Below, piece by piece: positions 1-64,000 of a stretch of 64,000 nucleotides of DNA. The stretch is taken from contig NZ_CP024845.1 in NCBI RefSeq assembly GCF_002788215.1, forward strand, positions 2,914,001 to 2,978,000, written 5' to 3'. The stretch is from Halohasta litchfieldiae (GTDB lineage Archaea > Halobacteriota > Halobacteria > Halobacteriales > Haloferacaceae). A program made the translations under genes and the position numbers. The notes under the pieces were generated by a model. The model was given only the letters and a program-made list of their open reading frames with translations. It was not told the origin of the DNA and did not search any database. Numbering within the stretch: position 1 is the stretch's first letter; each line of letters opens with the position of its first letter.

Positions 1-144
1 AGCGACACCCACCGCCGCCGACAGCGCGACGTTGGTTTTCCCCGCTGCTGGCGGCCCATAGAGCTGGGTAACCGTTCCCCGCTCGAAGCCGCCGCCCAAC
101 AGCGAATCGAGTGCCCCACAGCCGGTCGAAACTGGCTCGCTCAC
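1..144 (-). CDS. radB: DNA repair and recombination protein RadB, 5' end only
   Basis: The gene runs off the left edge, leaving the first 48 codons from a GTG start at 144. The peptide begins [19 protein letters not shown] and continues into a Walker A loop of the form GPPAAGKTN at about residues 33-41. This is the usual opening of RadB, the archaeal RecA/RadA paralogue that assists RadA in homologous recombination. The single visible ATP-binding loop near the N terminus, without RadA's helix-hairpin-helix domain, favours RadB over RadA. No other start lies in frame nearby. The rest of the ATPase core is outside the window, so the call rests on this end alone. Confidence 0.82.
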
Positions 145-359
145 AGTCAGCAATTGACTGGTCAGCGCAAAAGCCCCTCGGTCTCCCGTGACAGCTGCTA
201 TCTCTCGGTCGGCGGTGAGTCTGACACTACCGAGCTGTCGACCGCAGCCGAGGATTCAGTCGACAGCGACTGATCGGTAGCTACTCGTGTGAGTCGCTTT
301 ACTGACTGGTTCCACGAGGGCCACACAGACTGATACGGCTTGCAAGCGACGGTGGATAT

Positions 360-893
360 ATGGCCGAAGAAACACTGATCGAAGTCGAAGGATCGCACGA
401 CAGAGCAACGATTGCGTCGTACTTTCGGCAGTTCGCCGATGGGCTCGAAGCGGATGGCTCGGTCACGTTCAGCACCGGTGAGGACGAGGTGAGCCTGACT
501 GTCCCCGAGACAGCCGAGTTTGAGATCGAAGTCGAGCGCGAGACCGAAGAGGAAGACGACGAAGCCGAGTACGAAATCGAGTTCGAAGTCGGCTGGTCGA
601 CCGACGAGGACGAAGAAGCCGAAGCAGCGATCCTCGAAATCGGCGGCGGAAGCAAAAGCGACACCGAGGGCCAACAGGAGACGATAGACGAGGCAGTCGA
701 CGAGGCCGAAGGTGGTCATGAAGCCGCAGCCAGTGACGAACGTGCGGCTCACGATGACGAGGGTGAAGCCGGCAGCGACGCGGAACTGGAGTCACCGGAC
801 CCACCCGACGGACGAAGCGAGGTCGACGCCGCCGAAGACGACGAAGGAAGTCGACTCACCGATACGGACACCGATTCCGACGAGGACCGTTAG
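360..893 (+). CDS. amphi-Trp domain protein with long acidic tail
   Basis: A 177-residue protein. The first 75 or so residues (MAEETLIEVEGSHDRATIASYFRQ onward, with an alternating SVTFSTGEDEVSLTVP strand and a closing VGW) match the amphi-Trp domain common in haloarchaea, whose function is unknown. From about residue 95 to the end the chain is low complexity, dominated by Asp and Glu with Ala and Ser, and probably disordered. It stands alone, divergent from radB and convergent with larC. The ATG at 360 is the first in frame and sits directly after a GGATATA sequence. The domain call is from recognition of the pattern, not a search. Confidence 0.72.
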   Translation: MAEETLIEVEGSHDRATIASYFRQFADGLEADGSVTFSTGEDEVSLTVPETAEFEIEVERETEEEDDEAEYEIEFEVGWSTDEDEEAEAAILEIGGGSKSDTEGQQETIDEAVDEAEGGHEAAASDERAAHDDEGEAGSDAELESPDPPDGRSEVDAAEDDEGSRLTDTDTDSDEDR

Positions 894-939
894 GCGACCA
901 CTAACGCACCGACATCGGCAGTATACGCCAGTTACCAGT

Positions 940-2304
940 TCACCGATCAACGTCGACCGCAGTTTCTGCCCGCCGCATGATCTCGCTGATCGGTCGACCT
1001 GTTTCACTGGCGACGGCGGCGGCATCGTCGTACTCCGCGCTCACGTCGTAGACCTCGCCGTCGGTCGTGCTCGCTATTTTTACGTCGACCGTGTACTGTT
1101 CGCCAGCAACGGTGAGGTCGACGGTCTCGAACCGTCGTTCTGCGGTCCAGCGGTGGCCCGCACCGTGTTCGCGGATGCCGAGCGTCCCGGTTTCGAGCGC
1201 CAGTCGGTGGGCGATGCGCTCGGCGTCTTCGGGCTTGCAGATCACCTTCACGAGGTGGCCCGGTCGAGATTTCTTCATCGTCACGGGAAGAATCGATACA
1301 TCGCGTGCGCCCGCGGCGGTCAGTGTTTCCTGCAAGCCGCCCAGTAGTTCCGGCGAGGCATCGTCGAGATTCGTTTCCAAGACCGTGATCGAATCGCGGC
1401 TCAGTCGACTCCTACCGTCGCCGACGGTCGCCCGGAGGACGTTGGGATGGGACTCAAAGGAGTGGTCACCGGCTCCATAGCCGGTTTCGTCGACCGAGAG
1501 CGCGGGGAGAGTGTCGACGCCCTCGGCGAGTTGGGCGAGAATCGCCGCGCCGGTCGGCGTGAGGAGTTCGGCCTCGATGGGACCGCCCTGAATCGACCAG
1601 TCGGCACGCTCGGCGATTTCGACCACCGCAGGACCGGGAATCGGGTAGGTGCCGTGACTCATTTCGCGGTGGCCGCCACCGACCGACAGCGGCGTGGTGA
1701 CGATCCGGTCGACGTCCAGATCGTCGACGAGCAGTGCCACACCGACGATATCGGCGATGGCGTCGTCCGCGCCGACCTCGTGGAACTGGATGTCGTCGAG
1801 CGGCTCGCCGTGAACCGCGGCTTCGGCCTCGCCGAGCAGGCGAAACGCACCGAGCGCGTCGGCTTTGACCGATTCGGGGAGGTCCATGGAATCGACGATG
1901 TCGACGACCTCACGATAGCTTCGGTGGGGGCCGTGGCCTTCGGCGTGAGTGTGGTCGTGATCATGGCTGTGGCCGTGATCATGGTTGTGGCCGTGATCAT
2001 GGCTGTGGTCGTGATCATCACCGTCGTCAGTATCACCGTGGCTGTGGGTGTGGCTCTCATCATGGCTCTCGTCATGAGTATGTCCTGTGTCGTGGCCGTG
2101 CTCGGCTGTCGCGCCGTCAGTCAGCAATACGTCGACGGTGGTCGCCGAAATCCCGTTTTTAATCGTCGAATCGACCGCATATCGGACGGAAAGTGCTGAT
2201 TCGACCGGGTCGAGGGCAGTTGGATCCGCACCGACCGCCAGCAGCGCCCCGAGGAGCATATCCCCGCTGGCACCCAGTCGACCATCGAACGCAAGTGTTC
2301 GCAT
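940..2304 (-). CDS. larC: LarC-type nickel insertion protein with His-rich insert
   Basis: A 454-residue DUF111/LarC family protein. LarC inserts nickel into the pyridinium pincer cofactor of lactate racemase and related enzymes, consuming CTP. The N terminus MRTLAFDGRLGASGDMLLGALL is the family signature, and FHEVGADDAIADIVG and the conserved LETNLDDASPELLGG region follow. The start at 2304 was chosen because that signature begins there; 19 further upstream codons in frame do not look conserved. Residues 69-127 form an insert with 22 histidines in HDH/HGH runs, a likely metal store. The gene is one uninterrupted frame, unlike species where larC is split by a frameshift. No larB, larE or larA is visible in this window, so the target enzyme is unknown. 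Confidence 0.88.
   Translation of the reverse strand: MRTLAFDGRLGASGDMLLGALLAVGADPTALDPVESALSVRYAVDSTIKNGISATTVDVLLTDGATAEHGHDTGHTHDESHDESHTHSHGDTDDGDDHDHSHDHGHNHDHGHSHDHDHTHAEGHGPHRSYREVVDIVDSMDLPESVKADALGAFRLLGEAEAAVHGEPLDDIQFHEVGADDAIADIVGVALLVDDLDVDRIVTTPLSVGGGHREMSHGTYPIPGPAVVEIAERADWSIQGGPIEAELLTPTGAAILAQLAEGVDTLPALSVDETGYGAGDHSFESHPNVLRATVGDGRSRLSRDSITVLETNLDDASPELLGGLQETLTAAGARDVSILPVTMKKSRPGHLVKVICKPEDAERIAHRLALETGTLGIREHGAGHRWTAERRFETVDLTVAGEQYTVDVKIASTTDGEVYDVSAEYDDAAAVASETGRPISEIMRRAETAVDVDR
1951..2022 (-). repeat. 18-bp tandem repeat (4 copies) coding for the LarC His-rich segment
   Basis: Four head-to-tail 18-bp units begin at 1951, 1969, 1987 and 2005. On the plus strand each reads close to GTGGCCGTGATCATGGCT. 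On the coding strand the unit gives six residues of alternating His with Asp, Gly, Ser or Asn. Copies differ by one to four bases. The repeat explains how the metal-binding insert could have lengthened by slippage without breaking the frame. Confidence 0.85.
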
Positions 2305-2466
2305 ACCCGACAGACGTGCCTCCCGATGAAAAGTCCATCCGATTGGGTGAGTCCGAAACATCCGTTTTCTGGCAGTCTATCCCACGATCAGAGTTGGGAC
2401 GAGATACTGTCTGCCGAGATTTCAAATATACACAGAAAATAATTGGTTACCAGTCGTATCGGGGGG

Positions 2467-2476
2467 CTTTTTTAAC
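2467..2476 (+). promoter_or_regulatory. TATA box of pyk
   Basis: CTTTTTTAAC is centred about 26 bases before the pyk ATG at 2498, the position of an archaeal TATA box for a leaderless transcript. The preceding 50 bases are AT-rich compared with flanking DNA. No Shine-Dalgarno sequence precedes the start. Confidence 0.55.
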
Positions 2477-2497
2477 TCCTCTTGCCTAACTCCGCAC

Positions 2498-4252
2498 ATG
2501 AGAAACGCGAAAATCGTCTGTACGCTCGGCCCCGCATCGGATGACGCCGAAACCATCCGGTCGCTTGCCGACGCCGGGATGTCCGTTGCTCGTCTCAATG
2601 CTAGCCACGGTTCGACAGATCACCGTCGCACGGTCATCGACCGGGTACGGGACGTCGACGACGAACTGACAGAGCCACTGGCGGTCATGGTCGACCTCAA
2701 AGGCCCCGAGGTCCGAACCGCAGAGATCGACGAGCCGGTCATGCTCGAAACCGGCTCCGAAGTCGTCTTCGCCAAGGGCGACACCTCGACACCCGAGTTC
2801 GTCGGGCTCACCGTTTCGATCACCGAATGCGAACCCGGCGACACGATCCTCCTCGACGACGGCCGGATCGAGGCCCACGTCCGACGCGTCGACGGCGAGG
2901 AGGTCGTCGCCGAGATCATCTCCGGCGGCAAACTCCAGAGCCGTAAAGGCGTCAACATCCCCGGCGTCGACCTCGATATCGAACTCATCACCGAGGGCGA
3001 CGAACGGGAACTCGAACTCGCCGCCGACAAGCAGGCCGATTTCGTCGCGGCCTCGTTCGTCCGCGACGGCGAGGACGTCTACAAAATCATCGACAAACTC
3101 GAAGAGTTCGGTGATGCGGATATCCCCGTGATTGCGAAAATCGAGCGTGCCGGTGCCGTCGAGAACCTCGATTCGATCATCAGCGCCGCCGACGGCGTGA
3201 TGGTCGCCCGCGGCGATCTGGGTGTCGAGTGTCCGCTCGAAGACGTCCCAGTCGTCCAGAAACGCATTATCAAGAAGTGTGTCGACGCCGGTGTCCCGGT
3301 TATCACCGCCACCGAGATGCTGGAATCGATGATCCATTCGCGTCGACCAACGCGCGCGGAGGCCTCCGACGTGGCCAACGCCGTCCTCGACGGCACCGAC
3401 GCAGTGATGCTCTCCGGCGAGACTGCCATCGGCGACCACCCTGTACGGGTTGTCGAAACGATGGCCGACATCGTCAACGGCGTCGAGGAAACCGACGAGT
3501 ACGCCGAGAGCGTCGAACAGCGCGTCCCGAGTGCCAAAGACCAGTCACGAACCGAAGCACTGGCTCGCTCGGCCCGCTATCTCGCCCGTGATATCGGTGC
3601 ATCGGCAGTCGTCGCCGCCAGCGAATCGGGGTATACGGCCCGCAAGACAGCCAAATTCCGACCACAGGTCCCAATCGTCGCCACGACACCCAACGAGCGG
3701 GTTCGTCGACAGCTCGGACTCGTCTGGGGTGTCATTCCACGATCCCTCGAGTATCAAGAGAGTGTCGAGCATATCCTCGAAGGCAGCGTGCAGGCCGCCC
3801 TCGACGCCAATGCGGCCGAAAGTGGGGATACAGTGGTGGCCATCTCGGGGCTCGTTTCGAACATCGATCAGGCCCAGACGACCAATATGCTGAAGGTCCA
3901 CGTCGCCGCCGAGCAGATCGCCAGCGGCAAACAGATCGTCGGCGGTCGCGTCGCTGGCCCACTCGTCCGACTGACAGATGGCGACCTCTCGGACGTTCCC
4001 GAGGGTGCGATCCTCTCGCTGTCGACGGCGTTCGACGGCGAGTTCACAGGTGATATCGAGAAGATCGGCGGCATCGTCGACGCCCGCGAAGGGATGACCG
4101 GCTACCCGGCTGTGATCGCCCGCGAACTCGGGATTCCGATGCTCAGCGGTGCGATCGTCCCCGACCGGATCGCCGAGGGACAGACACTCAGCATCGACGC
4201 CGAACGCGGTGTCGTCTTCGAGGGGAACGTCCTCCGAACCCCCAGACGCTAA
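2498..4252 (+). CDS. pyk: pyruvate kinase
   Basis: A 584-residue pyruvate kinase, which converts phosphoenolpyruvate and ADP to pyruvate and ATP at the end of glycolysis. Visible landmarks are MRNAKIVCTLGPAS at the N terminus, MVDLKGPEVR near residue 65, the active-site stretch VIAKIERAGAVEN near 210 with its lysine, then DGVMVARGDLGVE and ITATEMLESM. After the catalytic and C domains, about 100 extra residues (roughly 480-584, starting GGRVAGPLVRL and including TPRR at the end) resemble the phosphohistidine domain of PEP-utilising enzymes, a known extension in some pyruvate kinases. The gene is monocistronic or followed closely by the small membrane protein gene 30 bases downstream. Confidence 0.97.
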   Translation: MRNAKIVCTLGPASDDAETIRSLADAGMSVARLNASHGSTDHRRTVIDRVRDVDDELTEPLAVMVDLKGPEVRTAEIDEPVMLETGSEVVFAKGDTSTPEFVGLTVSITECEPGDTILLDDGRIEAHVRRVDGEEVVAEIISGGKLQSRKGVNIPGVDLDIELITEGDERELELAADKQADFVAASFVRDGEDVYKIIDKLEEFGDADIPVIAKIERAGAVENLDSIISAADGVMVARGDLGVECPLEDVPVVQKRIIKKCVDAGVPVITATEMLESMIHSRRPTRAEASDVANAVLDGTDAVMLSGETAIGDHPVRVVETMADIVNGVEETDEYAESVEQRVPSAKDQSRTEALARSARYLARDIGASAVVAASESGYTARKTAKFRPQVPIVATTPNERVRRQLGLVWGVIPRSLEYQESVEHILEGSVQAALDANAAESGDTVVAISGLVSNIDQAQTTNMLKVHVAAEQIASGKQIVGGRVAGPLVRLTDGDLSDVPEGAILSLSTAFDGEFTGDIEKIGGIVDAREGMTGYPAVIARELGIPMLSGAIVPDRIAEGQTLSIDAERGVVFEGNVLRTPRR

Positions 4253-4282
4253 GCCTATCCGTTCGGCGACCCTGTTGCGGGT

Positions 4283-4498
4283 ATGAGTCAGGGTCCGACA
4301 GCAGAACCCGAGTCCGAACCTGCAGCCGAATCCGAGGACGGCGAGTGGCGCTTTAGCGTCGACGATGTTGGCCCTGAGGCCGACCCCGAACCACCGGAGC
4401 CCGAACCGGTAGAACCCGAATCGATCTCGCTGGAACACGCCGTTTTCGTCGGTCTCGGAATCATGTTGACCGTTGGGATCATCCTCACGGGGCTGTAG
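4283..4498 (+). CDS. small acidic single-span membrane protein
   Basis: A 71-residue protein of unknown function. The first 48 residues are soluble and strongly acidic with Pro-Glu repeats (EPPEPEPVEPE), containing the short conserved-looking stretch EWRFSVDDVG. The C terminus (about residues 50-71, AVFVGLGIMLTVGIILTGL) is one membrane span ending with the protein, so the acidic part probably faces the cytoplasm. It lies 30 bases after pyk and 49 before the NfeD gene on the same strand. Similar small haloarchaeal proteins exist, but I cannot assign a named family with certainty. Confidence 0.68.
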   Translation: MSQGPTAEPESEPAAESEDGEWRFSVDDVGPEADPEPPEPEPVEPESISLEHAVFVGLGIMLTVGIILTGL

Positions 4499-4547
4499 CC
4501 AGTGGTCGACACTGTAACATTAAACACGTCGAACACATAGGGTAGCT

Positions 4548-5201
4548 ATGGCACTCCTGCTCCAGTTGGAGATTGTGGGCCCGGAGACGTTGCCGCTACT
4601 GCTGATTACGGCTGGGCTCCTGATCTCGTTGGCCGAAGCACTCGCTCCCGGTGCGAACTTCATCGTCGTTGGGATCGGTCTACTCGGAGCTGGACTCACT
4701 GGGCTCCTATTGAGCCCGTTTTTCGCGGCTGGTCCCTTCCTGCTTGGTATTCTTACCCTACTGTTCGGCTCTATCGCGTTCTACCTCTACCACGAGTTCG
4801 ATTTCTACGGCGGGAAGGGCCAACAACAGACCAGCGACTCCGCCGCACTCCAAGGCAAGACCGGCCGGGTCACCGAGCGTGTCACCCCCACAGGTGGGCA
4901 GGTCAAACTCCAAGGTGGCGGGTTCAACCCCTATTACTCGGCCCGCTCGATGGACAACGAAATCCCGGAAGGCACCGACGTAATGGTCATCGACCCCGGC
5001 GGTGGCAACGTCGTCACCGTCGAGGCGCTGTCGATTATCGAAGACGACATCGACCGCCAACTCGCGGCTGGGCGCGACGATTCGGACACCCCTGTAGAGC
5101 CACCCGAACAGGACGAAACGGCCGCCACCGAGTATCTCGAAAAACGAATCGGCGATGAGGGTGTCGACGAGTCGGAACGCGACCCAGAGTACGAACAGTA
5201 A
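4548..5201 (+). CDS. NfeD-like membrane protein
   Basis: A 217-residue protein with four closely spaced hydrophobic segments in the first 80 residues (LLLITAGLLISLAEAL, FIVVGIGLLGAGLTGLL, then FLLGILTLLFGSIAFYLY) followed by a soluble region. Residues about 95-155 (LQGKTGRVTERVTPTGGQVKL to VTVEAL) fit the OB-fold domain of NfeD proteins. The tail is acidic. NfeD proteins are partners of SPFH/stomatin proteins in membrane quality control, and the SPFH gene follows 101 bases downstream on the same strand, which supports the call. No protease domain is attached, so this is the short NfeD type. Confidence 0.85.
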   Translation: MALLLQLEIVGPETLPLLLITAGLLISLAEALAPGANFIVVGIGLLGAGLTGLLLSPFFAAGPFLLGILTLLFGSIAFYLYHEFDFYGGKGQQQTSDSAALQGKTGRVTERVTPTGGQVKLQGGGFNPYYSARSMDNEIPEGTDVMVIDPGGGNVVTVEALSIIEDDIDRQLAAGRDDSDTPVEPPEQDETAATEYLEKRIGDEGVDESERDPEYEQ

Positions 5202-5302
5202 CTGAGGCCGAACCCGGTCGACGATCCGTTTATTTCTCCCAAGATCTGTCGGTAGTACGTAATGAAGCCAACGCTTATGAGCCTGTCAGTCCAAGAACCA
5301 AC

Positions 5303-6481
5303 ATGGACTCACTCGTACTCCAACTGGGGGCACTGACGGTCAGTGCGGTCGGGTTGCTGTTCCTGTTTTTTATCATCATCGTCATCTGGCAGACCGTCGA
5401 AATCGTCGACGCATACGAGAAGAAGGCCCTCACCGTCTTTGGTGAGTACCGGAAACTGCTCGAACCGGGGTTCAACATCATCCCGCCGTTCGTCTCCCGG
5501 ACCTACGCCTTCGATATGCGGACCCAGACACTCGACGTCCCACGCCAAGAAGCGATCACCCGGGACAACTCGCCGGTAACCGCCGACGCGGTCGTCTACA
5601 TCAAGGTCATGGATGCCAAGAAGGCGTTTTTGGAGGTCGACGACTACAAGAAGGCCGTCTCTAACCTCGCCCAGACCACGCTCCGGGCCGTGCTCGGCGA
5701 CATGGAACTCGACGACACGCTCAACAAACGCCAAGAAATCAACGCAAAAATCAGAACCGAACTGGACGAACCCACCGACGAGTGGGGGATTCGCGTCGAG
5801 AGCGTCGAGGTCCGTGAGGTCAACCCATCGAAGGAGGTCCAGCAGGCCATGGAGCAGCAGACCTCCGCCGAGCGTCGACGCCGAGCGATGATCCTCGAAG
5901 CACAGGGTGAACGCCGCTCCGCCGTCGAGACCGCAGAGGGTGACAAACAGAGCGACATCATCCGCGCCCAAGGTGAAAAACAGAGCCAGATCCTCGAAGC
6001 ACAGGGTGATGCGATTTCGACCGTCCTGCGAGCCAAATCCGCCGAGGCGATGGGCGAACGCGCAATCATCGAACGCGGCATGGAGAGCCTCGAACGCATC
6101 GGGCAGGGCGAGTCCTCAACGTTCATCCTGCCGCAGGAACTCACCTCGCTGGTGGGTCGCTACGGCAAACAGCTCACCGGCAGCGATATTCAGGAGTCCG
6201 AAGGCCTCGAAGGCAAGGAGTTCGACGCCGAAACCCGGAAGATGCTCGGGCTCGACGACATCGACGAGATCCTCGGTGAGATCGATCAGGCCGCTGAGAT
6301 GGATATCGAACAGCTCGAACAGGAGGCCGAACAGGTCAAGACCGGCGATACGAGTATCAAAAGTCCCAATGAAGTGATCGACGAAGCCGACGAGGAACTT
6401 GAGGAGGAGGCACTCACTGAATCCGAGACCTCACCCGACGGCGGTGCCTCGTTCGAACGCGAGACCGAAACTGAACAGTAA
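5303..6481 (+). CDS. SPFH domain (stomatin/prohibitin-like) protein
   Basis: A 392-residue membrane-anchored scaffold protein. One N-terminal span (about residues 12-32) precedes the SPFH domain, recognised by EYRKLLEPGFNIIPPFV, the TLDVPRQEAITRDNSPV stretch and LRAVLGDMELDDTLNKR. A predicted coiled coil rich in Ala, Glu and Arg follows (about 195-260, with three EAQGE/RAQGE-like repeats), then an acidic tail. Stomatin-type proteins form oligomers on the inner face of the membrane and often pair with NfeD, whose gene is immediately upstream. A TATA-like CGCTTATGAG about 30 bases before the ATG suggests it may also have its own promoter. Confidence 0.9.
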   Translation: MDSLVLQLGALTVSAVGLLFLFFIIIVIWQTVEIVDAYEKKALTVFGEYRKLLEPGFNIIPPFVSRTYAFDMRTQTLDVPRQEAITRDNSPVTADAVVYIKVMDAKKAFLEVDDYKKAVSNLAQTTLRAVLGDMELDDTLNKRQEINAKIRTELDEPTDEWGIRVESVEVREVNPSKEVQQAMEQQTSAERRRRAMILEAQGERRSAVETAEGDKQSDIIRAQGEKQSQILEAQGDAISTVLRAKSAEAMGERAIIERGMESLERIGQGESSTFILPQELTSLVGRYGKQLTGSDIQESEGLEGKEFDAETRKMLGLDDIDEILGEIDQAAEMDIEQLEQEAEQVKTGDTSIKSPNEVIDEADEELEEEALTESETSPDGGASFERETETEQ

Positions 6482-6541
6482 CTGGATCGTCAGCGATCGT
6501 GTCCGGCAACAATCCAGTTCAAAATGAACGTAATTGGGCTA

Positions 6542-6567
6542 GTAAACGGTGCCTACCATCCGTTTAC
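6542..6567. promoter_or_regulatory. inverted repeat, candidate operator of the winged-helix regulator
   Basis: GTAAACGG at 6542-6549 and CCGTTTAC at 6560-6567 are perfect 8-base complements separated by 10 bases, so the half-site centres are 18 bases apart, close to two helical turns. The site lies about 20 bases upstream of the TATA box (6588-6596) of the following regulator gene, where an autoregulator or activator would bind. The link to that protein is inference. Confidence 0.5.
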
Positions 6568-6587
6568 AACGAATTAGGGTCGAAGTA

Positions 6588-6596
6588 CTTTTATTA
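6588..6596 (+). promoter_or_regulatory. TATA box of the winged-helix regulator
   Basis: CTTTTATTA is centred about 28 bases upstream of the ATG at 6620. This is the expected spacing for a leaderless haloarchaeal transcript, and no ribosome binding site is present. Confidence 0.55.
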
Positions 6597-6619
6597 CTGA
6601 TACCCCCAACGAACGATAG

Positions 6620-7240
6620 ATGACCGATCCAGTCGACGAACGGAAACGAACGACGCTCCGGCGATTTGCCGCCCTCGGAGCCTCGGCCCCGTTCGTCGGC
6701 ATTGCCAGTGGAGACGACCCAGATGAGGAGGAGTCCAGAAGCGAGGTACCGAATGCGATCCGTGGCTATCTGTCGACAACGCCCGGGGCGCACTTTTCGA
6801 AGCTCCGCGACGACCTCCAGCTCGGCACTGGTGAGACACAGCACCACCTTCGGGCGCTCATCGAAGCCGAGGCAATCGACTCCCGACGCGATGGCGAGTA
6901 CCGTCGGTTCTTCCCGGCCGGGCGGTTTTCGAACTTCGAGCAGGTCACGTTGGGCTATCTCCGCCGCGAAACGCCACGCGGCATGCTGATCGAACTGCTC
7001 GAATCACCCGCCGAAACCGGGAGCGAGCTGGCCGACCGGCTGTCGGTATCGCGGGCGACAGTGAGTAATTATGCTGGAGAGTTAGAGGAGATCGGACTGC
7101 TCGACCGGTCGGATCGCTACGTCGTCGAGCGGCCGGAAACAGTGTTGACCCTCCTAGTTCGGTATGCGGATTCGTTCGGCCCGGATGCAGTGGCGTTCGC
7201 ATCCAGCGCCGACGAACTCATTCGAGTCGACCGTTCGTAG
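6620..7240 (+). CDS. two-domain winged-helix regulator with Tat-like N terminus
   Basis: A 206-residue protein with two tandem winged-helix units. The first (about 48-105) contains HFSKLRDDLQLGTGETQHHLRALIEAEAI and the second (about 120-185) contains TGSELADRLSVSRATVSNYAGELEEIGLL, both of MarR/ArsR-like form. Before them, residues 8-32 (KRTTLRRFAALGASAPFVGI) look like a twin-arginine signal: an Arg pair, Phe, then a short Ala/Gly hydrophobic stretch ending in Ala-Ser-Gly. That is odd for a DNA-binding protein and may instead be a membrane tether. It is convergent with gyrA, 13 bases away. It probably regulates itself through the inverted repeat at 6542-6567; its targets are unknown. Confidence 0.78.
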   Translation: MTDPVDERKRTTLRRFAALGASAPFVGIASGDDPDEEESRSEVPNAIRGYLSTTPGAHFSKLRDDLQLGTGETQHHLRALIEAEAIDSRRDGEYRRFFPAGRFSNFEQVTLGYLRRETPRGMLIELLESPAETGSELADRLSVSRATVSNYAGELEEIGLLDRSDRYVVERPETVLTLLVRYADSFGPDAVAFASSADELIRVDRS

Positions 7241-7253
7241 CTCGGTGCCGCGA

Positions 7254-9773
7254 CTATTCTAACTCTGTCTCGGGTGACTCCGAGAGGTCGACGTCGGCTT
7301 CGGAGGCGTCGGTCACCATCTCGCGTGGGATCACGTCGAGACAGGCGACCTGATCGCCGCTTTCGAGCTCCATCACGATGACGCCCATCGTGTTGCGGCC
7401 GACAATCGAGATCCCTTCGACGGGGGTCCGCATGATCTGGCCGGTCTGGCTCATGACGACTAGATGGTCGCCCGGCCCGACGGTCTCCATCGCACAAACC
7501 TGCCCGTTTCGGTCGTTCGTTTTGATGTCGATCAGCCCCTTGCCGTTTCGGGATTGGACGCGGTACTCCTCGATGTCAGAGCGCTTGCCGTAGCCGTTTT
7601 CAGTGACAGTGAGTACCCAGCTATGACGTTCGGTGTCGACACCAGCGACACCGGCAACTGTATCCTTGCCTTGTAGGTCGACGCCCCGAACCCCGCGGGC
7701 ACTCCGGCCCATCGCTCGCACGTCATCCTCGTCGAACCGGATCGACATCCCGTCGGCGGTGGCGACGACCAGCGTACGGTCGCCGTCGGTGACCTCGACG
7801 TCGACCAGTTGGTCGCCGTCTTCGAGTCGGACCGCGCGGATTCCGGTCGAGTTGATGTTCTGGAACTCGTCGACGGAGGTGCGCTTGATGTAGCCGTCAC
7901 GCGTTACCATCGTCAGGTATCGTGTGCCGTCGATCTCGTCGGATGCGATGTCGTCCATGTTGACGACCGCGGTTAGCTCCTCGCCGCTGTCGAGATCCAG
8001 CAAGTTGACTGCCGACTTGCCGCGGGCAGTACGGCTCATCTCGGGGATCTGGAACCCGCGCAAGGTGTAGATCTGGCCCTGATTACTGAAACAGAGCAGG
8101 TAGTCGTGGCTGTTGGCCACGAACACAGACGACACCGAATCGCCCTCCTTGAGATCCGTGCCGATGATCCCCTTGCCGCCGCGGTTTTGGGCCGAAAAGG
8201 TCGACAGCGGCATCCGCTTGATGTAGTCCTCGTTGGACATGACGACGACCGAATCCTCCTCGGGGATGAGGTCCTCGTGGGCGACGGTGCCGGTGTCTTC
8301 GATGATCGAGGTCCGGCGGTCGTCGTCGTACTCGTCCATTATGTCGAGGAGTTCCTCTTCGATAACGCCCAGTAGCTCCGACTCGTTGGTGAGGATCTCT
8401 TCGAGTCGCTCGATTCTCGCCTGGACCTCCTCGTACTCGTCTTCGATCTCTTGGGCTTCCATCGAGGTCAGCGAGCCAAGTTGCATCGCCACGATGTGGT
8501 CGACTTGGGACTCCGAGAAGTCGAACTGCTCGCGGAGGGCGGCTTTGGCCCCATCGCGGTCCTCGGCGTCTTGGATCGTCTCGATGACGTCGTCGACGTT
8601 GTTGAGCGCGGTCAGTCGGCCCTTCAGAATGTGGGCGCGATCTTCGGCCTCGTCAAGCTCGAACTCCGAGCGCCGCCGGACGACATCGCGGCGGTGTTCG
8701 AGATAGTGGTGGATCGTCTCACGGAGTGTGAGCACCTGTGGCGACCCGTCGACCAACGCGAGATTGATCACGCCAAATGTTCGTTCGAGGTGACTTTCGA
8801 GCAGTTGGTTTTTGACGACGTCGACCATCGCATCCCGCTTGAGTTCGATGACGACACGCATTCCATCGCGGTCGGACTCGTCGCGGAGATCGCGGATGCC
8901 CTCTAACTTGCCCTCGTTGACATCGTCGGCGATGCGTTCGACGAGCCGTGATTTGTTCTCTTGGAACGGGAGTTCGTTGATCACGATCCGGCCTTCTTCC
9001 TCGTAGGTTTCGAACTCGGCGCGGATCCGAACGCGGCCGCGGCCCGTCTTGTAGGCGCTGTGAATCCCCGCTCGACCGACGATGTTTGCACCCGTCGGGA
9101 AATCCGGTCCCTTGACGTGGTCCATCAGATCCTCGACCGTGCAGTCTGGGTTATTGATCAGGTGGACCGTTGCGTCGATCACCTCGCCGAGATTGTGGGG
9201 CGGGATGTTGGTCGACATCCCGACGGCGATCCCCGACGAGCCATTGACCAGCAAGTTGGGGAACGCCGACGGGAGGACATCCGGCTCTTCGAGGCGGTCG
9301 TCGTAGTTCGCTTTGAAGTCGACCGTGTCGGCGTCGATGTCTTCGAGCAGTTCCTCGGCAATCGGGGCCATCCGGGCCTCCGTGTAGCGCATCGCGGCCG
9401 GTGGATCGCCGTCGACCGAACCGAAGTTACCTTGGCCGTCGACGAGCGGGTAGCGCATCGAGAAGTCTTGGGCCATCCGCGCGAGGGTATCATAAATCGC
9501 GCTGTCACCGTGAGGGTGGTAGTCACCCATCGTCTCACCGACGATGGAGGAACTCTTCCGGTGAGCCGATCCCGAGGAAACGCCTGCCTCGTGCATGGCG
9601 TACAGAATCCGACGGTGGACCGGTTTGAGGCCATCACGGACGTCGGGTAGTGCGCGTCCGGCGATGACAGACATGGCGTAGTCGATATACGACTGCTCCA
9701 TCTCGTCTTCGATCCGGGCGGTTTCGATTCTGGCGGCTTCTACGTCTGGTTCGTCGGGTAAATCTGCGCTCAT
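7254..9773 (-). CDS. gyrA: DNA gyrase subunit A
   Basis: An 839-residue GyrA, the DNA-cleaving subunit that with GyrB introduces negative supercoils. The start at 9773 gives [15 protein letters not shown], an acidic haloarchaeal N terminus; 26 further in-frame upstream codons overlap the gyrB end and are unlikely. The quinolone-pocket segment [15 protein letters not shown] (about 86-100) keeps the equivalents of Ser83 and Asp87 of Escherichia coli. The catalytic tyrosine is Tyr130 in [10 protein letters not shown]. The C-terminal half carries beta-pinwheel repeats, including the GyrA-box-like stretch [11 protein letters not shown]. It begins 10 bases after gyrB, so the two form an operon in the order gyrB-gyrA. 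Confidence 0.97.
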
Positions 9774-9783
9774 ATATACTCCG

Positions 9784-11793
<2,010 letters not shown>

Positions 11794-11870
11794 TTACATG
11801 GTGTCTGACGGGAGCTACTCCACACTGCCACTCCGGTGTCGGCGGGTTTCGTGTTGCCATGCCGAACAGG

Positions 11871-11877
11871 TTTTAAT
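11871..11877 (+). promoter_or_regulatory. TATA box of top6B-top6A
   Basis: TTTTAAT lies 28-34 bases before the ATG at 11905. This spacing supports 11905 as the start codon over the in-frame ATG at 11893, which would lie only about 20 bases from the box. Confidence 0.5.
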
Positions 11878-11904
11878 GGCTCCACGGAAACCATGGTGTA
11901 TAGA

Positions 11905-14334
11905 ATGACGTCATTCCAGGCAGAACTCGGTGCCGACGAGGGGATCGCCGAAGAGCTGGCCAAAGGCCAGCGAGAGATCTCTATCGCCGAGTTCTTCGAG
12001 AAGAACAAGCACATGCTCGGCTTCGACTCGGGGGCTCGCGGGCTTGTCACCGCGGTCAAAGAGGCCGTCGACAATGCCCTCGATGCCACCGAGGAGGCGG
12101 GGTTTCGACCCGACATCTACGTCGAAATCACCGAAGTCGGTGACTACTACAAACTCATCATCGAAGACAACGGGCCGGGCATCACGAAAGAACAGCTTCC
12201 CAAAGTGTTCGGAAAACTCCTCTACGGCTCTCGGTTTCACGCCCGCGAACAGTCCCGCGGCCAGCAGGGAATCGGGATCTCCGCGGCGGTGCTCTACTCC
12301 CAACTCACGAGCGGAAAGCCAGCCAAGATCACGAGCCGAACCCAAGAGGCCGGTCAAGCCGAATACTTCGAGCTGATCATCGATACCGATACGAACGAGC
12401 CGGAGATCAGGGAATCAAAAACGACGACATGGGACCGAACCCACGGCACGCGGATCGAACTAGAGATGGAGGCCAATATGCGGGCCCGCCAGCAGCTTCA
12501 TACCTACATCAAAAATACCGCGGTCGTCAACCCCCACGCGCGGATCGAACTTCGGGAGCCGGGGCTTGATGAACCCCTGAAATTCGAGCGCGGAACCGAT
12601 AAGCTCCCGGCCGAAACCAGCGAGATTCGACCCCACCCTCACGGGGTCGAACTCGGGACGCTCCTGAAAATGCTTGCAGCGACCGAATCCTACTCGATTT
12701 CGGGCTTTCTGCAGGAGGAGTTCACCCGCGTCGGGAAGAAAACCGCCAGCAAAGTGCTCGATGCGTTCCGAGATCGCCACTACGGCCGGGAGGTCTCGTG
12801 GCCAACACCCACCCTTAACGTCGACATCACTGCCGCGATCACCGAGGCCGTCTCAAACAAGGGTGCAGACGCCACCGAATCGTTCGCTGGCGAGATCCAG
12901 TCAGTCCTCCAGAGCCGCGAGCGAACCGCCCACTTCGAGTTGGTTGAGATCGTCGACAACGTCGCCGAGAGCGTCGAAGACGAGACGGGTCGCACCTTTG
13001 GGTCGACGGTCAGAGGGAAGGCCGTCGACGCCGTCTGGGCCGAACTGACCGCCTTCGAGACCGATGCGGATGAAGACGGAGACGGTCGAGACCACCTCAC
13101 GCCAGCGATCTACACGCTGATCGACGAGGCGACAAGCACCCGGAAGGACGATGCGACGATTCAGGCGCTCGCCGAGCGAATTGCGCGTCGACTCGCAAAT
13201 AGCGATGGCGATCAGTTCCGATTTACACACGACGAACTCACGCGCCTCGTCGAGGAAGCTGCTGACGCGACCGTCGAGTACGACGACGTGACCGTCGGCG
13301 ACACTGCCCGCGAGAACATTCTGGACTCCCTCTGGGAGATCTCCCGAACCGTCCCCGACGACGCCCCGAAAATTCGAGAGATCGCCGACAGCCGCGACAC
13401 GTCCAGCGAACTGCTGGAGGCGATGCGGGAGACCAACATTCTCGCACCGCCAACTGACTGCCTGTCGCCGATCACGGCCGAGCTTGTCGAAGCTGGGCTG
13501 AAAAAGGAGTACGATGCCGACTTCTATGCCGCCGCGACGCGCGACGCGGACGTCCACGGCGGCGACCCCTTCATCGTCGAGGCCGGGATCGCCTACGGCG
13601 GCGAACTCAAAGCCGAAGGCGGCGTCGACCTCCTCCGATTTGCCAACCGTGTTCCGCTGGTCTACCAGCAGGGCGCGTGTGCGATCACCGACGTAGTCAA
13701 GGGAATCGGCTGGCGGAACTACAATCTCGACCAACCCGGCGGCAGCGGGATGCCGAACGGCCCGGCAGTGCTCATGGTCCACGTCGCCTCGACCAACGTG
13801 CCGTTCACCAGCGAGTCGAAGGACGCGCTGGCCAACATTCCAGCCATCGAAGACGAAATCGAGTTGGCGATTCGAGAGGCCGCCCGCGAACTCAAATCCT
13901 ATCTGAACAAGCGGCAGTCGCTTCAAAAACGACAGGAGAAACAGGACGTCCTCAGTCGGATTCTGCCGGAGATGGCCGACAAAGTCGCCGAGGTGACGGG
14001 GCGACCACGACCCAACATCGAGGGCGCGATGGGCAAAATCATGAACAATCTCTGTATCGACCGCGAAATCAAGGACGGAACGGTGACGCTAACGGTCGAA
14101 AACTTCTCCGACCGGAGCGAAAGCCCCGAGATCACCGAGATCGTGACCGTCGAGCCACAGGATCTCAACGGCGACGGGAGTGTGGTCGACCTCGACGGCG
14201 AATGGTACGTCCAGTGGTCGCCATCGGTGTCGGCCGGTGAGGAGGCCGAACTGAAATACACAATCGATGAGACGGCCGATTTCGACATCACTGTCGAGGG
14301 GATCGAAGACGAGAAACTGACGCTGAACGCCTAA
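11905..14334 (+). CDS. top6B: DNA topoisomerase VI subunit B
   Basis: An 809-residue ATPase subunit of topoisomerase VI, the archaeal enzyme that relaxes and decatenates DNA. The GHKL fold is shown by [14 protein letters not shown] (53-66), DNGPGI (88-93) and [14 protein letters not shown] (119-132). The middle holds the helix-turn-helix-like and transducer regions ([10 protein letters not shown] onward), and [15 protein letters not shown] near residue 600 is typical. The last 100 residues look like an immunoglobulin-type beta domain. About 100 residues around 375-480 are acidic and look like a haloarchaeal insertion. The gene is 16 bases ahead of top6A, with a GAGGTG ribosome site in the gap. 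Confidence 0.96.
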
Positions 14335-14350
14335 CTTGAGGTGTATATAA

Positions 14351-15445
14351 ATGAGTAAACGAACCAACGAAGCCCGAGCCAGAGAACAGCTCATCGACCT
14401 TGCCGAGGAGTTCTACGACCAGTTCGCCGGCGGCCAGATCCCAGAGATGACGCTGCCGACGCGAACCAAGAGCAACATCGAGTACGACCCCGACTCCGGG
14501 GTTTGGGTGTATGGAGATCGGACGTCGACGCGGTCGGCGAACTCGGTGCGTGGCGCTCGAAAGCTGCTGAAGGCGGTGTACACCATCGAGTTCCTCGACC
14601 AGCAGTTGGCAGAGGATCGCTCGTCGACGCTGCGAGAACTCTACTACCTCTCCGAATCGTGGGACAACAATGAGGCCCACTTCTCGGATCAAGACGAGTC
14701 GAACCAGATGATCGAGGATTTGGAGATCGTCTCGGATGTGACCCGCGAGGACTTCCACATGCGGCCCGAGGAGTCCGGCGCGACCCTGATGGGGCCGCTT
14801 GAGATCCGCGAGCAAACGCGCAGAGGAGAACGGGAGATCCACTGCCAGCAAGACGTTGGCGAGGGAGGCTACCAGATCCCGAACAACCCCGACACCATCG
14901 AGTTCCTCGACAACGACATCGATTTCGTCCTCTGTGTGGAGACCGGTGGGATGCGCGACCGGCTCATCGAGAATGGGTTTGACGACGACTACAACTGTCT
15001 GGTCGTCCACCTCAAAGGTCAGCCTGCCCGCGCTACCCGGCGGATCATCAAACGACTCCACGACGAACTCGATCTTCCAGTGACGGTGTTCTGTGACGGC
15101 GACCCGTGGTCCTACCGGATCTACGGTTCAGTTGCATATGGCTCGATCAAATCCGCCCACCTCTCGGAGTATCTTGCGACGCCGGAGGCCGACTACATCG
15201 GGATTCAGCCCCAAGATATCGTCGACTACGATCTGCCGACCGATCCGCTGGCCGATTCGGATATCAATGCGTTGGAGTCGGAACTGACCGACCCGCGCTA
15301 CCAGACTGACTACTGGGAAGAACAGATCGAACTCCAACTCGAAATCGGGAAAAAGGCCGAACAGCAGGCGCTGGCGGCCCGCGGGCTGGACTTCGTTACA
15401 GACACGTATCTGCCAGAGCGACTCGACGCGATGGACGTTATTTAA
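14351..15445 (+). CDS. top6A: DNA topoisomerase VI subunit A (Spo11-like)
   Basis: A 364-residue DNA-cleaving subunit of topoisomerase VI, homologous to Spo11. The winged-helix cleavage domain has the tyrosine pair Tyr98-Tyr99 in [11 protein letters not shown], one of which is the nucleophile. The Toprim domain shows [14 protein letters not shown] with its glutamate and [15 protein letters not shown] with the DGD metal-binding acids. Length and order match archaeal Top6A. It is translated from the same message as top6B, using GAGGTG as ribosome site. Confidence 0.96.
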
Positions 15446-15451
15446 TCAGAC

Positions 15452-15736
15452 TCAGTCGGCAGCACCCGGCGTCGGTGGCCGAACTTGACAGCTAGCCGCC
15501 GACTCGATGCGAACTTCGATGTCGTCAGTACCTTCGACGGTGACAGTGAGCCCATCGTAGCCGAAGGTGACAGTGGGAGTCGTCTGCTGGCTCGCAGCGG
15601 CTGTCGAAAGCGTGCGTTCGAGGGCTTCAATGTCGATAACGTCGCCGACCGGTGGGGAGAGTTCCGTTGGATCAACACCCTGCTTGTCGGCAATCTGTTG
15701 GGGGAGACGGACACTGAGTGGTGGCTCGGAGGACAT
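15452..15736 (-). CDS. HalOD1 output domain protein
   Basis: A 94-residue stand-alone HalOD1 domain. The pattern ADKQGVDPTELSPPVGDVIDIEALERTL followed by a short linker and VTFGYDGLTVTVEGTDDIEV is the standard two-part form of this haloarchaeal domain, which is often fused to two-component proteins and also found alone. Its biochemical role is not established. It is convergent with top6A, six bases away. It has a strong promoter with a set of repeated half-sites directly upstream (15761-15788), so its expression is probably regulated. Confidence 0.82.
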   Translation of the reverse strand: MSSEPPLSVRLPQQIADKQGVDPTELSPPVGDVIDIEALERTLSTAAASQQTTPTVTFGYDGLTVTVEGTDDIEVRIESAASCQVRPPTPGAAD

Positions 15737-15760
15737 ACTGGATCGGCGGGAGAGTCACAG

Positions 15761-15788
15761 ATAAATATATGTCAGACATCTGTATGTC
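15761..15788 (-). promoter_or_regulatory. promoter of the HalOD1 gene with three ATGTC/GACAT half-sites
   Basis: On the minus strand ATATATTTAT (15761-15770) lies 25-34 bases upstream of the start codon and is a good TATA box. Immediately behind it on the plus strand are ATGTC (15769-15773), GACAT (15775-15779) and ATGTC (15784-15788). The first two form a perfect palindrome around one base, the last two an inverted repeat with a four-base spacer. The site overlaps the BRE and upstream edge of TATA, where a repressor could block TBP/TFB. Confidence 0.5.
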
Positions 15789-16504
15789 ATACTCGGCCAC
15801 AGTGATAGTCAGTGGCAATCCGACCCGGAGCCGTTTGCTCTCGGACGTTGTCGACGCTACCGAGCCGTTGTGATCGGACTGGTTCGACGCACTCACCAGT
15901 CGACCGAGTCGGCGCGTAGGTCGGCTCCAGAACGGAGGGTGTCAAAGACCTCGAATCCGGGTACGATTACGACGCCGCGTAGTATGCCGGTGATCGTATT
16001 TCTGAGAGCAACTGTACAAGATTCGTGAAAAGTCCAGATACTGCGCCAAGCCCAACGCTACCGATGAATCGTGACCTCGACGACGTCGACCGGAGTGTCT
16101 TCACGACCAGCGACCGTGAGCTCAAATATCACTCAGTTAATCACAAAAAATCATACGGTAAAAATGCCTACATATTATTAGGTTATCGCCACTTATCCCG
16201 GATAGGGAGTAGTCGCTGGCACGAAGGTCCCATCTCCTCGTGCAGCGAATTCGGCCCCCCAAGTCTCCCTGTTACACAGCCCCCACTAGCGACCTGTCGT
16301 TCCGGATGGGATACGGCGTCAGGATCACAAACACGGCAGAGGCACCCTCTTCCCACCCCCATTGTCCATCTGTGTCCCCGCTGATGGCTTTGAGTCCCTC
16401 CCGGTCGTGACAACAGTTCCGTCCGATACCCTCGGTCGACGTTTTCTCACTGTCCGTTCGGCTAGGTGAATCGAGAGGCGAAAAGAGAAATCCACGTCGA
16501 CAAG
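15789..16504. other. gene-poor stretch with AT-rich patch and one repeat copy
   Basis: I find no convincing gene in these 716 bases. A minus-strand frame ending near 15893 reads TGILRGVVIVPGFEVFDTLRSG and may be the tail of a decayed gene, but it has no start codon. About 16120-16190 is distinctly AT-rich, with AATCACAAAAAATCATACGG and ATATTATTAGG. Bases 16298-16360 carry a copy of the dispersed repeat also found at 61254-61317. Long frames across 16272-16784 are shadows of the neighbouring membrane gene or of this repeat. Confidence 0.55.
16298..16360. repeat. dispersed repeat, copy A
   Basis: This 63-base segment matches 61254-61317. Over the first 51 ungapped positions 42 agree by hand count, including 15 identical bases GCGTCAGGATCACAA at 16316-16330; a one-base gap is needed after that. 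Both copies lie in long intergenic regions with no gene nearby in frame. Its nature is unknown. Confidence 0.65.
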
Positions 16505-17373
16505 CTACGATCTCGCCGGTGGGTGCTCCCGACTGGTAGTCGACCTCTCGGTCCGGCCATCCAAACTCTCGAAGTCGAAATCGTCGAACTCGGGGGGAAT
16601 CGTCCGCTCGGCAGCGTAGATGTAGAGGGCTGTTTTGGTGATCCCCTGGACGGTTTGGCCGACGAGATAGACGCCAACTGAGACGCCAACCGCGCCGAGA
16701 ACCACAGTTGTGGTACCGACCGCAGGCACGAGCGAGAACAGTCCGACACCGACAGCGACCACGACACCCATTCCCACCAACCACAGGCCGAACTGGACGA
16801 GGCCGATGCCGAAGTTCGAACTCAGTGTCTCACCCCATGTCTCGCGGAACGTTCCGGCACTTTTCGAGAACAACTCACTCGGAGAGACGTCCTCGAAGAC
16901 GATGACGGGGATAACAAAAAACGTGGTAATCGTCCAGCCGAGTGCAAAGAACCCCGCGACGAGTCGCGTGAGCATTGAATCCGAGCGTTCAAGCGACCGC
17001 AAGATTACGCCGACGACTGCTGAGATCACCGACCAGACCGCAATCTCCGTCTTCCGTTCCCACGCAGCAGCCATCCCCCACGCAGCGTCGGCTCCCGGCC
17101 GTGGAACACGTCGTCGACCGACGAGACGAGCGCGGCCGTAAAAAATGAGGCCAGAAACGTCGTCACGAAGTAGAACACGAACAACGCGAGATACTCCAGC
17201 CCGCCGCCGATGAGCGAGCCGACGAAGACGGTGAGATACAGTCCGACACCGAACGCCAGCGTCCCAACGGCACTCAACAGCGGAAACAGCATGAGATTCG
17301 GGTGGGTACGGAGGACAGACAGACTGTCACGAGTAAGCGTGAGTCCGGTTCGGAACCGCTGGACCAGTGGCAT
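16505..17373 (-). pseudogene. DUF6159-like multi-span membrane protein, frameshifted
   Basis: Two minus-strand frames together give one membrane protein of roughly 285 residues. The first runs from ATG 17373 (MPLVQRFRTGLTLTRDSLSVL) to about 17080 with two to three membrane spans and ends in DDVFHGREPTLRGG. The second continues from about 17074 with AAAWERKTEIAVWSVISAVVG and four more spans, ending at 16505. The join lies at a run of five C (17075-17079, five G on the coding strand); one extra G would restore a single frame. The architecture fits the DUF6159 family of haloarchaeal membrane proteins, of unknown function. It could be a real mutation or a base-calling error in the run. Confidence 0.72.
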
Positions 17374-17440
17374 ACACGATACTGCTTCTGTTGACTGATA
17401 AATATACGCTGCCGTGACTGTCTCCGCAGGTGTCGACCGG

Positions 17441-17704
17441 TTAGCCACCGAGTCCGGCTGCAACCAGCAGGACACCGATCCCGACCAGCGCCGTCAGTGC
17501 GATCCAGTTGCGCGGTGTGTCGACGCCCTCAGGGAGTCGTCGATGCGTGAACAGATAGACGAAATAGATCCCAAGCGGTGAGAGTCGCAGGAGAGGATTT
17601 GTGTCCACCGCGAACACGAACACAAGGAGGACGGTGACGACAATCGTCGTCGCAGCGACTCCGGTTGCAACCAGCGTATCAGTCCAAGCGTCTTCGAGAT
17701 CCAT
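17441..17704 (-). CDS. small membrane protein of unknown function
   Basis: An 87-residue protein with three hydrophobic segments: about 10-34 (LVATGVAATTIVVTVLLVFVFAV), 42-52 (LGIYFVYLF) and 66-86 (NWIALTALVGIGVLLVAAGLGG). A conserved-looking polar stretch THRRLPEGVDTPRN joins the last two. It starts 52 bases downstream of the FKBP stop and precedes the frameshifted membrane gene on the same strand. I do not recognise a named family. Confidence 0.62.
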   Translation of the reverse strand: MDLEDAWTDTLVATGVAATTIVVTVLLVFVFAVDTNPLLRLSPLGIYFVYLFTHRRLPEGVDTPRNWIALTALVGIGVLLVAAGLGG

Positions 17705-17755
17705 TGCGTGTACTCAGCGGTGGGTGTATAAAAAACGAGTTCGGAACCGAGCGCG

Positions 17756-18724
17756 TTAGGCTTCGTCTTCGATCTCTTCGGCGAGTTCGTCGGCGTCGAG
17801 ATCGACGTCATCGAGGTCGACGTCTTCGAGGGCCTCTTCGACTTCCTCGCCGCCAGCACCGCCGAGACCACCCATGCCGCCCATACCGCCGAACATGCCG
17901 CCGCCGCTGCCGTCGAGGATCTCTTGGACGACGATGCGGTCGACACCGATTTTGGCGATGACTTCCTGAGCGATCTGGCCCTTGGACATCATCCACTGCT
18001 GGTTCATCGTCAGCTGTGGCGTAGACTCGATGTAGAGCGTCTCTTTCTCGACGGTCTGGGTTTCGAACTCGGGCTCGGCATCCTCGTCGTCGGAGTCGAC
18101 GGGGACCTCCTCTTCGACTTCGTCGGTCTCGATCCAGATCGGCGGGGCGTGCTGGAGGTACATCCCAAGCAGGCCCTCGGCCTTGCCGACTACGTCGTCG
18201 ACTTCTTCGAGGATCTCGTACTCGTATTCGAGCTCTTCGCCGGCCAGCGGGTGGTTGAAGTTGACCCGTGCGCGGCCGCCGATAATGGTCTCGATGTGGC
18301 CCTGTTCGTTGTCGATCTGGACGTTCGCGCCGGGGTAGCGGTCGTCCTCGTCGATTTTCTGGGCGCTGATCGTTTTGACCTGGTCGGGGTCGTACTCGCC
18401 GAAGGCTTCCTCCGCGGAGATGACGACCGATCCCTCGTCGCCGACCTCGCCGCCGATCAGGGCCTCGTCGACGGATTCGAAGACGTGGCCTTCACCGATG
18501 ATGATCGTTCGTGGCGAGAACTCGTGTTCCTCGGTATCAATTCCTGCCTCTTCGGCGACTTCGAGGATCGTTGTGTCGACGACATCGTCGTCCTCGGTGG
18601 TGCGGAGGGTGTAGTCGAGCTTGACGAAATCGCCATTCTGGAACCCTGTCTCGGTCTCCGATGCAGCGTCTGCAGACTCATCAGCGTCAGCGGCAGCGTC
18701 CGCTTCGGCCTGTTCGTCACTCAT
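17756..18724 (-). CDS. FKBP-type peptidyl-prolyl isomerase, SlyD-like, with long tail
   Basis: A 322-residue FKBP of the SlyD type, a peptidyl-prolyl isomerase and chaperone. After an acidic Ala/Asp/Glu leader (1-30), the catalytic domain reads NGDFVKLDYTLRTTEDDDVVDTT, RTIIIGEGHVFESVDEALIGGEVGD and NFNHPLAGEELEYEYEI, with the IF chaperone insert between. From about residue 185 there is a second region of about 100 residues unlike classical SlyD, then a Gly/Met stretch GGGMFGGMGGMGGLGG and an acidic end. The start at 18724 was chosen because the acidic leader begins there; the upstream extension in frame overlaps the divergent CYTH gene. It is cytoplasmic and probably helps folding in high salt. 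Confidence 0.9.
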   Translation of the reverse strand: MSDEQAEADAAADADESADAASETETGFQNGDFVKLDYTLRTTEDDDVVDTTILEVAEEAGIDTEEHEFSPRTIIIGEGHVFESVDEALIGGEVGDEGSVVISAEEAFGEYDPDQVKTISAQKIDEDDRYPGANVQIDNEQGHIETIIGGRARVNFNHPLAGEELEYEYEILEEVDDVVGKAEGLLGMYLQHAPPIWIETDEVEEEVPVDSDDEDAEPEFETQTVEKETLYIESTPQLTMNQQWMMSKGQIAQEVIAKIGVDRIVVQEILDGSGGGMFGGMGGMGGLGGAGGEEVEEALEDVDLDDVDLDADELAEEIEDEA

Positions 18725-18814
18725 ACTCCGAACAACTGGTGATGCACCCTTAAGAAGCACGGTTCGCGGCGGCCAACCCACAGAAGCTTTCGGGAGACAG
18801 TGGGACAGTGAGGT

Positions 18815-19360
18815 ATGTACGAAGTCGAACTCAAACTCCGAGCCGACCACGAGGACCTCCGCGAGAAACTCGGGGAACTGGGAGCCGACCACGTCGACAG
18901 CCGCACCCAGAACGACACCTACTACAATGCGCCCCACCGCGACTTTGCCGAAACCGACGAGGCGCTCCGTATTCGGCACGAAACGACCGAACACAGCGAA
19001 GCGGTTGCCAAAATAACTTATAAAGGTCCGTTGGTCGAGGCGGAATCGAAAACCCGCGAGGAACACGAGACGGTTGTCGTCGACGAGGAGGCCCTGTCGG
19101 GCATTCTCTCGGGACTCGGCTTCGAGCCAGCAGCACGAGTTGAAAAAGAACGGGAGTTCTACGAACTGGATGGCTACACGATCAGCCTCGACAGCGTAAG
19201 TGGTCTCGGCGAGTACATCGAAATTGAACAGGAAGCTACAGAGGACGATATCGAAGCGGTGCGTGAGGGCGCGGTCGACTTGCTGTCGGAACTCAGTCTA
19301 GATTCCAGCGAGCAGATCCGCACCTCCTATCTTGGACTCCTGCTCGAAAACGACATGTGA
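18815..19360 (+). CDS. cyaB: CYTH domain protein (class IV adenylate cyclase family)
   Basis: A 181-residue CYTH protein. The EXEXK motif is at residues 3-7 (EVELK) and binds the triphosphate and metal ions. Further conserved charged strands follow: DTYYNAPHRDFAETDEALRIR, KITYKGP and REEHETVV, then DSVSGLGEYIEIE near residue 130. Archaeal members are annotated as class IV adenylate cyclase or thiamine triphosphatase-like; the true substrate is uncertain and cAMP signalling is not established here. It is divergent from the FKBP gene and 75 bases upstream of mat. Confidence 0.87.
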   Translation: MYEVELKLRADHEDLREKLGELGADHVDSRTQNDTYYNAPHRDFAETDEALRIRHETTEHSEAVAKITYKGPLVEAESKTREEHETVVVDEEALSGILSGLGFEPAARVEKEREFYELDGYTISLDSVSGLGEYIEIEQEATEDDIEAVREGAVDLLSELSLDSSEQIRTSYLGLLLENDM

Positions 19361-19435
19361 AATGCGCAGCAGTTATTTTATATCGTCCAGAGGTTTCCGC
19401 AAGTTATAGAATGTCGGCCTCCGAAGGGTCCAGTA

Positions 19436-20638
19436 ATGAGTCGGAATATTCAGGTTAGCGAACTCGACCGGCGGGCGGTCGAGGATCAGTCGGTCGAAAT
19501 CGTCGAGCGAAAGGGAATCGGGCATCCGGATTCGATCAGCGACGGGCTTGCCGAAAGCGTTTCTCGGGCACTCTCACAACTCTATTTGGATCGTGTCGGC
19601 AAAGTCCTCCACTACAACACCGACGAGACTCAGCTCGTCGCCGGGCGGGCCGCGCCCACCTTCGGTGGCGGCGAGGTCATCGAGCCGATGTATATTCTCA
19701 TCGTCGGCCGAGCAACCAAACAGTACGACGGCGAGGAACTGCCAGTCAACGCGACCGCGTTAGCTGCGGCCCGCGAGTATCTCAACGAGACGATTCCCGA
19801 ACTCGAATACGGTACCGACGTGATCGTCGACGTCAAACTCGGCGAAGGCTCCGGCGACTTGCAGGAGGTCTTCGGTGAGGACGGCGCAACCGTTCCGATG
19901 GCCAACGATACCTCCTTCGGTGTCGGTCACGCCCCCCTCACGGAGACCGAACAGATCGTTGCTACCGCCGAACAGGAGCTCAACACGACCTATGCCGACG
20001 AGCATCCCGAACTCGGCCCGGACGTGAAGATCATGGGGAAACGCGAGGGCGATCACATCAACATCACCGTCGCAGCGGCGATGATCGACGCCTACATCGA
20101 CGATATCGATGCCTACGCTGCAGCGGTCGACAACGTCGAAGCCTACGTCACCGACCTCGCCGAGGATATCACCGACCGCGAAGTGAGCGTCGACGTCAAC
20201 ACGGCCGACGATCTCGACGACGGCTCGATCTATCTCACCGTCACCGGCACCTCCGCCGAGCAGGGCGACGACGGCTCGGTCGGCCGCGGCAACCGCGCCA
20301 ACGGTCTCATCACGCCGAACCGACCGATGAGTATGGAGGCGACCTCCGGCAAAAACCCCGTCAACCACATCGGAAAGATCTACAATCTCCTCTCGACTGA
20401 GATCGCCGAGTCGGTCGTCGACGAGGTCGACGGCATCCGCGACCTGCAGGTTCGACTCCTGAGCCAGATCGGCAACCCAATCGATCAGCCACACGTGGCT
20501 GACGCCCAAGTGGTCACCGAAGACGGTATCGCCGTCGCCGATGTCGACAGCGAGATCCACGAAATCGTCGACCGCGAGTTGGCCGACGTGACCGACATCA
20601 CCCGGAAAGTCATCGAAGGCGATATTTCAACGTTTTAA
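19436..20638 (+). CDS. mat: archaeal-type methionine adenosyltransferase
   Basis: A 400-residue archaeal S-adenosylmethionine synthetase, which makes SAM from methionine and ATP. It belongs to the archaeal Mat family, distinct in sequence from bacterial MetK. Landmarks are [21 protein letters not shown] near residue 22, [34 protein letters not shown], and [22 protein letters not shown] around 280-300. The start at 19436 gives the usual [13 protein letters not shown] opening. An upstream ATG at 19411 is in another frame. An AT-rich TTATTTTATATC lies at about 19371-19382. Confidence 0.96.
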
Positions 20639-20707
20639 ATATTTCAACTGAGTAGATGGTCGGCAGAAGCAGTATTCTTTTATTTACTGGTTCGTCTTTG
20701 TAGGTAG

Positions 20708-21841
20708 ATGCGCCGCCGACTCAGCGCGGGGACGATTGCCGGTGTTGGCATCGCGACCGCCATCTTGACGCTCGTCTTTCTCGTCAACAGCCGGGCCACA
20801 AGCGAACTGGTTTTCGTGACAGACGTGGTCGTCCCACTGCTGTTTTCGGCCCTACTGGTCGGAGCCAGCTACTGGGCGCTGTCGGATCGGTCGGCCGACG
20901 CGGCGATGGTTCGGCTCGCACTGTGGTGTCTCGTCGGCCGTAGATGTTCTCGTTGGTAACAGTGTCCCCGCCGAGTTCGGCTCGCACTGTGGTGTCTCGT
21001 CGGCGGAGCCATCGTCGGTAGTTTCGAGTTTTTGACCCTCTACTCGCAGTTCGAAGGCGGTGTCGTCCTCCAACAGGAGCTCCAGCGGCTGAATGCAGGT
21101 GTTGCCCGCGGCGCGGTGATTGGTCTCGCCTTCGGCTTCTATGACGTTGAACGCCAGCGAACTAGACGCCGCGAACAGCAACTCGAACGCCAAGTCGAGC
21201 GGCTCGAAGAGTTCGCCTCCATCGTCTCACACGACCTGCGGAGTCCGCTAACGGTCGCTCGCGGCCGAATCGAACTCCTGAAAGCAAGCCATGATCTCGA
21301 CGAGGAACACGTCTCCCAGATCGAGTTCGCCCACGAGCGGATGACCGAGATCATCGAGGACTCGCTGGCCCTCGCGCGAGGCGGTCATGAAGTCACCGAC
21401 CCGGAGTCGGTCGACCTCGAATCGGTCGCCAACACAGCGTGGCAAACCGTGGGCACGTCGACGGCACGGTTGGTCGTCGACGGCGATGGCACCATCGAAG
21501 CCGACGAGGACCGACTCAAACGACTGTTTGAGAATCTGTTTCGGAATAGCGTGGAACACGGCACACCAGTCGACAACACGACTGACGACGGTGCCGAGGA
21601 AAGCGAGATCACGATCACAGTCGGCCAACTGGTCGACAACAGCGGCTTTTATATCGAAGACGACGGCGTGGGCGTGCCCGAGGCTGACCGAGAGTCGATG
21701 TTCGAGGCCGGCAACACCGGCTCCGGCTCCGGTAGTGGGCTCGGGTTGGCTATCGTCCGCCGTATTGCACAGGCCCACGGCTGGGAGGTCGATCTCCGGG
21801 AGGCGGAAACCGGCGGTGCGCGCTTCGAGTTCCGAACGTGA
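20708..21841 (+). pseudogene. membrane sensor histidine kinase interrupted by a 66-bp insert with stop
   Basis: The N-terminal part (20708-20959) has two membrane spans and stops at a TAA after 83 codons. The same frame then stays open to 21841 and encodes a coiled coil, a HisKA segment FASIVSHDLRSPLTVARGR with the phospho-accepting His, an N box LFENLFRNSVEHG, G1 EDDGVGVPEADR and G2 GSGSGLGLAIVRR. A 30-base sequence occurs at 20909-20938 and again at 20975-21004; taking out the 66 bases 20939-21004 removes the stop and joins ALWCLVG to GAIVGSFEF in frame. The intact gene was thus a membrane histidine kinase. A soluble fragment from ATG 21032 (269 residues) could still be made. A TATA box (CTTTTATTT near 20676) is retained. 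Confidence 0.82.
20909..21004. repeat. 30-bp direct repeats flanking 36 bp inside the kinase gene
   Basis: Identical 30-base copies begin with GTTCGGCTCGCACTG at 20909-20938 and 20975-21004, with flanking bases differing at both ends. The 36 bases between (20939-20974) are not copied from either side, so this is not a plain tandem duplication. The period of 66 keeps the frame but brings in a TAA at 20957. Confidence 0.9.
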
Positions 21842-21973
21842 GGCGGGTTTGTCGGAAGGTTTCGGCTCGACCGCAGACGTCGGCGGTCGACAGTCGGCAG
21901 TCGAGCGGGGAACCGTCTCCAACAGACAGTATAAACCCAAACCGCTTTACTCGGCGACCGACTCGGTTCGGCC

Positions 21974-22426
21974 GTGACACAGGTCTGTCTCATCGGGAGC
22001 GAGGACGTCGACCTCCGCTATGAGCTACTGTCCCGTGAGACCGCCCGCAACGCCCTGTCGACCTACGAACTCAGCCAACCGTTCGACAACGCCATCGGTC
22101 TCGAAACGGTGAGCCTCGGGGCGGCCGTCTCCCTTTTAAATGACCTCAACTGGTATCTCGTGCGGTTCACCGACTACACGATGGTTCGTGAGCCATCGAT
22201 CAGCGAGACTGAATGGCTCTCCCGAGGGCTGGCGACGCAGGTCAGAGACCGCGGGGTTCGGCCGGAAGAAACCGACCGCCTCCTCCAGATCTTTGGTGTT
22301 GAGGACAATCGCTTGGTCGAACCGATGTACGTCACCAGAGTCACGGACTCGGTGCCGAGCTACGATCTGCGGGACGTCGACGAAACGGTCGTCGTCCGGG
22401 TCGCCGAAGACGAGTTCGGTGGCTGA
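21974..22426 (+). CDS. DUF5804-like haloarchaeal protein
   Basis: A 150-residue soluble protein starting at GTG 21974 (MTQVCLIGSEDVDLRYELLSRETARNAL). The rest has no recognisable catalytic motif; GLETVSLGAAVSLLNDLNWYLVRF is the most conserved-looking stretch. From memory this resembles the haloarchaeal DUF5804 family, of unknown function. A TATA-like CGCTTTACTC lies about 27 bases before the start, which supports the GTG and a leaderless message. It is convergent with the LOV histidine kinase, 20 bases away. Confidence 0.68.
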   Translation: MTQVCLIGSEDVDLRYELLSRETARNALSTYELSQPFDNAIGLETVSLGAAVSLLNDLNWYLVRFTDYTMVREPSISETEWLSRGLATQVRDRGVRPEETDRLLQIFGVEDNRLVEPMYVTRVTDSVPSYDLRDVDETVVVRVAEDEFGG

Positions 22427-22446
22427 CGTGCGGTCGTTGCGTTCGG

Positions 22447-23868
22447 TCAGGTCGACTCGGGGAGCAACGGCACGCGGAACGCAAGCACGCTCCCACGAGG
22501 CTCGTTTGCCGACCGGTCGACGGCTCCACCGAGGGCGGTAACCGACCAGTACATAAGCCAGAGGCCGATGCTGTCGGCGTGACGGAGCGGTGTTTCGTTG
22601 CCCGTTTTGATGATCTCCCACTCCGTGTCGGGAATCCCGGGTCCGTTGTCCGCGATTTCGACGGTGGCTGTCTCGCCTCCGTCTACGGGGTCGACCGTAA
22701 CCATCACTTGCGGCGGATCGCAGTCGGCATGAATCACGGCGTTCTCGATGGCTTCCTCGAAGGCGATCCGAAACACGCTCCCGTTGGGGATCTCGGCATC
22801 GGCGGCTGGAACCGTCGTCTCGAAGACGGCCTCGGGATACCGCTGGCGGAACTGGTCGACCAGCCCGTCGAGAGTGGAGATGGCCATCGGTGGCCCGTCG
22901 TTTCCGGCAAGGATGTTTTGAAGCGCAGTCGTTCGATCACTGATTCGTTTCAGCGCTTTCGTCCGCTCACGGATCGTCCGGACTGCATCTTTGCGGTCGG
23001 CTTCGCTGCGGTCGGTCTCCAACAGCTCGGTGTAGCCTTCGATCACGTTGAGCGAGGTCCGGAGGTTGTGTCGGAGGACACGGTTCAGCACAGTCACCAC
23101 CTGCTGTGTGAGCTGCGTGTCGGTGATATCCGGTTCGATGGCGATGAAATGAGTCAGTTCGTCCTGCTCATCAGTGACCGGAACGATCTGCTGGTGGGCC
23201 TGATACAGCTCGCCGGATTGGGTGCGGTTGGTGAGTTCTGCCTCCCAGCTCTCGCCGGCCAAAATCGTGTTCCAGAGATCCTCGTAGAACGCGTCGTCCT
23301 GCTCGCCGGAGTTGAGAATACGGGGTGTGTTCCCGACCGCCTCGGCGGCCGAATACCCCGTCACTCGCTCGAATGCTGGGTTTACGTACTCGATTATCCC
23401 CGCGGTGTCGGTGATAAACATCACCTGATCGGAGTTCTCGGAGTGTGTTTCGAACAGCGTTTTTTCGGCCGCGTGGGTTTTCGCATCCGAGATGTCCTCT
23501 TGATACCCCAGAAAGTGGGTCACGCTCCCGGCGTCATCCTTGATTGGGGAGATAGTGACCCGGTTCCAGAACATCGAGCCGTCTTTGTGGTAGTTTCGGA
23601 GCTCGACAGTCGTCGACTGTTCGCGTGCAATCGCCTCGCGGAGTTCGGCGACCGGCTCCTCGCGGGTCGACTCCCCCTGCAGAAACCGACAGTTGCGTCC
23701 GAGCGCCTCGGCTTCGGTGTAGCCCGTGAGGTCGACGAACGCATCGTTCACGTACACCAGTGGGTTGTCGTCCCGAGAGACGTCGGCGATTGTCGTACCA
23801 ATCGGCGACTGGCTGGCCGCCTGTTCGTACAGCGAGCGGTTCTCAGGTGGGTTTGGTGGATTACTCAT
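22447..23868 (-). CDS. LOV-PAS sensor histidine kinase
   Basis: A 473-residue soluble kinase. Residues about 12-127 form a PAS domain with the full LOV signature: GRNCRFLQ at 57-64 with Cys60, the flavin-contacting Asn92 (RNYHKDG) and Asn102 (FWNRVTISP), and Gln123 (FLGYQEDI). A second PAS domain covers about 138-250 (EYVNPAFERVTGYSAAEAVG). The kinase part has RVLRHNLRTSLNVIEGY with His267 as likely phospho-acceptor, then an ATPase domain with EEAIENAVIHAD, DNGPGIPD and a weak G2 region. No membrane span is present. Known LOV domains bind FMN and form a cysteinyl adduct in blue light, so light sensing is a reasonable inference. No response regulator is adjacent. Confidence 0.9.
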   Translation of the reverse strand: MSNPPNPPENRSLYEQAASQSPIGTTIADVSRDDNPLVYVNDAFVDLTGYTEAEALGRNCRFLQGESTREEPVAELREAIAREQSTTVELRNYHKDGSMFWNRVTISPIKDDAGSVTHFLGYQEDISDAKTHAAEKTLFETHSENSDQVMFITDTAGIIEYVNPAFERVTGYSAAEAVGNTPRILNSGEQDDAFYEDLWNTILAGESWEAELTNRTQSGELYQAHQQIVPVTDEQDELTHFIAIEPDITDTQLTQQVVTVLNRVLRHNLRTSLNVIEGYTELLETDRSEADRKDAVRTIRERTKALKRISDRTTALQNILAGNDGPPMAISTLDGLVDQFRQRYPEAVFETTVPAADAEIPNGSVFRIAFEEAIENAVIHADCDPPQVMVTVDPVDGGETATVEIADNGPGIPDTEWEIIKTGNETPLRHADSIGLWLMYWSVTALGGAVDRSANEPRGSVLAFRVPLLPEST

Positions 23869-24138
23869 GGCTGAACGCTACTATCGTCGACTTTGCGGTC
23901 GCATGTAACTGCGGCACGCGATGGGATCACGTCGCGGGTCGGTTCATCAGTGCCGAGGAACTCACGTTGGAGTCCACCGGCAAGGGCACAAATCGCCTCG
24001 CTCGGGTCCCGAATAAAATCAACCAACTGAATAGCTACCGAGCCAACAGGATTGTGCTGCCCCATCTCATCAGAGTTGAAGCGGCCACCAGTTGGATGTT
24101 TGGATGAAATTATCCGATTCGATACGCTAAACCCGGAG

Positions 24139-25122
24139 TTAGAATAGCGCTTTGTCTTCGGCGAGAACGTGTGCCGGACCGCCGACCTCCCAGACGTCGG
24201 TTTCGATCCCGATCTCGGAGATCCGTTCTTCGACCTCCTCTACGTACTCTTCGCGCGTGTTGACGTAGACGCTCGCGCCCGTATCGGTCGAGAAATAGAC
24301 GTCGACGCCCTCCTCACGGAGTTCGCGGACGGCGTTAAACACCGCAATCGTCTCCGGTTGCCAGTAGACCCAGCCCGATGGCCCAGTCATGGTTGCGGCG
24401 GTCAGCGACAGCGAATCGTGTTCGGCGAGTTCGAACACGCGGTCGAATGAGGCTTCGCGGAGGCCGTCGCGCATCTCGACGATCTGATCGTGGACGTGAG
24501 CCAACCGGGCCTGAAACATGTGGCTCTCGGCGGCCTCCTTATGCGCCGCTTCGGTCTCTTTATAAGACGGGACGTGGGCTGCAACGATTTTGAGGTCGTC
24601 TTCAAGCTCGGAGTCGAGCCGGTAGGACCGACAGTCTTCGTCGTTGAGCCCGGCGTACAGATGCGAAAAGGCACCCGTCACTGCGCGAGCGGCCGACGAC
24701 GAGCCACGGCGGGCGACCGTTGAGACTTCGGGCAGGCTCATATCGAGTCCGGCAGCCTCAACGAGTGCGAGGGCTGCGGCGGCGAATCCAGAGGACGACG
24801 AGCCAAACCCGATGTTCGAGGGGAAGGAATTCTCGCTTTCGAAACGGACTGCGTGGTCAAATTCTGCCAGTTCGCGGACGTGGTCGACGACCATTTCAAT
24901 TCGTTCGGCAGCCCGACCGTCGACTTCCTCGCCGTCGATCAGATAGACGTCGTCGGCTGGCTCGCTGTCGGTGAGCCATTCGACGGTCGTGGTGGTGTTG
25001 GTCGGGGCGGTACAGACACTGATCGAATCGTGGTACGGGAGTCGAAGCTCCGGATCGCGCATCCCGTGGTATTTGACGAGTCCCTGAATCGGGTGGGCTC
25101 GTGCGGTTGCCTTCATGCTCAT
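24139..25122 (-). CDS. mvaD: phosphomevalonate decarboxylase
   Basis: A 327-residue GHMP-family decarboxylase. The N terminus KATARAHPIQGLVKYHGMRD and the glycine-serine loop SFPSNIGFGSSSSGFAAAALAL (about 98-119) are characteristic. The haloarchaeal enzyme was shown in Haloferax volcanii to decarboxylate mevalonate 5-phosphate to isopentenyl phosphate, the archaeal alternative mevalonate route to membrane lipids. RRGSSSAARAVTGAF and the C-terminal STDTGASVYVNT are also present. Two ATGs lie near the start, 25122 (MSMKAT) and 25116 (MKAT); either is possible. It is divergent from the ferredoxin gene. Confidence 0.9.
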   Translation of the reverse strand: MSMKATARAHPIQGLVKYHGMRDPELRLPYHDSISVCTAPTNTTTTVEWLTDSEPADDVYLIDGEEVDGRAAERIEMVVDHVRELAEFDHAVRFESENSFPSNIGFGSSSSGFAAAALALVEAAGLDMSLPEVSTVARRGSSSAARAVTGAFSHLYAGLNDEDCRSYRLDSELEDDLKIVAAHVPSYKETEAAHKEAAESHMFQARLAHVHDQIVEMRDGLREASFDRVFELAEHDSLSLTAATMTGPSGWVYWQPETIAVFNAVRELREEGVDVYFSTDTGASVYVNTREEYVEEVEERISEIGIETDVWEVGGPAHVLAEDKALF

Positions 25123-25241
25123 TGTCGGTATGGGGACCGGTCGGCGGTTAGTCGTTCCGGATTTCGGACTTAAATTCGTCCAAGTGCCGACGACAGAACC
25201 GATAACAAGTGTTTAGGGCAAAGTCGCCGAACGCTTGCGGT

Positions 25242-25577
25242 ATGACCGAGTACACCGTCGAGTTCGTTGGGACCGGAGAGACGATTACGGTCTCCGACAA
25301 GCAGACGATTCTCAAAGCCTGTATCGAGGAAGGCATCGCCCAAGAGTACTCCTGCCGTGTCGGGATGTGTCTGGCCTGTTCGGCCGAGATCATCGAGGGC
25401 GAAGTCGCACAACCCGCTGCCCGCGGCTTTACCGAAAAGGAACGCGAGAACTACGCGCTGACCTGTATGGCCCGCGCCCAATCGGATCTCAAACTCGAAC
25501 GCGGCGTCTACCCGCCGAGTATCGAAGACGACGTGCCGACCGCGAGTAGCGACGCAGCCCCTGCCGACGACGACTGA
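25242..25577 (+). CDS. 2Fe-2S plant-type ferredoxin
   Basis: A 111-residue ferredoxin beginning MTEYTVEFVGTGETITVSD. The cluster ligands follow the plant-type pattern C-x4-C-x2-C (SCRVGMCLACSAEI, about residues 39-46) and a fourth cysteine in ALTCMARAQ near residue 76. It lacks the long N-terminal insert of the main halobacterial ferredoxin, so it is a secondary electron carrier with unknown partner. The C-terminal 25 residues are acidic. The start at 25242 was chosen by the beta-grasp fold beginning; 11 more upstream codons in frame add nothing recognisable. Its stop abuts that of the ASCH gene. Confidence 0.9.
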   Translation: MTEYTVEFVGTGETITVSDKQTILKACIEEGIAQEYSCRVGMCLACSAEIIEGEVAQPAARGFTEKERENYALTCMARAQSDLKLERGVYPPSIEDDVPTASSDAAPADDD

Positions 25578-25892
25578 TTATTGGGCTTCGAACTGGTGGC
25601 GAACAACCTCTGCGTCATCGTCCCACTCGAAGTTCCCCTCGTGAGCTTCGACTAACCGTTCTCTGTAGGCCGCCAGATCCGCCGACCCCTCCCGTTGGGC
25701 GTCTCTGTCGGTCATCTCGCCCAGCGTTAGCTCGTCGACACCCACGACAACGAACTCTTGATCGTCAATCACGAAGCTATCGCCCTCCTCGGCGTAGGCC
25801 GACCCCCGAGAAATCTGGGTCATTTTACCGCAAAGCACCGCCTTCCGAACCCGGTCGTTGGGCAACAGCTCGTCTGCATCAATTGTTCCCAT
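25578..25892 (-). CDS. ASCH domain protein
   Basis: A 104-residue protein that reads as an ASCH domain: the opening LLPNDRVRKAVLCGKMTQISRGSAYAEEGDSFVIDDQEFVVVGVDELTLGEMTDRDAQREG has the beta-barrel start, a Gly-rich turn and the acidic DELTLGEMTD segment seen in small ASCH/PUA-like proteins. Such proteins are thought to bind RNA or modified nucleotides, but no function is proved for this branch. It is convergent with the ferredoxin gene with no gap, and divergent from pyrB. Confidence 0.75.
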   Translation of the reverse strand: MGTIDADELLPNDRVRKAVLCGKMTQISRGSAYAEEGDSFVIDDQEFVVVGVDELTLGEMTDRDAQREGSADLAAYRERLVEAHEGNFEWDDDAEVVRHQFEAQ

Positions 25893-25989
25893 GACATAGC
25901 ATCACAATGTATTGATAAAAAACCAACCTTCGACTGGTCGCCGAGTCGACCCGCGGGATTCAAGAGCGTTGGGCGACCCCTCTCACACA

Positions 25990-26910
25990 ATGCGACAGGA
26001 CCACCTCATTTCCGCGACCCAGCTCTCGCGGGCAGACATCGAGGCGGTGCTCGACCGGGCTGCCGAGATCGACGCCGACCCGGCGGCGTGGGGCGATGCC
26101 CACGGCCGAGCCGTTCTCGGCCTCTGCTTTTTCGAGCCGAGCACCCGTACGAAAATGAGTTTCGACACCGCCATCAAGCGACTCGGCGGCACCACCACCG
26201 ACATGGGATCGGTCGACTCCTCGTCGGTCAAAAAGGGCGAAAGCCTCGCCGACACTGTCCGCGTGGTCGAAGGCTACGCCGACGCGCTCGTCCTCCGGCA
26301 TCCCAGCGAGGGTGCAGCCAAGATGGCCGCCGAGTTCGTCGACGTCCCCGTGATCAATGCGGGCGACGGCGCGGGCCAGCACCCGAGCCAAACGCTGCTT
26401 GATCTGTACACCATCCGCGAAAACGTCGGCCTCGATGACCTCTCGATTGGGATCATGGGCGACCTCAAATACGGCCGGACGGTCCACTCGCTGGCCGAGG
26501 CACTGACCAACTTCGACGTGCGACAGCATTTCATCAGCCCCGAGAGCCTGCGACTCCCCCGCGGCGTCCGGTTCGACCTCCACCAGTCGGGCGCGCAGGT
26601 CAGAGAACACACCGAACTGGAGGGTGTCTTGCCGGACCTCGACGTGCTGTACGTCACCCGCATCCAGCGCGAGCGATTCCCCGACGAAAACGAGTACGAG
26701 AAGGTCGCTGGCGAGTACCAGATCGACACCAAGACGTTGGAGGCCGCTGCCGACGATCTGGCCGTTATGCACCCCCTCCCACGGGTCGACGAGATCGATC
26801 CCGCGGTCGACGGGACCGACCACGCGACCTACTTCGAGCAGGCCCACAACGGCGTGCCGGTCCGCATGGCACTGCTTGACTACCTGCTCTCGGAGGAGGT
26901 CGACCAATGA
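25990..26910 (+). CDS. pyrB: aspartate carbamoyltransferase catalytic subunit
   Basis: A 306-residue catalytic chain that joins carbamoyl phosphate and aspartate in pyrimidine synthesis. The carbamoyl-phosphate loop is [12 protein letters not shown] (about 44-55); further markers are the loop [10 protein letters not shown] with the lysine that swings into the active site, [32 protein letters not shown] and [11 protein letters not shown]. The start at 25990 gives [17 protein letters not shown]; a longer frame upstream is unlikely. It overlaps pyrI by four bases (ATGA), so the two are translationally coupled and made in equal amounts. Confidence 0.97.
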
Positions 26911-27368
26911 GCGACCACGAACTCCGGGTCTCGAAGATCCGCAACGGCACCGTTATCGACCACGTCTCCGGTGGCCACGCGCTCAACGTCCTTTCCATCC
27001 TCGGCATCGACGGCTCCGAGGGACTCGGCGTCTCGGTCGTCATGAACGTCCCCAGCGACCGCCTCGGCCTGAAGGATGTCGTCAAGGTCGAAGACCGGGA
27101 ACTCAGCCAGTCGGAGGTCGACGTCATCTCGCTGATCGCCCCCGAAGCAACGATTAACATCATCCGAGATTTCGAAGTCGTCCAGAAGAACCGCGTCGAC
27201 CGTCCCGAGAGCGTCATCGGCCTGCTGTCGTGTCCGAACCGGAACTGTATCACTAACGACGGCGAACCGGTCGAAACCAAGTTCGCCGTCGTCGAGGATG
27301 GCGTTCGGTGTGCCTACTGTGGGACGATTATCCGGGATTCGCTGGCCGGACATATCGATCCGGAGTAA
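26907..27368 (+). CDS. pyrI: aspartate carbamoyltransferase regulatory subunit
   Basis: A 153-residue regulatory chain of aspartate carbamoyltransferase. The N-terminal nucleotide-binding domain begins [24 protein letters not shown], and the zinc domain near the C terminus has the four ligands in CPNRNC and CAYC. The zinc domain docks on PyrB, and CTP or ATP bound to the N-terminal part adjusts activity in the well-studied bacterial enzyme. Coupled to pyrB by the ATGA overlap. Confidence 0.97.
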
Positions 27369-27447
27369 CGGGACGCCACGCCGGTTCCGAACACCGAGTT
27401 GCCCATCGCAGGAAAGAATTTTAAGCGGTCCGTCCATCTATTATCGT

Positions 27448-27552
27448 ATGTCCACGAAACTGAAACTCATCGGAGTCCTTGTCGTTGTTGTACTGGCTTA
27501 CGCACTGTTTTCGGGCGACACTGAACCCGTCGAAGTAACCGTCGAAGAGTAG
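27448..27552 (+). CDS. tiny single-span membrane protein
   Basis: A 34-residue protein, MSTKLKLIGVLVVVVLAY followed by ALFSG and an acidic end. Residues 6-21 form one membrane span with a positively charged N terminus and acidic C terminus. A TATA-like TTTTAAGCGG (27419-27428) lies about 25 bases upstream of the ATG, which supports a real leaderless gene rather than chance. It sits between pyrI and an unrelated gene. No function can be given. Confidence 0.6.
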   Translation: MSTKLKLIGVLVVVVLAYALFSGDTEPVEVTVEE

Positions 27553-27607
27553 CGCCGCGGCAGGCTGAGACGAATCACTTACACACGGCGGCGGCCAACC
27601 CTCGGCC

Positions 27608-28468
27608 ATGTACGGGGTCGTCACCCGAAACGTGCCCGAGGTCGACTGGCCGGAGTTCAGCCGCGCTTTTTACGAAGTCAAATCCGTCAGCGGGCGGCCC
27701 TCCGATCCCATTAGCAACGCCACTAACATGGTGTCGTGTTTCGCCGACAACGCCGCCGCCGGCGAGAACCCCGATCTCGTCCCGGTCGACGAGGCGGGCC
27801 AAGAGGCGACCCGCGACCGCAAGTATTTCGATTGGGCCTACATCTGTCCGACCCACGACGCCTACCGCGAGGGCCTCTTGGAGATCATCGCGGACTGCGC
27901 CGAGGCGAATCCGGACGTGCGCCTCGACGATGTCGGCTTTCCTCGTGAAGGCTACTGCCACTGCGAGCGCTGCGAGCAGCGGTTTGAAGCGAGCGACTAC
28001 GAAGAGTGGACCGAGTGGCGCGCCTCGATTATCACCGACTTCGTCGCTGAAGCCAGCGACCGAGTCCCCGGCGACCTGTCGGTGACGCTGTATCCAGATC
28101 CGTATCCCGGCCATCTCTACGAGCGGGCGGGGCTTGATCTCGATGCCCTTTCGGAGTTCGTCGACGAGTTCGTCGTCCCACTGTACGATCTCGACTACGG
28201 GACGACCTATTGGCTCGAAACCATCGGTCGCGGGTTCCGAACCGCGTTAGGCGGTTCCTACGACCCCAATGGACAGGAACCGGACACACCGTTTTCGGTC
28301 GAACTGTACGCGGTCGACGTGGACGTCGACAACCTAATACAGGTCGCAGAAATCGCGGACACCTACGCCAAAGACGTCCTCTTTGGCTACGATGCCGCCC
28401 AAGCGTCGGCCGCGATCCGACGCAAGGACGCCGACCAGCGCGAAGGCGAAAGCTACGGCCCCGAGTAG
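27608..28468 (+). CDS. conserved-looking protein of unknown function with CHCERC motif
   Basis: A 286-residue soluble acidic protein. Its layout resembles TIM-barrel sugar-hydrolase-like families: an opening NVPEVDWPEFSRAFYEVKSVSG, a strand RLDDVGFPREGYCHCERCEQRFE (about 105-127) in which two CxxC-type pairs follow an acidic DD, then LSVTLYPDPYPGHLY and VPLYDLDYGTTYWLETIGRGF, ending with a barrel-like FSVELYAVDVD. The CHCERC cluster may bind zinc. Many glycosidase-like proteins of unknown substrate carry a similar DxxxFP...C-x-C-x2-C element, but I cannot assign an activity. It is convergent with the aldehyde dehydrogenase gene, 7 bases away. Confidence 0.7.
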   Translation: MYGVVTRNVPEVDWPEFSRAFYEVKSVSGRPSDPISNATNMVSCFADNAAAGENPDLVPVDEAGQEATRDRKYFDWAYICPTHDAYREGLLEIIADCAEANPDVRLDDVGFPREGYCHCERCEQRFEASDYEEWTEWRASIITDFVAEASDRVPGDLSVTLYPDPYPGHLYERAGLDLDALSEFVDEFVVPLYDLDYGTTYWLETIGRGFRTALGGSYDPNGQEPDTPFSVELYAVDVDVDNLIQVAEIADTYAKDVLFGYDAAQASAAIRRKDADQREGESYGPE

Positions 28469-28475
28469 GCAGTCC

Positions 28476-30077
28476 CTACCGCAGGAGAGACCGCATGGCC
28501 CGCTTGAGTCGACGCCCGGTTTGTTGAGCCACACACAGTCCCTCGACAGCCCACCCCAACGGAACCCACTCCGGCGGGGCCAGCGGGCCGACACGAGAGA
28601 CTGCAACTGTGCGGGCCTCCAGATAGCGTTTGATACCTTCTGGTCCGTGGCGTCGACCGAGTCCGGAGTCGCCGAACCCACCCATCGGCGCGTCGACAGC
28701 ACCCCACCCCACGGCAAACCCATCGTTGACACAGACGGTGCCGCAGTCGACCTGTCGGGCGACTCGCTGGCCCCGCTCTCGATTTGCGGTCCAAACGCTG
28801 GCGTTGAGTCCGTACGGCGAGTCGTTGGCGGCCTCGATTGCTGCCTCTGTGGACGGAACTGATGAGACCGAGACAACCGGGCCAAAGGTCTCCTCGCAGG
28901 CAACCGAGGCCTCGGGGTCGACATCGGTGAGGATCGTCGGCTCGTAGCAGTAGGGCGCGATGTCGGGCCGGTGTCGACCCCCAGTCTGGACTGTTGCACC
29001 TGACTCACGAGCGTCGTCGACGTGGCTCCGAACGCGGTCGAGCTGGTCGGCGTCGATCAGCGAGCCGACATCCGCCGCGTAATCGTAGCCCGTTCCGAGC
29101 GTGAGTTGACGGGTTTCGTCGACGAACGCATCGAGGAACGCGGTATAAATGGAGTCCGCGACGTAGATCCGCTCGGCAGCCAGACAGAGCTGCCCGGCGT
29201 TCGCAAAGCAACTCGCGGCCGCACCGCGGGCGGCCTCGGCGACATCGGCGTCATCGAGCACGAGGAAGGGGTTTTTGCCGCCGAGTTCGAGCGAGCAGTC
29301 GATCAGGTTCCGGCCAGCCTGCGCGGCGACCGTGCGTCCGGTTTTGGTGCCGCCGGTAAAGGCGATGTAGTCGACGTGATCGATCACCGCGGGACCGACC
29401 GTCGACCCCTCGCCGGTGACGATCTGCAGGACGTCCGCTGGCAGGCCTGCCTGCTCCAACAGGTCGGCGAGAAACAGCGTGGCGTACGGCGTCTTTTCAT
29501 CCGGTTTGAGGACGACACTGTTGCCCGCGACCAGCGCCGGAATCACGTCAGCCATTGCGAGGGTTACGGGATAGTTCCACGGCGAGATGACGCCCACGAC
29601 ACCGACCGGTTCGTAGGTGACTGTCGCCGCCGTAAGCAGTGGAATCCCGCCGGATCGAGGGTTATCGGCAACGGCGTCGGGTCCGCAGTCGACCGCCTGA
29701 TCACACGTCGACGGAATCGTAAACAGCTCCTCGACGGCGGTCCCTCGGGCCTTTCCGCTTTCGAGCTGGATGAGATCGAGTAGCTCCTCGCGGTGTTTGA
29801 TGACGAGGTCACTAAACCGGTCGATGACAGCAGCCCGCTTTTTGACCGGTGTCGCTGCCCACGCCGACTGAGCGTCACGAGCCACCTCAACGGCGGACGC
29901 GACATCGGCCCTGTCACACGCAGGCACCGATCCGATAGGGTCGGTCGTCGCTGGAGCCGTGACTGTAAGCGTCTCCGCAGACGCCGAGTCGACCCGGTCT
30001 GCGAGCGTCTCCAGTCGATCCGCCGTGAGAGCTGTATTTAAAAAGGGTGTCGACGAAGCGTCGGATGAGGCTGACAT
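28476..30077 (-). CDS. succinic semialdehyde dehydrogenase-like aldehyde dehydrogenase
   Basis: A 533-residue NAD(P)-dependent aldehyde dehydrogenase. The cofactor fold shows SPWNYPVTLAMADVIPALVAGNSVVLKPDEKTP and FTGGTKTGRTVAAQ; the general base glutamate is in SLELGGKNPF and the nucleophilic cysteine in NAGQLCLAAERIYV. The overall pattern is closest to succinate-semialdehyde dehydrogenases of actinobacterial and haloarchaeal type, but substrate choice cannot be proved from sequence. The C terminus (about 500-533) extends beyond the usual end with a hydrophobic then basic stretch (RRLKRAMRSLLR). A TTTAAA-rich start region encodes TPFLNTAL. Confidence 0.85.
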   Translation of the reverse strand: MSASSDASSTPFLNTALTADRLETLADRVDSASAETLTVTAPATTDPIGSVPACDRADVASAVEVARDAQSAWAATPVKKRAAVIDRFSDLVIKHREELLDLIQLESGKARGTAVEELFTIPSTCDQAVDCGPDAVADNPRSGGIPLLTAATVTYEPVGVVGVISPWNYPVTLAMADVIPALVAGNSVVLKPDEKTPYATLFLADLLEQAGLPADVLQIVTGEGSTVGPAVIDHVDYIAFTGGTKTGRTVAAQAGRNLIDCSLELGGKNPFLVLDDADVAEAARGAAASCFANAGQLCLAAERIYVADSIYTAFLDAFVDETRQLTLGTGYDYAADVGSLIDADQLDRVRSHVDDARESGATVQTGGRHRPDIAPYCYEPTILTDVDPEASVACEETFGPVVSVSSVPSTEAAIEAANDSPYGLNASVWTANRERGQRVARQVDCGTVCVNDGFAVGWGAVDAPMGGFGDSGLGRRHGPEGIKRYLEARTVAVSRVGPLAPPEWVPLGWAVEGLCVAQQTGRRLKRAMRSLLR

Positions 30078-30145
30078 CTATTTGCGTTAGTATCCGTGAT
30101 ATTGGCTGAAATAGTTATGGCTCAGGCGAAATACAGTAACAACTG

Positions 30146-30271
30146 TCATCCGGCATAGCTCAGATACCAGATAACTGCAATCCCGGTCACAAATATCAGG
30201 AGGGCGATCCCACCCAACAGGAACATCAAACCGAGTCCGGCCTCATGACTGGTGTCGTCAGTGTCACTCAT
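30146..30271 (-). CDS. 41-residue single-span membrane protein
   Basis: An ATG at 30271 opens MSDTDDTSHEAGLGLMFLLG and continues with a hydrophobic stretch to IWYLSYAG before TGA at 30146. Residues 13-38 make one membrane helix; the first 10 residues are acidic. It lies between the ThuA-like gene (75 bases upstream) and the aldehyde dehydrogenase gene (68 bases downstream) on the same strand. The clean acidic-then-hydrophobic composition suggests it is real, but function is unknown. Confidence 0.6.
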   Translation of the reverse strand: MSDTDDTSHEAGLGLMFLLGGIALLIFVTGIAVIWYLSYAG

Positions 30272-30346
30272 CAGTGGCGGTACGCAGGGTGTTCACTTAG
30301 ATCATACGCCAGTTCCACGGTTGGGGGCGACCACAGCGCTGAGCGA

Positions 30347-31087
30347 TCAGTGAACCGTTCGGTCGTCGCTCGTATCGATATCCTCCCGTGGCTCGTAGTT
30401 GCCGAACGTCGGCGTCGGTCCCTCGCCCGGCGCGGCCCAGTCGACGGCGTTGACCAACACCTGCTGGACGGCCTCATTGTGATAAACAGGATACGTTTCG
30501 TGGCCCGGCCGGAAGTAGAAGACACGACCGTTGCCACGACGATAACAACAGCCCGACCGGAACACCTCGCCACCCTCGAACCACGAGTTGAACACGAGCG
30601 TGTCTGGAGCCGGGATATCGAACCGCTCGCCGTACATCTCGGCGTCGTCGACCTCGATGTATTCGTCAATGCCATCGGCAATCGGATGGCTCGGCTCGAC
30701 AACCCAGAGTCGTTCCTTTTCGGCGGCTTCCCGCCATTTGAGTGAGCAGGAGGTCCCCATCAGTTGCTTGAAAATCTTCGAATAGTGGCCCGAATGGAGA
30801 ACGAGCAGCCCCATCCCATCGAGGACATGCTGGTGAACGCGGTCGACGATCTCGTCGCGGACCTCGTCGTGGGCCGCATGGCCCCACCATGTAAGGACGT
30901 CAGTTTCGGCCAAGACCTCCTCAGTCAGCCCGTGTTCGGGTTCGTCGAGGGTTGCAGTTTGGGTGTCGAAGCCAGCCGAATCGAGCGTGTCGGCGATGAC
31001 AGAATGGATGCCATCGGGGTAAATTTCGGCGACGACGTCGCTCTCACGTTCGTGGCGGTACTCGTTCCAGACGGTGACGTTGGTCAT
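30347..31087 (-). CDS. ThuA-like (trehalose utilisation) domain protein
   Basis: A 246-residue protein of the ThuA family, a class I glutamine amidotransferase-like fold. It opens [19 protein letters not shown] and shows [45 protein letters not shown], then [30 protein letters not shown] and [24 protein letters not shown]. Bacterial ThuA is linked to trehalose or related sugar catabolism; the archaeal substrate is unknown. The start at 31087 was chosen over eight more upstream codons because the family begins there. It is divergent from the stress-protein gene with a strong TATA box between. Confidence 0.85.
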
Positions 31088-31170
31088 ACGCCGTCGACGG
31101 GGCCACTCCACAAGAGTGGTTGTGTCGACGTGGCTAGTGGTTCGCTCCGGCGACCCTCATTAGGCACACA

Positions 31171-31182
31171 CTATATAAAAGG
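31171..31182 (+). promoter_or_regulatory. strong TATA element between ThuA-like and stress-protein genes
   Basis: CTATATAAAAGG is a near-ideal archaeal TATA box. It lies about 90 bases before the stress-protein ATG at 31266, so if it drives that gene the mRNA has a leader of roughly 60-70 bases, longer than most here. A weaker AAATACAGC at about 31205 could be a second promoter. Confidence 0.5.
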
Positions 31183-31265
31183 CCGAACAGTCACTGGGAG
31201 GGCAAAATACAGCTATACCGCAGGTGGTCGTAGACAACAGTGTTCGACCACGTCGAGCCGATAGC

Positions 31266-31700
31266 ATGCCACAATCATTCGTTGAAGTGAACGTCCTGCT
31301 TCCAATTGCCGACGAGGAGGACGCCCACAACACCTGTGAAGCAGTCGTCCCGTATCTGGCAGGGAAAGACTGTCGAGTGTTCGTGATTCACGTCGTCAAA
31401 CACAAGAAACACAAAGTCGACACCGACGCCATCGAAGCCCGTGCCGAAACCGTCTTCGAGTACGCAAGCGGCTGTTTCGACGCCGTCGGCATTCCGGTGA
31501 CGGGCGAAGTGTGGTACGGCACGGATGTCAGCGAGACGATTCTCAATGCAGCCGCAGAACACGCTGCCGATTCGATCATTCTCACGCCGCGCAAGAAATC
31601 AGTCTGGCGGCGGCTCATCTCGGAGAACGTCATCGGACAACTCGCGAGAAGCGTCGACCAGCCGCTGATCATCGTTCCGACGACCGAAGACGATTCGTGA
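31266..31700 (+). CDS. universal stress protein-like, without the usual ATP motif
   Basis: A 144-residue UspA-fold protein starting MPQSFVEVNVLLPIADEEDA. The second half (GEVWYGTDVSETILNAAAEHAADSIILTPRKKSVWRRLISENVIGQLARSVDQPLIIVP) follows the family, but where ATP-binding members have GxxGx9G(S/T) this one has TPRKKSVWRRLISENVIG. It is therefore probably of the type that does not bind ATP. Compare the canonical protein at 51296-51712. The start at 31266 leaves 14 other codons upstream in frame that look non-coding. Confidence 0.85.
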   Translation: MPQSFVEVNVLLPIADEEDAHNTCEAVVPYLAGKDCRVFVIHVVKHKKHKVDTDAIEARAETVFEYASGCFDAVGIPVTGEVWYGTDVSETILNAAAEHAADSIILTPRKKSVWRRLISENVIGQLARSVDQPLIIVPTTEDDS

Positions 31701-31748
31701 CGACCGAAGGCGACGACTAACCGGTCGGGACGACATGGTAGTCGCTGT

Positions 31749-32810
31749 TTACTCGGTGTCGAGGCCTGCCTCAGCGAACGTCGACATCTCGGTGTGGGCC
31801 GTACATGCTGCCCGGTAGACGCTCACGGCGACCGCCGCGCCAGTTCCCTCGCCGAGTCGCATTCCGTAGTCGAAACACGACTCCAAACCGAGGGCATCTA
31901 ACTGGGCCTCGTGGCCGGGTTCGACCGAAGCATGCGATGGGAGTAGATAGTCGACCACCCTCGGTTCGATTGCGGCTGCCACGAGGGCCGCCGCCCCGGC
32001 GATGAACCCGTCGACGACTACCGGCGTCCGGCGGCTGGCGGTCTCCAAGGTGACGCCGACGAGACCAGCGATTTCGAACCCACCGACCGACCGGACGACG
32101 TCGACCGGATCTGTCGGATCGGGAGTTGTTGTCTCGATGGCCTGCTCGATCACGTCGACCTTCTGGGCTCTGGTCTCCTCGTCAATCCCGGTTCCATGAC
32201 CCGTAACCGCCGCAACCTCGTTGTCAGTTAGCAGGGCAGTGATGGCTGCACTCGACGTCGTGTTGCCGATTCCCATCTCGCCGAGCCCGATGAGGTTCGC
32301 CTCGGCGGCCTGCTCGCTGACGACCGAGCGGCCTGCTGCGATAGCGGCCAGTGCTTGCTCGCGGCTCATTGCAGGCCCGGCTGCCATGTTGGCAGTCCCA
32401 TCGGTGATGTGGTGGTCGACGACCGCCGGCGGAACCTCGCCCGCGACACCCATGTCGACAATGACGTTCCGGATGTCTGCGGCCCCACACAGCGCACTGA
32501 CTGCTGCGCCGCCCTCGCAGAAATTTGCGACCATCGCCGCTGTGATCGACTGGGGGTAGGCACTGACACCCTCTGCCGTCACACCGTGGTCGGCAGCCAT
32601 CGTGACGACGGCCGCGGGGTCGACCGTTGGTTCGGTGGTCGACTGCATGGCCGCGATGTCGGCGGCCATCGTCTCCAGTCGACCGAGGCTGCCTGGCGGT
32701 TTCGTGAGGTTGGCCTGTCGGTCGACCGCGGCCTCGCGGGCCTCGCTGTCCAGCGGCGGAATCGTCACGTCGAGAATGGCGGTCGTGGTGTGGCCGGGGG
32801 TGCCGCTCAT
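31749..32810 (-). CDS. cobT: nicotinate-nucleotide--dimethylbenzimidazole phosphoribosyltransferase
   Basis: A 353-residue CobT, which makes alpha-ribazole phosphate for the lower ligand of cobamides. Markers are KPPGSLGRLETMAADIAAMQ, VTMAADHGVTAEGVSAYPQSITAAMV, GIGNTTSSAAI and the C-terminal MRLGEGTGAAVAVSVYRAA, whose glutamate is the likely catalytic base. The start at 32810 overlaps the upstream gene by four bases (ATGA). No other cobamide genes are in the window, so the base attached here is not known. Confidence 0.93.
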   Translation of the reverse strand: MSGTPGHTTTAILDVTIPPLDSEAREAAVDRQANLTKPPGSLGRLETMAADIAAMQSTTEPTVDPAAVVTMAADHGVTAEGVSAYPQSITAAMVANFCEGGAAVSALCGAADIRNVIVDMGVAGEVPPAVVDHHITDGTANMAAGPAMSREQALAAIAAGRSVVSEQAAEANLIGLGEMGIGNTTSSAAITALLTDNEVAAVTGHGTGIDEETRAQKVDVIEQAIETTTPDPTDPVDVVRSVGGFEIAGLVGVTLETASRRTPVVVDGFIAGAAALVAAAIEPRVVDYLLPSHASVEPGHEAQLDALGLESCFDYGMRLGEGTGAAVAVSVYRAACTAHTEMSTFAEAGLDTE

Positions 32811-33268
32811 TCGCTGAAATCCGGCAGGTCGTCGGGAGCCTCGTACTCCGTCTCCCAATCGATGTACGATTCGAGAAGTACGTCGCAGACCTCTTGGCCG
32901 AGTTCGGTCAGGCTCGCGTTGATCGAGGAGATCGTCGACCAGCTTTCGAGTTCGGGGTGAATATCTCGCTCCTTCCAGTCTTCGGGGAGGCCGGGGGCGT
33001 GGTAGCCGACACGCTCGGCGAACGAATCCCAGAAGAAATCGAACCGGGAAAGCAGCTCCAAATCGAGGACGATCCGATAGGATTCCTCGGTGAGTTTTGT
33101 CTCTGCGGCCCAGTCGCTGAAGGCATCTTCCCACGCGCCCTCTTGGAGGAAGGCTTCGATTTCGGCCCGTTTGTAATCGGTGTCGCCAACCACCTCGGCG
33201 TCGTCGTACTCATTGGGGTCGACCGCGTCGAGTTCGGGGGGTTCCGGGACGTCGACGTCTAAGCTCAT
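32807..33268 (-). CDS. acidic protein of unknown function coupled to cobT
   Basis: A 153-residue soluble protein starting MSLDVDVPEPPELDAVDPNEYDD. It is helical and acidic, with EAFLQEGAWEDAFSDWAAETKLTEESYRIVLDLELLSRFDFFWDSFAERVGYHAPGLPEDWKERDIHPEL as its most conserved-looking part. Its stop overlaps the cobT start, so the two are translated together; a link to cobamide metabolism is an inference from position only. I do not recognise a family. Confidence 0.68.
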   Translation of the reverse strand: MSLDVDVPEPPELDAVDPNEYDDAEVVGDTDYKRAEIEAFLQEGAWEDAFSDWAAETKLTEESYRIVLDLELLSRFDFFWDSFAERVGYHAPGLPEDWKERDIHPELESWSTISSINASLTELGQEVCDVLLESYIDWETEYEAPDDLPDFSE

Positions 33269-33358
33269 ACCCCAACTCACCGCGCTGGTTGAATAACCGT
33301 ATCGGCTTCCCGAATCGAGAGTGGAGAACAACGGTCGATCTCTGTAAGGTCGATGGCG

Positions 33359-33817
33359 CTACTGATTCTCGGCCGAACCGTCGTCGCCGCGCGGTTCTCC
33401 GAGGAGTCCGTACCGAGTTCGGTACAGCAGTCGACCGAGACACGCGCCGAGTTGATGACTGAACGTCGACTCCGGTGATCGACTGACGATGCGCCGATGG
33501 ACCGCGATCTGTGCGACGGCTACGACCAACTGTGTTCGCCGTGACTGTTGAATTCCCCACAGATCAGCATCGTAAAGCAACTCGTAGAGTACTGAGTGGA
33601 CGAACCCGATACTGAGATACGTCGGTGAAAGTCTGGCGGTCAACCCACTCTTAGAGGCCCCCGCCCACATCGCCGTCATTGGGCTGTCCTCAGGTGTCAG
33701 ATCCTCGCGGTCGACATCGGCATACTGGTTCCCTTTGTATCGAAATACGACGAAAAACAGCAGTTGGATCGCGCTCATCAGCCACTTATATCGCGCATCA
33801 GTTCGCCGAGAACTCAT
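33359..33817 (-). CDS. uncertain protein of unknown function
   Basis: A possible 152-residue protein from ATG 33817 (MSSRRTDARYKWLMSAIQLLFFVV). One hydrophobic segment is near residues 14-26; the rest is Arg-rich (SRRTQLVVAVAQIAVHRRIV), unlike the acidic proteins around it. The stretch is less GC-rich than neighbouring genes. It follows directly the region with the purQ fragment, so it may belong to a small disturbed block. It could be a fast-changing gene or a chance frame. Confidence 0.38.
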   Translation of the reverse strand: MSSRRTDARYKWLMSAIQLLFFVVFRYKGNQYADVDREDLTPEDSPMTAMWAGASKSGLTARLSPTYLSIGFVHSVLYELLYDADLWGIQQSRRTQLVVAVAQIAVHRRIVSRSPESTFSHQLGACLGRLLYRTRYGLLGEPRGDDGSAENQ

Positions 33818-33891
33818 ACGATCTGTATCGGAAACGACAACTAAATGGTTTCCCCGAAAGTATAGGATTGGATGAAATGTCAGTGAAATGT

Positions 33892-33960
33892 TTAGTCGGT
33901 CACGTTCCACTCGGCGTCACAGTATCGGAACCGTACTCGATCCTCGGATTCGATGTCCAG
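33892..33960 (-). pseudogene. fragment of purQ
   Basis: Read on the minus strand, 33892-33960 gives DIESEDRVRFRYCDAEWNVTD and then TAA. PurQ in this window reads TLDSEDRVLFRYCDAEGNVTD at the matching place. At DNA level 33895-33953 and 35276-35334 agree at 51 of 59 bases by hand alignment with no gap. The match ends abruptly on both sides, so this is a short displaced piece, not a second gene. It lies directly behind the stop of the FilR1-type regulator. Confidence 0.75.
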
Positions 33961-33990
33961 TACCGCGCCGCCGTACTCTCGGATTGGCCC

Positions 33991-34788
33991 TCACTGGTCG
34001 ACAACAGTTTCGACGACCGAGTCAGCCAGTGGTTCCGACGAGTCTTGGAACTCCGCATAGGTCCGTTCGGCCCACGTGACTGCCGCCGGTGTGTTGTTTA
34101 TCATGACGCCTTTGACGCCGTTGTCGGCGTGGACCGTGATCCCTGCATGGGTCTCTTTGGGAGTAGTGGCGATCCAGAGCGATTCGGGAACCGGCTGGTC
34201 GGTGATCCGCAGTTCGACACGGTCGTACGACAGCAGCGTCGACATCGCCTGCGGTTTGAGTTCGAGCGCCGATTTGGCCAGTTGATGAGTGGTAATGATT
34301 TCGACATCGAGTCCCGCCTCTCGGACCTCTTCGAGGAGAATCTCCGGATAGGAGCTAAGCATGGCCGCGGCCAGCCCACGCAGTTGGCTCGCATCCCCCA
34401 CGATCCGTGTACTCGGCTCTAAGGCCAGCTCCGGAACCTGTGGATCAGCGACTGACACGTCGAGCCCGTCGAGAAACCCAATCCCGATATCCAGTTCGGA
34501 GTCGTTGATGAGAGCGGTTGCGTCCGAGAGGGCGCTCGTCCGAGTGACGTAGTCACTGTAGACCGACAAAGCGGTGGCACCGGTCTTCGTCACCCGATAG
34601 CGGCCCTTTCCGGCTGGTTCTACACAGTCATGATCGCGGAAGGCCGTGATCGCCCTATCAATAGTCGACCGGGATTTGTCGACCGCAGCAACCAACTCCG
34701 GTTTTGTCCGCGGCCCCTCCGAGAGTGCTTCCAACACGTAGCGTCGCTTGCCGAGCTGATCGCGCAGATCGGCAGCCTGCTGTGACAT
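33991..34788 (-). CDS. FilR1-type winged-helix transcription regulator
   Basis: A 265-residue regulator. Residues about 8-75 are a winged helix (KRRYVLEALSEGPRTKPELVAAVDKSRSTIDRAITAFRDHDCVEPAGKGRYRVTKTG). The remaining 190 residues match the C-terminal domain first known from methanogen FilR1 (formerly DUF1724), here starting around LINDSELDIGIGFLDGLDVSVADPQVPELAL. This domain is thought to sense a ligand or partner protein. It is transcribed away from the purine genes, with a 334-base gap upstream. Targets are unknown. The stop is followed within 30 bases by the purQ fragment. Confidence 0.85.
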   Translation of the reverse strand: MSQQAADLRDQLGKRRYVLEALSEGPRTKPELVAAVDKSRSTIDRAITAFRDHDCVEPAGKGRYRVTKTGATALSVYSDYVTRTSALSDATALINDSELDIGIGFLDGLDVSVADPQVPELALEPSTRIVGDASQLRGLAAAMLSSYPEILLEEVREAGLDVEIITTHQLAKSALELKPQAMSTLLSYDRVELRITDQPVPESLWIATTPKETHAGITVHADNGVKGVMINNTPAAVTWAERTYAEFQDSSEPLADSVVETVVDQ

Positions 34789-35078
34789 CTATCGAAGACT
34801 CTGTCCTGCAATAATGAAGTATCTATCGTTGGCTGTGAACGAATCGTGGCCGTGAACAGCACGATCTCGGTCCCGAAACGAGCGACACGATGCCGCGTGG
34901 CGGTGGGACAACGAGCCACAAAAACCGCTTGGAGGGGGACTAGGGGCCACTTCAGTAGTTACACCGCACCTGTATATTGTCACTGGTCGGTTTTCTCATC
35001 AGATGCTGAATATCCTCTCAAAGGGTAGAAACGGGCAGCAAGTAAAATCCGACGACTGTTAATTGAGTCTGTTACAAT
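34789..35078. other. intergenic region with possible RNA structure, no gene seen
   Basis: No gene is supported between the FilR1-type regulator and purQ. Around 34890-34960 the plus strand can pair GTGGC with GCCAC, or alternatively GCGGT with ACCGC, then reads a G-rich GGAGGGGGACTAGGGGCC. Such competing stems could be part of a small RNA, but there is no clear promoter and termination signal. The regulator's promoter should lie near 34815-34830, where GCAATAATGAAG is AT-rich. Confidence 0.4.
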
Positions 35079-35127
35079 GAGTTCCGTACTGGAACTCCCT
35101 GAGGAGCTGCGTCGGAACCGACTCAGG
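35079..35127 (-). terminator. nested inverted repeats at the 3' end of purQ
   Basis: Three inverted repeats are packed here: GAGTTCC/GGAACTC around five bases (35079-35097), CCTGAG/CTCAGG (35098-35127) enclosing GTCGG-AA-CCGAC (35111-35122). The last two touch the purQ stop at 35123. On the minus strand they form successive hairpins after the stop codon and probably mark the message end or protect it. A binding site is the alternative. Confidence 0.45.
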
Positions 35128-35800
35128 CGCGGAAGCCAGTCAACACGTCTTCGCCATCTGTGCCGCCAACATCCGGCAGTGTCGCCCGTTCAGGGTGGGG
35201 CATCAGCACTGCAACCGAGGACCGGTCGCCGAGGATACCGGCGACGTTGCCGGTCGACCCGTTGGGATTGGCTTCGTCGGTCACGTTCCCCTCGGCATCA
35301 CAGTAGCGGAACAGCACGCGGTCCTCGGAGTCGAGTGTCTCGTAGCGCTCGTCGGTGATTTCGAAGCGACCCTCACCGTGGGCAATTGGCACCTCGATCA
35401 CATCACCCGCTTCAAATTCCTCGGTCCACGGCGTGTCGGCGTTTTCCACGCGAAGGAAGACGTGTTCACACTGGAAGCGTGCACTCTTGTTGGTCGTGAA
35501 CGCGCCATCGGTGAGACCGGATTCGGAGCCGACCTGTGCGCCGTTGCAGACGCCGAGGACGGGGATGCCCTCGGCGGCTGTCTCACGGACCTCGTTCATG
35601 ATCGGCGAGCGGGCAGCCATCGCCCCGGCGCGGAGATAGTCGCCGTAGGAGAAGCCACCGGGGAGCATGATTCCCGTCGTGTCTTCGGGGAGCCCGTCCT
35701 CGTGCCAGATGCGTTCGGCCTCGATGTCGAGATACTCCAGTGCCCGGACCGCATCCCGGTCGCAGTTCGAGCCGCCGAACTGGATCACCGCGACCGTCAT
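35123..35800 (-). CDS. purQ: phosphoribosylformylglycinamidine synthase subunit PurQ
   Basis: A 225-residue glutaminase subunit of FGAM synthase, the fourth step of purine synthesis. The amidotransferase triad is present: Cys in GIPVLGVCNGAQVG, and His and Glu in VLMPHPERA. It opens MTVAVIQFGGSNCDRDAVRAL and is of normal length for the three-subunit form. It overlaps purS by four bases (ATGA). A 59-base piece of this gene recurs at 33895-33953. The large subunit purL is not in the window. Confidence 0.97.
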   Translation of the reverse strand: MTVAVIQFGGSNCDRDAVRALEYLDIEAERIWHEDGLPEDTTGIMLPGGFSYGDYLRAGAMAARSPIMNEVRETAAEGIPVLGVCNGAQVGSESGLTDGAFTTNKSARFQCEHVFLRVENADTPWTEEFEAGDVIEVPIAHGEGRFEITDERYETLDSEDRVLFRYCDAEGNVTDEANPNGSTGNVAGILGDRSSVAVLMPHPERATLPDVGGTDGEDVLTGFRA

Positions 35801-36060
35801 TGGGCGTCGTCGGCCTCCACAACCGACACGTCGTAGTCGTGGATCGTGGGATTGGCCAGCAGGCGCTCGGCCATCTCGTCGGCACGCTGTTCGGCCGCTG
35901 CGGTGTCGTCGGCTTCGAGGTCGACCTCGTAGTGGTCGGCCGAGCGGAGCGCCGAGAGTTCAAAGCCGAGTCGCTGGAGGGCCTGTTTGGTCGTCTCAGC
36001 TTCGGGGTCAAGCACGCCGTGTTTCAACCGAACAGTCACTGTCGCGGTGTAGGCAGTCAT
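35797..36060 (-). CDS. purS: phosphoribosylformylglycinamidine synthase subunit PurS
   Basis: An 87-residue subunit that bridges PurQ and PurL. It opens MTAYTATVTVRLKHGVLDPEAETTKQALQRLGF, the family signature, and ends in the acidic VSVVEADDAQ. The start at 36060 was chosen for this signature; the longer frame upstream is non-coding in appearance. It is the first gene of a purS-purQ operon coupled by ATGA, divergent from purU. Confidence 0.95.
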   Translation of the reverse strand: MTAYTATVTVRLKHGVLDPEAETTKQALQRLGFELSALRSADHYEVDLEADDTAAAEQRADEMAERLLANPTIHDYDVSVVEADDAQ

Positions 36061-36229
36061 AGCTGAGACTGCGTGAGCGTGGTCAAAAGCTCTTTTGGAA
36101 CGCCCTGTTAGGGCACGTTCGTGGATATCTCTCTGGTTTGTGGACCACTCGCAGGATGGACACGTTTTTGACGCCGCGAGGCTATCGCCCGGTAATGACC
36201 GCACTCGATAGCAGCGCGGAGGTGGCCCG

Positions 36230-37198
36230 ATGACGACCGAACTCACCGAGATTACCGTTATCGGCGGCGACAAGACCGGACTGATCGCGAGAGTTACCAC
36301 CCTGCTTTTCGAGCGCGGAATCAATATTGAGGACTTGGATCAGGCAGTTCGTGACGGCCTGTTCCGGATGTCGATGCGCGTCGACACCAGCGAGATATCG
36401 ACCGACCCCGATGAGCTCCGAGAGGCACTCTCCGAGTTGGGCCGCGAACTCGGCGTCGAGATTCAGGTCCGATTCCCCAGCGACCGCGAAACCCGACGCA
36501 TCGCAGTCTGTGTTACCAAAGAGTCACACTGTCTCGAAACCCTGCTCGAAGCCGCCGACGCCGGCGAACTTGATGTCGAAGTCGGTGCAGTCATCGGCAA
36601 CCGCGGGAAACTTCGTGACCTCGCTGAATCGTACGACGTTCCGTTCTACGATGTCGGTGACGGCAAGGGGTCGCCCGACGAAGACCGAATGTTAGATATT
36701 CTGGCCGAACATGACGTCGACCTCATCGTGCTGGCACGCTACATGCGGATTCTCGGCCCGAAGATCGTCTTCCGCTACGAGGATCGAATTATCAACATCC
36801 ATCCCTCGCTCCTCCCGGCGTTCCCCGGTGCGGCGGCCTACCGCCAAGCAAAGGAGGAGGGTGTCCGCATCGCGGGTGTCACTGCCCACTACGTGACGAC
36901 CGATCTCGATCAAGGCCCGATCATCACCCAACGAGCCTTCGACGTACCGGACGATGCACTCATCGACGAGATCAAGGCCCGCGGTCAACCCCTCGAAGCC
37001 GAGGCCCTCCTTGAGGCGGTCGAAATGCACCTCGATGACGCCGTCGCGGTCCACCGCGGCCGGACGAGTCTCAGAGACGAGGCCGACCCCAGCGACTACC
37101 AACTCGGTCTCTCAAAAGAAGCTCAAAAAGCAAACCCGACCGAACCAGTCGACGGAGATATCGAGAAGAGCGACGCACCGACGTTAGCCAACGACTAA
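36230..37198 (+). CDS. purU: formyltetrahydrofolate deformylase
   Basis: A 322-residue PurU-type enzyme, which releases formate from 10-formyltetrahydrofolate. An N-terminal ACT domain (about 6-80, EITVIGGDKTGLIARVTTLLFERGINIEDLDQ) is followed by the formyltransferase fold with IINIHPSLLPAFPGAAAYRQA and VTAHYVTTDLDQGPII, giving the Asn, His and Asp of the active site. The ACT domain separates it from PurN. The last 40 residues (about 283-322) are an added polar tail. Its place between purS and purC suggests the formate feeds purine synthesis, as in formate-dependent PurT or PurP steps, which is an inference. Confidence 0.9.
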   Translation: MTTELTEITVIGGDKTGLIARVTTLLFERGINIEDLDQAVRDGLFRMSMRVDTSEISTDPDELREALSELGRELGVEIQVRFPSDRETRRIAVCVTKESHCLETLLEAADAGELDVEVGAVIGNRGKLRDLAESYDVPFYDVGDGKGSPDEDRMLDILAEHDVDLIVLARYMRILGPKIVFRYEDRIINIHPSLLPAFPGAAAYRQAKEEGVRIAGVTAHYVTTDLDQGPIITQRAFDVPDDALIDEIKARGQPLEAEALLEAVEMHLDDAVAVHRGRTSLRDEADPSDYQLGLSKEAQKANPTEPVDGDIEKSDAPTLAND

Positions 37199-37214
37199 CG
37201 AACAGACAGCAGCT

Positions 37215-38240
37215 TCAGATATTGCGGATCGTTTCGACTGCCGACTCGACACTGGGCGCATCGAACCACTCACGACCAGTGTAGGCGTTCGTCCCTGCAG
37301 CGTACATCGCCGAGACAGCCTCGACAACGTCGGCCGGAAGCGAGATCGGGTCGACATCGCAGAGCGGTCGCCAGTCGGCCACGTCGGCCTCGCTAACATC
37401 GGTTTTGGCCGTCGAGACGGCCTCGACCCACTCGGGCTGTTCACGCCGGTAGTACTGTCGAACAACCTCCTTGGAAAGCTGGTGGCCGTCGACCGAAAAC
37501 CGGTTTTCGTCGAAGGTGCCGACGACATCGGCGACCATCACCGTCTCGTCGTGGTAGAGACACTCGATTTTGCCGTCTTCGTGGCTGAATCCCTGTGACT
37601 CGGCCTGCTCGGTGAGCAGTTCGTTTACCGTCAGTGCGAGTGATTCGAGGGCTTCAATCGAGGCTGTGCCGGCGATCCGGTCGGCCTCCTCGCGTGTGAG
37701 ATAGCGATCTTGTTCTTCGTACTTGGTCGAAAACTCGACCACTGGTTCGGGAAGGTCGACGGCCGCCTCGGGCCACTCGTCTGTGTCCAGCCCGTAGTCG
37801 GCTGGTTCGCCCCGCTTTCTGAGACTGGAGCCAACTGGGACCGTGTTGCGGAAGACGATTTCGAGGGGAATGAGGAAGTTGTCGCCCGCGGTCTCGTGGT
37901 AGGATGCGTAGTCGTAGCCCGTCTCGCTGTCGTAGGGGAGATCAGGGACCTGTGTGAGTTCGATCGCCATCTCGGTCGGCGGCTCCGAACAGTCGTTGAG
38001 TGATGTGATCTCGCCGTCGGTGTCGACGACACCGCGGTAATGGGTCGGCACGCCCATCGCCTCCAAGAGTTCGAAGTTGAACGCACCCATCGTACAGAGG
38101 CTTGCGCCTTTCTGCGGGATGGCGTCGGGCATCTGCCCCCAGTCGAACACGGAGTAGGCGTCGGTAAAGACGAACCGACCAGCGCCAAGATCGGTCGCCG
38201 TCGGCTCGTGGTCGACACGAAATTCCTTTACGCTCGTCAT
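37215..38240 (-). CDS. purC: phosphoribosylaminoimidazole-succinocarboxamide synthase
   Basis: A 341-residue SAICAR synthetase, which adds aspartate to CAIR in purine synthesis. It begins MTSVKEFRVDHEPTATDLGAGRFVFTDAYSVFDWGQMPDAIPQKGASL, a divergent archaeal form of the usual SDRVSAFD start. PLEIVFRNTVPVGSSLRKR is the conserved EVVVRN-like element and HEDGKIECLYHDETVMVADVVGTFDENRF matches the C-terminal DGKIE/DE segment. It is longer than bacterial PurC by about 100 residues, normal for haloarchaea. Convergent with purU and divergent from cofH. Confidence 0.93.
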   Translation of the reverse strand: MTSVKEFRVDHEPTATDLGAGRFVFTDAYSVFDWGQMPDAIPQKGASLCTMGAFNFELLEAMGVPTHYRGVVDTDGEITSLNDCSEPPTEMAIELTQVPDLPYDSETGYDYASYHETAGDNFLIPLEIVFRNTVPVGSSLRKRGEPADYGLDTDEWPEAAVDLPEPVVEFSTKYEEQDRYLTREEADRIAGTASIEALESLALTVNELLTEQAESQGFSHEDGKIECLYHDETVMVADVVGTFDENRFSVDGHQLSKEVVRQYYRREQPEWVEAVSTAKTDVSEADVADWRPLCDVDPISLPADVVEAVSAMYAAGTNAYTGREWFDAPSVESAVETIRNI

Positions 38241-38293
38241 GGTCGTATCGCCGACTGCCGACCGTATGAATCTTTCAGTTCTCTGTTTCGGAT

Positions 38294-38320
38294 GGTACCG
38301 ACTCCTTTTTAGTCGGCACC
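38294..38320 (+). promoter_or_regulatory. cofH promoter: TATA box inside an inverted repeat
   Basis: GGTACCGACT (38294-38303) and AGTCGGCACC (38311-38320) are complementary at nine of ten positions around the seven bases CCTTTTT. The T-rich centre and following A form the TATA box, about 28 bases before the cofH ATG at 38336. A protein bound here would cover TATA and BRE, so repression of cofH is likely. No binding protein can be named. Confidence 0.55.
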
Positions 38321-38335
38321 GTCAACCCACCAGTA

Positions 38336-39730
38336 ATGACGCGCCGGTCGGCCGCCGAACTCTCGCCCGACGACATCGAGTTCGACCACACTGCCGAGAG
38401 CGGTCAATCGTTCGAAAACGCCCTCGAAAAGGCCCGCGACGGCGACCGTCTCACCGTCGACGACGCCGTCGAACTGCTGTCGACCGGCACCGAGCAGCGG
38501 GGGATCGACCCCCACCGAAAGGAACAGGTTCTCGAACTCGCCGACCGTCGCCGCGCCGAGATAGTTGGTGAGGACGTCACCTTCGTCGCCAACCTCAACA
38601 ACAACGTCACCACCGCCTGCAACGTGGGCTGTCTATTCTGCAATTTCAAAAACACCGCCCACCAGTTCGAAGCCGACCACGACGGCAACCACGGGGGGTT
38701 CACCAAGACACCCGCCGAATCCAGACAGATCGTCGACGAAACACTCGATCTCGGCATCTCCGAAGTCTGTTCGGTTTCCGGACTCCACCCCGCCTTCGCA
38801 CTCGACGCCGAACACCACGAAATCCTCGCCGGCTACGACAATCCAGCCAGCGAGGTCAATTACAAACTGCCCGAACGGTACACCACCGACCCCGGAACTT
38901 ACACCGACCAGATGCGGGCGATGTCGGTCGACGATGTCCACCTCCATTCGATAACGCCGGAGGAGGCCTACCACGCCCGCCGGGGGACCGACTGGTCCTA
39001 CGAGCGGGTCTACAGTCGACTCCGTGAGGCAGGGCTTGATACAGCACCCGGCACGGCCGCCGAAATCCTCGTCGACGAGGTCAGAGACGTGGTCTGTCCC
39101 GGCAAGATTACCTCCGCCGACTGGATCGAAGCGATGGAGGGCGCGATGGCCGCCGGGCTTGGGACGACAGCGACGATCATGTACGGCCACGTCGAAACCG
39201 AGATGCACCGGGCGATGCATCTCAAACGGGTTCGTGATCTCCAGGACCGAACCGGCGGTATCGCCGAGTTCGTCCCGCTGTCGTTCGTTCACCAGAACAC
39301 GCCGCTTTATAAACACGGCGTGGTCGACGGCGGGGCCAGCGATGCCGAGGACGAACTGATGATCGCGGTCTCCAGACTATTCCTCGACAACATCGACAAC
39401 ATCCAGAGTTCGTGGGTCAAATACGGCAACGCCAAAGGCCTCAAACTGCTCAACTGCGGCGCGAACGACTTCATGGGGACGATACTTTCCGAGGAAATTA
39501 CCAAACGTGCCGGGGGGAGCTACGGCGAGTTCCGAAGCGTTGCCGACTACGTCGACATGGTTAGCGCGATTGGTCGCACGCCGGTCGAACGGTCGACTGA
39601 CTACCAAACGAAACGGCCTATTGAGATCGATGGTGGTCCCTACGGGCCGACGCTCGGCCCGCGTGCTGACGGGACGCCGATGTTGTCGACCGAAAAGTCG
39701 ACCGACACCCAACTGTCGGCCGACGACTAA
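38336..39730 (+). CDS. cofH: FO synthase subunit CofH
   Basis: A 464-residue radical SAM enzyme, half of FO synthase, which builds the deazaflavin chromophore of coenzyme F420. The iron-sulfur motif is CNVGCLFC (C-x3-C-x2-C) near residue 97. Further CofH features are VCSVSGLHPAF, MSVDDVHLHSITPEEAYHARR, TTATIMYGHVET and VKYGNAKGLKLLNCGANDFMGTI. The first 80 residues and last 30 are polar extensions. It is convergent with cofG, 15 bases apart, so the two halves are made from separate promoters. Confidence 0.95.
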   Translation: MTRRSAAELSPDDIEFDHTAESGQSFENALEKARDGDRLTVDDAVELLSTGTEQRGIDPHRKEQVLELADRRRAEIVGEDVTFVANLNNNVTTACNVGCLFCNFKNTAHQFEADHDGNHGGFTKTPAESRQIVDETLDLGISEVCSVSGLHPAFALDAEHHEILAGYDNPASEVNYKLPERYTTDPGTYTDQMRAMSVDDVHLHSITPEEAYHARRGTDWSYERVYSRLREAGLDTAPGTAAEILVDEVRDVVCPGKITSADWIEAMEGAMAAGLGTTATIMYGHVETEMHRAMHLKRVRDLQDRTGGIAEFVPLSFVHQNTPLYKHGVVDGGASDAEDELMIAVSRLFLDNIDNIQSSWVKYGNAKGLKLLNCGANDFMGTILSEEITKRAGGSYGEFRSVADYVDMVSAIGRTPVERSTDYQTKRPIEIDGGPYGPTLGPRADGTPMLSTEKSTDTQLSADD

Positions 39731-39745
39731 CTAGTTAGCCAGCGA

Positions 39746-40945
39746 CTACCGGTTTTCAGGATGCTCTTTCGAGGACTCAGTAAGCGGTTTCGCACGCTCT
39801 GCAACCCCCCGGTATCGTCGGCCAGCGGCTGATGACTCGGTGAGTGCGTCCTGAAGGCGCGTCGACAGCCAGCCCTCGTCGGTCTCCTCACCAGCAGTTT
39901 CTGGCGGTCGACGTGCCGGGTCGACCTCGTCGCGCCGAACGGAGTTCGAGAGATACTGATCGTAGACGGGGAGTCGTTCGTACAGTGGAAGCCCCGAGTC
40001 GTCGGCAATCGACTGGAGTTCGTCGAGCGCGGGCCACGCGTAGTCGGGGTTGATATAGTCCTCAGTGACCGGTGAGACGCCGCCCAGATCGTCGACGCCA
40101 CAATCAATCAACTCACGAGTCGGCGAAAGGTTCGGCGGCACCTGCACCGAAATTTCTTCGGGGAATGCCACCCGTGCCATCGCCACGATACGGCGCATCG
40201 TGTCGACGGAGGGTTGGTCAAACGACGAGCGCTCGTTGGGAACGACGTTCTGGATGATAACCTCTTGAATGTGGCCGTAGCGGTCGTGAAGTTCGGCAAT
40301 CGCCAGCAGGCTCTCGGCACGGTCACGCCACGTTTCGCCAATACCGACAAGCAGGCCGGTCGTAAACGGAACCCCTTCGCGGCCCGCCGCTCGAATCGTA
40401 TTCAGTCGCTGGCCGGGAGTTTTGCGACGGTTCCCCGCGTGGGCGTCGACATCGGCGGTCGTCTCCAACATGACGCCCATCGAGACGTTGACCTCGCGGA
40501 GTCGACGGAACTCCGACTGGGTGAGGTCGCCGGGGTTCGAGTGTGGAAGCAGTCCCTCTTCGAGGGCGATCTCACAGGCAGCATACAGATAGTCGATAAT
40601 CGAGTCGTACCCCCACGAATCAAGTTGGTCGTGGATCTCAGTGTAGCGGTCGTCGGGTTTGTCACCGAACGTGAACAGCGCCTCCGTACAGCCTGCATCC
40701 GCGCCCGTCTGGAGGACACTCCGGATCTCCTCGGGAGACATGAGCGTTGCCTCGCCGGGAACATCGTAGTAGGTGCAGTAGTGACAGGTGTAGCGGCAGG
40801 CGGTTGTCAGCGGTAGAAAGACGTTCCGCGAGAAGGTGAGTTCCGCGGGAGTGGTGACATCCTGCGGTGTGACCGAAAGTAGAGCGTCGACGGCCTGCTC
40901 GTCGACCGAGATATCGATATCGTACTCGTCGGCCGCGGGAAACAT
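39746..40945 (-). CDS. cofG: FO synthase subunit CofG
   Basis: A 399-residue radical SAM enzyme, the other half of FO synthase. The cluster motif is CRYTCHYCTYY (C-x3-C-x2-C) near residue 50. HSNPGDLTQSEFRRLREVNVSMGVMLETT, TTGLLVGIGETWRDR and VPPNLSPTRELIDCGVDDLGGVSPVTEDYINP are CofG-specific. With CofH it joins tyrosine and the ribitylated uracil. The start at 40945 gives MFPAADEYDIDISVDE; 20 more upstream codons in frame look like untranslated promoter region, which includes CGTTTTTGAATATC on this strand. The C-terminal 50 residues are polar. Confidence 0.95.
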   Translation of the reverse strand: MFPAADEYDIDISVDEQAVDALLSVTPQDVTTPAELTFSRNVFLPLTTACRYTCHYCTYYDVPGEATLMSPEEIRSVLQTGADAGCTEALFTFGDKPDDRYTEIHDQLDSWGYDSIIDYLYAACEIALEEGLLPHSNPGDLTQSEFRRLREVNVSMGVMLETTADVDAHAGNRRKTPGQRLNTIRAAGREGVPFTTGLLVGIGETWRDRAESLLAIAELHDRYGHIQEVIIQNVVPNERSSFDQPSVDTMRRIVAMARVAFPEEISVQVPPNLSPTRELIDCGVDDLGGVSPVTEDYINPDYAWPALDELQSIADDSGLPLYERLPVYDQYLSNSVRRDEVDPARRPPETAGEETDEGWLSTRLQDALTESSAAGRRYRGVAERAKPLTESSKEHPENR

Positions 40946-41046
40946 AGCCAAACCTCCGAGACCGATATTCAAAAACGGCTCGGCTCTTCGGTGTAAGTAG
41001 CTCAATAACCCGACGATAAGCTGAGTAGTCAGTGGCTACCGGTGGG

Positions 41047-41670
41047 TTACGACCGGTGGACACCAACGCGACCGCCCGTCGTATCGAGTTCGAACCCTGA
41101 CTCAACGAGCCAGTCGTGGGCTGTGCCCGTTCCGTGAATCAGCACCTCGGCCAGATCAGCCGATTCGTCGATATCAGTTGCCAGCCGCCGAGAGTCGACA
41201 GTCTGTACTGTTGCATCCAGCTCGACGGCCGCCTGACGGTGATCGAGATAGGAGGCCCCGTGGTAGTCGACTCGGAACGCTGGCTCACGAACGACCAGCG
41301 CATTGGTCCCGCCACCAAGTCCGGGTGCAATAGTGATCTCTGCCTCGTTGTCGACGAGTCGCGGAATATCTCTCGGCTGGACGAGCGGAAGATCCGCCAT
41401 TATGATGAGCGTTGGCGTGTGCTCCGCGAGTTGGGCGTTGACCGCGGTCGTCAACTCGCGGTCGTCGACGGTGATTGTGGCACGGCTGGGTATGCGGTCG
41501 TCAGTAATCGGGGCTGTCGAGAGCACGGTTGGGTCGAGGCCAGCCGAAACGAGTGTATCGAGCACATCCAACAGCATCGCAGTCGCAAACGACTGCCGTT
41601 CGGCTGGTGAGAGAAAGGAACCAAGACGGGTTTTCGGCGAGTCGACTGCAAAGGGGACGAAACAGCGCAT
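41047..41670 (-). CDS. cofC: 2-phospho-L-lactate guanylyltransferase
   Basis: A 207-residue nucleotidyltransferase that activates 2-phospholactate (or a related acid) with GTP in F420 synthesis. It begins MRCFVPFAVDSPKTRLGSFLSPAERQSFATAML, and has LIIMADLPLVQPRDIPRLV and APGLGGGTNALVVREP, the typical CofC pattern. It follows cofG on the same strand, in the order cetZ1-cofC-cofG, with gaps of 46 and 101 bases. The start at 41670 was chosen for the family opening. Confidence 0.93.
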   Translation of the reverse strand: MRCFVPFAVDSPKTRLGSFLSPAERQSFATAMLLDVLDTLVSAGLDPTVLSTAPITDDRIPSRATITVDDRELTTAVNAQLAEHTPTLIIMADLPLVQPRDIPRLVDNEAEITIAPGLGGGTNALVVREPAFRVDYHGASYLDHRQAAVELDATVQTVDSRRLATDIDESADLAEVLIHGTGTAHDWLVESGFELDTTGGRVGVHRS

Positions 41671-41716
41671 ATCTATGTGAGGATTCGGGCGACCATGAGT
41701 GGTCGCCACGGACGGA

Positions 41717-42895
41717 TTAGAACAGCGAGTCGAGTTCTTCGCTGTCGTCGCTGACGAGATTGTCGAGGTTGTCCTCGCTTTCGTCGCGGATCTCGTCGAT
41801 GTTTTCTTGGGCCTCGATGGCGACCTGCTGGAGCTCCTTGATTCGTGGGACGTTCGTTACGCCCGCGAGGAGTACGACGCTCGACACACGGCCCGAGCCG
41901 TCGATGGGGTAGTCGCCACCACGGACTTCCATGCTGCCGGTCTGCTCTTCGAGCCATTTCCGGCCGCGCTCAATTCCCTTCCGGTTGAGATACTTCGAGG
42001 GCCCAGCCAACACCAGCAGTGCACGCTCGGTCCCTTCTGTCTCACACGGCAGGGTCAGTCGACCGAGCGTCGCCTTCCGAACCAGACTCGTAATACGGTT
42101 GGTCGTATGAGCGGTGTCGCCAGTATCGGTATCCTCGCTTCCACGGAACCGCGAAAGGAGGCCGCCGGTGGAGGATTCTTCGACCTCCTCTTCGGCGAAG
42201 CCGACTGTTGAGACGCCACCACCGGAGAGCGTGTTGATAATCTCCGAAGAGTCGACGACCGATTCGGCGACCTCTTGGCCCTCTCTGACCTCGCCTGCGC
42301 CGAACAGAATCCCGAACCGGCGGACGATCTCGCTGTTGATCTCGTCGTAACCGCTCTGGACAGATTCGCCGGTCTGTCGCCACGAGTCGTTGTCGAACAC
42401 CAGTAGGTTGTCGACCTCGCGGACGAACGTCTGGAAGGATCGCGCCGCGTTGAGCGTGTAGATCCCACCCTCGTCGCTGCCCGGAAGCACACCCAGCCCG
42501 TAGACGGGCTCGGTGTAGATTCGCTTGAGGTGTTTGGCGATCACGGGCGCGCCACCGGAGCCGGTACCGCCACCGAGTCCGGCGACCACGAGGAATGCGT
42601 CGACCTCGTGGACAGGGATACTGTCGATAGAGCCCTGAATCTCGTCGATATCCTCCTCGGCGATCTCCGCGCCGAGTTCGTTGTCCGCTCCGACACCGTG
42701 ACCCTTGACACGCGACTGGCCAATGAGTACGCGATTTTCTTGTGGGATGTTTTCTAATCCCATGAGATCAGCTTTCGCGGAGTTGACCGCGACAGCCGCT
42801 CGAACGATGTTCGATCCTGTTTCGGCATCGTATTCGAGGAACTTGTCAACGATCTTGCCTCCGGCCTGACCGAAGCCGATCATTGCGAGTTTCAT
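41717..42895 (-). CDS. cetZ1: tubulin/FtsZ-family cell-shape protein CetZ1
   Basis: A 392-residue CetZ cytoskeletal GTPase. It opens MKLAMIGFGQAGGKIVDKFLEYD, has the tubulin signature GLGGGTGSGGAPVIAKHL (about 107-124), NSAKADLMGLENIP and VDNLLVFDNDSW, and an acidic C-terminal tail. CetZ1 in Haloferax volcanii controls rod shape and motility. The order beside cofC and cofG matches the Haloferax cetZ1 locus as I recall it, which is why I choose CetZ1 over other paralogues. A promoter GCTTTATATTCGC on this strand is near 42937-42951, about 45 bases upstream. Confidence 0.9.
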   Translation of the reverse strand: MKLAMIGFGQAGGKIVDKFLEYDAETGSNIVRAAVAVNSAKADLMGLENIPQENRVLIGQSRVKGHGVGADNELGAEIAEEDIDEIQGSIDSIPVHEVDAFLVVAGLGGGTGSGGAPVIAKHLKRIYTEPVYGLGVLPGSDEGGIYTLNAARSFQTFVREVDNLLVFDNDSWRQTGESVQSGYDEINSEIVRRFGILFGAGEVREGQEVAESVVDSSEIINTLSGGGVSTVGFAEEEVEESSTGGLLSRFRGSEDTDTGDTAHTTNRITSLVRKATLGRLTLPCETEGTERALLVLAGPSKYLNRKGIERGRKWLEEQTGSMEVRGGDYPIDGSGRVSSVVLLAGVTNVPRIKELQQVAIEAQENIDEIRDESEDNLDNLVSDDSEELDSLF

Positions 42896-43227
42896 ATATT
42901 GTCTCCCCTTGCCATTGGGAGATATACAGTTGGAAAGCGAATATAAAGCTTGTGATCAGGTGAATTTTCACAAGTAAGCAAAACATTCGAGAACGGTAGT
43001 TAGAGAGCTATAGACCTTCTTTTCTGAGTTTAGATATAATTCGTTATTATCGGTAGTAAGCAGTTATTATAGTTGGTTTGTTGATACAGTAACGACGTTT
43101 TAACAAACAGGTGTCGGCTATCCGGCTGACGAACGTGTGACACGGCCGGCTCGCGCGCAGTGAGATAACCCGTGTCGACGGTCGCGAGACGAACAAACAA
43201 AACAGAGTTTCGCGGGCGATTACTCTC
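42896..43227. other. intergenic region with AT-rich core, no gene seen
   Basis: The left end holds the cetZ1 promoter. About 42950-43095 is strongly AT-rich compared with its surroundings (for example AGATATAATTCGTTATTATCGG), without a credible reading frame. The right part returns to high GC and runs into the 3' end of the NDUFA9-like gene. No RNA gene or long repeat is visible. Confidence 0.5.
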
Positions 43228-44115
43228 CTATTCCGCACCGAGGTAGGAGCGGAGGGAAGTGAGATCGGTCTCCGTCCGGCCGAAGGCCTCCACCGCATTG
43301 TCATCGGTCGTATTGTCGAACTTCAGCGACTGGTACTGGTCGGCCCCCATTGGGAAGCCGGGGATCGACCCCGCAATCGAGAGCCCGATCCCCGCGAGTC
43401 CCATCGGCACTGGAAGCACGGTCACGGAGCGACCGTCGGCTCCGTGGGCGAGTTTGGCGACATCTGCGAGCGACAGCACATCAGGCCCGCCGAGTTCGTA
43501 GGTCTCTCCGACGTGAGCGTCGTCCTCGACGCTATCCGCAAGCATGGGGACGAGATCACCGACCCAGATCGGCTGAAACTTCGTTTTGCCGCCGCCGGGC
43601 AGCGGGCTGACGAACGGTGGGGCGAGTTTCTTCGTGAAGGAGACGAACTCTCCGCCCTCGCCGAAGACGACCGACGGGCGAACGATCACCCAGTCGAGAT
43701 CCGACTCTTTGACGTGGGTTTCGGCCTGTCCCTTCGCCCGGATGTAGGCAGTCGCTCCGTCGGGATCAGCACCCAGCGCACTCATCTGGACGAACCGATC
43801 GACCCCGCTTTCCTCGGCAGCCCGGACGAGGTTCTCGGTGCCGTGGCGGTGGATTTCGTCGTGCATCTCGTTGCCGCCTTTTGGTTTGAAAAGCGGAGAG
43901 AGGGCAACGAGGTTGACGACGACATCTTGGCCGTCGAGCGCCGACTCGATGGAGTCGTAGGCAGTGACATCACCACTAACGGTGTCGACGCCCTCGGGCA
44001 GAGCCGCGGCGTCGGGAGTCCGTGCTAACACCGTGACGTCGTGGCCGCGGTCGACCAGTTCGTCGACGAGGTTCGTGCCGATGAATCCGTTCCCGCCGGC
44101 TACTAACACTTGCAT
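43228..44115 (-). CDS. NDUFA9-like NAD(P)-binding protein (atypical short-chain dehydrogenase)
   Basis: A 295-residue Rossmann-fold protein. The nucleotide loop is [23 protein letters not shown] (residues 3-25, GxxGxxG). [52 protein letters not shown] and [29 protein letters not shown] fit the NDUFA9 / complex I 39-kDa-like group, which lack a strict SDR catalytic triad. The haloarchaeal role is not known; a quinone or cofactor reductase is possible. It is divergent from tmk. Confidence 0.85.
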
Positions 44116-44205
44116 ACCACTAACTACTCACCGGATCGACCTAAAGGTAGCGTGACCCGCAGCCGAGAGCGAACGGTTCATACGCCACCGCTCGGAGTGA
44201 GTTGT

Positions 44206-44790
44206 ATGCTCGTGACTCTCGAAGGGTTGGATGGGAGCGGCAAAACCACCGTCTGGCACGCGTTAGGCGATGCCTACCCCGAGGCAGTCCACACGCGCGA
44301 GCCAACTGAATCTTGGTACGGCGAGGCAGTCTACCGGTCGATCAACGAAGAGAGCGCTGATCCGCTCGCCGAGCTGTTTTTGTACACCGCCGACCACGCC
44401 GACCATCTCTCGCGCGTCGTTCGGCCAGCACTTGCGGAGGGAACACTCGTTATTTCGGATCGGTACAGCGACTCGCGGTACGCCTATCAGGGCGCGACGC
44501 TTGCGGGAGAGGTCGACGACCCGATGGCATACGTCCAGTCGATCCACGAGCCGTTTACGCGTCGACCGGATCTCACCTTTTATCTGGATCTCGATCCCGA
44601 AACCGCCGCCGAGCGAAGCGGAAAAACGAACAAATTCGAGCAGGCGGCCTATCTGGATCAGGTTCGGGACAACTACGAGCGATTAATCGAGGAAGACCCC
44701 GAGCGGTTCGTCCGCGTCGACGCCACCCAGTCGCCGGAGGACGTTTCCGAACAGATCCTGACCCGGCTCGCTGCCGAAATTGCCGACTGA
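44206..44790 (+). CDS. tmk: thymidylate kinase
   Basis: A 194-residue dTMP kinase. It begins [20 protein letters not shown] with the P loop at residues 8-15, followed by [17 protein letters not shown], the DR-containing [18 protein letters not shown], and a LID region near [15 protein letters not shown]. It phosphorylates dTMP to dTDP for DNA synthesis. The start at 44206 was chosen because 32 upstream codons in frame lack conserved features. Convergent with the small membrane gene. Confidence 0.95.
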
Positions 44791-44797
44791 GTCAGAT

Positions 44798-45115
44798 TTA
44801 CTGCGTCTCCGGAAGCTCGACCTCGTCGGGCTGGGCGACATAGAGGAGATCGAGCGTGAGCCCAATCGCAATCGGGAGGCCGATCATGACTCCAAAGACG
44901 ACCGTCGGCGAGCCGAGATTCGGACCGAGTCCCAACACGCCGGTGAAGACGAGCGTCGACAGGAAGAGGACGACGGGGATCAGTGTCAGCACATAGATCA
45001 CCCAGCCGAACTGGGTTTTGAGACGAAGGCGGAAAAACCGCGTCAGGATAGCTGCGAGGAGTGTATGTCCAACCACCACCCCACCGAACACCACAAGCCC
45101 GATAATCGAGACCAT
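44798..45115 (-). CDS. small membrane protein of unknown function
   Basis: A 105-residue protein with three membrane spans: about 2-22 (VSIIGLVVFGGVVVGHTLLAAIL), 34-58 (FGWVIYVLTLIPVVLFLSTLVFTGVLGL) and 67-92 (TVVFGVMIGLPIAIGLTLDLLYV), with a short basic loop RFFRLRLKTQ and an acidic C terminus PDEVELPETQ. The start at 45115 skips 18 upstream codons that look non-coding. It follows the RAM protein on the same strand. Similar proteins are common in haloarchaea, but the family name and role are not known to me. Confidence 0.68.
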   Translation of the reverse strand: MVSIIGLVVFGGVVVGHTLLAAILTRFFRLRLKTQFGWVIYVLTLIPVVLFLSTLVFTGVLGLGPNLGSPTVVFGVMIGLPIAIGLTLDLLYVAQPDEVELPETQ

Positions 45116-45165
45116 ACCAGTGCTACGTGGTGGTGACTCTTTGGAGTATCGACTGAGTGACGCGC

Positions 45166-45399
45166 TCAATCTTCCAGCGACATATATGTTTTCGTCTCCA
45201 AAACCCCGTCGAGGGACTGGATCTCGCTGGCAGTTGTCTGGAGGACATCGTAGACTTCGTCGACCGAGAGTTCGACGATCAGATCGTACTCTCTGGCGAC
45301 AATGTGGGCTTCGGTAACCGGGTCAAGATCCCGAATCATCCCGAGTAACGACTCCGAGGCGGCCACATCCGTTTTGACCATCACGAACGCATGAACCAT
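45166..45399 (-). CDS. stand-alone Lrp/AsnC ligand-binding (RAM) domain protein
   Basis: A 77-residue protein that consists only of the RAM domain of Lrp/AsnC regulators: MVHAFVMVKTDVAASESLLGMIRDLDPVTEAHIVAREYDLIVELSVDEVYDVLQTT. The DNA-binding helix-turn-helix is absent. In Lrp proteins this domain binds amino acids or other small molecules and forms dimers and octamers. It is divergent from trkA and is paired with a second such protein just after trkA, which suggests a shared sensory role in potassium transport; that is inference. Confidence 0.88.
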   Translation of the reverse strand: MVHAFVMVKTDVAASESLLGMIRDLDPVTEAHIVAREYDLIVELSVDEVYDVLQTTASEIQSLDGVLETKTYMSLED

Positions 45400-45477
45400 G
45401 TGTTGTAGTCGCACACCAGCGACAAAAGCGTTCCCACGGGGATACAGTTATGCGCCGGGAACGTGTTATGTGTTCGC

Positions 45478-46167
45478 ATGCGCTTCATTATTATCGGAGC
45501 CGGACGAGTAGGGCTGCGCACTGCCCGTGTGCTCCGCGAAGAGGGCCACGAGGTAACGCTCATCGAGCGCGACAGCGAGAAAGCCGACCGTGCGCGCGAG
45601 TTGACCTTCGAGGTGGTCGACGGTGATGGCTCCCGAGAGGAGACCCTCCAAGCGGCCGGAGTCGACGACGCCGACGCCGTCGGCGCGCTGACCGGCGACC
45701 TCAACGTGAACTTCGCAGCCTGTCTAATCGCCAAACACCACGGCTGTCGGACCGTCCTCCGAATTGACGAGGACTACCGCGAGGAAATCTACCAGAAGTA
45801 CGCCGACGAGGTCGACGAGATCGTCTACCCCGAGCGACTGGGTGCAATCGGCGCGAAAAACGCGCTGTTGGGTGGCTCGATCCAAGCGATTGCCGACGTC
45901 GCTCAGAGCCTCCAGATCCTCCTGATCACGGTTACCCCCCAATCCCCGATGAAAGGCTACACGCTGAGCGAGGTCGAACTGCCGTCGAACGCACGCATTC
46001 TGGCGTTCGGAAAGGTCGACAGTCCGCTTGGGATACCACTACCGGATGATTCGCTGGAGGCCGGCGACCGGGTTGCGGTGCTCGTGGAGTTCTCTGAGCT
46101 CGCCTCGGTCAGACAGCTGTTGGTTGGCGATGAAACAACGGCCACCGCTGTCGCTGGAGGCGAGTAA
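45478..46167 (+). CDS. trkA: TrkA potassium-uptake regulatory protein
   Basis: A 229-residue RCK protein. RCK-N (about 1-120) starts MRFIIIGAGRVGLRTARVLREEGHEVTLIERD with the GxGxxG loop at 7-12 and the acidic Asp31 end that binds NAD(H). RCK-C (about 135-220) contains GYTLSEVELPSNARILAFGK and EAGDRVAVLVEF. TrkA gates TrkH-type potassium channels, important in high-salt cytoplasm; no trkH is in this window. It is two bases from the downstream RAM gene, so they form an operon. An ATG at 45478 directly follows GTGTTCGC and fits a leaderless message. Confidence 0.94.
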   Translation: MRFIIIGAGRVGLRTARVLREEGHEVTLIERDSEKADRARELTFEVVDGDGSREETLQAAGVDDADAVGALTGDLNVNFAACLIAKHHGCRTVLRIDEDYREEIYQKYADEVDEIVYPERLGAIGAKNALLGGSIQAIADVAQSLQILLITVTPQSPMKGYTLSEVELPSNARILAFGKVDSPLGIPLPDDSLEAGDRVAVLVEFSELASVRQLLVGDETTATAVAGGE

Positions 46168-46169
46168 CG

Positions 46170-46403
46170 ATGGCCGTTACAGCCTACATTCTGGTCAAAT
46201 CGAACACCAGCGAGGTCGACCGTGTCAAAGAAGCAATCGAAGCCAACGACGGGATCACACAGGCGAATATCGTCGCTGGCGACGTCGACTTCATCGCAAA
46301 AGTGTCGGTCGAGACGCCCGGCGAAGTCAAAGACATTGTCGCCAGCGGGATCCAGACAATCAGCGGCGTCGAAAACACCCAGACCTACATTGCCATGGGA
46401 TAG
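46170..46403 (+). CDS. stand-alone Lrp/AsnC ligand-binding (RAM) domain protein, second copy
   Basis: A 77-residue RAM-only protein: MAVTAYILVKSNTSEVDRVKEAIEANDGITQANIVAGDVDFIAKVSVETPGEVKDIVASGIQTISGVENTQTYIAMG. It shares length, beta-alpha order and the YxxxVKV-like strands with the protein at 45166-45399 on the other side of trkA, but differs in sequence. It starts two bases after trkA stops, so it is co-transcribed and likely acts together with TrkA. Confidence 0.88.
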   Translation: MAVTAYILVKSNTSEVDRVKEAIEANDGITQANIVAGDVDFIAKVSVETPGEVKDIVASGIQTISGVENTQTYIAMG

Positions 46404-46411
46404 CCCCCTGT

Positions 46412-46903
46412 TTAGGTTGGTCCACCGGCGTTCTCACGGGCACGATTGATGATACTGGATACCGGTTCCGTGTACTCATAGCCGGGGATAATCCCCTGAA
46501 CGAAGGTCCCCTCGACGTAGTCGATGACTGCTCCAGCGTCGTCGACGCCACGACGCTCGTTGATATCCTCGAAACTGGCCTCGACGGTGATCGTCTCGCC
46601 GTCTCGTGTGACCGATGGTTCGAGATCACGCTCGGTACGGAACACGCCGCCGATATCACCCACGCGCAGTTCGAACGTCTCGTACCATCCGTCTTCGACG
46701 ACTTCTGCGACCTCGTCTTCGGTCACGGCGTTTAGTAGGGGGACCCTAATTTCGACCGCGAACCGGATGTGGCCGTCGACGTGGTCGGCTTCGACGATTC
46801 CATCGAACGTGGTCGTGGTCGACTCGAAGCTCGCGTCGTCGACCTGTTCGAACGACGTGTGGTCGGCAAACGCACGATGAACCCGTCCGGGTAGCTCACT
46901 CAT
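46412..46903 (-). CDS. DUF5813-like haloarchaeal protein
   Basis: A 163-residue soluble protein, MSELPGRVHRAFADHTSFEQVDDASFESTTTTFDGIVEADHVDGHIRFAVEIRVPLLNAVT and so on. The beta-rich pattern with VEDGWYETFELRVGD and EDINERRGVDDAGAVIDYVEGTFVQGIIPGYEYTEPV resembles the haloarchaeal DUF5813 family from memory. Function is unknown. It is convergent with the second RAM gene, 8 bases apart. Confidence 0.68.
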   Translation of the reverse strand: MSELPGRVHRAFADHTSFEQVDDASFESTTTTFDGIVEADHVDGHIRFAVEIRVPLLNAVTEDEVAEVVEDGWYETFELRVGDIGGVFRTERDLEPSVTRDGETITVEASFEDINERRGVDDAGAVIDYVEGTFVQGIIPGYEYTEPVSSIINRARENAGGPT

Positions 46904-47063
46904 AGCTACTTACAGGGCGTCGACTCGGAAAAACACCGCTCTTTGCGTCGTTCTGATTGTGCTAACAGCTAGCTTGGGATGTCATTGGTTGTGATACTAG
47001 TTATCTTACAGCAACATCCACCGCACCCGGTATTGTTAAGTTAATCCGACCGATTTATTCAGG

Positions 47064-47094
47064 TGACGCTTCGCTTTGGAGGGCCGAAGCGTCA
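47064..47094. promoter_or_regulatory. perfect 10-bp inverted repeat
   Basis: TGACGCTTCG at 47064-47073 and CGAAGCGTCA at 47085-47094 are exact complements around 11 bases. It may be an RNA stem, the end of a mobile element, or a protein-binding site. Confidence 0.5.
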
Positions 47095-47114
47095 GCGGGG
47101 ACCAATCAAGGCAA

Positions 47115-47135
47115 CTCGCCTACGCGAGACTTTTT
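47115..47135 (+). terminator. hairpin followed by T run
   Basis: CTCGC (47115-47119) pairs with GCGAG (47124-47128) around CTAC, followed by AC and TTTTT (47131-47135). This looks like a transcription stop for a plus-strand RNA arising from the hairpin region just upstream. Confidence 0.4.
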
Positions 47136-47251
47136 CCTTTCGTGTGGGCGAGTAAGCCTGTTTCTACGAGATCTCTTCGGTGAGCGACAGCTGTCTGCGA
47201 GTGTGGCTGGTCGACAAGACGTTGTTGGAACATAGTAATAATAGCATACTT

Positions 47252-47271
47252 CGAGGGCTGGGATTCGAACC
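47252..47271 (-). repeat. partial duplicate of the tRNA-Leu 3' end (attachment-site-like)
   Basis: Bases 47252-47271 are identical to 47361-47380, which are the 3' acceptor strand and T arm of tRNA-Leu. The two copies are direct repeats 109 bases apart. Between them lie a GATTCGAATC palindrome and short hairpins. Tyrosine integrases commonly use the tRNA 3' end as attachment site and leave such a copy at the far end of the inserted element. Confidence 0.7.
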
Positions 47272-47358
47272 ACGGTCGTAGCGAAGCTACTCCCTGATTC
47301 GAATCCAGTCAGAACGATTCGGATGGTGCTCGCGTTCGCTCGCACCACACCACACTCA

Positions 47359-47443
47359 TGCGAGGGCTGGGATTCGAACCCAGGGATCCCTTCGGAAGCG
47401 GGTCTTAAGCCCGCCGCTTTTGGCCTGGCTCAGCCACCCTCGC
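47359..47443 (-). tRNA. trnL: tRNA-Leu (anticodon UAA)
   Basis: An 85-base tRNA without intron. The acceptor stem pairs GCGAGGG with CCCTCGC, with discriminator A. The anticodon stem GCGGG/CCCGC holds loop CTTAAGA, so the anticodon is UAA (decodes UUA, and perhaps UUG). The T arm contains GGGTTCGAATCCC. The long variable arm expected of tRNA-Leu is present (TTCCGAAGGGATCC region). CCA is not encoded. Confidence 0.95.
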
Positions 47444-47490
47444 CCAATCGTACTTTGCTTATCCAACAAAAGTGGGTTTCGATGTCGACG

Positions 47491-47829
47491 CTACCAGTCG
47501 ACACTCAGCGAGCCATCGCCATGCGGATCGGGCGCGAGTTCGATATCCTTCCGGCGGTCGATGATATGAATGATGCCGTCGCCCTTTTTTGCGGGACACA
47601 GCTCGGCGGCTTTGATGTTCTCGTCGAGTTCCGACTCGTCGAGAAAGTACGCCCGTGGGTTGGCAACGCCGGTATCGAGGTCGAGTTCCCAGTTCTTCGA
47701 GGCCTCAGCACACCGACCCGCGCCGAAGCATTTGTTCGCCTCGAAGATGATCTTGTACGGTTTCTCGTCGACCGATGGGGCGTCGTCGTTCGTGCCGAAC
47801 TCGCTGGGTTTCGGCCGCTCGTCGCTCAT
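47491..47829 (-). CDS. ferredoxin-like protein
   Basis: A 112-residue acidic protein beginning MSDERPKPSEFGTNDDAPSV. The core PYKIIFEANKCFGAGRCAEASKNWELD has cysteines about residues 34 and 40, and AAELCPAKKGDGIIHIID a third near 77. This C-x5-C plus CP pattern is that of single-cluster ferredoxins (3Fe-4S or 4Fe-4S) of the kind that serve one enzyme. It lies 49 bases downstream of nothing but the tRNA and just after the siroheme decarboxylase on the same strand, so a role in haem synthesis is possible but unproved. Confidence 0.82.
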   Translation of the reverse strand: MSDERPKPSEFGTNDDAPSVDEKPYKIIFEANKCFGAGRCAEASKNWELDLDTGVANPRAYFLDESELDENIKAAELCPAKKGDGIIHIIDRRKDIELAPDPHGDGSLSVDW

Positions 47830-47878
47830 ACCCGCTACTGGGTACCAGTCGACCTTTCATCTGTCGGTTAGTCAGTGC

Positions 47879-48937
47879 CTACTGGGCGTCGGCAAGCAGC
47901 TGTTCGTACTGTGCGCCGGTCTGTTTGAGCGTTTCAGTCGAGTAGAGCCGTTCGTGGTCGACTGGGAGGTAGTCGGCGGCGAGTTCGTCGATTTTGGCGT
48001 CGACCGCCTCAGCCTCCCGGCCGTGGACCATCGTAAACAGATTGTAGGGCCATCCCTGGTCGGGTCGACGGGGGCGGTGATAACAGAGCGTTACGTACGG
48101 CAGACTGCCGACCTGCTGGCCCCACTCGTCGAGCTTGTCGTCGGGGACGTCCCAGACCACCATACAGTTGTTCTGAAAGCCGGTGACGACGTGGTTGACG
48201 ACACAGCCGATACGTTTGATGCAGCCGGTTTCGAGCAGACGCTCGATGGCAGCCAGCACGTCCGACACGTCGGCCTTGATTGTGTCAGCAACGTCTTGGT
48301 ACGGCGTAAGGCTCAGCGGGAACCCGCCCTGAATCGCGAGCAACAGATCGGCTTCGAGCTGGCTCAGACCACCGACAGCCTCCTCGGAGATCCGTGTTGC
48401 ACTGACAGTCGTCGACTGAAGACTCTCCCGAGCGAATCGGTCGTCATTGACGACGGGAAACTCCAGATCGATGTAGTAGTCGGTCAACATCGGGAGATTC
48501 AGCACGTCACAGCCGGTTGTGGCTTCAATCTCGGCGAGAATCGAATCCCGCATCGCCTGCGAACCGGCGGTGACGACAAACCACATGTTCCACTCGTGGT
48601 CCCGGCGGTAGTTGTGGTTGACTTGGCGGTGGCTGTTGATCGTGGCTGCGACCTCGTCGAACCGTTCAGAGGGTGCTTGAACCGCTGCGAGGGTCGAACT
48701 ACCGATGACGGGCGGGTTGAGAACAGGCCCGAACCGGCGGAAGATCCCGCGGTCGGTGAGTCGCTTGACACGGTCGAGCACGTCGGTCGACGTGAGGTCG
48801 ACGCCCGTTTCGGCGGTGAGATCGGTTGCCATCTCCCTAAATGGGTCAGCGGCGACCGGCACCCCGCTTTGGTAGTCGTCGATCAGGGCTGCGTCGACCG
48901 CGTCGAGATCCGCCCGCCAATCGGCCTCGATACTCAT
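47879..48937 (-). CDS. siroheme decarboxylase, AhbA-AhbB fused
   Basis: A 352-residue protein with two tandem AsnC-like units. The first (about 1-175) holds DVLDRVKRLTDRGIFRRFGPVLNPPVIGSSTLAAVQAP and NHNYRRDHEWNMWFVVTA; the second (about 190-352) holds ADVSDVLAAIERLLETGCIKRIGCVVNHVVTGFQNNCMVVWDVP and TLCYHRPRRPDQGWPYNLFTMVHG. These are the signatures of AhbA/AhbB, which together convert sirohaem to didecarboxysirohaem in the archaeal haem route. Here both parts lie in one chain. The catalytic-looking HRP and YNLF segments are retained. The start at 48937 was chosen before the AsnC-like helices. Confidence 0.88.
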   Translation of the reverse strand: MSIEADWRADLDAVDAALIDDYQSGVPVAADPFREMATDLTAETGVDLTSTDVLDRVKRLTDRGIFRRFGPVLNPPVIGSSTLAAVQAPSERFDEVAATINSHRQVNHNYRRDHEWNMWFVVTAGSQAMRDSILAEIEATTGCDVLNLPMLTDYYIDLEFPVVNDDRFARESLQSTTVSATRISEEAVGGLSQLEADLLLAIQGGFPLSLTPYQDVADTIKADVSDVLAAIERLLETGCIKRIGCVVNHVVTGFQNNCMVVWDVPDDKLDEWGQQVGSLPYVTLCYHRPRRPDQGWPYNLFTMVHGREAEAVDAKIDELAADYLPVDHERLYSTETLKQTGAQYEQLLADAQ

Positions 48938-49036
48938 TGGTTTCAATAGGTGGGGAGGGTATCTACCGCTTTCGGAGTTGTTCACGCAGTGGGAAGACAA
49001 CGGGAGTCTTTTGGATGCTACGCACCAACACCCTGT

Positions 49037-50098
49037 ATGGCTCAGGCGACCGAAACATTCGGCGAGTGGCCCCTGAAGCGACTGATGACCGAGGTCTGTG
49101 GCTCCGGCCACAAATCAGCAGACGACCTGACGCGGGAGCAGGCGACCGAAGCCTTCGAACGTATCATCGCAGGCGCGCCCGACCCCACCACGCTCGGGGC
49201 CTTTTGGCTCGCAAACCGCTGGAAGCGAAACACCCCCACCGAGTTGGCGGCCTACACCGACGTGATGTGTGAACACGTCGACTATGCTGAACCGGATTGC
49301 GATCCAGTCGACTGCGGAGCCAACTACGACGGCAAGGGAAAATCCGCCATCCTCGGCGTCGGTGCAGGTGTCGTCGCCGCCGCGGCTGGAACCCCGATTG
49401 TCGTTCACTCCGGTGACCGCGTGCCGACCCAGAAACAGGATTCGTATAAACACGTACTGGACGACCTCGGCGTTGCAACCGAACTGACGCCACAGGAGTC
49501 GGCTGACATGGTCGACGAAACCGGCTTCGGCTTCTACTATCAGCCAGCATTCAATCCCGTCATCGACGAACTGTTCGACCGCCGGGATATGATGGGTGTC
49601 CGGACCTTTGTCAACACTATCGAGACGCTGGCAAACCCTGCCAATGCCGACGTCCACCTCGGCTCGTTTTACCATCTGGCCTTCGCGAAGAAGATTACCG
49701 ACACCTTCACCGAGAGCGAACATCACGACATGCACCGCGTGATCATGTTCCAAGGAATGGAAGGCTACGATGACATTAGGCCCGGATTTACAAAGGTAGC
49801 CGAATGGACAGACGGAGAGTTCACCGATTACGGAATCGAGACCGCCGAGTACGGGATGGATTTCGAGGGCGAAGATCTCAACGTCGACGACATCGCCGTC
49901 GACTCCGCGACGATCACCGAAGAAGTGCTGGCAGGCGACCGCGACGACCAGTTCACCGATGCAATCGCGCTCAACGCCGCGCTTCGAATTTACGCCCGCG
50001 AGGACGTCGACTCCATCGAGACTGGGCTCGAAACTGCCCGTGAAGTCATCGCGGACGGCAGCGCCGAGGCCGTCCTCGACGATCTCCGAGCGTTCTGA
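49037..50098 (+). CDS. TrpD-like phosphoribosyltransferase
   Basis: A 353-residue protein of the anthranilate phosphoribosyltransferase fold. It shows EWPLKRLMTEVCGSGHKSADDLTREQATEAFERIIAGAPDPTTLGAFWLANRWK and the phosphate-binding ILGVGAGVVAAAAGTPIVVHSGDRVPTQK, then NPANADVHLGSFYHLAFAKKI. The PRPP loop differs from canonical TrpD (usual GTGGDG), so it belongs to the TrpD2-like branch whose substrate is not anthranilate or is unknown. No other tryptophan genes lie nearby. The start at 49037 begins MAQATETFGEW. Confidence 0.8.
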   Translation: MAQATETFGEWPLKRLMTEVCGSGHKSADDLTREQATEAFERIIAGAPDPTTLGAFWLANRWKRNTPTELAAYTDVMCEHVDYAEPDCDPVDCGANYDGKGKSAILGVGAGVVAAAAGTPIVVHSGDRVPTQKQDSYKHVLDDLGVATELTPQESADMVDETGFGFYYQPAFNPVIDELFDRRDMMGVRTFVNTIETLANPANADVHLGSFYHLAFAKKITDTFTESEHHDMHRVIMFQGMEGYDDIRPGFTKVAEWTDGEFTDYGIETAEYGMDFEGEDLNVDDIAVDSATITEEVLAGDRDDQFTDAIALNAALRIYAREDVDSIETGLETAREVIADGSAEAVLDDLRAF

Positions 50099-50193
50099 AC
50101 GGCAGTTCAGCACCGGAATCTCTCCTTATTTATAAACAAACACGACGTTTCGGACCGTAGAAGCTAAACGTCGCTCGCCGGTATACTACATTG

Positions 50194-51261
50194 ATGCAAC
50201 GTGTTCGGCGTCGAACGCCGCAGGATTTCGACCGCGTTCTTTCCTCGATGTGTACGGTCCCACATCCAGCCGCCCGTGAGGAGGCGCTCGGCTTTCTGTC
50301 GACCAACCCCGGTGATCCAGCGACCTACGAAATGGTCGCCGAACTGGAGGACGAGGCCGTCGACTTGCTCGGCGAGATCGCTGGACTCGACTCGCCACAT
50401 GGCTACCTCGCCAGCGGCGGCACCGAGGCCAACATTCAGGCCGTCCGCGCGGCCCGGAACATGGCTTCGACAACCGATCCGAACATCGTCGCCCCCGAGA
50501 GCGCCCATTTCAGCGTCACCAAAGCCGCCGAGGTGTTGGGCATCGAGCTCCGAACGATCCCGGTCGACGACGCCTTTCGGGCGGACCTCGATGCGGCAGC
50601 GGCGGCGGTCGACGCCGACACCGTCGTCGTAATCGGTGTCGCCGGAACGACAGAGTACGGTCGAATCGATCCAATCGGTGCGCTCACACAGATTGCCCAC
50701 GAATCGGGCGCACGGATGCACGTCGACGCCTCGTGGGGCGGGTTCATGCTCCCGTTTACCGACCACGAGTGGTCGTTTACCGACGCCCCCATCGACTCGA
50801 TGGCAATCGACCCCCACAAGTTCGGGCAAGCGCCGGTTCCGGCCGGTGGGTTTCTCGCCCGCGAGCAAGAGACACTCGATGCGCTAGCGGTCGACACACC
50901 CTACTTAGAGACCACCTCACAGGCAACGCTGACCGGCACGCGAAGCGGAGCCGGGGTCGCCGGTGCGCTGGCGGCGATGGAGGCGCTGTGGCCCGACGGC
51001 TACCGCACCAGCTACCGCGAACAGATGGACAACGCCACCTATCTGGCAGCCGAGTTTGCGGCTCGCGGCATCGAAACCGTCGACCCAGTGTTGCCGCTGG
51101 TTGCGGCCTCACTCGCACCGTCGACGTTCGAGTCGCTCCGCGAGCAGGGGTGGCGGATCTCCCGCACCGCCAGCGGAGAGCTCCGGATCGTCTGTATGCC
51201 ACATGTGAGCCGGGAGTCGCTGAACTCGTTCCTCGCTGATCTCGACCGAATCCGGTCGTAG
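50194..51261 (+). CDS. mfnA: PLP-dependent tyrosine/aspartate decarboxylase (MfnA family)
   Basis: A 355-residue group II PLP decarboxylase. The cofactor lysine is in [17 protein letters not shown] near residue 208, with [13 protein letters not shown] upstream and [19 protein letters not shown] for the phosphate loop. In methanogens MfnA makes tyramine for methanofuran; in haloarchaea the same family is thought to supply beta-alanine from aspartate for coenzyme A. No other context decides here. An in-frame TTG at 50191 precedes the ATG; the ATG at 50194 is preferred. Confidence 0.88.
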
Positions 51262-51295
51262 TCGCCTTTTTGCTCGTTGCTACTCGAGTTTGGGT

Positions 51296-51712
51296 ATGGC
51301 AATCCTCGTTCCCTACGACGGCTCACGTCCAGCCCAGCAAGCAGCCGAGTATGCGGTCTCTAACTGGAATGACGAAGAGATCGTGCTGCTGCGTGTCATC
51401 GAAGCCGCCGACGGCTCACTCGAAGCGGGTATCGATTTGATAAAAGAACGGCTCAAGGAGCAGCGCCAAGAGGGGCCTGCAGAGCTATCCGCGGAGGTGA
51501 AAGCCACATTAACCGACTCCGAGGCTGAATTTCGCGTCGAAACTACCGTCGGTAACCCAGCGCGGGAGATCGTCGACTTCGCCGAGACAAACGAGATCTC
51601 CCACATCGTTATCGGGAGCCACGGTCGGACAGGGGCCTCTCGGGTGTTGCTCGGGAGTGTCGCCCAGACCGTCGTTCGTCGGGCTCCAACCCCTGTGACC
51701 GTCGTGCGATGA
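51296..51712 (+). CDS. universal stress protein (UspA family)
   Basis: A 138-residue UspA protein with the ATP-binding motif intact: GSHGRTGASRVLLGSVAQTVVRRAPTPVTVV gives GxxGx9GS. It opens MAILVPYDGSRPAQQAAEYAV, with Asp9 at the usual ATP contact. The start is ATG 51296; a TTG two codons earlier is in frame. It lies 34 bases after mfnA on the same strand. Confidence 0.92.
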   Translation: MAILVPYDGSRPAQQAAEYAVSNWNDEEIVLLRVIEAADGSLEAGIDLIKERLKEQRQEGPAELSAEVKATLTDSEAEFRVETTVGNPAREIVDFAETNEISHIVIGSHGRTGASRVLLGSVAQTVVRRAPTPVTVVR

Positions 51713-51795
51713 GTCGACTCGGGGTGCTCAAGAGGATGGTCGACTGGCGACTGCGAATCAGCGGCTTTTAGGGCATCTTCGGCAACTCATAGCCA

Positions 51796-53904
51796 ATGAG
51801 TCACGACGAGTTCCCAACCGACACTCCTGCGGTGGTGACCTGCGGGCTGCCGTACGCAAACGGCGACCTGCACGTTGGCCACTTGCGGACCTACGTCGGC
51901 GGCGACGTCTACGCCCGCGCGCTCGAAACACTCGGCCAAGAGACCGCCTTCGTCTCCGGCTCCGATATGCACGGCACCCCGGTCGCGGTCAACGCCGAAA
52001 AACAGGGCGTCTCCCCCGAGGAGTTCGCCTTAGAGTGGCACGAAACCTACAAAGAGACGTTCCCGCGGTTCGACGTCGACTTCGACAACTACGGCCACAC
52101 CCACGACGAAACCAACACCGAGTTGACCAAAGAGATCGTCGGCGAACTCGACGCCAACGGCCACATCTACGAGAAGGAGATCATGGTGGCCTATGATCCC
52201 GTCGAGGATCAACACCTGCCTGATCGCTACGTCGAGGGGGCCTGTCCCTACTGCGGCGAGCGAGCCCGCGGCGACGAGTGCGACGAGGGCTGTCAGCGCC
52301 ACCTCGAACCCGGCGAGATCGAAGATCCGGAGTCGACGATCACTGGGAACCCTGCGGAGTACCACAAACGGACTCACAAGTTCTTCGAAGTCTCGGAGTT
52401 CGAAGAGTATCTCACCGAGTTCTTGGATCGACTCGAAGGCACCTCGAACGCTCAGAACCAGCCCCGCGAGTGGATCGAATCCGGCCTGCAGGATTGGTGT
52501 ATCACCCGGGATATGGACTGGGGTGTCGACTACCCCGACGACGACTCGGATCTCGTGCTCTACGTCTGGGTCGACGCGCCTATCGAGTACGTCTCGTCGA
52601 CAAAACAGTACACCGAGCGCGTGGGGAGCGACACCTACGACTGGGAAGAAACGTGGAAAGACGAGGGCGAAATCGTCCACGTCATCGGCCGGGACATCAT
52701 CCAACACCACTCGATTTTCTGGCCAGCGATGCTCAACGGTGCGGGCTACACCGAGCCCCGAGCAATCATGGCCTCCGGCTTCGTGACCCTCGGCGGCAAA
52801 GGATTCTCTACGAGCCGGGATCGCGCGGTGTGGGCCGACGAGTATCTTGAAGAGGGGTTCCATCCCGATCTGCTGCGCTACTATCTCGCCACTAACGGTG
52901 GCTTCCAGCAAGACGTCGACTTCTCGTGGGACAAGTTCCGCGACCGCGTCAACACCGAACTCGTCGGCACCCTCGGGAATTTCGTCTACCGGTCGCTGCT
53001 GTTTGCGGCGCGCAACTACGGCGGGACGCCGGAGGCGACGGTCTCGGAGGAAGTCGACGACCGGATCGCCGAGGCAGTCGAAGAGTTCAGCGCAGCGATC
53101 AACGACTACTCGATCCGGAAGGCGGGCAACGCGGGAATTAAACTCGCTCAGTTCGGCAACGAGTACATCCAGCGCAACGAGCCATGGAAGCTGACCGACG
53201 AGGACCCGGAACGTGCGGCGCAGGTCATCTACGACTGTGTCCAGCTTGCGAAGGCACTCGCGGTCATCTTCCAGCCGATTGCGCCCGAGACCTGCGGTCG
53301 ACTCTGGGACCAACTCGGCGAGGAGGGAGATGTGGCCGACCGAACGATCGACGCTGCCCGCGAGGCCCCACAAGGGAGCTTCGAGGAGCCCGAGGAACTG
53401 TTCGAGAAGATCGAAGAAGAGCGTGTCGAGGAACTCAACGAGAAACTCGACGAACGAGTTGCGGCCGCAACTGCGGGCGAAGACAACGAAAACAACACTG
53501 ACGACGAGGACACTGACACAATGACAGAAGAGACGACAGACGACACAGACGACGAACAGGCCACCGATCTCGAACCAATCGTCGACGAGCGAATCAGCTT
53601 CGACGAATTCCAAGACATCGACCTCCGGGTCGGCGAAATCGTCGACGCCGAGCCGGTCGACAGCGCGGACAAACTCGCCAAGCTACAGGTCGACATCGGC
53701 CACGAGGTCCGCCAACTCGTCGCGGGCATCAAAGAACTCCACGACCTCGATGAACTGCCGGGGACACGCGTGATCATTGTCGCCAACATGGAACAGGCCG
53801 AACTGTTCGGCGTCGAATCGAACGGGATGCTGCTGGCCGCTGGCGATGAGGCCGACATCCTGACCACTCACGGCGACTCCGAGCCGGGGACCCGCGTCCA
53901 GTAG
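51796..53904 (+). CDS. metG: methionyl-tRNA synthetase
   Basis: A 702-residue MetRS that charges tRNA-Met. The HIGH-type motif is ANGDLHVGHLRTYVGGD (about 22-38), the zinc knuckle is CPYCGERARGDECDEGC (about 150-166) and the second ATP motif, usually KMSKS, reads KGFSTSR near residue 336. After an acidic, Asp/Thr-rich linker (about 560-590) comes a C-terminal tRNA-binding OB domain, ISFDEFQDIDLRVGEIVDAEPV. A TATA-like GGCTTTTA is about 27 bases upstream. The motif variant is probably normal for haloarchaea. Confidence 0.96.
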   Translation: MSHDEFPTDTPAVVTCGLPYANGDLHVGHLRTYVGGDVYARALETLGQETAFVSGSDMHGTPVAVNAEKQGVSPEEFALEWHETYKETFPRFDVDFDNYGHTHDETNTELTKEIVGELDANGHIYEKEIMVAYDPVEDQHLPDRYVEGACPYCGERARGDECDEGCQRHLEPGEIEDPESTITGNPAEYHKRTHKFFEVSEFEEYLTEFLDRLEGTSNAQNQPREWIESGLQDWCITRDMDWGVDYPDDDSDLVLYVWVDAPIEYVSSTKQYTERVGSDTYDWEETWKDEGEIVHVIGRDIIQHHSIFWPAMLNGAGYTEPRAIMASGFVTLGGKGFSTSRDRAVWADEYLEEGFHPDLLRYYLATNGGFQQDVDFSWDKFRDRVNTELVGTLGNFVYRSLLFAARNYGGTPEATVSEEVDDRIAEAVEEFSAAINDYSIRKAGNAGIKLAQFGNEYIQRNEPWKLTDEDPERAAQVIYDCVQLAKALAVIFQPIAPETCGRLWDQLGEEGDVADRTIDAAREAPQGSFEEPEELFEKIEEERVEELNEKLDERVAAATAGEDNENNTDDEDTDTMTEETTDDTDDEQATDLEPIVDERISFDEFQDIDLRVGEIVDAEPVDSADKLAKLQVDIGHEVRQLVAGIKELHDLDELPGTRVIIVANMEQAELFGVESNGMLLAAGDEADILTTHGDSEPGTRVQ

Positions 53905-54306
53905 GCCGACAGACCAGTTCGAGTTGGCGTATATGTCGAATACGAGTTGACATACTGAGAGACAGTACTATTATTAGCGAGTGAAACCACAGACGAATGT
54001 GCTCAGTAGTAGCCACTGACTGACCCCCTGCTGACGTGCCGCCACTGCCCTCCACTCGCACGGTAACCAACAGCGGAATCAGTGGTTACGGCTGAGTATC
54101 AGATTTTCTCACGTGGCTGCCAGCAGAAGGGCTATCCCCGGTAGTGATTTGTACTTTCCAGCACAAGCATGGTATAGAATGGCACAATCCCTGTGTGACG
54201 GGACGACAGCGGTCGACACCGTCCAAACGGACGGTATCGCACCTCCGGGAGCAAAGCACTTATCCCCGGAACGAACCGACCTACGGGTAACCCTCCCAAG
54301 GATATT
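53905..54306. other. intergenic region upstream of the Cdc48-type gene
   Basis: I see no gene. The sequence has a GTAACC/GGTTAC inverted repeat near 54060-54090, an AT-rich stretch at 53930-53980 after metG, and a TATA-like CACTTATCC about 45 bases before the AAA ATPase start. Short frames present lack haloarchaeal composition. Confidence 0.45.
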
Positions 54307-56535
54307 ATGAACGAAGTTCAACTCGAAGTGGCGAAGGCGTACCCCAACGATTCGGGACGTGGTATCGCTCGCCTCGACCCTGACACACTGCTGCATCTCA
54401 AACTCTCACCGGGCGACATCATTGAGATCGAGGGTGGCGAAACGACCGCTGCGAAGGTGTGGCGGGCCGACCGGCAGGACTGGAACACTGACACCGTTCG
54501 GATCGACGGCTTCACGCGCCAGAACGCCGATGTCGGCATCGGCGAGCGCGTGACGATCCGCAAGGCTGAGGCCGAAAAAGCGGACAAACTCGTGCTCGCA
54601 CCGCCTGAAGAAGCGAGCGTCCAGTTCGGTTCCGACGCCGCGGGCATGGTCAAACGCCAGATCCTCAAGCGGCCGGTCGTCGAGCGCGACATCGTGCCCG
54701 TGATGAGTTCCACGAATCACCCATTCATGCGGTCGCCGGGGCAAGCAATCCCACTGATCGCCGTCGAGACCGAACCGGATGGCGTCTGTCTGATCACCGA
54801 AGACACCGAAGTCGAACTCCGCGAGGAGCCGATCAGCGGCTTCGAAAAGACCGGCGGCGGCATCACCTACGAGGACATCGGTGGCTTGCAAAGCGAGATC
54901 CAACGTGTCCGCGAGATGGTCGAGCTGCCGATGAAGCATCCCCAGATCTTCAAAAAGCTCGGCATCGAGCCGCCACAGGGGGTGTTGCTCCACGGTCCAC
55001 CGGGCACCGGGAAGACACTGCTTGCGAAGGCGGTCGCCAATGAAACCTCCGCGAGTTTCTTCTCTATCGCTGGCCCCGAAATCATCTCGAAATACTACGG
55101 GGAGTCCGAACAACAGCTCAGGGAGATCTTCGAAGATGCGAAAGAAGAGTCGCCGTCGATCATCTTCATCGACGAACTCGATTCTATCGCGCCCAAACGC
55201 GAGGACGTCACCGGCGAGGTCGAACGCCGCGTCGTCGCCCAACTGCTGACGATGATGGACGGCCTCGAAGCACGTGGTCAGGTGATCGTGATTGCAGCCA
55301 CCAACCGCGTCGACTCGGTCGACCCGGCACTTCGTCGACCGGGCCGCTTCGACCGTGAGATCGAAATCGGCGTGCCGGACGAAGTCGGCCGCAAGGAGAT
55401 CCTCCAGATCCACACCCGCGGCATGCCACTATCGGACGATGTCTCGCTGGACCATCTGGCCGACGAGACCCACGGCTTCGTCGGGGCGGATATCGAGAGC
55501 TTGACGAAGGAAGCCGCGATGAAAGCACTCCGGCGCTACTTACCGGAGATCGATCTCGACGAGGAGGATATCCCGCCGAGCCTGATCGACCGGATGATCG
55601 TCAAGCGGAGCGACTTCGGCGGCGCGCTCAACGAGGTCGAACCCTCCGCGATGCGCGAGGTTCTGGTCGAGCTGCCGAAGATCACGTGGGACGATGTCGG
55701 CGGGCTCGAATCGCCGAAACAGCAGGTCAAGGAGTCGGTTGAGTGGCCGCTGAGTTCCCCAGAGAAGTTCGACCGGATGGGCGTCGACGCGCCGAAAGGC
55801 GTGTTGCTGTACGGCCCACCCGGAACCGGCAAGACGTTGATGGCCAAGGCGGTCGCCAGCGAGACGAACGCGAACTTCATTTCGGTGCGTGGCCCACAGC
55901 TGCTATCGAAGTGGGTCGGCGAGTCAGAAAAGGCGATTCGCCAGACGTTCCGGAAGGCACGGCAGGTCAGCCCGACGATCATCTTCTTCGACGAGCTTGA
56001 CAGCCTCGCTCCAGCTCGCGGGCAGGACATGGGCAACAACGTTTCCGAACGCGTTGTCAACCAGCTCCTGACCGAACTCGACGGGCTCGAAGAGATGGGC
56101 AACGTGATGGTGATCGGCGCGACCAACCGGCCGGATATGATCGATCCCGCCCTGATTCGGTCGGGTCGATTTGATCGGTTGGTGATGATCGGCCAGCCCG
56201 ACGAAGAAGGCCGCGAGCAGATCCTCCGCATCCACACGGGTGACACGCCGCTTGCGCCGGATGTGAGTCTGCGAGAGATCGCCGAGATCACCGACGGCTA
56301 CGTCGGCTCTGATCTCGAATCCATCGCCCGCGAGTCGGCTATCGAGGCGCTTCGGGACGATGACGACGCGACCGAGGTCGAGATGCAGCACTTCCGGAGA
56401 GCGATGGAGTCGGTGCGACCGACTGTCACTGAGGAAATCCTCAGCTACTACGAGGATATCGAAGATCAGTTCCGTGGCGGCGGCGGCCGCGAACAGCTCG
56501 GCGAGCGCCGCGACGGCCGGATCGGCTTCCAATAA
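54307..56535 (+). CDS. Cdc48/VAT-type AAA ATPase
   Basis: A 742-residue AAA protein of the VCP/Cdc48/VAT type, a protein unfoldase thought to feed the archaeal proteasome. The N domain (about 1-185) opens [28 protein letters not shown]. Two AAA modules follow, each with Walker A GPPGTGKT (230-237 and 503-510), Walker [13 protein letters not shown] and [12 protein letters not shown], and ATNR second-region motifs with following arginines. The last 20 residues ([15 protein letters not shown]) are flexible. Convergent with phoU, with a shared terminator-like T/A run. Confidence 0.96.
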
Positions 56536-56550
56536 GGCCGTCGACGATCC

Positions 56551-56561
56551 TTTTTTAAAAA
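56551..56561. terminator. T6A5 run between convergent genes
   Basis: TTTTTTAAAAA lies between the stops of the AAA ATPase gene (56535) and phoU (56572). It gives a run of T on both strands, so it can end both transcripts in the archaeal manner, which needs T tracts rather than a stem. Confidence 0.6.
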
Positions 56562-56571
56562 GCCAGCAGGA

Positions 56572-57246
56572 TCAGTAGATCAGTTCGTCGTTGTTGTCGA
56601 TCATGTACAGCGCCCGCGCCGCGATGTTGACCGAGTGGTCGCCGATGCGCTCGATGTCACGGATCGTCAACAGGAACCGCGAGACGTCTTCCATGAACGC
56701 CTCAATGTCTTCGTCCGAGTCCATCTGTTCGCTCTCGATCAGCTCACGGACGACCGTATCGCTGGCGACTTCACAGAGGTAGTCCAGATCGTCGTCGCGT
56801 TCGTCGACGGTATAACACTTCTCTCGGTCATCGTCAGCGTACGCAGCCATCGCCTCATCGAGCATCTCCAGTGTGACCGATCCCAGCTCCTGGAGGTCGA
56901 TGTCGGGAAAGAGGTTCGTCTCGCCAGCGGTGGCGTACTCGCCGAGGTTCGTCGCGAGATCAGCGATCCGTTCGAGGTCGGTAATGATTTTGAACGAGGC
57001 GGCGATAAATCGGAGATCGCCGGCCACCGGCTGTTGAAGCGCGATGAGATCCGTACACTGCTTTTCGAGTTCCAGATACTGCTGGTTGATCTCGCTATCG
57101 CCGTCGATTACCTGTTGGGCGAGGTCGTGGTTGTTCGTTTCGAGGGCGTTGAGCGCCATTTCGAGGCGCTCGGCGACCGTATCGCTCATTTCGAGGACGT
57201 CGGACCGCAGATCAGCAAGCTGTGATTGATATTCGTTTCGGGGCAT
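56572..57246 (-). CDS. phoU: phosphate transport regulator PhoU
   Basis: A 224-residue PhoU of two three-helix bundles. The first shows LEMALNALETNNHDLAQQVIDGDSEINQQYLELEKQC and LRFIAASFKIITDLERIADLATNLGEYA; the second has VRELIESEQMDSDEDIEAFMEDVSRFLLTIRDIERIGDHSVNIAARALYMI. The E/DxxxD metal-binding motifs appear in both. PhoU lowers Pst transport when phosphate is ample. It is 92 bases after pstB on the same strand, with TTCTTTTCTATC upstream as a possible promoter of its own. Confidence 0.95.
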   Translation of the reverse strand: MPRNEYQSQLADLRSDVLEMSDTVAERLEMALNALETNNHDLAQQVIDGDSEINQQYLELEKQCTDLIALQQPVAGDLRFIAASFKIITDLERIADLATNLGEYATAGETNLFPDIDLQELGSVTLEMLDEAMAAYADDDREKCYTVDERDDDLDYLCEVASDTVVRELIESEQMDSDEDIEAFMEDVSRFLLTIRDIERIGDHSVNIAARALYMIDNNDELIY

Positions 57247-57338
57247 ATCCCCCTATGAGGCAAGCCGATAGAAAAGAATTTCCCACAGCGGATATGTCAC
57301 GAAAATACACGTGAAACAGTCGACAACGGCTCTTGATA

Positions 57339-58199
<861 letters not shown>

Positions 58200-58424
58200 G
58201 AACGTACATCGATGTTATGTCGGTCCCAAATAGCTGTTGCGGAAGCATACGAGTCAGTCGACAGATCATCGACCGTGACTCTCCGGCTCTCTGAACCCGC
58301 TCCAGTCATTTCTAAACCAGTTCCGGTTCGGTCGCTTTGGGGCTATCACGGTCGACCGTGGGTCGACCCACAAGACAGTCCGAGCCATCACAATCTTTTT
58401 TCTACAGTCAGTAAAACAACATCT

Positions 58425-59426
58425 ATGTCGACACGTGTCGGACTCCAGTCACAGATGATCGTCGCTGTTGGATTGGTGGTCGTCGTCACGATCCTGTTTC
58501 TGGTCAGTGTCTGGTCGGTGTTTTATGCGCTGTTGATCATCTTCGGCTTCAGTGGAGCAGCGTTTCTCGCATCGATTGTCACCGGCGGCGTGGTCCTGTG
58601 TATCGGATATCTGGAGTACAGTCAGCTCAGCCGGATTGAGGGGTTGGCGGATGCCCACCCCGTCGACCGCGAGACGGTCCCGGAACTGTATCAGACAACG
58701 ACAAAGGTCGCGGCGATGCTCGGCGTTCCGACGCCGACGATTGCGGTTTCGGATCGGGCTGCGCCGGAGGCGATGGCGGTGGGCATCCGTCCGGGGAACA
58801 TCCACCTCGTATTGTCGACTGGGACGATCACGGCCCTCGACAGCGACGAACTCGAAGCCGTAATCGGCCACGAACTGGCCCACGTAAAGAACCGCGACGC
58901 AATGGTGATGACTGGGCTCTCGCTGCCGGTCGTCCTCGCCGATGGGTTGCGATCCCGTATCGACCGGCTGGAGGACCCACAAGGGTTTGCGATCCTCACC
59001 GTCCCGCTCAGTCTGGTTTCGAGTGCAGTGTGGATTAGCGGGCGAGCGATCACCGCACGACTGTCACGGCACCGCGAACTGGCTGCCGACCGTGCGGCCG
59101 CCCACGTGAGTGGCTCGCCGTCGACGCTTGCGGCAGCCCTGCGAACACTCGACAGCGAGATCACAAACACCCCAGAGCGTGACCTGCGAGCAGTCTCCGA
59201 AATCTCCTCGCTGTCGATTCTCTCGTTGGAGCCTGCAAAGCTCGAAAAGGTGATGCTCGGTCCCGATGGAACCATCGAACCCTCCTACTGGTGGCTCCGA
59301 AAACGCTTGTATCGCCTCAGACGCTGGCTGTTCGTCACCCACCCGCCGACCGAAGATCGGTTACAGGCGCTTGCAGAACTCGAAACACAGCAGGAAGCAG
59401 CACGACACACCAACACGAACGATTAA
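58425..59426 (+). CDS. htpX: HtpX-like membrane zinc protease
   Basis: A 333-residue M48 protease. Two membrane segments in the first 65 residues (about 10-55) precede the zinc motif HELAH near residue 149 (VIGHELAHVKNRDAMV). Further on, HRELAADRAAAHVSG gives the third zinc ligand. HtpX-type enzymes degrade damaged membrane proteins. The start at 58425 follows a TATA-like CAATCTTTTTTCTA at -28; 71 more codons in frame upstream are not conserved. Confidence 0.92.
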   Translation: MSTRVGLQSQMIVAVGLVVVVTILFLVSVWSVFYALLIIFGFSGAAFLASIVTGGVVLCIGYLEYSQLSRIEGLADAHPVDRETVPELYQTTTKVAAMLGVPTPTIAVSDRAAPEAMAVGIRPGNIHLVLSTGTITALDSDELEAVIGHELAHVKNRDAMVMTGLSLPVVLADGLRSRIDRLEDPQGFAILTVPLSLVSSAVWISGRAITARLSRHRELAADRAAAHVSGSPSTLAAALRTLDSEITNTPERDLRAVSEISSLSILSLEPAKLEKVMLGPDGTIEPSYWWLRKRLYRLRRWLFVTHPPTEDRLQALAELETQQEAARHTNTND

Positions 59427-59451
59427 AAACCCTGCTTGTGCAACATCGGCT

Positions 59452-59559
59452 ATGATCCCACTCACAGCCCCACCTCTGCCGATTGGAACGACCGCCGGTG
59501 TCGTCCTCGCGGTCAGTATCGTCATTACACTGCTCTGGATTCGGTCCGTGTTTCGCTAA
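59452..59559 (+). CDS. 35-residue single-span membrane protein
   Basis: Starting at ATG 59452, 25 bases after htpX, the frame gives MIPLTAPPLPIGTTAGVVLA, then VSIVITLLWIRSVFR and TAA at 59559. Residues 12-31 form a membrane helix with a basic end (RSVFR). Position directly behind htpX suggests co-transcription. A hydrophobic ORF of this size could arise by chance, so confidence is moderate. Confidence 0.55.
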   Translation: MIPLTAPPLPIGTTAGVVLAVSIVITLLWIRSVFR

Positions 59560-59573
59560 TCCACGTTCGACGC

Positions 59574-60278
59574 TTACTCAGTCGACTCCGAGTCGGGTGA
59601 CTGCACACGCGCTTCGAACCAGTTAGCCGCAGCCTCAACCGCCACAGAATCGGTGCTGCTGAACTTCACACGGACGTACTCGCCGGGGTAGCTGCCGACG
59701 CTCACATCGAACTCCTCTCGGACCGCCCGCAGCCGGTCGACCAGCGCGCTTTCGGGCTCGTCGGCGACCACTGTCTCAGTGTAGATTGGCTCGCCGACGA
59801 ACTCGTCGGCAATCGCTTCGAACATCGCTTTCATCTCGGCTGGGACGCCCGGCAACACGTAGATCGAGTCGACGACCGCGCCGGGCGCGACGCCAACCTC
59901 GTTGGGAAGCATGCGCGCGCCGGCGGGCAGTTCGGCGGTCCCTTCAGCGAGGTCATCAGCCGAGTAGCCGCCCTGTTCGGTGAGCCACTCGCGGGCGGCG
60001 TCGTGGTCGACTGTCTCCCGACCGAGGGCGGCCGCAACCCCCTCCATCGTGAGATCGTCGGGTGTCGGTCCTAACCCGCCAGTAACGATCACCGCGTCGT
60101 AGTCGGCGCGGTACTCGTTGACGACGTGGGCGATATCACTGATTCGGTCGGGAAGGGTGGTGATTCGGTCGACCGTACAGCCTCGGCTTGTGAGCTGTTC
60201 GGCGAGCCACACCGCGTTCGTGTTTACGGTCGCGCCGACCAGCAGTTCGTCGCCGACGGTGACGATTCCGACTTTCAT
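59574..60278 (-). CDS. molybdopterin-binding / CinA N-terminal-like protein
   Basis: A 234-residue protein of the MoaB/CinA-N fold. It opens MKVGIVTVGDELLVGATVNTNAVWLAEQLTSRGCTVDRITTLPDR and contains the signature VIVTGGLGPTPDDLTMEGVAAALGRE and LPNEVGVAPGAV with VLPGVPAEMKAMFEA, all typical of CinA's first domain. The nicotinamide-nucleotide amidase domain is absent, so this is the short archaeal form. It overlaps the upstream DUF5803 gene by four bases. Confidence 0.9.
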   Translation of the reverse strand: MKVGIVTVGDELLVGATVNTNAVWLAEQLTSRGCTVDRITTLPDRISDIAHVVNEYRADYDAVIVTGGLGPTPDDLTMEGVAAALGRETVDHDAAREWLTEQGGYSADDLAEGTAELPAGARMLPNEVGVAPGAVVDSIYVLPGVPAEMKAMFEAIADEFVGEPIYTETVVADEPESALVDRLRAVREEFDVSVGSYPGEYVRVKFSSTDSVAVEAAANWFEARVQSPDSESTE

Positions 60279-61039
60279 TTTTTGTCGTCGTCCTCCTCAG
60301 TATCGAGGCCCATCTGGACCCGAACGTCGTGGAGGCGGTCGATCTGTCGACGGTAGTAGTAGAGACCACCGACACCGATCAGCGACAGCAGCACCACCGC
60401 GCCGCCGAAGACGTACAGATCCCGATCCAAGTAGTATTGGACGACAACCATCGGCCCTGTGACCTCCGCCCAGCGGACGTGGACCTGATTGTCGACGATC
60501 TCGCTTGCGGCACCGCGCGGGGCGGTGTTACCGAACAGGAAGAAGTCGATTCGGTAGTCTTCGGGGAGGATGACCTCGTAGGAGCCCTCGACGTAGACGG
60601 GCAGCGACAGTCGACGTGGCGTCGCATCCGCCGAGAAGGCGAGTTGGCCGTCAGCAGGCGCAGTGACATACACCTCGTCGGGCGTCTGTTCGACCTCGCC
60701 ATCGGGGGTATCGCGGAGTTCGGTGCCGGAGATCACGGTGCCGTTTGCGTACTGGAACCGGACCGCCGAGATGTCGAGTGGACCTTCGGTGCCGAGCCCG
60801 GTCGACTGGTAGAGCCGGAGCCGCTGGTCGGCGTCGACGCGGTAGATGGCTTGAACCTCGTCAGTTGTATGGAGCGTGAGCTGGGCGTCGCGGTCGGTGT
60901 CCCAGCTGTAGGGTTGGGCTGGCTCCCGGTCGAGTCGCTCGTCGGAGACCTCGCCGCCGCCGGTGACGTAGGACAGACAGCCAGCCGTCGACAGCAGGAG
61001 TACCACTGCGACGACCGCGAGGCCGAGCCGCCGGTTCAT
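60275..61039 (-). CDS. DUF5803-like lipoprotein with C-terminal membrane span
   Basis: A 254-residue exported protein. Residues 4-20 form a signal ending in the lipobox LSTAGC (cysteine near 22), so it is a lipoprotein outside the cell. The middle is beta-rich (LSLPVYVEGSYEVILPEDYRIDFFLFGN), and about 205-228 (VFGGAVVLLSLIGVGGLYYYRRQ) is a second membrane span followed by a charged tail. This matches the haloarchaeal DUF5803 family from memory; function is unknown. Co-transcribed with the CinA-like gene through an ATGA overlap. Confidence 0.75.
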   Translation of the reverse strand: MNRRLGLAVVAVVLLLSTAGCLSYVTGGGEVSDERLDREPAQPYSWDTDRDAQLTLHTTDEVQAIYRVDADQRLRLYQSTGLGTEGPLDISAVRFQYANGTVISGTELRDTPDGEVEQTPDEVYVTAPADGQLAFSADATPRRLSLPVYVEGSYEVILPEDYRIDFFLFGNTAPRGAASEIVDNQVHVRWAEVTGPMVVVQYYLDRDLYVFGGAVVLLSLIGVGGLYYYRRQIDRLHDVRVQMGLDTEEDDDKK

Positions 61040-61253
61040 CGCTCCTCCGGAGCCGCCCGGTTCGGTCTGCAGACTCGGGTTGGCCGACAAGCCCGATTCG
61101 ACCCGTGGTGTCGACTACTCGCAGAGGCGACTGAATCAGTCGGTCGACGCCAAGTGTCGGTCCTACGGAGCCGTCGGGTGTCGACCCTGTCCTGGTGGCT
61201 GGACATAGCGTATGTATGGTCTGTACTGCCGTGGACTGTTGAGCCTATCGCAA

Positions 61254-61317
61254 CGTTCCAGCTGGGATGCTGCGTCAGGATCACAACTGCGACAGGGGCA
61301 CCCTTTCGCCCACCCCC
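61254..61317. repeat. dispersed repeat, copy B
   Basis: Partner of 16298-16360; see that entry for the match. The 15 identical bases are at 61272-61286. The copy here lies next to a tandem repeat, which may point to an unstable or RNA-producing locus. Confidence 0.65.
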
Positions 61318-61359
61318 TACTTGTTGTACAGCTACCATCTCCCAACAACGGCTTCGAGT

Positions 61360-61429
61360 AACTCAGGGTCGACCAGCGACGATCAACTCAGGGTCGACCA
61401 GCGACGATCAACTCAGGGTCGACCAGCGA
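61360..61429. repeat. 25-bp tandem repeat, 2.8 copies
   Basis: Units begin at 61360, 61385 and 61410, the last cut after 20 bases. Each starts AACTCAGGGTCGACCAGCGA and the full ones end CGATC; all visible bases agree. There are no spacers, so this is not a CRISPR array. Confidence 0.9.
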
Positions 61430-61562
61430 ACCAGACTGAATCCGGTGACCACGGTCGACGTACTACCCAGCGTCCATTCAACTGATCTATCAGTAATACT
61501 AAAATATCAGGAGATCGTCTGCCAGCCGTGGTACTATGCACATCGCAGTCGTGTCCCTTCAT

Positions 61563-62273
61563 ATGGGTGATGAAGACAGGCACACAGAGAGCCCACTCAA
61601 TGAAGAAGATCAGGAGATCGGTGCAAAAATTGCAGACGATCCTAAAGATCTCCTTTCGATACTCCCTCACTACTACCGGGGCGAAGTGAGTCAAGCAAAC
61701 AACACTCAAGATCGGATGGATCAAACAACGAATTGGGCAATTACAGTGTTGGCTGCGCTCCTTTCGGTCGTATTTGCGAGCCCAGAGATGCCCGCGTATT
61801 TACTCTTAATCGGAATTCTAGTACTCAGTATGTTTCTCTCGTTCGAAGTGCGACGGTATCGATTCTACGATGTCCACCGAGCGCGTGTGCGGTTTTTCGA
61901 AGAGAACGTCTTCGCAAACGCACTCCAGCCAATCGGTGCTGAACACTCGACGTGGCGCGAGGAACTCAGTGATGATCTTCGGCACCAGATGTTCAAAGTC
62001 GACTCAGTAGAAGCAGTATCCCGCCGTATACGGCGTATTTACGGGCTCTTGTTTTCGGTGCTCGGTGTCTCCTGGGTTGCAAAAGTGACGCTGTTCACGC
62101 CGGAGTCCCAGTGGACTGAGGCCGCAGAGTTACCGGGCATACCGGGTGAGATCGTTGCAGTTCTGCTTGGGATATTCTATCTGGGTCTCCTACTGATAGC
62201 GAAATGGCCGCTGGACCGAGAAGCGAAAGGAGAAATCCAGGGCAATAAATCGGGTGAGTGGAAAGAAGAGTAG
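61563..62273 (+). CDS. DUF2270-like membrane protein
   Basis: A 236-residue protein from ATG 61563 (MGDEDRHTESPLNEED); an in-frame ATG at 61536 would add nine residues and cannot be excluded. It has a soluble N-terminal part with ILPHYYRGEVSQANNTQDRMDQTTNWAITVL, two spans at about 65-100 (LAALLSVVFASPEMPAYLLLIGILVLSMFLSFEVRRYR), a helical middle and two spans near the C terminus (about 158-175 and 200-220). The pattern fits DUF2270, a haloarchaeal and bacterial family of unknown function. Codon usage is less GC-rich than neighbours. Confidence 0.78.
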   Translation: MGDEDRHTESPLNEEDQEIGAKIADDPKDLLSILPHYYRGEVSQANNTQDRMDQTTNWAITVLAALLSVVFASPEMPAYLLLIGILVLSMFLSFEVRRYRFYDVHRARVRFFEENVFANALQPIGAEHSTWREELSDDLRHQMFKVDSVEAVSRRIRRIYGLLFSVLGVSWVAKVTLFTPESQWTEAAELPGIPGEIVAVLLGIFYLGLLLIAKWPLDREAKGEIQGNKSGEWKEE

Positions 62274-62419
62274 GTGTCGGCCTTTTATAGACAACTCCGG
62301 TACGTTCACAACTTTGTATTCATCATATATGTGTGATTAGCATCCCGTGATCGCACAACCGTTTTTTGCGAGGCAAACGGTCAAGCCCGTCGACCGCCAA
62401 ACGACTGCCACTCGCTCCC

Positions 62420-63730
62420 ATGGCACCCCGACTCGAAACACCGATTCAGATCGGCGACCTCACGGTCCCAAATCGGCTCTATCGCGCGCCGCTGTTGGAA
62501 TGTGCAGGCAATGGACCGGATGCCGTCGACACCCTCATCGCTGATCTCGAACCCGCGGCCGCGTCGGGGGCCGGCCTCGTCTGTCAGGGCGCGACCCTCG
62601 TCCGCGGGCCGGGCGGCTGTGCCGCGCCGAATATGACCTACGTCGACGATCCGGACTTTGTCGCAGACCTCTCGCGGCTCACCGACGCGATCCACGACCA
62701 CGACGCGAAGATTGCGATTCAGCTCGAACACGGTGGCCTGCGGAGTATGGAGACGTGGCACCACGGCTACCGTCAGGCCAATCCCGATCTCCAACAGCTC
62801 GCGGTCTCGCGGCCGCCGCGCCCCCTCCGCGTCCTCGACCGGCTTGGGTTGCTCTCCTACGACCCCCACGTCCTGTCGACTGAGGAAGTCTACGAGTTGG
62901 CCGCGGATTTCGGTCGCTCTGCGGCGTGGGCCAGTGAGGCGGGCTACGACATGATCCACATCGCGGGAGCCAACATGGGGATCGTCCACCAGTTTCTGTC
63001 TCCCTTTTATAATCAACGCGAGGACGAGTTTGCCGATGGAACGCGGTTCCTCGAACTCATCGCCGCCGAGATCCGCGACCGCTGTGGCGACGTGCCGCTG
63101 CTGACCAAAGTGCCGGCGGAGTCGACCGCGCCGCCCGGCGTCGGTCCACGGCTCACCGACGCTGATGCAGTTGGGATCTGCGAACGACTCGAAGACGCCG
63201 GCTTCGACGCCCTCGTTCCGGTCACCGGCTCGGTGATCTGGGATCTGAGTATTATAAAGGGCGAGTATCCTGGCCGGGCATGGGACGACGAACAGTTCAG
63301 CGAGGCGTACGCGGCGGCGTTTGGCGGTCGACTCCGAAAACGGCTCGCGGCCGCTGCGACATGGCTCGATTCGCTGCTGTATGAGTTCGAACCGGCGTGG
63401 AACAGTGGACTATGTCGACAGGTTCGCGAGCGGGTCGACATCCCGGTACTCGCAGAAGGAGGGATTCGGACTCGTGGGCAGATCGACGAGATGCTGGGGA
63501 GCAGTTGTGATATGGTCGGGTTGGGTCGACCGTTCTACGCCGAGCCGCGGCTCCCGGCCCGGCTTTTAAATTCGGACGCCGAGACGGCGGTCGTCTGCGA
63601 GAACTGTAACAACTGCACTGTCCCACAGGTCGCGGGCAAACCGGGGATCTGTCGGACGCCAGCGGTGCTTCGGGAGGCGGGTCGACTCCGAAAGGCCGGA
63701 GCGTACGACCGGCCCGACTCCGATTCCTGA
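62420..63730 (+). CDS. old yellow enzyme-family NADH:flavin oxidoreductase
   Basis: A 436-residue FMN-dependent reductase. The TIM barrel has IQLEHGGLRS, MIHIAGANMGIVHQFLSPFYNQREDEFADGTRFLELI and LPVLAEGG-like VDIPVLAEGGIRTRGQIDEML. The C-terminal CENCNNCTVPQVAGKPGIC has the C-x2-C-x2-C-x11-C iron-sulfur pattern of the 2,4-dienoyl-CoA reductase / trimethylamine dehydrogenase branch, but the usual second flavin domain is missing. Substrate is unknown. The start at 62420 begins MAPRLETPIQIGDLTVPNRLYRAPL. Confidence 0.88.
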   Translation: MAPRLETPIQIGDLTVPNRLYRAPLLECAGNGPDAVDTLIADLEPAAASGAGLVCQGATLVRGPGGCAAPNMTYVDDPDFVADLSRLTDAIHDHDAKIAIQLEHGGLRSMETWHHGYRQANPDLQQLAVSRPPRPLRVLDRLGLLSYDPHVLSTEEVYELAADFGRSAAWASEAGYDMIHIAGANMGIVHQFLSPFYNQREDEFADGTRFLELIAAEIRDRCGDVPLLTKVPAESTAPPGVGPRLTDADAVGICERLEDAGFDALVPVTGSVIWDLSIIKGEYPGRAWDDEQFSEAYAAAFGGRLRKRLAAAATWLDSLLYEFEPAWNSGLCRQVRERVDIPVLAEGGIRTRGQIDEMLGSSCDMVGLGRPFYAEPRLPARLLNSDAETAVVCENCNNCTVPQVAGKPGICRTPAVLREAGRLRKAGAYDRPDSDS

Positions 63731-63785
63731 CCGTGGATGTCTGACGCCCCGAGTGAGTTTTATACTCCGACTCAATGCAGATGGT

Positions 63786-64000
63786 ATGAACCGGGCAACA
63801 ACGTTCGTCACCGGAGCCATCAGTGGGCTTGCTGCGCTGGCTGGCTGGCGGTACTACCGCTCACATGCCACCGAGCGGGTCGACTACAAGACTCTGCGGC
63901 TGCACGACGATATCGAACTCAGGCAGTATCCAGCCGTCGTCGTTGCCGAAACTGTCGCCGACAGCGCCAGCGAGGCTCGCAGTCGACTCACAAGCTATCT
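63786..64000 (+). CDS. SOUL haem-binding family protein, 5' end
   Basis: The first 71 codons before the window ends. After a short hydrophobic N terminus (TTFVTGAISGLAALAGWRYY) the chain reads VDYKTLRLHDDIELRQYPAVVVAETV, the opening beta strands of SOUL domain proteins, some of which bind haem. A TATA-like TTTTATACTCC lies about 26 bases before the ATG. The other ATG at 63781 is followed at once by a stop. Confidence 0.82.
   Translation, partial: MNRATTFVTGAISGLAALAGWRYYRSHATERVDYKTLRLHDDIELRQYPAVVVAETVADSASEARSRLTSY

Follow-up and report, generated by a model that had tools for sequence, protein, structure and literature searches.

Hairpin units that repeat the tRNA 3' end behind haloarchaeal tRNA genes: possible miniature mobile cassettes

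Introduction

Why would a tRNA gene be followed, within about a hundred bases, by a second copy of its own 3' end? Direct repeats at tRNA genes are usually read as provirus scars, and the first-pass annotation of the DNA studied here, a 64-kb stretch of the Halohasta litchfieldiae chromosome (the window; C1:2914001-2978000 of the 3.33-Mb single-contig genome G000), read a 20-bp repeat behind tRNA-Leu(UAA) in this way, as the trace of an integrase-bearing element that had left or shrunk. Here we ask what lies between and around the two copies, how widely the arrangement occurs, and which account of its origin fits best.

Results

The repeat behind tRNA-Leu(UAA) is part of a structured unit

The 20-bp copy of the tRNA-Leu(UAA) 3' end is real and exact: the 20-mer GGTTCGAATCCCAGCCCTCG lies at 47361-47380 inside the gene and again at 47252-47271, both on the minus strand, and no further copy is found elsewhere in the window with up to three mismatches allowed. 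A chance repeat is ruled out, as 100 shuffles gave 0 matches. The annotated distance of 109 holds from start to start, but the gap between the copies is 89 bases rather than 90, and the copy starts 87 nt past the tRNA 3' end. It stops two bases before the tRNA does, reading CCCTCG and then AA where the tRNA has CA. The repeat begins in the T-loop, and in this the duplication is attachment-like, as had been proposed.

The annotation had also seen a palindrome and small hairpins between the copies. These are present, but they are parts of a structured unit of two hairpins, h1 and then h2 in the order of the tRNA strand (Table 1). The palindrome GATTCGAATC (47296-47305) is the left arm of h2 and the tRNA-end copy its right arm, within an inverted repeat (I2) that pairs 47261-47275 with 47292-47306; h1, read by eye, holds a tandem G.A step, GGTGCGAGC/GCGAGCACC. 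Folding of 47250-47358 gives -48.6 kcal/mol for the tRNA strand (z -4.2, with 0 of 200 shuffles equally good) and -40.6 kcal/mol for the opposite strand (z -3.2, 1 of 200). A search of 46800-47700 against Rfam (E up to 1) returned only the tRNA and a sub-threshold mascRNA match, and no family for the unit.

Table 1. Features of the tRNA-Leu(UAA) locus, in window coordinates
Feature	Position	Strand	Basis
tRNA-Leu(UAA), host gene	47359..47443	minus	
Hairpin 1 (h1)	47320..47352	minus	fold; similar hairpins after tRNA in relatives
h2 left arm GGATTCGAAT, reverse complement of T-arm	47297..47306	minus	inverted repeat, fold, tRNA covariation
h2 core CAGGGAG-TAGCTTCGCTA-CGACCGTG	47271..47296	minus	tandem G.A pairs, bulged G; core pattern
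h2 right arm, copy of tRNA 3' end from G53 (T-loop)	47252..47270	minus	
Match to covariance model R1	47251..47312 (G000:C1:2961251-2961312)	minus	69.9 bits, E 2.9e-14, not an independent score, the unit being one of the 45 sequences used to build R1

A second hairpin repeat, GACGCTTCG...CGAAGCGTCAGCGGGGACC, occupies 47064-47104. An identical 41-nt match lies at G000:C1:3018708, shorter matches of 92-93% lie at 1497262 and 1522724, and the repeat is also found close to tRNA-Leu(UAA) in several relatives.

Units stand behind many tRNA genes of one order

The arrangement is repeated within the genome. A 47-nt sequence of core and arms, GGATTCGAATCAGGGAGTAGCTTCGCTACGACCGTGGTTCGAATCCC, is found unchanged behind tRNA-Arg(CCT) (G000:C1:3194209) and 87% alike behind tRNA-Cys(GCA). 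We read the trailers of 46 tRNA matches in this genome, which gave 45 distinct tRNA-plus-trailer sequences, and scored an own-end copy wherever the last 20 nt of a tRNA recurred, ungapped, at 16 or more of 20 positions no more than 300 nt downstream. Such copies follow 17 of the 45 distinct tRNAs of H. litchfieldiae, where they end about 90-190 nt past the tRNA, and 19 of 41 in a halophile of another family (G179), against 0 of 33 in G103, a non-halophile of the same phylum outside the order (33 tRNAs in 30 loci, from a genome with 43 tRNA matches). This difference supports a family of cassettes, and own-end copies at so many tRNAs rule out a lone scar. Copies with one inserted base also follow tRNA-Trp and tRNA-Pro of G179, which are outside the 41.

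In both halophile genomes, no downstream stretch held the tail of another, dissimilar tRNA at 16 of 20 or better; three did in G103, and these we assumed to be neighbouring tRNA genes. The upstream control is sound for G179 alone, where the maximum score was 12 among 31 tRNAs with long upstream DNA; only two tRNAs of H. litchfieldiae had such DNA, and the score of 19 that one of them reached was taken to be a tandem tRNA-Asp neighbour.

The core has a sharp taxonomic limit. The pattern CAGGGAG-N5-35-GACCGTGGTTC is present in 35 of the order's 53 genomes and in none of 241 genomes from the rest of the phylum, with at least 119 stretches in named genomes, and the reversed control pattern gave none among the matches listed. 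Of the haloarchaeal matches listed, 82 of 91 lie at most 350 nt downstream of a same-strand tRNA, and 41 of these 82 carry all 20 letters of the adjoining tRNA's end; none of the 32 other, non-haloarchaeal matches listed is near a tRNA. Among the nine without such a tRNA, four are at a sequence edge (L214, L231, L255, L309); the rest comprise L262, where an insert intervenes, L206, with two matches at a protein-gene end, the ambiguous L304, and L315, in which a tRNA-end fragment precedes the unit and no whole tRNA was called. The covariance model R1, built from 45 units, found 12 matches in H. litchfieldiae, all 31-123 nt behind a same-strand tRNA, none in G103, and at least one in 31 of 40 relatives (H. 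litchfieldiae included). Of 30 R1 loci examined, 29 have a same-strand tRNA upstream; L515 is an orphan match without one. In some copies, belonging to several different tRNAs, the T-loop has one extra base, mostly a pyrimidine (L500, L520, and 16 units of a 190-unit set whose loci were partly picked for carrying units and which gives no frequency). Apart from the units, tRNA-Gly(CCC) in G179 (L323) is followed immediately by a repeat, 20 nt in period, of its last nucleotides together with TTCTGCTT; h2 is absent there.

The units thus form a large, apparently undescribed family of short hairpins in Halobacteria with a core restricted to one order. No earlier description was recognisable from titles or the starts of abstracts, in a search that covered mainly papers outside subscription.

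The reading as a scar of an excised or shrunken integrase-bearing element has in its favour the direct repeat of the tRNA end itself and one relative, L262 (Haloterrigena salina), in which a larger insert separates a tRNA from its copies. It is largely refuted by the unit family and its conserved fold, and we consider it very improbable. The 89 bp are no stump but a conserved unit, the same short structured sequence recurring at many different tRNAs across the order; the distance to the copy has a median of about 104 nt in the 190-unit set, for which loci had partly been chosen because they have units; no integrase gene or remnant lies in the 89 bp between the tRNA-Leu(UAA) copies; and in the flanks examined a same-strand copy lies more than 400 nt downstream in only 2 of 167 tRNAs. 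Nor do all relatives share one short arrangement that never takes an insert: by eye, 22 of the 30 tRNA-Leu(UAA) loci listed (our own included) have the unit, seven lack it (the congener G002 among them) and one is ambiguous. The annotation's expectation of foreign DNA between copies is borne out in part by L262 (L262:1-3300), one of the 2 of 167, where about 3.1 kb lie between tRNA-Val(CAC) and its unit array. This insert encodes a P-loop ATPase of the Sll1717 family (E 1e-55); of the expected integrase there are only weak scraps (phrog_1, E 0.073; XerC, E 0.12), with no Pfam match at E up to 0.1.

The left arm tracks the tRNA, and the sense strand probably folds

In the stem of 45 units from different tRNAs, 94.4% of cells pair, and 39 cells have changed on both sides against 14.3 in shuffled data (0 of 500 shuffles), and the left arms covary with each unit's own tRNA. 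The bulged G and the tandem G.A step are present in 45 of 45 cores, a constancy partly fixed by how units were selected. A left arm is clear in 165 of 187 units, and in these, the other 22 being omitted, the h2 arms hold 185 G.T against 73 A.C mismatches (110 against 73 with the first position excluded); A.G and C.T mismatches in the outer arms are equal, at 49 each. The excess of G.T over A.C suggests that it is the tRNA sense strand that folds, with the caveat that the units are related by descent.

These observations bring in the main rival to a mobile element, a cis-acting host RNA in the tRNA trailer, to which we give a substantial probability, well below even. On this account the primary transcript would span h1 and h2, the hairpin is predicted to mask the copy of the tRNA 3' end, and the structure, acting in pre-tRNA 3' processing, termination or protection, would be maintained by selection on the RNA. 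Both the sense-strand mismatch excess and the covariation of the stem speak for it, as does the position of every R1 match of H. litchfieldiae in a same-strand trailer. So does conservation in place. At tRNA-Leu(CAA), 19 sequences of one genus (apparently Halorubrum) differ in the spacer and the outer left arm but hardly at all in core and copy, which suggests a function in place; a purely selfish element would have no need of one. Pairing in these 19 is barely above that of shuffles (95.3% against 95.0%, 6 of 500), and just two pairs, both in h1, have changed on both sides, so the evidence at this locus is of conservation and not of covariation. Sense-strand folding and the constancy of core and copy are the best support for a trailer RNA. 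Several intergenic sRNAs in a table for Haloferax mediterranei adjoin tRNA genes (PMC5852579), which may also point this way. The same account has to accommodate that the unit is missing at tRNA-Leu(CAA) from about half the species of one genus, that more than half of the tRNAs in both halophile genomes have no copy at the cut-off used, and that units also occur at the end of a protein gene. A mobile cassette and a trailer RNA are compatible, and both may be true.

Filled and empty sites

The idea that tRNA-end sites are dynamic in relatives has been upheld at tRNA-Leu(CAA) of the same genus, where filled sites (tRNA, h1, h2, copy, flank) and empty ones (tRNA, flank) share their flank, which begins with clean ends either after the copy or directly after the tRNA; at tRNA-Leu(UAA) the relatives without a unit show its absence only. 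Of 45 loci placed on an upstream-flank tree, 23 are filled and 22 empty; five of the 50 loci are off the tree (L447 and L474 for odd arrays, L475 for a short upstream, L486 for a contig edge and L487 for a run of N). On this tree, which has long branches and rests partly on non-homologous upstream DNA, unit presence changes about 14 times, with at least seven changes forced by well-supported branches, and changes are no rarer than when the labels are shuffled (mean 15.4, with 152 of 500 shuffles as low). The hairpin that comes next, after the last copy or, at empty sites, after the tRNA itself, is of one of three kinds: X, Y and Z account for 20, 2 and 1 filled rows and for 13, 6 and 3 empty rows. 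Filled sites have Y as their h1 too, so empty sites of type Y may have arisen by a deletion that left h1 in place. More generally, empty sites could be simple deletions between direct repeats, and changes of state need not be insertions.

A further complication is a partial second tRNA-Leu, found near nine of the 45 rows (in one of them as a single distant motif match); the rows without it divide into 18 filled and 18 empty. In L443, L447, L451, L452, L460, L464, L472 and L474 it follows tRNA-Leu(CAA), or the copy, at a distance of about 250 nt. It is not called by ARAGORN, its variable arm contains about 85 nt of hairpin DNA, and it possesses a trailer of its own, which may or may not include a unit; two loci, L452 and L460, have the unit behind the partial gene and none behind the intact tRNA that comes first. 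Such a gene could exchange with the first tRNA-Leu, and its presence makes a mobile cassette slightly less, and a trailer RNA slightly more, favoured.

Partial tRNA-Leu copies with their own trailers also suit a neutral origin, in which slippage copies the tRNA end and trailer, template switching creates the mirrored arm and homology then homogenises the copies. Tandem arrays exist, the tRNA-Gly end in G179 is repeated in 20-nt steps, and comparable repeats occur at E. coli tyrV. We nonetheless think neutral tandem duplication improbable in view of a core common to many tRNAs and many genera, the covariation of the arms, and the confinement of the core pattern to one order.

Identical cores occur in 10 of 152 same-genome pairs (one of them a tandem pair in G310) against 36 of 3943 between-genome pairs, a share as high in only 1 of 2000 shuffles. 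Together with filled and empty sites and target-matched arms, this favours mobility of the cassette, although movement between sites is inferred here from comparisons of sequences.

A protein-gene target, and the search in viruses and plasmids

Units are not confined to tRNA genes. Natronorubrum texcoconense has three units in tandem, each about 103 bp long, at the end of a protein gene that matches an OB fold below the Pfam cut-off (E 0.00025); its last codons, GGTTCGAACCGG, are T-loop-like, and both unit arms match them. Tandem units whose arms match are found at this gene end, GGTTCGARCCGG, in two genera (2 of 30 loci read), the second with a matching variant, GGTTCGAGCCGG, and three G.T wobbles by eye, while a third locus of the OB-fold-like gene (L411) has an h1-like hairpin only. 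What the units target therefore seems to be a palindrome resembling a T-arm, and not tRNA function; a non-tRNA target with matching arms supports a mobile cassette.

A 55-nt unit was not found in the plasmids or phages searched, which counts against a mobile cassette. A viral attachment site is ruled out by this absence and by 19 viral pattern matches that look like chance; one of them, L403, about 213 nt behind a same-strand tRNA-Ser, reads as part of another tRNA gene. Among the matches listed in another viral scan, one contig (L038) has a unit, beside tRNA-Glu near the contig end.

Discussion

What, then, are these units? Our preferred reading, held tentatively and at somewhat less than even probability, is that they are miniature mobile hairpin cassettes that target T-arms and are read out in tRNA trailers. 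A cassette consists of h1, the left arm, the core and the right arm; it follows a tRNA gene directly at its 3' end, and about 20 nt of the tRNA end, from G53 in the T-loop, are thereby present twice. The cassette would move as a small attachment-site module in the form of a folded single strand, with the T-loop as the crossover, the T-stem as one half-site and the CAGGG/CCGTG stem as the other. The T-arms of tRNAs are frequent targets of tyrosine recombinases, and we infer that such an enzyme, supplied in trans, might recombine the folded strand. The cassette would be lost when the 20-bp direct repeats recombine with each other, and it would be transcribed within the pre-tRNA trailer. On the other side, no recombinase is encoded in the unit, and insertion at a new tRNA alone would not yield a matching left arm. 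The pR1SE, HSTV2 and SNJ2 integrase families are reported to be confined to Halobacteria and their elements (PMC8371274), and for haloarchaea insertions that carry an integrase are described at tRNA-His and tRNA-Glu (PMC3119063).

A bolder form of the cassette reading, which we regard as unlikely, is an archaeal counterpart of integron cassettes, in which folded hairpins dock at T-arms and cassettes of about 100 bp are moved by a host or viral tyrosine recombinase. Integron attC sites are imperfect palindromes that fold on one strand, with a bulged base and a variable terminal loop; they have a G|TT-like junction and occur in arrays. The haloarchaeal unit appears alike in all of these features, and differs in that its arms follow each tRNA rather than a fixed consensus and that no gene cassettes were seen between units in the flanks examined, where the distant copies noted above are so few. 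The likeness to attC is a resemblance only. If the counterpart were real, many tRNA trailers of Halobacteria would be a dynamic cassette platform.

Among the closest known systems are the rttR/tyrT repeats of Escherichia coli, in which a tRNA 3' end is likewise repeated downstream. At tyrV the last 22 nt of the tRNA are matched at 19 of 22 positions in three downstream places about 178 nt apart, and tyrT has one such match. That system is a single bacterial locus with 178-nt units, and its copies start later and include CCA, whereas the haloarchaeal units belong to many tRNAs, share a core and mirror the T-arm (the mirror was assessed in the haloarchaeal units only). Integrative elements and proviruses that enter tRNA genes by tyrosine integrases also target the T-arm, duplicate the 3' end and leave the tRNA intact; an example is a 52-kb island at tRNA-His that ends in a 43-nt repeat of the tRNA 3' end (PMC3119063). 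The unit differs from these in its length of about 90 bp, the absence of an integrase, hairpin arms matched to the target, and its presence at more than a third of tRNAs in two genomes. The PATEs, MITEs and small mobile repeats of Haloquadratum are likewise short, non-coding mobile elements of haloarchaea, some with palindromes near their ends; the accessible part of that account mentions no tie to tRNA genes and no copy of a tRNA end (PMC3119063). Given the Rfam result and the likeness to rttR, we place the units among tRNA-end repeats as a distinct variant, outside any described family.

In each of two halophile genomes, more than a third of the tRNA genes are followed by a structured trailer that repeats the gene's own end. 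Whether the units prove to be miniature mobile elements of a new class or a new RNA of the tRNA trailer, either outcome would change how direct repeats at tRNA genes are to be read, and the units offer a ready test bed in genetically tractable archaea.
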